A DNA stretch of 24,281 bases from a virus. The translations under genes and the position numbers were made by a program. This document shows, one piece after another, positions 1 through 24,281 of this stretch. Position 1 is the stretch's first letter, and each line of letters begins with the position of its first letter. The notes beneath the pieces were generated by a model. The model saw only the letters and a list, made by a program, of their open reading frames with translations. It did no database searches and had not been told where the DNA came from. The DNA is taken from positions 1 through 24,281 of the IMG/VR virus record IMGVR_UViG_3300021961_000617. The stretch is one strand, 5' to 3'.

Positions 1-1
1 T

Positions 2-184
2 GGACGTACCTTGGCAAAATATGCTCCCCGTCTTCGTGGATTTACCTGCTACCCTGATGGCTCTCGTGGAGGACAGCCAATCACTAAAGTAAGCTATGAA
101 GAGGCGATGCACCACAAGAACACGGTGTTTGAAGAAAACGACATTTGCGACATTACCGGCAAGGGCGGTAGCTGCGGAGTGTAA
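2..184 (+). CDS. C-terminal fragment of an upstream plus-strand gene, possibly class II ribonucleotide reductase
   Basis: The frame is open from the window edge to a TAA at 182-184, giving the last 60 residues of a protein whose start lies outside. The visible part reads ...GFTCYPDGSRGGQPITK... followed by SYEEAMHHKNTVFEE and ends ...CDITGKGGSCGV. A cysteine pair beside the C-terminus is the arrangement used by adenosylcobalamin-dependent (class II) ribonucleotide reductases to re-reduce their active site, and the PDGSRGGQP segment looks like the region just before it. Such enzymes are common in aquatic phages. The assignment rests on recollection of the family, not on an alignment. What is firm is a plus-strand gene ending here, opposite in direction to the late operon, which suggests a nucleotide-metabolism/replication arm to the left. 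Confidence 0.5.
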   Translation, partial: GRTLAKYAPRLRGFTCYPDGSRGGQPITKVSYEEAMHHKNTVFEENDICDITGKGGSCGV

Positions 185-231
185 ATAAAAAAACCCCCGG
201 TCATGGTTACTATGTAGTAACTATGCCGGGG
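184..231 (-). terminator. Intrinsic terminator of the late (minus-strand) operon
   Basis: Read on the minus strand, CCCCGG (from 231) and CCGGGG (ending 195) close a long hairpin whose inner arms (AGTTACT and AGTAACC around a short loop) also pair, apart from one bulged base. The 3' arm runs directly into GTTTTTTTATTT (193-184). A GC-rich stem followed by a T run is a classic rho-independent terminator. It works only in the minus direction, because on the plus strand the stem is followed by AAAGGTCG. It lies beyond the endolysin and is the first strong minus-strand stop after it. Confidence 0.8.
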
Positions 232-251
232 AAAGGTCGCTAAGGAAACCA

Positions 252-437
252 ATGAAAATATTTAGCTGTGGGTTTGAGACTTCCTTTGCTTTAGGGGTTA
301 GGGCGTTAACTGATGAGCCTAAACTAGTAGAAACTGCGGAAGAGGAATACGATTATGAGTTAGCTTTGTTTTCAGGAGTAGAAATTTACTTTCCCTTCTT
401 AACACTTAGCATAGGCTCTATAACCTTTGTAGAGTAA
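252..437 (+). CDS. Small plus-strand hypothetical protein (61 aa)
   Basis: A 61-residue acidic protein (begins MKIFSCGFETSF, ends GSITFVE) with no family I recognise. The middle is rich in Glu and Asp (TAEEEYDYE) and the C-terminal third is hydrophobic (ALFSGVEIYFPFLTLSIG), which could be one weak membrane segment or simply a beta-rich core. It is believed real because AAGGA at 242-246 sits 5 nt before the ATG and a strong plus-strand terminator starts 6 nt after its stop. It follows the plus-strand gene ending at 184 and is probably cotranscribed with it. The minus-strand late transcript should run through it as antisense. Confidence 0.6.
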   Translation: MKIFSCGFETSFALGVRALTDEPKLVETAEEEYDYELALFSGVEIYFPFLTLSIGSITFVE

Positions 438-443
438 CTACAC

Positions 444-467
444 AGCCCCGAAAGGGGCTTTTATTTT
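444..467 (+). terminator. Intrinsic terminator of the plus-strand genes
   Basis: AGCCCC-GAAA-GGGGCT (444-459) forms a perfect 6-bp GC-rich stem with a stable GNRA tetraloop, followed by TTTTATTTT. It ends plus-strand transcription coming from the left. The T tract overlaps the stop codon of the minus-strand endolysin (461-463), so the two transcription units are packed tail to tail with no spare sequence. Confidence 0.88.
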
Positions 468-931
468 GGCAACAACCTAGCCTCTGTAGCCCTACGTTTA
501 ACCAGTCCTGGAAGCTTTCTACCTCCTCCATAGACCCACTTAGCTAACTCCTGCCTAGCCCCATCCCAGTCTTCAGCGTCTATTTTGCGCTTTAACGTGC
601 TAGAACGATACCTAGGCACTCCTAGATTGTACGCAAAGCTAGTCATGGCTGCTAAGGCATCAGGATGCTTAATCAGTACCGGAGAGGCTCGTAGAACACC
701 AGCCATGTAGTTGTTTTGTAGCTCACTCTTCATCCAAGCTCTAGCAGTCTCTACAGTGATCGGAGGATCAGTAGGTTTTACCTGTGTTCCATCTGGTTTG
801 TTGACTGTGCCAAAGCCCTGAGTGCAATAGCCACCAGCACAGTAGTATGGAGTGGCTACAAAGCCTTCAAAGACTTCAACAAGCTTCGATGATAGGATCA
901 GTGCTGCTACTAGTGACGCTGACGTTCCCAT
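461..931 (-). CDS. Endolysin, glycoside hydrolase family 24 (T4-type lysozyme/muramidase)
   Basis: Predicted to cleave the glycan backbone of peptidoglycan at lysis. With the start at 931 (156 aa; AGGAAGG stands a few bases before this ATG) the N-terminal helix carries FEGF with catalytic-type Glu22, followed by the loop TPYYCAGGYCTQGFGT. Spacing matches the T4 lysozyme triad E-x8-D-x5-T exactly, except that the Asp position is Cys31 (E22, C31, T37). The rest fits the family: AMTSFAYNLG, then RRATEARLL near the end. A start at 994 is also open but would overlap the holin gene by 85 nt. With the 931 start the overlap is 22 nt. The N-terminus (SASLVAALILSS) is mildly hydrophobic but I see no clear signal-anchor, so release through the holin just upstream is the simplest model. 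Confidence 0.85.
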   Translation of the reverse strand: MGTSASLVAALILSSKLVEVFEGFVATPYYCAGGYCTQGFGTVNKPDGTQVKPTDPPITVETARAWMKSELQNNYMAGVLRASPVLIKHPDALAAMTSFAYNLGVPRYRSSTLKRKIDAEDWDGARQELAKWVYGGGRKLPGLVKRRATEARLLPK

Positions 932-1380
932 ACCCTTCCTACAAACCAGAATGAAATAATCATAAATAGGATAGTTACATCGTCCGGTGTCCACAGAGAC
1001 AATGTAACCTCTTTCCAGTTGCCTCCTTGTTCCTGTGCAATGGAAAAGCCTGCTATCTTTACTAAGAAGTAAGCCAACACAAAGGCGTAAGTAATCGAAG
1101 GACGAACCAAAGCTGAGATGGCTGCAATCATCTTGCCAGCAGCTTTAGCGGTACTGCTTTGTTCTTCAAAGGCTTTGCCGATGCTGTTAAGTTCCTCTGT
1201 AGCCATTGCCATTTCAGCTTGACGCATAGCAATCTCACCACGCATCCTGGCGAAAGCCATTTCCTGCTCCAGCAGAGCCAACTCATGCTTACGCTCGTTA
1301 GCTTTATCAAAGAACTTCAATACCTCCGGGGCCAGCCTGAGCAGGCCTCCGAAGACTCCACCAAAAATTACGTCGATCAT
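910..1380 (-). CDS. Putative holin / small membrane lysis protein (156 aa)
   Basis: A membrane protein of 156 aa. It has an amphipathic, glycine-rich N-terminus (MIDVIFGGVFGGLLRLAPEV), a charged coiled-coil at about residues 25-75 rich in Glu, Ala, Met and Arg, and two hydrophobic segments near 95-115 (ITYAFVLAYFLVKIAGF) and 134-150 (VTILFMIISFWFVGRVW). Ending in a second transmembrane helix with FWF-G-R is a pattern I associate with holin-like genes of environmental podoviruses. Its ATG overlaps the preceding stop as ATGA and its 3' end overlaps the endolysin start by 22 nt, which is the usual holin-endolysin pairing. Holin function is inferred from topology and position. Confidence 0.65.
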   Translation of the reverse strand: MIDVIFGGVFGGLLRLAPEVLKFFDKANERKHELALLEQEMAFARMRGEIAMRQAEMAMATEELNSIGKAFEEQSSTAKAAGKMIAAISALVRPSITYAFVLAYFLVKIAGFSIAQEQGGNWKEVTLSLWTPDDVTILFMIISFWFVGRVWERQRH

Positions 1381-3872
1381 TGATAAACCTCTGCAGGCTC
1401 ATTAGCTTTAATCTGCTGTTGCATACCACCAAGAATACCAGCCTTACTCACCCCGGAAAGAGTCTCCTGAGCAAACGTAAGTCCCCGACTTTGCAAAGCC
1501 TTTGCAGCGGCTTCCAAGTTTCCTGACGAGGCAGCGGCGTCTAGGTCTTTTACAAACGTAGCAAACTTCTGCGGATCGAGCAAAAGCTCTTTAAGTTGTT
1601 TATCAAAATGTTCCGCTTGTTTAGCGGTAATGCCTTTAGACAAAAGCTCAACAGCAGCCTGCGGACCAGATATAATAGGATTTCGCAGTTTACTGAAGAT
1701 CATTGACAACGGGACACCAAACAGTTCTTCAAACTTATCCTTTTTAACAGACGTCATCGAATACCGTGTCTGAGCATCTTTAGCGGACTTCAAAAGCTTA
1801 TCCGAGACACTACCCAGTTTCTCTACAGTATTCAAGAAACCACCAGCACCGCTGCCAAACAAACGCTCTAAAGTCAGTTTACTATCTTTGTTACCCATAA
1901 ACTTAGCAAACGTAGCCGCAGGAGTTTCTCCTCCCATTGCTTCGTCTAGAACATAAGACTTCAAAGCCTTCATTCCTTCTGGGTCAATGCGGAAACGATC
2001 CAAAGCCTTTTTAGCAAACGCGGGGTCACTTAAAATTTTGTTAACAAGGGTCTTTGGAGACATTCCAGCATCCCCTACCCAAGCATCAACGCGCATCTTT
2101 CCAACAATGTTTTCTGCTTTTACTCGCTGATCTAAAACACGAGCAATATTCAATGCCGGATCAACGATACCTGAACGAAGATTCACAGCTTTATCTAGAA
2201 CCGGATCGTAAGCAGAAATATTGTCTATAGCTCCTCGATTAGAAGCAATCCAGGCTGCAGCTTTTTCAGGGTTGAGCATACCTGTTTTAGAATCAATAGC
2301 AGACATAGAAAAATCTTTTAGATTTGCGTCATAAGCAAAGCGTTGGTTTGCATCACGAAGCATCTGCGCGTGTTGCGGCATATCTTCATACATCATAGTC
2401 TCTAAACGAGTTTTAAGCTGGCTTAGATGATATTTAGATGCGTCTGGTGCGTTGCTACGAAGAAGGCTATTAATTTCTTGTTGAAGTCCACGAGAGTTTT
2501 GATAATCAATGGCTTCAAAACCACCGTCAGCTTTTGGCTTGGTCACATTTTTAATGCGATCAATTAAAGAAGGGAAACTGGTAAATAGGTTTTCTTCCTT
2601 GGTTGCTGTGGCTAAGGCATGAAGTTCTGCAGCGGACTGTGAAGATAGCGCCGCTCCATCCTGTGTCGCCAGTTTTGCAATATCTTCATATTGTTTCGAG
2701 GCTGCTGGAGAAATCCGCAAATCTTCATCAGCTACGCGAGTAAGCCTAGTAGTCATGTCTGCTTCTCGTTCAGCAAACGGGAAAGCCTTTTGAGTCATTC
2801 CAGTTGCTTGACGTTCTAGGGCTAGGTTACTTTCTTTTGCCTGTTGTTCTCTTAGCCTTGCTTCAAGTTCAGCGCGTTGCTGTGGCGTCTGATAAGCAGT
2901 ACGTTGAGACAAAAGCTCTGCTGCTTTTGCTGGATCACCAAACATTCCTTCTTTGGCTTGCCGTAGTTGTTCCTTGGCTTGAGCAAACTCTTGTTGGTAC
3001 AAACCAGCAAACTGTGGATCACGAGCAGCAAGGCCCCGCAAAGCAGCATCAATAACTTCATTGTCTACTAACGCTGAGGTAGGCATTTTTACACCAAATT
3101 TCTGAGCGTCAAGCATTACCATTTGAATTTTAGGAACAAGCTGCGGATCAAGCTTTACCGCTTCTCGTAATACATTTTGAATGTGAGAGCTTGCTTGTTT
3201 CTCAAGTTCCTGTACAGCCTGTTGTTGTCCTTGCGGAGAAATAAGCTGCTTAGCGTATTGTACGGCTGGGCGACCAGCTACGCCAAGGCCAGCAGAGCCT
3301 GCTGCGGTTCCTAGCGAGGCTGCTCCAGAACCAGCAACCCTTGCCAACAAATCAGCAGTCGTTCCTGGCTCAGCCGCAGCCATGATAGCCCCTGCTTCTG
3401 CCCCACCGCCAGCAACGCCACCTAGCAAGCCTCTGCGTACTACGCCTCCCGGACCCATAGCATAGGTTGTGGGATCAACTGCTGTAGCTGCTGCTTCCCC
3501 AGCAATCTTTTCAATGTCGCTACCTGCACGAAGGCCTTTAAAATCTAGAGCCTGTGCAGTCTGTGCTGCTGCTTGTTCCCTGCTTGGGGCTTGTCCGCGA
3601 AGCAGTGGGTTCTTTGTGGCAAGAGCTGGGTTAACTGCAGCGACATTACCAGCCATTGTAGAAACTGCTCTTTTTAACCTATCTACAATATAGGAATCTG
3701 TCACTGCAGAAAGTGGGTCTTCTTGTTTAGTTGCGGTAGGAGCCATCGCCCCCGGCCCAGCCTCCATTGTTTTAAAACGAAGTGCTTGTGCTAAATCTGC
3801 GTCTGCCTGTTCCTTAGTATCTGCAGTAACTTCTACAGGACCAAATTGAGTATTATATTTAAATACCGACAT
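1377..3872 (-). CDS. Large internal virion / DNA-ejection protein (831 aa)
   Basis: No enzymatic motif is visible. The first 45 residues form a small domain (MSVFKYNTQFGPVEVTADTK...), as seen at the start of several phage internal proteins. Residues about 130-215 are an Ala/Gly-rich, weakly hydrophobic stretch (GLLGGVAGGGAEAGAIMAAA, AGSGAASLGTAAGSAGLG) that could insert into membrane. The remaining 600 residues are mostly helical and rich in Gln, Glu, Lys and Ala. It is the third of three large consecutive genes between the tail nozzle and lysis genes, the place where T7-like and P22-like phages keep the ejection proteins that build a channel through the cell envelope. Start and upstream stop overlap as TAATG. 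No transglycosylase Glu motif was recognised. Function is inferred from position and composition. Confidence 0.65.
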   Translation of the reverse strand: MSVFKYNTQFGPVEVTADTKEQADADLAQALRFKTMEAGPGAMAPTATKQEDPLSAVTDSYIVDRLKRAVSTMAGNVAAVNPALATKNPLLRGQAPSREQAAAQTAQALDFKGLRAGSDIEKIAGEAAATAVDPTTYAMGPGGVVRRGLLGGVAGGGAEAGAIMAAAEPGTTADLLARVAGSGAASLGTAAGSAGLGVAGRPAVQYAKQLISPQGQQQAVQELEKQASSHIQNVLREAVKLDPQLVPKIQMVMLDAQKFGVKMPTSALVDNEVIDAALRGLAARDPQFAGLYQQEFAQAKEQLRQAKEGMFGDPAKAAELLSQRTAYQTPQQRAELEARLREQQAKESNLALERQATGMTQKAFPFAEREADMTTRLTRVADEDLRISPAASKQYEDIAKLATQDGAALSSQSAAELHALATATKEENLFTSFPSLIDRIKNVTKPKADGGFEAIDYQNSRGLQQEINSLLRSNAPDASKYHLSQLKTRLETMMYEDMPQHAQMLRDANQRFAYDANLKDFSMSAIDSKTGMLNPEKAAAWIASNRGAIDNISAYDPVLDKAVNLRSGIVDPALNIARVLDQRVKAENIVGKMRVDAWVGDAGMSPKTLVNKILSDPAFAKKALDRFRIDPEGMKALKSYVLDEAMGGETPAATFAKFMGNKDSKLTLERLFGSGAGGFLNTVEKLGSVSDKLLKSAKDAQTRYSMTSVKKDKFEELFGVPLSMIFSKLRNPIISGPQAAVELLSKGITAKQAEHFDKQLKELLLDPQKFATFVKDLDAAASSGNLEAAAKALQSRGLTFAQETLSGVSKAGILGGMQQQIKANEPAEVYQ

Positions 3873-5110
3873 TATTGTTGTCCCAAAAATTTTACATTAG
3901 GAGGCAGTTTTGGCGTTTCATCACCGGCCAAAGGATCAAGCCAATCAAGCTTTGATGTAGCCAAATCAACATCCTCCTGTGTAATAACACCACTAGCAAT
4001 TCTAGGAGCAAGTGAAGCGTTTAGACGTTTTCTAGCACCAGAACTGACTTGTTCCAAAGCCTTTCTACGAGCCTTCATAATAACGTCATACTCGTTTTCA
4101 GAAAACTCAGTAGGTGTCCCAGACAACCAAGCATTAAACTTCTGTGCGACGCGCTGACCCAAACTACCAAACGTCCTCATAGCCTCTATTTCAGCACGAG
4201 CAACTTGAGAGTCTGTTTTATTGGCTTTGAGATAAGCCTGTTGGAAGTTTTTAAAGGCCAGTGCTGAGCCAGACCCACCTCGCTTATACTGGTTCCAAAG
4301 ATTTTCTAGGTTTCTAAACTCTTCCACGTTTTTAAAGAACGTCGGAGTAACTGCTCCTTCTGTCAATTCTTTAATTCGACCCATTGCGGTAAGTTCGTTT
4401 CCAAAAACCTTTACAGTTGTCGAAGCAGCGTCTTTATCATACGGAACAAGCTTATCAGTAGTCAGGTTTTTCTGAACCCAGCGCCCTGTCTTTTCGTCTT
4501 TAAACGGATCACTAAACTTGTCTTTCTTATCAATATTCTGCACCACCGCTGCAGCGGCTTGGAAGTCTCCGTTAGTGCGTTCTAGTTCATTAAACCATTT
4601 TGTCCAAGAAGCTGGATCAAACTTAGCCATGTGCTTTTCGTACAGCTTCATAGCCTGAGCGCCCCAAGGCTTATCCGCTAACTTAGCGTCAGCAAGCATC
4701 TTCCTTGTTGCTTCTCGTTCCTTTCGCTGGCCTATCAAAGATTCAATATTTTCCTGCTTCATGTCAAATTCTTGTTTCTTCATCTGAGCGTCCGAATACA
4801 TCTGCTCAGCCTTCATAGCCTCCTCGACCATACCACGAGCATGAAGCTCATCTGCGAGATTCTTGTAGGTCTGCACAAGGTCCCCACCAGGATCACGAGC
4901 AGCCTTCATAGCCTCGTTAATCTGTTCCTGACGTTGTACTGCTGCTGGTTTAAACCCAAACCCACCCATAAGCTGTGCAGTCCCTCTACCGGCTAAAGAG
5001 CCGATAGTCTGCATAGTACCCATTCCAGCTTGTCGATCAATGTTTGCGAATGTCTCAGCCCAAGGATCGTTGGATGGGCCAAACATACCGAATTGTTGTT
5101 GCTGTGCCAT
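3872..5110 (-). CDS. Internal virion / DNA-ejection-type protein (412 aa)
   Basis: A helical, Gln/Lys/Ala-rich protein starting MAQQQQFGMFGPSNDPWAE. Residues about 75-140 are strongly charged and probably coiled-coil (MKAEQMYSDAQMKKQEFDMK). There is no signal peptide, transmembrane helix or catalytic motif. An open frame extends to 5119, but the ATG at 5110 shares its A with the upstream TAA (TAATG), the coupling used throughout this operon, so I take 5110. The preceding and following genes are also large structural proteins, and together they resemble the T7 gp14-gp15-gp16 ejection set in position. Which of the three it corresponds to cannot be decided from sequence alone. Confidence 0.6.
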   Translation of the reverse strand: MAQQQQFGMFGPSNDPWAETFANIDRQAGMGTMQTIGSLAGRGTAQLMGGFGFKPAAVQRQEQINEAMKAARDPGGDLVQTYKNLADELHARGMVEEAMKAEQMYSDAQMKKQEFDMKQENIESLIGQRKEREATRKMLADAKLADKPWGAQAMKLYEKHMAKFDPASWTKWFNELERTNGDFQAAAAVVQNIDKKDKFSDPFKDEKTGRWVQKNLTTDKLVPYDKDAASTTVKVFGNELTAMGRIKELTEGAVTPTFFKNVEEFRNLENLWNQYKRGGSGSALAFKNFQQAYLKANKTDSQVARAEIEAMRTFGSLGQRVAQKFNAWLSGTPTEFSENEYDVIMKARRKALEQVSSGARKRLNASLAPRIASGVITQEDVDLATSKLDWLDPLAGDETPKLPPNVKFLGQQ

Positions 5111-7302
5111 TATGTCCAAGTCTCCGAAGTGACGTTTCCAGTATTAAATAGTCCACTAGCATTACTACCAGTAAACACATCCCACAAGCCGCCTAGAGTT
5201 TTTCCTAGGTCTGTGCCGGTCAGTCCTTGTGATACACCACCAGCGGCACCTTGCACCATCTTTGCATAGGCGTCTGCAGCAGCTTTCTCAGCGGTTCCCC
5301 AGCTTTGTAGGCCTGTAGAGCCTAGGTTCTGGTAAGCCCCTACACCAGTCAACAAAGGATTCATCCACTGGTTTTGAAGGTTCTGAGCTAGGTTAGCCTG
5401 CTGTGTACCAGCACCAAGAAGACCTGTGTAGCGGTCCAGGGCGTTCTTATCTGCTTGCAGGTAGTTAGCAAGGTCTTGGTTCGCCCAAGCCTTATACATA
5501 GCCACCTGAGCCGGATCAGCACCGACTGTATAGGCATTTCCAGTGGTAGGATCAGTAAACTGGGCGCTGTAGGCTTGGTTGAAGCTTTGCAGGCCTCCAA
5601 GCCCCTGCGCTCGCCTCCTATCCTCGATCTGTGCCGCCTGCGCTGCTCTCGGGTCAGCCATCATAGCGTTCATGATGTCAAACTCTTGTTGACGCAGGTT
5701 AGCTAGATCAATTTGCTCCGCTGCCCCGTAAGCACCAAGCCCTGCTTGCTGTGCTTTTCCAAACAAGCCACCAAGGTTTCCTTGAATTCCTTGACTGATG
5801 TTCCCGTATTGACCTTGTACATCTTGTCCAAGGGCTGTGTAGGCATCCCGGATTTGAGGACCAAGACCAGACAGACGGTCGTAAATAGACTTAGCTCCAG
5901 CAGCCGACAAAGCCCCACCAAGAACATTTGACAAATTCAAATCGCCCGGTCCCGGCAACATTTTTAATTTGTCAATAAAGTCTTTAAACGTACCTGTTGA
6001 TCCCGGAAGAACATTTGACTCAGGAAAGGGCGTTGTAGGTTTATCTATAGGAGGATCAGTAATAGGTTTATCTGTAGGAGGATCAGTAATAGGTTTATCT
6101 GTAGGAGGATCAGTGATGGATGTTTCAGCTTCAATTACGTCTGCGTTTGTAATATCAGTAATTAAGCTATCCAAGCCTGCCGTATCCATACCGACTACTG
6201 AGCCACCAAGACCAGCACCGGCATCAATAGTCAACGAACCGCCACCACCAATAACATTACCAGCAGCGTCAACTGCGCCGAGTGATGCAGTGTCTGCAGC
6301 AGAACTTAACGCAGATTCTAGAATAGCTGCATCAGTCAATCCAGACCCTGCTAAACCTGCAGCAACGTCAGCAGCCGACAGCGCCGCACTCATAGGCAAC
6401 CCAGCGTTAATAGCATTGGTAAAGGCTGTGGTAGCCAATTGAGAGGCTGCGCCTTCTACACCACCTACTGCAGTGGCTGCTAAGTCTGCTCCTGCGGTAC
6501 CGCCCAGGCCAAACAAACCACTACCAAATCCAGCAGCACCAAGAACCAACGCCGGTCCAATCCAATCGAGGTTGTCAGAGAACCAACCACCGCTCTGTTC
6601 CCATTGCTTGAACTGAACGTCAGTCAGGTTACCATCCTTGTCGTAGGTTCCGTAGTAGGCCCCGTAGGGATTGTCAGGAGTTTGAAACGGCTGGGTAAGC
6701 TGAGTCTCATAGCCTGTGAGGACTTTGTTGTAGGTCGAGTTGTCGCCGTCAGAGATGAGATCGTTGAGGGTTGTGGTGTAAAGGCCGTTAGCCGCCAGTC
6801 CTTCCGGAGTAAGGAACTCCGAGCCGCCCAACAGCGGAAGTCCTTCCGAATCGTAGGAAGGATTAGCTACGAGGGCTGTCATGTCTTGCGGGTTTTGGGT
6901 AAAATACTCCATCAGGTACTTGATTGTATTGTCCTGCGCTAGGTCCCCCAGCTGCTGATCGTCAAGTGCCGGCTGCGTTTTAGACTGTAAATAAGCCCAG
7001 TCTTCGTCCGACTGTTTACCATAAATCTGATCTGCTGCAGCACGAATCTCATCGTCAGAATAACCAGAGGATGCTAATTGATTATAAGCATCAATAGCTT
7101 CTGCTTCAGTAGAGATAGTAGTAGACAACGGAACAGAAGCAGTAACTGACTCAGGACTAAGCATTACTGCTTGCGCTGCCATTAATTGATCTGAAGTAAC
7201 ACCAACGCTTAGAGCGTAGTTTACAAAATCAGCCTCTGTAGCCGCCCCAGTCCCTACAGATTGCTGGTACGCAGCAATAATGTCTTGAGTTGTATAAGCC
7301 AT
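5110..7302 (-). CDS. Large internal virion protein with a Pro-rich tandem repeat linker (730 aa)
   Basis: The N-terminal region (about 1-110) contains small helical repeats of the form DIIAAYQQSVGTG..., AIDAYNQLASSGYSDDEIRA. Residues about 250-275 are Gly/Leu/Ala-rich (GPALVLGAAGFGSGLFGLGG), a possible membrane-active helix, followed by a long Ala/Gly-rich stretch. Near residues 396-422 a tandem repeat ITDPPTDKP forms a stiff Pro/Thr/Asp linker. The C-terminal 250 residues are Gln/Ala/Gly-rich and predicted helical (QQAGLGAYGAAEQIDLANLR). AGGGGG lies 6 nt before the ATG. Placement after the nozzle gene suggests an ejection protein or other internal capsid protein. No enzyme motif was found. 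Confidence 0.6.
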   Translation of the reverse strand: MAYTTQDIIAAYQQSVGTGAATEADFVNYALSVGVTSDQLMAAQAVMLSPESVTASVPLSTTISTEAEAIDAYNQLASSGYSDDEIRAAADQIYGKQSDEDWAYLQSKTQPALDDQQLGDLAQDNTIKYLMEYFTQNPQDMTALVANPSYDSEGLPLLGGSEFLTPEGLAANGLYTTTLNDLISDGDNSTYNKVLTGYETQLTQPFQTPDNPYGAYYGTYDKDGNLTDVQFKQWEQSGGWFSDNLDWIGPALVLGAAGFGSGLFGLGGTAGADLAATAVGGVEGAASQLATTAFTNAINAGLPMSAALSAADVAAGLAGSGLTDAAILESALSSAADTASLGAVDAAGNVIGGGGSLTIDAGAGLGGSVVGMDTAGLDSLITDITNADVIEAETSITDPPTDKPITDPPTDKPITDPPIDKPTTPFPESNVLPGSTGTFKDFIDKLKMLPGPGDLNLSNVLGGALSAAGAKSIYDRLSGLGPQIRDAYTALGQDVQGQYGNISQGIQGNLGGLFGKAQQAGLGAYGAAEQIDLANLRQQEFDIMNAMMADPRAAQAAQIEDRRRAQGLGGLQSFNQAYSAQFTDPTTGNAYTVGADPAQVAMYKAWANQDLANYLQADKNALDRYTGLLGAGTQQANLAQNLQNQWMNPLLTGVGAYQNLGSTGLQSWGTAEKAAADAYAKMVQGAAGGVSQGLTGTDLGKTLGGLWDVFTGSNASGLFNTGNVTSETWT
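6037..6117 (-). repeat. Three 27-bp tandem repeats encoding ITDPPTDKP units
   Basis: Three copies of a 27-bp unit start at 6037, 6064 and 6091 on the plus strand. They are nearly identical (single changes such as ctatag to ctgtag and gtaat to gtgat). The length is a multiple of three, so gain or loss of a unit lengthens or shortens the protein linker by nine residues without a frameshift. Confidence 0.9.
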
Positions 7303-7314
7303 TATAGCCCCCTA

Positions 7315-7749
7315 TCAGCTAAACAGACCAGTAATAAACTGGTTTGTTTGCTCTTGTTGGTCCATAGGAGGAACAGTAGCCATTGGCTGTTGCTGGCCCA
7401 TGTTCTGATAAGCCTGAGTCACGTTAAACGGAGTGAAGTTTGCAGGGAACTCCGTAGGCTGATTAGCCACTGCAGGCTGCATAGTCCCCCAAGCCTGTGC
7501 TGCTTTATCAGCCTCAGTAAAACTAGCAAAAGGCTGTGTAGTCGGCTTAGCAAACTGCATAGCTCTTTGCAGGGACTGAATGTCTTGCGGCATTAGCTGT
7601 GGTTTAAAGCTCGACGCAGGGTTACGCATCTGTTGCATACGAGCAAACAGATCAGGCCTATTTTGCATAAGCCACTGCAGTACCCTAGCTTTGTCAGCAG
7701 GCTGCATAGAAGCTTGTTGATTATTAACTTGTCCGAATAGCCCGTTCAT
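7315..7749 (-). CDS. Hypothetical virion-associated protein, Gln/Met/Pro-rich (144 aa)
   Basis: I do not recognise a family. The protein starts MNGLFGQVNNQQASMQPADK and has one compact helical segment (about 15-70, ARVLQWLMQNRPDLFARMQQ). It continues with low-complexity Gln/Met/Pro/Asn-rich sequence up to a short hydrophobic end (FITGLFS). No membrane helix or enzyme motif is visible. It overlaps the upstream gene as TAATG and is followed 12 nt later by the 730-aa internal protein. Composition and location among tail and ejection genes suggest a small structural or assembly protein. Confidence 0.6.
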   Translation of the reverse strand: MNGLFGQVNNQQASMQPADKARVLQWLMQNRPDLFARMQQMRNPASSFKPQLMPQDIQSLQRAMQFAKPTTQPFASFTEADKAAQAWGTMQPAVANQPTEFPANFTPFNVTQAYQNMGQQQPMATVPPMDQQEQTNQFITGLFS

Positions 7750-8018
7750 TAAAACGTACCTCCGCTAATTAAAGTAATTTCGTCTAGAAGATCACGAGTA
7801 AACTCTGTGGTGGCTACTCGAGTTGAGTTATCAGAAGCTGCCGGGGACGTAGCTGTCGCTGTGCCAATAAAACCATTAACATTTGATTTTGTTTGGATGG
7901 CTGATGCAATAGCTGTTAGCTCTGCGTCCAGCTCAACACCACGAACAAGCTTATTGGGATCGCCTGTAATTAACGAATCTTTAGCAGCAAGATCATAAAG
8001 TTTAACGTAGTTGCTCAT
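7749..8018 (-). CDS. Short tail-fibre-like protein (89 aa)
   Basis: Contains the segment KDSLITGDPNKLVRGVELDA followed by ELTAIASAIQTKSNVNGFIG. This resembles the N-terminal attachment region of many phage tail fibres, where a 'KD-L-TG-P-K-I-G-E-D-E' stretch precedes coiled repeats. It then has a single fibre-like repeat (NSTRVATTEFTRDLLDEI, similar to the '-VATT-FV---' motif). At 89 aa it is far shorter than a full fibre. It may be a fibre-attachment or trimerisation piece, or the remnant of a fibre gene. It overlaps the nozzle gene by ATGA and the next gene by TAATG, so it is embedded in the operon and looks functional. Confidence 0.65.
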   Translation of the reverse strand: MSNYVKLYDLAAKDSLITGDPNKLVRGVELDAELTAIASAIQTKSNVNGFIGTATATSPAASDNSTRVATTEFTRDLLDEITLISGGTF

Positions 8019-9568
8019 TGTAGGCTCATCCGTCCAGGTTTGACAAAAGCATCAATTTGCTGAATAGAACAAGGACCAGCAACATCAAACTCTACAGCAA
8101 TTTGAAAAACTCGTCCGTATTTTGATAATGGAGTTTTAATCTTCCATACTTGAAAAGGACCAGCAGAATATTCTGCAATGGCGTATTCTCCAATGCCGTA
8201 TTCTGAATCACCAAGGCTGGGAAGACTAATTGATTTAGAAGAAAACGAATTAGAATAATCCACAGACCATTTCAGTAAAAGATCAAAATTCCCTGTTCCA
8301 ATCAAAACCATAGAAAGATTTTTTAAGATTTTGTACTTTGAAGTATTGCCACCGTTTAACCACGAAGTTGCATACTTAAAACGGTAAGAAGTTCCGTTGT
8401 CTTGAAACGATGAATAGTATCCTACTTGCCCCAGAGGAAAACCAAACAACAATTGTTTATTGCTATTTGTTGCCATTGCTGACGGCTTTAGTGACCACTG
8501 TGACGCTTTTCTAGAATTATCTTCTAAAGGATTTTTAGTATCAAAAACGTAGGTACAAAACAGCAAAGGGTTGTTTAAAAAAGTTAGGATAAACAGACCA
8601 TCGTGGTCTGAGTATACTGTTTTAATTGCGTCTCCATTTTGATTGTAAACAGCAGATTCATTTAACCTGTCTCGGATGTTTTTAGAAATGTCCCAAATTG
8701 GTGCAGACTTTTCAGTAACTAAGCGACCAAGGCTGCGTACTCCGGTTTCAGACAAATAAAAGATGTCATTACCAACAGTCTGAATACAATCGCGTCCTAA
8801 AGAGCCTACCCCGTCAATAACTTCGACAAGATTAAGATTGTTAACTGGGTCAACATCAGCACCATCATAGATAATGATGCTCTTATCACAGAAAATAATT
8901 AAGTTACCGTTAAATGCAGCCAAAGCTTTAATTGGGCGAATGCCTTTTGTTAGCACACTGGCAAGATTCAAACTTCCAGAAGCCCCTCCAGTCCAAGCAT
9001 TACCAATCAGTGTATCAGACCACGTAACGGTCAGTTTATCACCTGCAGTATCTGCTACCCACAAACGCCCGTATGCGGACAAAACTTCGTGGGCTTGCGG
9101 AACTGTTCCAGTATATCCGGCAGACGCAGAAATCTTTTGAACAGTGGTTCCGTCATATACTAGCGCATCATGCCCCCGCTGGAAAAAGTAACACTTACCG
9201 TTAAAGTTAACAGCTTTCCAGTTAGCATCTGTCCACAAAACATCTGTATAAAGAGTGGTAGCAACTTCAGTTGTAGTGTTTAACGAAAAAATTGATTTTC
9301 CAGCCGCCCCAACAATCTCTGTTGATCCATCTGTTTTAATATACTCGTGAATAAGTTTAACAGTCTCGGTGTTAATATCAACATTGTTTCCATCAATTAC
9401 AGACTGCCAGCCTTGACGCGGAGCAACCCGTCCAGAGTTATCAACAACAGCGTTGTAGGACTCTAGAGAAAACTCTGAAGACATTGTAACAGGACTATCC
9501 TGAGTGTTTAGGCCTTTAAATCCTGGCGCTAACACACTTACCACTTCAAGTTGAGATACTTGTGCCAT
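8015..9568 (-). CDS. Tail tubular protein B / nozzle-type tail protein (517 aa)
   Basis: A beta-rich protein of the size and position of the T7 gp12 / P22 gp10-type tail protein that extends the short tail. After a start region with GFKGLNTQDSP, repeated segments typical of beta-propeller blades appear (AYGRLWVADTAG, AAFNGNLIIFCDKSIIIYDG, TVGNDIFYLSETGVRSLG). The phrase 'APGFKGLNTQDSP--M---' followed by 'A-NVV-D--GR---R-GW' is a common beginning in nozzle proteins of aquatic podoviruses. An open frame extends to 9583, but the ATG at 9568 overlaps the upstream stop as TAATG and is preferred. The upstream gene is the adaptor, the usual partner of the nozzle. Confidence 0.78.
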   Translation of the reverse strand: MAQVSQLEVVSVLAPGFKGLNTQDSPVTMSSEFSLESYNAVVDNSGRVAPRQGWQSVIDGNNVDINTETVKLIHEYIKTDGSTEIVGAAGKSIFSLNTTTEVATTLYTDVLWTDANWKAVNFNGKCYFFQRGHDALVYDGTTVQKISASAGYTGTVPQAHEVLSAYGRLWVADTAGDKLTVTWSDTLIGNAWTGGASGSLNLASVLTKGIRPIKALAAFNGNLIIFCDKSIIIYDGADVDPVNNLNLVEVIDGVGSLGRDCIQTVGNDIFYLSETGVRSLGRLVTEKSAPIWDISKNIRDRLNESAVYNQNGDAIKTVYSDHDGLFILTFLNNPLLFCTYVFDTKNPLEDNSRKASQWSLKPSAMATNSNKQLLFGFPLGQVGYYSSFQDNGTSYRFKYATSWLNGGNTSKYKILKNLSMVLIGTGNFDLLLKWSVDYSNSFSSKSISLPSLGDSEYGIGEYAIAEYSAGPFQVWKIKTPLSKYGRVFQIAVEFDVAGPCSIQQIDAFVKPGRMSLQ

Positions 9569-10236
9569 TATGTCGGAACCCAAACAGTTTCGTCTGACAG
9601 TCGGCTAGTATCGTTTCCAATAGCGTCTGCCAAGACTTGTTTAACTACGTTACTTTGAAGTTCAGAATATTGTCCAGCATCTTCTCCACGTTCCATAATA
9701 GCGTACAAGTAGGCTTTTTCTACCACAGGACGCCAAGGAATAAGAAGTGCAGTAGAAGAACTATAAAGCCTATCCTGAGCCTTAACTACAGGAAACGTAA
9801 GAGTGTAAGCATCGTTAGGGGTCGGATACAGCCTTAGCTGCAGTGCTTGATCTGCCGGATTAACTCCAATAACAGCAAATTTTGTAGGAGGACCAGAAGC
9901 GGCTGCTCCTAAAAACCGTGTTCTATCCATCCAGCCAACAGGGACACGCTCTAATGCGTGTTTGGCTGTAATGTTGTAGGCTTCGTGCCCGTCTTCAGAA
10001 AACAAAAGCCTAGTTCTGGGATTACTATTAGTAAGATTAATAGTAGACTGTCCGGACGATGTAGTAATAGACAAATCTGTCCGCAAGGAAGACCAGTTCC
10101 AGGCCGCCTCAATTTCGTCTTTAGCTAAATTAACAAACGCCCCAATAAGCTCTCCTGTATTATTTCCTTCTACAGAGCTTACAGCAGTTTCTCTTAGCCT
10201 TTTAAGAACTTCGTTAACTAAATCTAAATAAGTCAT
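9568..10236 (-). CDS. Head-tail adaptor / tail tubular protein A-like (222 aa)
   Basis: Begins MTYLDLVNEVLKRLRETAVS, a helical opening shared by many short-tail adaptor proteins (P22 gp4 / T7 gp11 type) that dock on the portal. It is followed by a helix ending KDEIEAAWNWSSLR and a beta-rich middle (LRTDLSITTSSGQSTINLTN), then a C-terminal helical region (EKAYLYAIMERGEDAGQYSELQ with regular Ala/Gln). About 220 aa is the usual size. The gene is followed directly (TAATG) by the nozzle protein, so the two tail-tube parts are translationally coupled. Assignment rests on motif pattern and order. Confidence 0.75.
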   Translation of the reverse strand: MTYLDLVNEVLKRLRETAVSSVEGNNTGELIGAFVNLAKDEIEAAWNWSSLRTDLSITTSSGQSTINLTNSNPRTRLLFSEDGHEAYNITAKHALERVPVGWMDRTRFLGAAASGPPTKFAVIGVNPADQALQLRLYPTPNDAYTLTFPVVKAQDRLYSSSTALLIPWRPVVEKAYLYAIMERGEDAGQYSELQSNVVKQVLADAIGNDTSRLSDETVWVPT

Positions 10237-10243
10237 ATTGTCC

Positions 10244-10558
10244 TCAAATAAGCTTTGTTTGTTTGGCTACATAGATCACTGCAGCCGCTGCTACTGCCCA
10301 AACTATACGATCTAGCCACTTTGCAGTTCTAATTGTGTTAGTACCAAGCTTTTCTAAAGAACTTAGCCTAACTTCAACTTTTTCAATAGCGTCAAAGGCC
10401 CTGCCAAGGGACGTTGCAGTTTGAACCAGTCGTTCTTCAACTAAAGCTAATTTAGTAATAGCAGTTGACAAGGCACGAAGGGCAGTTCTCATTTCATGAA
10501 CATCAGTATGAAGCGATTCTAGCTTGGTATTTAATACACGCAAATCAGAGTTTTCCAT
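10244..10558 (-). CDS. Coiled-coil protein with a C-terminal membrane anchor (104 aa)
   Basis: Residues about 5-75 form heptad-like coiled-coil (LNTKLESLHTDVHEMRTALR ... EKVEVRLSSLEKL), then a hydrophobic helix WLDRIVWAVAAAAVIYVA ends in the short polar tail KQTKLI. This layout (coiled coil then single C-terminal transmembrane helix) is that of XhlA-like hemolysin/holin accessory proteins. It could be a second holin, a membrane tether or an assembly factor. The frame is open to 10585, but the ATG at 10558 lies 1 nt after the upstream TAA (10560-10562) and is preferred. It sits among tail genes, away from the holin-endolysin pair, which argues for caution about a lysis role. Confidence 0.6.
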   Translation of the reverse strand: MENSDLRVLNTKLESLHTDVHEMRTALRALSTAITKLALVEERLVQTATSLGRAFDAIEKVEVRLSSLEKLGTNTIRTAKWLDRIVWAVAAAAVIYVAKQTKLI

Positions 10559-10559
10559 G

Positions 10560-10769
10560 TTATTCCCAAACCTTAGTCGATCCATAGTAAATGGAAGTCA
10601 CTGGAGTGCTTCCAACGTAAAACGTCAGTGTGTTGTCTGACCCTAAATAAATGTTAGAAACACCAGGAGGAGCTTCTCCAGCCATAACCAGCGCATACGG
10701 ACCGACCCAGCTAACGGAATCAGTCGAATACGGTGATGGTTGGTATCCGTATAGCTGGAAGATATTCAC
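10560..10769 (-). CDS. Small tail-associated hypothetical protein, GTG start (69 aa)
   Basis: Starts with GTG that overlaps the upstream TGA as GTGA. No ATG is available near the start. The C-terminal half reads NTLTFYVGSTPVTSIYYGST and ends KVWE. The 'V-YYGSTKVW' ending is a recurring small beta motif at the tips or ends of phage tail proteins. The rest (MNIFQLYGYQPSPYSTDSVS) is Tyr/Ser/Pro-rich. No catalytic residues or membrane segments. Location right after the tailspike and its 87-aa neighbour suggests a small tail accessory protein. Confidence 0.55.
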   Translation of the reverse strand: MNIFQLYGYQPSPYSTDSVSWVGPYALVMAGEAPPGVSNIYLGSDNTLTFYVGSTPVTSIYYGSTKVWE

Positions 10770-11029
10770 GCATCGACTCCATCAGGATAACGCTGCTTTA
10801 CCGCAACATAAGCCTGCTGCCAAGCATTCTGCGGCGAGTTCATATCAAAGTCAGCATGAAGAAAATGATTTCTGTGCGCGGACTCTCCGTTTTGCGCCGC
10901 CTGCTGATTCTTATAAACCCCAATCTCTACCTGCATGGTAGTTTTTTCTGCGTGGATTTTATCGACTCGAATGTATTGCTGGTCAAACACATATCCACGC
11001 TCGTCACGCTCATCTGCAATGATTGCCAT
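10766..11029 (-). CDS. Hypothetical protein downstream of the tailspike (87 aa)
   Basis: An 87-residue soluble protein: MAIIADERDERGYVFDQQYI..., then a beta-like segment (VDKIHAEKTTMQVEIGVYKN) and a helical C-terminus (NAWQQAYVAVKQRYPDGVDA). Not recognised as a known family. A single gene of this type after fibre or spike genes may be a chaperone or tail accessory factor, but nothing here proves that. It begins 1 nt after the tailspike stop and ends in a GTGA overlap with the next gene, so it is part of the operon. Confidence 0.55.
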   Translation of the reverse strand: MAIIADERDERGYVFDQQYIRVDKIHAEKTTMQVEIGVYKNQQAAQNGESAHRNHFLHADFDMNSPQNAWQQAYVAVKQRYPDGVDA

Positions 11030-11030
11030 C

Positions 11031-12947
11031 TTAAGACTCCGTAATCACAAGATCATCCAGCCAGATGTCTCCGGCATTGATGTAATACATTTCCCAACAG
11101 AGCAAATACTCTGCTGTTTCTGTTGCTGTAAAGGTAAGCGTAAATTGTTCCCACGCAGAGTTGGACGCAGTGGTCATGTTCTGCCCAACAATTTCGGCCT
11201 GAGCGTAATTAATTGACATCCGCACATCGCCGTTTGCAAAAGAAGTGATGTTGTTCCTGATGTAACCAGTTACTGTATAGCTTGATCCGCTGGTTACTGG
11301 AACTTTAATGTTTTTAAAAACTTTTCCAGAAATATTTGAAGGGTATGAGCTTGAATCTGCCCAATAAACAGAAGCTTTAGTTTCTAAATGTGATTTAAGA
11401 CTTGGGCCGGAAGAATAATATGTTGTTGAGTCTAGCGTTATAATAGGATTGTTTGCCCCGGTAGTCGGCGTCCCATAATAGGGAGTTTGAATAGACAAAA
11501 TTTCATAAGGAGCAGACCCGTCCAAATGCTTTATTACTATATTTGGCGATGCAGTAGTTACCCTAGGAAAAACACTATAATTTGCGTTCCATGTATTAAC
11601 CGGGGCAGTCATTACAAATTCTCCGGGGTCCTTGTATGCGCTAGAAATAGCGCCAAGCGGAATTACGTCAACTCCTGTGCCATGCAAATAGTATGTCAAA
11701 GTCAAAGACGAATTATTTACAATCTCCGGCAAATTACTAAACGCGCAGTATTTTGAGCTAGTTTGAGCTGGAATAACACCATAAGCAGAGCTTGTTAAAG
11801 CATTTGATGCACCAAACCTATAATTAAACCCGCTTCCAAGTGTCAATTTTTTAAGCGAAGTGCCTCTGTAAAGCGAGCTTAACCCATTAGTCGAATAACA
11901 TCTAAAATCACCATTAAAAGAAACTTCCCCATCAAACACCCAGCCCTGCGCCAAACAAGCATAGTTATTAGCATACATATAACCATTATTTATATTGATT
12001 ACCGCAGAGGGAGTTGATGTTTCTAAACTACTAAATGATGTGTAGGCAGTTACTCCAATCACAAAATAACCAAGATCGAATCCAAAAAAATTATCAACTG
12101 TTAAAGTAAAATATTTTCCATTAAAAAATGGGGCGGCACCAAACCCAGCAGATTTCATCGTTAAATCAATATTATAGGCCGTATTAGTTGCTGAGCCGCC
12201 AAAAGCTAAAATTCCATTTGAAGAAGTTCTGTTTAAAATTTGATTAATTACAACGGTTGTATTAGAATCTCTAACATTAAGAGATACATAGGCAGCCGTT
12301 GATTGACTTCCTATAACGTGTGTATTTCCTAAATTAATATTTATATTGCTGCTGGCGCTAATTGCCGAAGTACTACTAAACGCATTAAAAGGAAAGTTAG
12401 CAACCGTCGAACTTGAAGTTACTAGAGTTTTGACAGACCCATCTGTTACTTGAGTCGTTGCGTCAATCCAGCCGTCAGAGACAGTTATATTTGACATACT
12501 AGATACGGCTGGACCGACAAATCCAGTCGAGCTGGTCGTACTTACTCCATAGGTTGCGGTATCAACGATTCTGATTGTAAATGCCGGTTGTGATGTCAAG
12601 ACATTTTTATGCGGCATTATAGATGACGAAGAACTAGACAGACTTAATACGTTTCCGGCGACAGAGCTAACGCGCGAAAATGTATCGTCATCAGGAAAAT
12701 AAATAATAGTATTTGCTGAAAAATCCGCGCCTAGCGAACCCCCTGCGGTTACTGTTAGCTGGTAATTATTTGTATAGGTGACCGTGTATGTCGTTGCCGT
12801 CAGAAGATTACTAAGCGCAACCCCAAGCACACGAATTTCATCGCCATCAGTCAAGCCTGTTCGCGTGCTGCTAGAAAAACTCCACGGACTAGCATAGCTG
12901 CCATCGCCATTCGTGGCCGTGTGGGGGTCGATGTAATAAATAGCCAT
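11031..12947 (-). CDS. Tailspike / receptor-binding protein with C-terminal carbohydrate-binding-like domain (638 aa)
   Basis: The start MAIYYIDPHTATNGDGSYAS followed by PWS is the typical opening of secreted or virion parallel beta-helix proteins ('Y-D-----GDG---P--'). The middle (about 60-480) is Ser/Thr/Asn/Gly-rich beta sequence with few charges, as in trimeric beta-helix spikes. The last 150 residues look like a jelly-roll carbohydrate-binding module: ISGKVFKNIKVPVTSGSSYT, then SAWEQFTLTFTATETAEYLL and the closing GDIWLDDLVI, hallmark phrases of the CBM4/9-like galactose-binding fold. Together this indicates a host-surface glycan binder, possibly a depolymerase, although no catalytic residues can be assigned. 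The base composition looks more AT-rich than neighbouring tail genes, consistent with swapping of receptor-binding modules. Confidence 0.72.
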   Translation of the reverse strand: MAIYYIDPHTATNGDGSYASPWSFSSSTRTGLTDGDEIRVLGVALSNLLTATTYTVTYTNNYQLTVTAGGSLGADFSANTIIYFPDDDTFSRVSSVAGNVLSLSSSSSSIMPHKNVLTSQPAFTIRIVDTATYGVSTTSSTGFVGPAVSSMSNITVSDGWIDATTQVTDGSVKTLVTSSSTVANFPFNAFSSTSAISASSNININLGNTHVIGSQSTAAYVSLNVRDSNTTVVINQILNRTSSNGILAFGGSATNTAYNIDLTMKSAGFGAAPFFNGKYFTLTVDNFFGFDLGYFVIGVTAYTSFSSLETSTPSAVININNGYMYANNYACLAQGWVFDGEVSFNGDFRCYSTNGLSSLYRGTSLKKLTLGSGFNYRFGASNALTSSAYGVIPAQTSSKYCAFSNLPEIVNNSSLTLTYYLHGTGVDVIPLGAISSAYKDPGEFVMTAPVNTWNANYSVFPRVTTASPNIVIKHLDGSAPYEILSIQTPYYGTPTTGANNPIITLDSTTYYSSGPSLKSHLETKASVYWADSSSYPSNISGKVFKNIKVPVTSGSSYTVTGYIRNNITSFANGDVRMSINYAQAEIVGQNMTTASNSAWEQFTLTFTATETAEYLLCWEMYYINAGDIWLDDLVITES

Positions 12948-12949
12948 AG

Positions 12950-13120
12950 TCAGCCCGTCACAATGTATAGGGTGTTAGGATCAGGCGACCCAGGAAGAAC
13001 AGGAACAACTTGAATTGTAACGGCCCCCAAAACCAACGAAGTTCCATTAACCAACAAAGAAGAACCGTTAGTGGTTAATGTAATATTATTTGATCCTGTA
13101 TTATCTACATTGATCGACAT
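12950..13120 (-). CDS. Small hypothetical protein between fibre and spike genes (56 aa)
   Basis: ATG at 13118-13120 is preceded by AAGGATTAATT (good spacing), and the frame runs to TGA at 12950-12952, just before the tailspike ATG at 12947. The product begins MSINVDNTGSNNITLTTNGS, continues with a beta-like hydrophobic stretch (LVLGAVTIQVVPVL) and ends PGSPDPNTLYIVTG. The final phrase 'P-P-TLYIVT' is common at the ends of short tail-fibre-related proteins. Likely a small virion or fibre accessory protein. There is no other gene in this gap and the ribosome-binding site fits well. Confidence 0.65.
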   Translation of the reverse strand: MSINVDNTGSNNITLTTNGSSLLVNGTSLVLGAVTIQVVPVLPGSPDPNTLYIVTG

Positions 13121-13129
13121 AATTAATCC

Positions 13130-13429
13130 TTAAACAGCTTTAGCATTTACCATATCGGGCTGTTTCATTACCCATGCATAACACTTATCTAGAAAGGTAG
13201 CTCCAACTTGCTCCTCTACTTCAGCCATTGGCACATTATAGCTACGAAAATCTAGTTCGTACGTGTCTGGAGTGGGCGTTGACGTTGCGTAACCAGAAAC
13301 ATTAATCATGGTCCAAAACTTAGGATGCTGATCCCTCCTTCGAGAAATAGCCGCCATAGAGATTCTAAAGTATGCGCCAGCAAACGGGATCCCATGCTGA
13401 GTAGTTTTTAGGTCAAGTTGAATGGCCAT
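13130..13429 (-). CDS. Hypothetical tail-region protein (99 aa)
   Basis: A 99-residue soluble protein: MAIQLDLKTTQHGIPFAGAY, an Arg/Ser-rich loop (RISMAAISRRRDQHPKFW), a central beta segment (TPDTYELDFRSYNVPM) and a helical end (FLDKCYAWVMKQPDMVNAKA). I do not recognise the family. Its beginning ('L-TTQ-GI-F--AYFRI') resembles small structural proteins found beside fibre genes in environmental phages, but no function can be read from it. It lies 9 nt downstream of the long fibre gene, with AAGGATTTATT before its ATG. Confidence 0.6.
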   Translation of the reverse strand: MAIQLDLKTTQHGIPFAGAYFRISMAAISRRRDQHPKFWTMINVSGYATSTPTPDTYELDFRSYNVPMAEVEEQVGATFLDKCYAWVMKQPDMVNAKAV

Positions 13430-13438
13430 AATAAATCC

Positions 13439-15850
13439 TTAATACGTTACTTCGCTAGTGTTCAAAGATAAGACCCAGCGAATATTTGTTGCAGATGCGC
13501 CGGTAGCTGTAAAGGACAATGCTCCATTAGTTGTATCTGCAGAGATTGTTAGAGTCCATCCTGGCGTATTATCAATAACAGTCATGGATGAATTTACAAG
13601 CACAGTAGTTGCTGCAGATCCTTCTCTACGGACTAGCCCTTTTACTTCCCAAGCCGCAGACGCTGTTCCGGCTGACGCTTGTTGCCTAGCAACTATTAAG
13701 CCGCTAAAAGCATACGCAGAATTATCTTCTAAAACAAATTGATTTGTATTGCTGGCGGCTGCGCCGTCACCAGTCAATTTTGTTGCGGTTGCGTTTGTTG
13801 TTTCTGCTCTGCCAATGTAAATTCCTGCTTGAGAAGAGCCTTCCGCTACACTATCAAAGTTTCCGCAAGCAAAAGCAATTTTTCCAATTGTCGAAGAGTA
13901 GGCATAAGAGCCAATAGCAATAGAAGTCGGACCGCTAGATGCTCCATAGCCCAGCGAAACGCTTCCAACGGAAGACAAGGAGTTACTGCCAATGGAAATA
14001 GCCCCTGTTCCATTTGCCCATGCTAAATTTCCAACAGCAATTGATGCACTAGCAGCTGCCTTTGCCCAATACCCTAACGAAATGCAAAAAGTTCCAAGTG
14101 ATCCATAGGATGAAGTAGTAGAGTTGTTATTTGCTGCAAAGGAATACTGACCACTTGCATACCCACCGCCAATAGCTACGGCATAAGTGGCTCCAGCGGG
14201 AACCGTTGAACCACCAGAAACTGATCGTCCAATTGCTGTTGAGTAAGTAGCGCCAGCAGAAGTGTTGTGGCCAACTGCTATAGCCCCACTGCCGGTTGCG
14301 GAAGCAGCTATAGCACCGGAGCTTCGATTTACGGATACACCGCCAGTCCAACGCTGTGCCGCAATTTTCCAGTTTGTTCCGTTACTGACTAATTGAACAC
14401 CGTCATTACGTCCCAATGTAAGGCTAGTTTGGTAGTCAATAGTTTCGGAGCCGTTTGGTGCAATCAGAAGAAACCCAGTCCCAATGCTGGACCAGACCCA
14501 AACATTAAATCCAGAGCCAACTGTTGCGGCTGACGGTAAAGTACACACACTATTGTTTAAAAACTCGATAACTTTTCCGTTATCTCCAGCAACTATTGTA
14601 TAGTCAACTGTTTTTTGGTCAATTGTTAGTGTTGTTGAACCAGAACCAGAAGCTACGTCTTGCCAGACGGAGCCGGTGTAAACTCGCATAATTGGTGTTG
14701 TAGTATTAAAGTACAACGCACCAGTTAAAAGAGCACCGCCGTCATTATCCAGTGTTGGATCAGAAGCTTTTGGTCCTAAGTAACGATCATCAAAGTTATC
14801 GTAAATAGTATTAGTTGTGTTTAAATATAAAGCACAAGCAATAGCGGAATTATATGCGTTAGTTTCTGAGTCGGCTGCGTTAGCTTCACTAATTGCTGCG
14901 TTTAGTGCGCTGGTCTGTGCCGCTGCTGCAGAGATTTCGGCAGACGTTGCCGATCCAAGAATACTATCTACATAGCTTTTTGTAGTTGCGTCTGCTGGAT
15001 TAACAGGTGTTCCTAGATTTATAATTTTGTTGTTATTAAGATCAAGACCGCCAGAAAGAACGCCACCAGTTTTTGGAAGTTTTAAATCTGCGTACCCACG
15101 AGTAGCAACATCAGATGTATTAATAGGGGAAGCTACGTTAACAATGCGGCCGCCGCCCATATCTATAGTGCCCGTCATTGTCCCACCAGACAAAGGCAAT
15201 TTAGTGGCTATAGAATTTGTGACGTTTGTAGCAAAGTTAGCATCGTCGTTAAGAGCATTGCCAAGTTCTTCCAGGGTATCTAAAGCCGCTGAAGAAGCTC
15301 CGACAAGATTAGAAATATTATCGTCTACATACTTTTTTGTTGCTGCGTCTGTGTCGTTTGTTGGTGCAGAAAGTCCGGTAACCGTTCCGGCTGTTCCTGC
15401 AAACAGATTAAGAGTGCCTAAAACAGTAACATCATTAAAAGTGCTTGAGCCGGAAGTAGTAGTTACGTTTCCTTGTAGGGTGCCGTTTACTGTGCCAGCA
15501 TGGTTTCCAATGGTTGTACCGGTAAAAGAATTTGCAGTTATGGTGTTAGCAACCGTAATATCTTGTGCTGTAAGTGTTGAAAAACTCCCAACGGACGGCA
15601 TTGCTTGTCCTATAGGAGTGCTATTAATGGTGCTAGTTTCAATATCTTTGTTTCGTACTTCTTGTGCCCCAAATTGAGTTACATCTCCGATTTGAACAGG
15701 GACTACATCGCCTGACTGATTTTTTACAAAAAGTTTTTTATCGGCAAGATTGATAGCAAGCTCACCAGTTTGCATATTTCCTGCATAAGGAGCCGCCCCA
15801 GAAGTTTCGCTTCTAAGAGGAGCAATAGCCGCGTTAATGGTTGTTGCCAT
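13439..15850 (-). CDS. Long tail fibre with YadA-head-like repeats (803 aa)
   Basis: The N-terminus (LRSETSGAAPYAGNMQTGEL AINLADKKLF, split here) matches the virion-proximal domain of many phage fibres. Three phage-fibre repeats follow: NDTDAATKKYVDDNI, NTSDVATRGYADLKLP and NPADATTKSYVDSIL. Then comes an Ala/Ser coiled-coil (~295-340) and a module LLTGALYFNTTTPIMRVYTG. Residues about 500-650 carry 14-16-residue repeats such as GAIAVG, YSTAIG, YAVAIGG, CISLGY, ASIAVG, GAISIG, SVSLGY and TSIAIG, the signature of the YadA-type left-handed beta-roll adhesin head. The C-terminal domain (NTNQFVLEDNSAYAFSGLIV, ending RWVLSLNTSEVTY) is a common fibre tip. A TTG at 15853 is open, but the ATG at 15850 with GGAG just upstream is preferred. 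Binds host surface. Confidence 0.85.
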   Translation of the reverse strand: MATTINAAIAPLRSETSGAAPYAGNMQTGELAINLADKKLFVKNQSGDVVPVQIGDVTQFGAQEVRNKDIETSTINSTPIGQAMPSVGSFSTLTAQDITVANTITANSFTGTTIGNHAGTVNGTLQGNVTTTSGSSTFNDVTVLGTLNLFAGTAGTVTGLSAPTNDTDAATKKYVDDNISNLVGASSAALDTLEELGNALNDDANFATNVTNSIATKLPLSGGTMTGTIDMGGGRIVNVASPINTSDVATRGYADLKLPKTGGVLSGGLDLNNNKIINLGTPVNPADATTKSYVDSILGSATSAEISAAAAQTSALNAAISEANAADSETNAYNSAIACALYLNTTNTIYDNFDDRYLGPKASDPTLDNDGGALLTGALYFNTTTPIMRVYTGSVWQDVASGSGSTTLTIDQKTVDYTIVAGDNGKVIEFLNNSVCTLPSAATVGSGFNVWVWSSIGTGFLLIAPNGSETIDYQTSLTLGRNDGVQLVSNGTNWKIAAQRWTGGVSVNRSSGAIAASATGSGAIAVGHNTSAGATYSTAIGRSVSGGSTVPAGATYAVAIGGGYASGQYSFAANNNSTTSSYGSLGTFCISLGYWAKAAASASIAVGNLAWANGTGAISIGSNSLSSVGSVSLGYGASSGPTSIAIGSYAYSSTIGKIAFACGNFDSVAEGSSQAGIYIGRAETTNATATKLTGDGAAASNTNQFVLEDNSAYAFSGLIVARQQASAGTASAAWEVKGLVRREGSAATTVLVNSSMTVIDNTPGWTLTISADTTNGALSFTATGASATNIRWVLSLNTSEVTY

Positions 15851-15868
15851 CAAATTCTCCGATAATTT

Positions 15869-16042
15869 TTAACTGTCAGCTTTTTTATTTTTCTTTTCTT
15901 GTGTCGTAAGTTTACTAATATAAGAATCGTATTCCTTTTTATCTACTTCGTCATACTCAAAATGTTTACGCATACTTTCAACATCATTGTCTGCGGTAAA
16001 CTCAAAAACAGCACCAAAGTGTTTGCATTTAAAAAAAGCCAT
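15869..16042 (-). CDS. Conserved small phage protein (57 aa)
   Basis: A short frame between the fibre gene and the 109-aa gene, starting at ATG 16040-16042 and ending with TAA at 15869-15871. The product begins MAFFKCKHFGAVFEFTADND, continues VESMRKHFEYDEV and ends in a lysine-rich tail (TTQEKKNKKADS). The opening with C-x-H and the 'F----D---M--H-EY-EV' pattern recalls a small conserved protein often found near capsid genes in aquatic podoviruses. A C/H pair could be half of a zinc site but the other half is absent. AGGTTGC stands before the ATG and the gap to both neighbours is small, which supports translation. Confidence 0.65.
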   Translation of the reverse strand: MAFFKCKHFGAVFEFTADNDVESMRKHFEYDEVDKKEYDSYISKLTTQEKKNKKADS

Positions 16043-16049
16043 AGCAACC

Positions 16050-16379
16050 TCAAATATCTATAACAGGGGTACCAAGAAAGACATACATAATCACTTCTGG
16101 TAAATCAACTGGACCACCTGATGTATTTTGAATTTCAAGATGCAACTGTCCCGGCGCTTCAACATGAGCATACCGAGAAAGCTGCTGCCATGAAGCGTTA
16201 CTAGAAATACCAAGAACAATGTCGTACAGAGTTAAACCTGGAACACTAATAACTTCAGTATGAGAAGAATTGGAACTAATACTAGGAGGATCAATAATGA
16301 CTTTTACAAGCCAAGTATCCTCAAAAGCACCGGCAAATTGTTGCCTACCGCGACGAACATACTGGACCTGATTAGACAT
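16050..16379 (-). CDS. Hypothetical virion protein after the capsid gene (109 aa)
   Basis: A beta-rich 109-residue protein beginning MSNQVQYVRRGRQQFAGAFE and containing a segment with alternating hydrophobic residues (TWLVKVIIDPPSISSNSSHT ... IVLGISSNASWQQLSRYAHV), ending PEVIMYVFLGTPVIDI. No signal peptide, membrane helix or metal site. It is the first gene after the capsid gene and a strong hairpin, a place often used by head-decoration or head-tail joining proteins, but I do not recognise the family and cannot choose between these. Its low charge and Ser/Asn content fit a surface-exposed virion protein. Confidence 0.55.
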   Translation of the reverse strand: MSNQVQYVRRGRQQFAGAFEDTWLVKVIIDPPSISSNSSHTEVISVPGLTLYDIVLGISSNASWQQLSRYAHVEAPGQLHLEIQNTSGGPVDLPEVIMYVFLGTPVIDI

Positions 16380-16398
16380 GATACACCTTATTAGTAGT

Positions 16399-16438
16399 AA
16401 AGGGCAGCACAGCCCCGATAGAGACTGTGCTGCCCTTT
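16399..16438 (-). terminator. Strong hairpin after the capsid gene (attenuator or terminator)
   Basis: A perfect 14-bp stem (AAAGGGCAGCACAG / CTGTGCTGCCCTTT) with a 12-nt loop lies between the capsid stop (16449) and the next ATG (16379). On the minus strand the stem ends CCCTTTACTACTAATAA, so the T run is short. It could act as a partial terminator that lets the capsid gene be transcribed more than downstream genes, or as an mRNA 3'-end stabiliser. Stem quality is certain, the termination strength is not. Confidence 0.65.
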
Positions 16439-16448
16439 GTAGCCTGAA

Positions 16449-17330
16449 TTAGGCCGGTACAGCAATCGGGAACATCGTTGCCGGAGCAGCAGCGAGGTCA
16501 CCTTTACGCAGCAGTTGAACACCGTACAGCGTATCAGCGGTGAACAGGTCACCCAAATACTCTTGCTTGTACTGCGTCTGAGCGCGAACACCCATTTGCT
16601 CCACGAGGACAGCAGCGTCTTTGTGGAACATCAGAGCGATACGAGCAGAGCCGGTAGCGGTGTCGCAGTTCGGGGTAACAAACACTTCAACCCCGTAAAC
16701 GTCACCAATCTTACCGTTGCGGATGGTGTTGCCGTTGCCGACCTCACCCACAAACGCTTGCTCAGTAAAACGCGAAATGCCCATCAGCGTGTTACGGCTG
16801 GACGGAGGAACAACCAGAACACGGTCTTCCATCGGCGCATCGTTGTCATCAAGACGCTGGATCATGCGACGAATACCAGCATCGGTCAGAGCCGAGGCGT
16901 TAGGAGAACCAGAAGTATAGGCAGTCGAGCCATCACCACCGATATAGGCGTTAGCATACGCCGCAGTCCCTGCACCGTTGTTCGAGGAGCGACCCAGCAG
17001 AATCAGGTCAGAGTCTTTCTGACGAGCCAGCGCGTAGCCAGCCTCAGAGGTGTAGAACTGACGCAGACTCGCTAGAGCTTGCTTCGACACGATATCTTCA
17101 ATCAGACGCGAATACTCATAATGCTTGTTAATCGAGACAGCAACTTCTTGCTCAGTGTTGTACTGAATCGTAACAGCCGTATTAGCCGCCTTTGCCGCAG
17201 CCGTACCGCGAACAGGAACAGGAATGTGAACTGTGTCACCTTTCTTGCCCTTCATCGACATACGTTTGACAAGATTTGCCATAACGAGTTTTTTCTCGTA
17301 GGCAGCAACAATCTCGTCCGACCAAATTTC
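16449..17330 (-). CDS. Major capsid protein, exon 2 (C-terminal 293 residues)
   Basis: Exon 2 of the HK97-fold-type major capsid gene. It begins GAA ATT TGG at 17330 (EIWSDEIVAAYEKKLV) and continues in frame through the internal Met at 17282 (MANLVKRMSMKGKKGDTVHI). 'FIPEIWSDE---AY--NLV-ANLV--M---GKKGDT-HIP-P-RG', 'NKHYEYSRLIEDI', 'QALASLRQFYT-EAGYALA' and 'DRVLVVPPSSRNTL' are features of the major capsid family of T7/P22-like environmental phages. Starting at 17282 would remove the conserved EIWSDEIVAAYE. There is also no Shine-Dalgarno before 17282, where the bases read GAAAAAACTCGTT. With exon 1 (22 residues, 17915-17980) the spliced product is 315 aa, a normal length. A hairpin follows the stop. 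Confidence 0.92.
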   Translation of the reverse strand, partial: EIWSDEIVAAYEKKLVMANLVKRMSMKGKKGDTVHIPVPVRGTAAAKAANTAVTIQYNTEQEVAVSINKHYEYSRLIEDIVSKQALASLRQFYTSEAGYALARQKDSDLILLGRSSNNGAGTAAYANAYIGGDGSTAYTSGSPNASALTDAGIRRMIQRLDDNDAPMEDRVLVVPPSSRNTLMGISRFTEQAFVGEVGNGNTIRNGKIGDVYGVEVFVTPNCDTATGSARIALMFHKDAAVLVEQMGVRAQTQYKQEYLGDLFTADTLYGVQLLRKGDLAAAPATMFPIAVPA

Positions 17331-17362
17331 CCACTAGCTAAACAGCTAGTCCGACTATCGCA

Positions 17363-17806
17363 TCACAGTAAAGACTTTAAAGTCTCCTGCGCCTTCTCAC
17401 TTAGTCTGTGCGGGTCACGCTTCATTGCTTTAAGCTCATCCCGAATAAACTGTCTTGCTGGATCAGCGACCTGTTTACCCTTTACAGTATTCTCCATTGA
17501 GAGGAGAAACTTGGCTTGTTGTTGTTTGATTGTTAAGTGATTACTAAAGTTGCGTAAGAACGGACAAACTTTACTGTAACCAACAAGCTCCCAAGTTGTA
17601 GAGTCTTGCCAGTTAGCGTTATTGCTTTGTCGATCTGTTAAGACACCTCCAAAATTAGTTTGAAGGTTTTCTAAAACAAACCTAGCGCAGTTCGCCATTC
17701 CTATTCTAACCCTAGGCCGTACATAGATCCCATTAGTAATTTGGACATCTAAACAGCCTTCACCATCAATCAAACCTGCAATATACTTCCAACTGTATCG
17801 CTTCAT
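17363..17806 (-). CDS. Intron-encoded LAGLIDADG homing endonuclease (147 aa)
   Basis: Residues 9-19 read IAGLIDGEGCL, the LAGLIDADG helix with the acidic catalytic position Glu16. There is one motif only and 147 aa total, so it should act as a homodimer like I-CreI, cutting the intronless capsid allele so that repair copies the intron. The middle contains RVRIGMANCARFVLENLQTN ... FGGVL and LLSMENTVKGKQ, as expected for the core and C-terminal helices of the family. The start ATG (17806-17804) follows AAGGAGG at 4 nt. The stop (TGA, 17365-17363) lies only 32 nt before the 3' splice site, so the last codons overlap intron core sequence. The neighbouring frame is capsid, hence the target is predicted to be the TTTATCCCT/GAAATTTGG junction. 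Confidence 0.9.
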   Translation of the reverse strand: MKRYSWKYIAGLIDGEGCLDVQITNGIYVRPRVRIGMANCARFVLENLQTNFGGVLTDRQSNNANWQDSTTWELVGYSKVCPFLRNFSNHLTIKQQQAKFLLSMENTVKGKQVADPARQFIRDELKAMKRDPHRLSEKAQETLKSLL

Positions 17807-17823
17807 ACAACCTCCTTGGTTGT
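17807..17823 (-). promoter_or_regulatory. Hairpin folding the endonuclease ribosome-binding site
   Basis: On the minus strand ACAACC-AAGGA-GGTTGT forms a perfect 6-bp stem that ends exactly at the ATG. The Shine-Dalgarno AAGGAGG lies partly in the 5-nt loop and partly in the 3' arm. Such a structure would lower or regulate translation of the endonuclease. Phage T4 intron endonucleases are known to be restrained by similar RNA structure at their ribosome-binding sites. Confidence 0.6.
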
Positions 17824-17914
17824 GAACTGCGTAGTTGTTGTGTCGTGTTCCCTCTGGTTCTTGTTACAGTCCCAGTTATTCAGAGAAGGTTTTACATCCC
17901 CAAAATTATAGGCT

Positions 17915-17980
17915 AGGGATAAAAGTAGCCGCAGACGTCACAGTGACGTTGTTGGCTGTACCAAAAGCACCAGAAGCCAT
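17915..17980 (-). CDS. Major capsid protein, exon 1 (N-terminal 22 residues)
   Basis: ATG at 17980-17978 is preceded by GGAGTAAATT and starts MASGAFGTANN... ending ...ATFIP at codon 22 (CCT, 17917-17915). The '-ATFIPE-WSDE' phrase is the conserved start of this capsid family. The next codons in genomic DNA (AGC CTA TAA) stop the frame at once, while joining codon 22 to GAA at 17330 restores FIP-EIWSDE. The gene for the scaffold ends 21 bp upstream, the expected neighbour of a capsid gene. Confidence 0.88.
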
Positions 17981-18001
17981 AATTTACTCCAAAAGGTTAA
18001 G

Positions 18002-18778
18002 TTACCTGACCCTTTTCTCAGCATAGGCTTGCATAATTTCGTCTTGCAAGGCCATATACCGCTTGGGATCGGTTAGTTGCAGTTTGATGAGATCAGCCCG
18101 ACGATAGATTTTCTTTGACCCCTCTACAGCAGCATTGCCTACAGGGACTGATGCAGTCCGTAGAGAAGAGTTAGCCTCTGCCCGGAGAGAATCACCAGCC
18201 TCTTTCTGAACTTTACGCGCTTCACGCAGTTCTTTAAAGGTGCTAAGCAGATCATCCCCGGCTTCCAAGTCAAATTGTTGATGCGCTTGCATAAACTTTT
18301 TGGCTCGGACCGGCGAAGCTTGAACCCAGGATTGAAACTCCGGGTCCTGGACAATTGTGCCAACATCCGGGTGCTTCTCAAGCAATGCAGTTCGTCGCTG
18401 TGCCATACTCATTTGCATTGCAGCCTGTTGAGCCTGCTTTACAGATGGATGGTTTGCAACAGCCCTTTCAATTGCTTCTTTAGGGTTAAGCAAAAAGTCA
18501 CTATCGTCTAGTTCAGGCTCGCTAGTTTTCTTAGCAGCCTGCTCAGCGTCGAATTGTCTCTTGATTAACTGGTCCGCTAGAGAACGAACTTCGCCAACTT
18601 CACGCGCCTGTTTCCCAATGAACTGTTCTTGATCTGAAATGATCTTAGCCAGTTCGGCGGCACTCTTACCCCGCAGTTTTTCCGGTAGTTCCGGGGCTGC
18701 GGATTCCTGTGCAGGCTGTTCAGCTTGCTGTTGTTCTACTGCTTCAAGTTCATCTTGAGTTTCGATAAATTCGGCCAT
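18002..18778 (-). CDS. Capsid assembly scaffolding protein (258 aa)
   Basis: A highly charged, helical protein with a Glu/Gln-rich N-terminus (ELEAVEQQQAEQPAQESAA), several amphipathic helices (IISDQEQFIGKQAREVGEVR; QQAAMQMSMAQRRTALLEKH) and a basic C-terminus (KIYRRADLIKLQLTDPKRYM then ALQDEIMQAYAEKRVR). Scaffolding proteins of T7/P22-like phages have this shape: disordered acidic start, helical centre and a basic C-terminal helix-turn-helix that binds the coat. Its place between portal-side genes and the capsid gene supports this. CAGGAG lies 8 nt before the ATG. No catalytic motif, so a protease is unlikely. Confidence 0.78.
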   Translation of the reverse strand: MAEFIETQDELEAVEQQQAEQPAQESAAPELPEKLRGKSAAELAKIISDQEQFIGKQAREVGEVRSLADQLIKRQFDAEQAAKKTSEPELDDSDFLLNPKEAIERAVANHPSVKQAQQAAMQMSMAQRRTALLEKHPDVGTIVQDPEFQSWVQASPVRAKKFMQAHQQFDLEAGDDLLSTFKELREARKVQKEAGDSLRAEANSSLRTASVPVGNAAVEGSKKIYRRADLIKLQLTDPKRYMALQDEIMQAYAEKRVR

Positions 18779-18836
18779 TCTTCATCTCCTGCCGGGGCTT
18801 CCGGTTATAGGATTAATAATATAGCGCAGCGGGGGC

Positions 18837-19073
18837 CTACTCTTCCCGTTCCCTGCGCCTCTTAGCGCCTTGTTCATGCTGCCGTGTCCAAGCATCGTAG
18901 GCGGTTGGAAAAGCTCCAGTAATGCCTTCTAGCTTGATGTTTGGCGCAGAAACTTGGCGGTCTGCTTTGCCTTGGCACACTCCACAAGGAATTGTATATT
19001 TGCCGGGGTATGCAAAGGCTTCAAAAGTATGCCCGTTAAGGCAGGTCCAGTCAAATAGTCTACGGGAACTCAT
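18837..19073 (-). CDS. FmdB-type zinc-ribbon protein (78 aa)
   Basis: A small protein with a zinc-ribbon at the start: FDWTCLNGHTFEAF followed by IPCGVCQGKADRQ. The likely ligands are Cys11, His15, Cys30 and Cys33. The sequence after it (SAPNIKLEGITGAFPTAYDA then WTRQHEQ) matches the tail that accompanies FmdB-like zinc-ribbon proteins in many phages. The end is very basic and acidic (AKRRREREE). Proteins of this type are annotated as putative regulators, but their job in phages is unknown. It overlaps the upstream gene by ATGA. Confidence 0.75.
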   Translation of the reverse strand: MSSRRLFDWTCLNGHTFEAFAYPGKYTIPCGVCQGKADRQVSAPNIKLEGITGAFPTAYDAWTRQHEQGAKRRREREE

Positions 19074-19303
19074 TCAGATTGCTCCAACTCTTGCAGAGTT
19101 TCTTCCGTGAGTTGTTCCCAAGAACAAACCCAATCTAAAATGTCTAACCGTCCCTTAAAATAATCAAGTTTACCGTCCGGGACATTTCTAAGGTCTTGGT
19201 AGGCTTTTTGAAGTTCTTTTACCCGTTCGGTAAAGTCTTTCCAGCCATCAGTCATAAACATCTCTAACTGGTTTTCATACCACTTTGTTGTTTCTTTGTC
19301 CAT
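19070..19303 (-). CDS. Small conserved phage protein downstream of portal (77 aa)
   Basis: A 77-residue acidic, helical protein beginning MDKETTKWYENQLEMFMTDG and containing WKDFTERVKELQKAYQDL and YFKGRLDILDWVCSWEQL. The 'M-SDGWKDF---L-E' and 'FRKG-L-IL---' patterns recall a small protein regularly found beside portal genes in podoviruses of aquatic bacteria, of unknown role. It is the first gene after the sigma70 promoter at 19343-19371, and it is coupled to the zinc-ribbon gene by ATGA. Probable assembly factor, not proven. Confidence 0.65.
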   Translation of the reverse strand: MDKETTKWYENQLEMFMTDGWKDFTERVKELQKAYQDLRNVPDGKLDYFKGRLDILDWVCSWEQLTEETLQELEQSE

Positions 19304-19342
19304 AAGCGACTTGACATTTTAAAATAGTTATGATATAGAACT

Positions 19343-19371
19343 ATTATACCATAATTTTAGTAATTTGTCAA
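19343..19371 (-). promoter_or_regulatory. Consensus sigma70 promoter inside the late operon
   Basis: On the minus strand TTGACA (19371-19366), 17-bp spacer, TATAAT (19348-19343). The spacer ends TGG, giving an extended -10. Both hexamers match the E. coli consensus completely. The -35 overlaps the portal stop codon (TGA, 19370-19368), so the promoter can drive the capsid-side genes independently of the terminase-portal transcript. Confidence 0.85.
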
Positions 19372-21398
19372 GCTTTCTTACCCATTGCAGACTGCCTAGC
19401 CTTTACAAGGTCTACCATCATCCTTTGTTGGTCTGATTTAGCCTTTCCTTGCATCTGCATTTGAGCAATACGCTCGTTAGACTGCATCTCTTGGGCCTTG
19501 ATGTTCAAGTCCATCCGCTTAGACTGTTCCTGCATCAGACGCAGCCTACGGTCAAACTCGCTGTCTTGGTCCATGTTTTGAGACAAGCTACCAGCCATCT
19601 TAGCTTGAACTTCCATTGGTAGTGCCTGGGCCTTAGCCATAGCCAATTGAGCCTCTGCAGCGGCTTTTTGAGCTTCTGCTTGGACTTTCTGTAGCTGGGC
19701 CTGTGCAGCCTGCATCTGAAGTTGATGCATTTGCTCTGCCATCGGATCAGGCTTTTGTTGAGACATTTCTCGGAGTGCTTGGATCAATTGTTCTTTACTC
19801 GCAATGTTAGAGTTTTCGACAATACTGGAAAGCAGCATTGGAACAATCGGGGATTGTGGACCAAGGGTTTTAAGGATACCAGCCAGTTGCTGCTGTTCGT
19901 ATTCTCTAGCCATCATGCCAAGGGTTCCCGTAGGCACAAAACTAAAGTCCTGCACCGGATAACGGTCAGGATCAAACTGCATATAACGCCAAGAGGTTTT
20001 CTGAACTAGCGGAATCAAAAAGTCTTCTTGGAAGTTCATTAAAGAATGCTTATGCTTCTTAAGTAAACCAGCCATCTGCATAGACATCACTGCTGGGTCT
20101 TGAGCATTGACGTTGTTTGCTGGATCAGTGGTACCGGTTGATTGTGCCAAATACTTTTCAAAAAGTCGTGCAGTTTCAACATTGATCGGAGAAGTCTGTC
20201 CAAGTGTAATTGGCATCAGAATCTCTTGCGGCGGTCCTTGTACACCTATGTTACGTCCGGGGGTAATTTCAAACTTGAATCCCCTGGGCATACGAGTAAC
20301 GTCAGAAGCAATCATTGGAGCGGCTGTAATGGCGCTGTAGTCCAAATGAGCGCGAATTTGAGCGTCAATGGCTTTCTGGCTGTTGTAGCCTTTTTCACAG
20401 GTTCCACGGCCCCAGAAACGTCCAGGAATGATCTCAGGACGGTACACAACAATAGGACGGTCCTTCATCATGTACGGGTTTTCTTTAGCCATCAGCACAT
20501 GACCGTTACAGATAATGACTACAGCTTCCACCATGTTAGCGTAGTCATCAAACTCTCCGTAGAGCGACTCAGCCTCTTCAGACTCTTCGTACTCTTCGTC
20601 ACCACCTTTAAGATACTCTGCAGGCACTAGACCATAGTAACGAATCACTAGAGCTTTGTCTTTAGTAAACGGAGCGTCTTCCGTTACCGGCTCTTTGTCG
20701 GTTTCAAAGACCGATTCATTGATAGGGCATTTGCGATACGTTCCATCTTCCATTCGTTCAACCAAACGAAACAAAGGAACATACTCTTCAACAGCACAAC
20801 CCAATGAGTCTTCTACGTCACGCGCATTAGGATCAATCAGGAAGTTCCTGGGATGCACCGGATAGGGCTTCACAGACTTTCTAGTGTTCTCAGTGACACC
20901 AACAGCTTTCATGCCCTGTACGGGCGTTGGAGCCGACGCAGGCTGTAGCATAGGCTCCTCAGAAATAACAATCTCTGCAATGCCTGTGCCGTATACTTCA
21001 GCATTTGTGTTAACCTGACTGATGATCTTTTTGACACGATCACGCTTAAAGTCCACCATGAGTGCAGCTTTTAGCTGTGCTACGTCTTGCGGGTTTTGAT
21101 CGTCATCGTCAATATCAAACCACAGGTTCTGACCAAAGATAGCTTCTTCAATCTCAGTACGCCTGCTGTCGATAGCGTGTTGAATGGCTGGCGTAACCAT
21201 ACGAGAACGCTCAGATTGACGGTTTTTGTCAGAGCCTGACCATTGGCCTCGCCACATACGCTCATACTCATCCCAATCAGGCTCAAAGTTAGCGCGGCGA
21301 TGGTCCCGCCATGTGTCTGTCTTGTCAATGACAAACGCTGCTAACTCCAACAGATGCTGTGGGGTTTTATAGCCGGTATCGTCTTCGTAGTTGTCCAT
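19368..21398 (-). CDS. Portal protein (676 aa)
   Basis: The dodecameric ring through which DNA enters the head and to which the tail adaptor binds. The N-terminal half carries the pattern of P22/T7-like portals: DKTDTWRDHRRANFEPDWDE ... YERMWRGQW, then IDSRRTEIEEAIFGQNLWFD, NTNAEVYGTGIAEIVISEEP, PRNFLIDPNARDVEDSLG, IIPGRFWGRGTCEKGYNSQK. The C-terminal 150 residues are Gln/Ala-rich and coiled-coil (MHQLQMQAAQAQLQKVQAEA), as in the barrel of P22 portal. The ATG overlaps the TerL stop as TAATG. No nuclease, protease or ATPase motif. Length and order (terminase, portal, scaffold, capsid) fit well. Confidence 0.88.
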   Translation of the reverse strand: MDNYEDDTGYKTPQHLLELAAFVIDKTDTWRDHRRANFEPDWDEYERMWRGQWSGSDKNRQSERSRMVTPAIQHAIDSRRTEIEEAIFGQNLWFDIDDDDQNPQDVAQLKAALMVDFKRDRVKKIISQVNTNAEVYGTGIAEIVISEEPMLQPASAPTPVQGMKAVGVTENTRKSVKPYPVHPRNFLIDPNARDVEDSLGCAVEEYVPLFRLVERMEDGTYRKCPINESVFETDKEPVTEDAPFTKDKALVIRYYGLVPAEYLKGGDEEYEESEEAESLYGEFDDYANMVEAVVIICNGHVLMAKENPYMMKDRPIVVYRPEIIPGRFWGRGTCEKGYNSQKAIDAQIRAHLDYSAITAAPMIASDVTRMPRGFKFEITPGRNIGVQGPPQEILMPITLGQTSPINVETARLFEKYLAQSTGTTDPANNVNAQDPAVMSMQMAGLLKKHKHSLMNFQEDFLIPLVQKTSWRYMQFDPDRYPVQDFSFVPTGTLGMMAREYEQQQLAGILKTLGPQSPIVPMLLSSIVENSNIASKEQLIQALREMSQQKPDPMAEQMHQLQMQAAQAQLQKVQAEAQKAAAEAQLAMAKAQALPMEVQAKMAGSLSQNMDQDSEFDRRLRLMQEQSKRMDLNIKAQEMQSNERIAQMQMQGKAKSDQQRMMVDLVKARQSAMGKKA

Positions 21399-22657
21399 TA
21401 GTATCCTGCCACTTCGTCGTAGATTTCAAAAGAATCATCGTCCTCTCGCTCTACCGGAGTAGTAGCTACTTGGTCGATGTAGCTTAATGCATCAATCAGG
21501 TCATCATGAGTTTTAGAGTCCGGGAATTGCAACAACTGATCTACAAAGTCCCTATTCCAGTCTCCACGGTTAAGTTTAATCCTGCCGTGTTCCATTCGTC
21601 CTTGCAAAGACCACACAATGCGGTCTGTCTTAGCCCTGTTGCCATGAGTTAGGGTTTCAATGTGAATAAAAAACCGTAACCGCTGCATCAAATCTTTTAA
21701 GTAATGCGTAACAGCGTTCTTTAACGCTCCTCGCTCAATACCGACTACCAAGGCTTTGTTGTCTCTAGCAGCCTTTAGAATGCGTACAGCACATTCTCTA
21801 ATATCCCAGCGTCCATGCTGAATCTCTTTAACCCACCAACCATTACGATGTACTTTGACAATTGCAATAGCTGTTTCATCTAGACGTTTATTCTTATTTG
21901 CTTTCTCTTTGGCAACTTCTTCAAAGCCTGCCAAGTCTACAGCGATGTAGTAGTCACCGTCTTCTGGCTCATCTTCAGAGAACTTAATCCATTCTTCTTT
22001 AAAGATGTCAGAGGCTGCTGCTTCAAAGGAAGCCATGAACTCTTGCCTAAAAGCAAAAGAGGACATGGTTTTCTTTGCAGCATCAATCTCTGTTGCGTCT
22101 AAAAAGGGATTGTCGTAGCTTGTGTAGTGAAAGGCTTCCCATTCCGGATCATCCCCTTTTTCGGCATAGTTAAAGGTATCGTAAAAGTGGTTACGTCCTT
22201 TAGGAGTACCAATAAACAAACAAGGGGCTTTAGCACGAGCTAGAGCAGGACGAATAATCTGCTCAAAGACCATAGGCTTCATATCGGCATATTCGTCAAT
22301 CACGCAGCCTGCTAAACCAACCCCTCGAAGCGTATCGTGCCTGTCAGAACCTTTTAGAGCTATCCTGGTGCCATTAATCAAAGTCAGAACACCAGTGTTT
22401 TCGTGAGCAGAGCTAATAACGTCCCTACCTAGTTCTTTTAGAGTTGTCCAGATAACGTCTTTAGCCTGTTGGAACGTAGGAGCGACATAGAACACCAGTT
22501 CTTCAGTGTTATTGTTCTGTAACCCCCAAATCAGAAGCTTCCAAGCTGCCAACCTAGTCTTACCAAACCGCCTACCAGCAGCGACTACTGGGAACCTAGC
22601 AGTTGAGTTAAAGACTTCTAACTGTTTAGCGTGTAGTTGTACGTTTATAGTTGCCAT
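21398..22657 (-). CDS. terL: Terminase large subunit (419 aa)
   Basis: ATPase-nuclease motor that packages DNA and cuts it at the ends. Walker A is GRRFGKT at residues 28-34 and Walker B is LAGCVIDE at 115-122, with the catalytic Glu at 122. Motif III-type sequence and IRPALARAKAPCLFIGTPKG (the 'G-P-G' coupling region) follow. The nuclease part has YYIAVDLAG with an Asp (about 235) and ends with HDDLIDALSYI (about 390-400), supplying the other acidic metal ligands. Length 419 aa is normal for podoviral TerL. Start and stop are coupled to both neighbours by TAATG. The next gene, portal, is its packaging partner. Confidence 0.95.
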   Translation of the reverse strand: MATINVQLHAKQLEVFNSTARFPVVAAGRRFGKTRLAAWKLLIWGLQNNNTEELVFYVAPTFQQAKDVIWTTLKELGRDVISSAHENTGVLTLINGTRIALKGSDRHDTLRGVGLAGCVIDEYADMKPMVFEQIIRPALARAKAPCLFIGTPKGRNHFYDTFNYAEKGDDPEWEAFHYTSYDNPFLDATEIDAAKKTMSSFAFRQEFMASFEAAASDIFKEEWIKFSEDEPEDGDYYIAVDLAGFEEVAKEKANKNKRLDETAIAIVKVHRNGWWVKEIQHGRWDIRECAVRILKAARDNKALVVGIERGALKNAVTHYLKDLMQRLRFFIHIETLTHGNRAKTDRIVWSLQGRMEHGRIKLNRGDWNRDFVDQLLQFPDSKTHDDLIDALSYIDQVATTPVEREDDDSFEIYDEVAGY

Positions 22658-23109
22658 TAAGGAGCTTTGCTAGGAAAAATAGCCTGCATATCTCCGGACA
22701 AGTCAGGATCAACATTTAAGCTTGCAGGCTGCATAGGCTTTGAAGGCTTTGTAGGCTGTACAGGCTTATTAGGTTTAGCAAACGGAGACTGACCTGCTAA
22801 CATTTGTTGTTGAGCGTGTTGCTGAGCTTTTAAACGAATTTCTTCAGTAGGCTCTTTTCCAGACAATAGCCATTGACGTTCTTCTTGGGTTAGCGTAGGA
22901 ACTAACAACGGATAGCTAACCTTTTTTCCAGCAATTACTCCATCTTCTGACAATTCGGTAGCAACTTGGTTGTTACTATCTAGTAATGGACCAAAGAATC
23001 CTTTACTCTTCATTCCAAGGCTGGTTAAAGGCGTCTTAGCACTACCCCAAGCCTCAGAATGTCTGGGTAGGTTGGCAGGAAACGGTAGCAACGAGTAATC
23101 AATAGCCAT
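22657..23109 (-). CDS. Hypothetical protein with a conserved phage motif, next to TerL (150 aa)
   Basis: The central segment KGFFGPLLDSNNQVATELSE ... VSYPLLVPTLTQEERQWLLS ... GQSPF fits a widespread phage pattern ('GFLGP----G---TE-S-------V-IP-LVPTLT-EE---LL-G--P---I---A--HA--R---G-SPF'), found in structural proteins and as single genes near packaging or tail modules. The C-terminal third is a Pro/Lys/Gln linker (KPNKPVQPTKPSKPMQPAS) and likely disordered. No role can be read from it. An accessory part of the packaging machine or a small virion protein is possible. AGGAGC stands before its ATG and TAATG links it to TerL. Confidence 0.6.
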   Translation of the reverse strand: MAIDYSLLPFPANLPRHSEAWGSAKTPLTSLGMKSKGFFGPLLDSNNQVATELSEDGVIAGKKVSYPLLVPTLTQEERQWLLSGKEPTEEIRLKAQQHAQQQMLAGQSPFAKPNKPVQPTKPSKPMQPASLNVDPDLSGDMQAIFPSKAP

Positions 23110-23137
23110 CAGAAGCTCCTAGAAGGCCTACAAGCGA

Positions 23138-23566
23138 TTATTCTTCATCAGGTAATACCTCCCTAGCTTCTACGTCAAAAACTTCGTCAGAGGGCTGTAT
23201 AGACGTTTCTGAGGCATTTACGATATTGATGGTGACAGCAGACCCCTTTGAACGAGCATCTTTCTCAAACAAAGAGGTTGGCAGCAAACGATCCATACAC
23301 ATCTTCAACGCAGCCATCTGACCAGGGTGTGCGTCATCCTGAGCAATCTGAAGCACTTTGTCAATAACACGAGTACCCGAGGTGGATAGTAAACGAGCCT
23401 TAAACTCATTGATCCTTGCTGTGTCGCCTGCTGGTCTTCCACGAGCAACACGATTACCTTTCTTGTTACTTTCGACAAGAGCTTTAGATGGTCTTCCTTT
23501 TTTGTTCTTCTTAGGCTTTTCAGCCTGCACAGTCTGTGTAGACTGAATAGGTTCTGTAGTAGTCAT
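23138..23566 (-). CDS. Terminase small subunit-like DNA-binding protein (142 aa)
   Basis: First gene of the late operon. The N-terminal 45 residues are basic with two GRP cores (KKGRPSKA and ARGRPAGD), similar to AT-hooks that bind the DNA minor groove. A helical middle follows (RINEFKARLLSTSGTRVIDK then VLQIAQDDAHPGQMAALKMC), with HPGQM-ALK resembling a conserved segment of small terminases in aquatic phages, and an acidic end (EVFDVEAREVLPDEE). The small terminase recognises the packaging site and feeds TerL, and the usual order is followed here with one 150-aa gene between. AGGA lies before the ATG. Identification is by composition, motif and position, not by alignment. Confidence 0.65.
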   Translation of the reverse strand: MTTTEPIQSTQTVQAEKPKKNKKGRPSKALVESNKKGNRVARGRPAGDTARINEFKARLLSTSGTRVIDKVLQIAQDDAHPGQMAALKMCMDRLLPTSLFEKDARSKGSAVTINIVNASETSIQPSDEVFDVEAREVLPDEE

Positions 23567-23676
23567 AGTTGTCCTAAAAGGGCTATGTAGGCTAAATAGT
23601 CTATAAGTAATAAATATTAAGAATAAATAATTAATTAACTATAAGCTATTTAGTGCTAAGTAGGTCTATGTAGACT

Positions 23677-23705
23677 ATTATAGCATACTTTATAGAAAAA
23701 GTCAA
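23677..23705 (-). promoter_or_regulatory. Consensus sigma70 promoter of the terminase/late operon
   Basis: On the minus strand TTGACT (23705-23700), 17-bp spacer, TATAAT (23682-23677). The -10 is perfect and the -35 has one mismatch. Transcription would start near 23670, about 100 nt before the terminase small subunit ATG. Like the promoter at 19343, its -10 is followed by AGT, so the two may be recognised in the same way by host RNA polymerase. Confidence 0.85.
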
Positions 23706-23811
23706 GCTGTTTAGCTATATAGGGCCTGCGGTGTACATGGTCGTAGGCTATGCGGGGCTACATTGTTTACTACCAAGCCTCCGCAGCCCCTGCAAAGTCT
23801 ACTTTATTGAT

Positions 23812-23838
23812 TCTAAATAAGAATTATTCTCATTTAGA
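23812..23838. promoter_or_regulatory. 27-bp imperfect palindrome, Fur-box-like operator
   Basis: TCTAAATAAGAAT-T-ATTCTCATTTAGA is a palindrome centred on 23825 with one mismatched pair (A at 23819 against C at 23831). Its core TAAGAATTATTCTCA differs by one base from the 7-1-7 palindrome TGAGAATTATTCTCA bound by ferric-uptake-type repressors. It could equally be the operator of a phage repressor. Confidence 0.5.
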
Positions 23839-23868
23839 CTACTCAGAACTTAACAGATTTTATTGCTT

Positions 23869-23918
23869 TTTAGCAGACTTTAGCGAACTTTAGCAGGCTT
23901 TAGAGGGCTTTAGAGTCT
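23869..23918. repeat. 10-bp tandem repeat, five units (TTTAGCRRRC)
   Basis: Units start at 23869, 23879, 23889, 23899 and 23909: TTTAGCAGAC, TTTAGCGAAC, TTTAGCAGGC, TTTAGAGGGC, TTTAGAGTCT. The period of one helical turn puts the same sequence on one face of the DNA. This suggests a protein-binding array or a bent segment beside the origin. Confidence 0.75.
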
Positions 23919-24055
23919 ATGCAGTCTCTTTTCCTATTTTACCCTCTCGTATACTTGCTAGGGTACGCAAATTTATACAGACTGCACAGTCCCCCCTCCC
24001 CCCATGCACTATAATGCACTGCACCATACTGCATAGCACTATGTTGCCTGTGAAG

Positions 24056-24160
24056 TTATCCACAAGCAGGATGATGCAGGCTGTGGATAACTATGCAGTT
24101 CTGTGGATAACTATTTAGGCCTGTGGATAACTTTATAGGCTTGTGGATAACTATGCAGGC
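24056..24160. repeat. DnaA boxes and 20-bp iterons (candidate replication origin)
   Basis: Five perfect TTATCCACA boxes. One on the plus strand is at 24056-24064, and four are inverted (TGTGGATAA) at 24082-24090, 24102-24110, 24122-24130 and 24142-24150, spaced exactly 20 bp. The four lie in direct repeats of consensus CTGTGGATAACTATGCAGGC starting at 24081, 24101, 24121 and 24141. DnaA boxes at two-helical-turn spacing and iterons of 20 bp are what plasmid and chromosomal origins use to load initiator. Confidence 0.85.
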
Positions 24161-24202
24161 TGGGCAGGCTGTGCAGTGGATGAAAGAGTCTGTGCAGCAG
24201 CC

Positions 24203-24278
24203 TATTAGACTCTACAGACTCCATAGCCTTTGACTATTAGCTATTAGACTCTTCAGACTCCATAGCCTTTGATTATCA
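24203..24278. repeat. Direct repeat of ~37 bp with 39-bp period at the right edge
   Basis: TATTAGACTCTACAGACTCC (24203-) and TATTAGACTCTTCAGACTCC (24242-) each continue ATAGCCTTTGA followed by CTATTA or TTATCA. Only a few positions differ. The second copy ends at the window edge, so further copies may follow. Likely part of the origin or packaging region. Confidence 0.75.
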
Positions 24279-24281
24279 CCT

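Follow-up and report, generated by a model that had tools for sequence, protein, structure and literature searches.

The window, a 24,281-base IMG/VR virus record analysed at its full length, carries the gene of a major capsid protein (MCP) which is interrupted after the codons for FIP. Its features are summarized in Table 1. The first-pass annotation had placed an intron on the minus strand at this point, with G as its last base and a frame restored to FIP-EIW, and the sequence agrees with these coordinates throughout; exon 2 starts with GAA ATT TGG (E-I-W). An ORF of 147 aa with a LAGLIDADG motif, absent from that annotation, occupies three quarters of the insertion.

Table 1. Predicted features of the interrupted capsid gene in the window.
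Feature	Position	Strand	Sequence or content	Basis
MCP exon 1	17915..17980	-	22 codons, MASGAFGTANNVTVTSAATFIP	continuous with exon 2 in L002 and other uninterrupted relatives
Predicted group I intron	17331..17914	-	584 nt, LAGLIDADG gene in P6, last base G	exact empty site in L002; P3/P6/P7 covariation
MCP exon 2	16449..17330	-	EIWSDEIVAAYEKKLV-MANLVKRM..., phrog_267 major head protein	phrog_267 E 1.4e-42, Phage_capsid_2 E 1.6e-11
Single-motif LAGLIDADG homing endonuclease ORF	17363..17806	-	147 aa	Pfam, PDB profile, AF2/Foldseek
P1 3' strand / internal guide	17896..17901	-	GGGGAU	pairs with AUCCCU at the end of exon 1 (17915-17920)
P10 strand	17902..17907	-	AAUUUU	pairs with GAAAUU at the start of exon 2 (17325-17330), 6/6
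P3 5' strand	17883..17889	-	CCUUCUC	15 distinct strand pairs
P3 3' strand	17392..17398	-	GAGAAGG, inside endonuclease gene	covariation
P4	17854..17875	-	CUGG 17875-17872 / CCAG 17857-17854, closes a short variable P5	sequence reading, conserved in relatives
P6 5' strand	17844..17852	-	GGG-AA-CACG	pairs with CGUG-A-CCC
P6 3' strand	17412..17419	-	CGUG-A-CCC, inside endonuclease gene	covariation
P7 5' strand	17402..17406	-	GACUA, motif CACAGACUA, inside endonuclease gene	covariation
P7 3' strand	17353..17357	-	UAGUC, motif GAUAGUCGG	covariation
P9 hairpin	17333..17350	-	ACUAGCU-GUUU-AGCUAGU	variable yet self-complementary in relatives, by inspection

The borders of the insertion were compared with an uninterrupted relative, L002, using blastn. 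On the upstream side the alignment runs gap-free over 2950 nt with 95.2% identity and ends at 17915. On the downstream side it resumes at 17330 and continues nearly gap-free for ~1650 nt with 89.8% identity. The 584 bases in between are absent from L002, whose empty site shows that exact removal of the insertion restores the capsid gene. Size and borders are identical to those which the first-pass annotation had predicted from the guide sequence, and were obtained here independently of it. The 316-aa uninterrupted capsid protein of L002 is 98% identical to the joined reading of the window. Nearly all other best capsid relatives are uninterrupted as well, and 76 full-length uninterrupted ones are found on the MCP tree.

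The capsid ORF called automatically starts at the ATG at 17282. That this call is a mis-start lacking the N-terminus had been recognized before; the deficit, given then as 22 residues, amounts to 38 residues of the joined protein (22 in exon 1 and 16 of exon 2 before the first ATG).

The RNA structure of the insertion was evaluated helix by helix. P1 (AUCCCU/GGGGAU) and P10 (GAAAUU/AAUUUU) pair completely, with a U.G pair at the splice site as claimed in the first-pass annotation. In relatives the guide tracks its exon (GUCCCU/GGGGAC, AUUCCU/GGGAAU, UUGCCU/GGGCAA), partly by construction, the guide having been picked by pairing. Taken alone, a P10 of this kind would not be unusual by chance; what counts is its persistence across the family, where 5.1 of 6 pairs are formed on average as compared to 3.2 with the letters shuffled.

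Covariation was analysed in a set of 20 distinct relatives, with the strands of P3, P6 and P7 cut by hand at fixed anchors. Of the 320 cells in these helices 99.4% are paired, and changes on both sides occur at 10 of the 16 pairs, resulting in 45 double-change cells versus 10.1±2.4 after shuffling. Controls with slid strands are paired to 34-45%. P3 alone, represented by 15 strand pairs, has 104 of 105 cells paired, a level reached by none of 10,000 shuffles (mean 78, maximum 94). P6 was recognized because CAC/GUG turns to CUC/GAG and CUU/AAG in relatives, both strands changing together. P7 changes from GACUA/UAGUC to GACUG/CAGUC in 4 of the 20 rows. P4 and the 3' strand of P7 add little independent support, since P4 was part of the search pattern and the P7 strand was chosen by pairing. 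A first reading of P4 (AACUG with CAGUU) fails in L101 and L134 and was rejected.

The folding energy of the single sequence lies below that of shuffled versions (z -5.25). It is not counted as evidence because the core is missing from the minimum-energy fold. Taken together, the insertion exhibits the paired core of a group I intron (P3-P7 and P4-P6), the U.G pair in P1, P10 and the terminal G. The interpretation as a capsid-gene intron of group I, its junctions fixed by the guide, is supported by these sequence features.

Rfam does not recognize the intron. The first-pass annotation had named a search with Intron_gpI as a check and a missing hit as an argument against its own reading, and this hit is indeed missing: no Intron_gpI match was obtained on the window at the gathering threshold and at E<=10, nor with RF00028 alone on the record. 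A scan of 20 related loci at the gathering threshold gave no match at the family site either. The missing match is outweighed by the covariation and the empty site. Failure to match RF00028 is a limit of the library and no defining feature of group I introns. Probably the model misses the intron because the 444-nt endonuclease gene sits in P6 with its 3' end encoding the 3' strand of P6, P7 and the 3' strand of P3. RF00028 follows the same secondary-structure plan (P1, P3-P10); in L107 (3064-3334, 81 bits) it detects a further group I intron, placed in the capsid gene downstream of the family one, but it scores none of the family-site introns scanned. On contig L125 the Rfam search detects a group I intron with 58.7 bits at another place (2312-2605). 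A search of viral contigs by one fixed DNA pattern revealed no short version of the family intron free of the endonuclease.

The endonuclease matches Pfam LAGLIDADG_1 (E 7e-6) and, by PDB profile, I-MsoI and I-CvuI. Its motif reads AGLIDGEG, and D14, G15 and E16 are invariant in relatives. An AlphaFold2 model (pLDDT 94) has I-CvuI as best Foldseek match and the fold of I-CvuI/I-CreI. Motif, catalytic acid and fold are those of a single-motif LAGLIDADG homing endonuclease; the PHROGs label of the family, 'HNH endonuclease', looks like a mislabel. The last codons (MKRDPHRLSEKAQ) double as ribozyme sequence for P6', P7 and P3'. In the seven pairs with a dS estimate dN ranges from 0.05 to 0.21 versus a dS of 0.26-2.6, an eighth pair (window and L118) being without such an estimate. 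Bacterial and archaeal genomes contain relatives at 23-38% identity only.

Two further elements were observed at the endonuclease gene. The 8-mer ATGAAGCG at its start (17799-17806) is repeated at 17418-17425 just before the 3' strand of P6. The two copies may delimit the stretch that came into the intron with the gene. Just before the ATG a hairpin (17807-17823, ACAACC-AAGGA-GGUUGU) varies in sequence among relatives with pairing kept. It contains the letters of a ribosome-binding site in loop and stem, and may control translation of the endonuclease.

Our scans yielded 73 distinct combinations of endonuclease and flank, and members of the family were encountered in dozens of independent contigs originating from many samples. 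All relatives with a readable flanking exon are inserted in the capsid motif FIPE(I/V/L)W. A readable downstream exon continues with the capsid N-terminus unless a second insertion or the contig end intervenes. Seven of seven divergent downstream exons tested belong to phrog_267, and capsid identities range down to 22-35%. At the main site 48 members with lengths of 569-733 nt rejoin in frame; the search required the terminal G but not the exon-terminal T, which is nevertheless present in all. Exon 1 ends in T in 43 of 43 parsed intron alleles versus 19 of 63 empty ones, and the corresponding Fisher value of 7e-15 overstates the evidence because the rows are related and not independent.

On the capsid tree (117 rows) presence and absence of the intron require at least 12 changes, 9 of them forced by well-supported branches. 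This number is no rate, since the tree is a quick one and sampling favours relatives of the window. L003 lacks the intron while the near-identical capsid of L130 contains it. On the upstream side their DNA is 99% identical, whereas the 800 nt that follow the site reach 89-93%. The exchange boundary coincides sharply with the insertion, as is expected if the intron is copied together with one flank. The patchy presence among near-identical capsids hence implies mobility. From the distribution we infer that the endonuclease is site-specific.

Second insertions were also encountered. A short way downstream of the family site, in or beside the same capsid gene, they carry another LAGLIDADG ORF, with two matched stretches of phrog_5046, in L121 (8892-9746), L131 (4042-4815) and L241 (3080-4039). 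Stacked introns seem to be common in these capsid genes. L121 moreover has a cluster of four tRNA genes (2647-2954).

Several other explanations were weighed. A free-standing homing endonuclease gene (HEG) could have split the capsid gene, the halves being separate proteins or the capsid being made only from the ATG at 17282. Split essential genes beside HEGs occur in phages, and automated calling does yield an ORF from 17282. We nevertheless regard this as very improbable: translation of exon 1 would terminate after 24 residues, the last two being SL, the uninterrupted relatives do possess the N-terminal arm, and the sequences flanking the ORF take part in covarying group I helices, for which a bare HEG insertion has no need. 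There is just as little to be said for a degenerate intron, i.e. one that homed and spliced in the past and lost its activity in the copy of the window. Such decay would be compatible with the record being a metagenomic fragment, but the core helices are all intact, the endonuclease is open, has kept the invariant motif residues and shows a dN far below dS in comparison with L129. Moreover, normal shells could not be formed by a phage whose capsid mRNA stays unspliced.

LAGLIDADG endonucleases occur in inteins too, so that splicing at the protein level instead of an intron had to be considered. This was rejected and has a next to negligible probability, as no open frame leads through the insert: in the window the third codon beyond exon 1 is already an in-frame stop, and in 55 of 55 relatives such a stop lies at most four codons from the splice point. 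The endonuclease also has its own ATG, and no intein family is among the matches. An assembly artefact or chimera, conceivable for a single metagenomic contig, is rejected as practically impossible by the recurrence of the same architecture in independent contigs and by the exact restoration of the frame.

With great confidence, though from sequence, we thus regard the insertion as a mobile group I intron with putative splicing and homing. In the folded transcript, the last bases of exon 1 would be paired with the guide in P1. Attack by a P7-bound guanosine behind the U at 17915 would release exon 1, which in turn would attack behind the G at 17331 while P10 keeps exon 2 in place, rejoining the capsid mRNA as FIP-EIW. 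On unspliced RNA ribosomes would run into the early stop. The intron-encoded protein, presumably a homodimer like I-CreI, would cut capsid genes lacking the intron at their conserved FIPEIW codons; during repair, intron and flanking exon would be copied into the cut gene.

The splice point itself is seemingly not fixed. Four positions are in use within 10 nt, and the guide has been re-matched to each of them. Most introns follow F(I/V)P (site A). A shift by +6 nt (L144) and by +7 nt (L131) occurs in one contig each, and L203, L208, L212, L214, L217 and L227 exhibit the +10 nt position. The guide of the shifted introns matches its own exon each time, one guide base being N in L144. Identical exon-2 proteins are combined with a site-A intron in L129 and L149 and with an intron 10 nt away in L208 and L212. 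Introns of the +10 and of the usual form intermingle in one clade of the endonuclease tree, supported at 100/99. Tentatively, and with rather more doubt than conviction, we suggest that one endonuclease lineage cutting the FIPEIW codons may have carried ribozymes which moved the splice point (after CCT; +6; +7; +10) through changes in guide and P10, with the endonucleases remaining close relatives of each other. If true, homing site and splice site evolve separately, and none, A and D alleles compete at one capsid locus, possibly harming intronless rivals in co-infection.

In the open literature, with most subscription journals outside, we found no published survey of a capsid intron family at FIPE(I/V/L)W. 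The family, its targeting of a single motif and the shifting splice point seem to be new. These introns would represent a mobile family which Rfam does not see and which is specialized on a single conserved motif in a widespread capsid protein of phages. Such capsids are truncated by annotation pipelines, as in the window, with a separate mid-gene ORF being reported; surveys using the capsid as marker are therefore affected. Close capsids with no intron, with one at one position or with one 10 nt away offer a natural test of how a homing intron changes its splice site. The same none, A and +10 alleles also allow a test of the intron's role in competition between co-infecting phages, which is reported to have been shown for a different phage, PhiPA3 (PMC11620839).

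The first-pass annotation had called an intron in the capsid gene uncommon. This is only half right, given two precedents and the number of environmental contigs found here. The major capsid gene of mycobacteriophage LittleE contains an intron with a LAGLIDADG ORF, as shown by RT-PCR and N-terminal sequencing of the capsid (PMC3706429), and hence the kind of intron seen in the window is not new. Both introns have a U at the exon end and a G at the intron end. LittleE is an actinobacterial siphophage with an HK97-like capsid gene and an 819 bp intron whose endonuclease ORF lies on the opposite strand (PMC3706429), whereas in the window the ORF is placed in P6 in sense orientation and shares bases with the catalytic core. 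Lactococcal phage Tuc2009 likewise has a group I intron in a capsid gene, a likeness drawn from its citation in PMC3706429 and not from sequence.

Among annotated phage genes, the closest relatives of the endonuclease (31-39% identity) are LAGLIDADG HEGs of Gordonia, Mycobacterium and Streptomyces phages and of cyanophage PP. Many of these are located in or beside methylase genes, and none is annotated in a capsid gene. The fold is shared with the intron-encoded single-motif enzymes I-CvuI, I-CreI and I-MsoI of green algae, with ~16-24% identity in fold alignments. Those enzymes belong to another target gene, and in the window the C-terminal MKRDPHRLSEKAQ serves the ribozyme as well as the protein.
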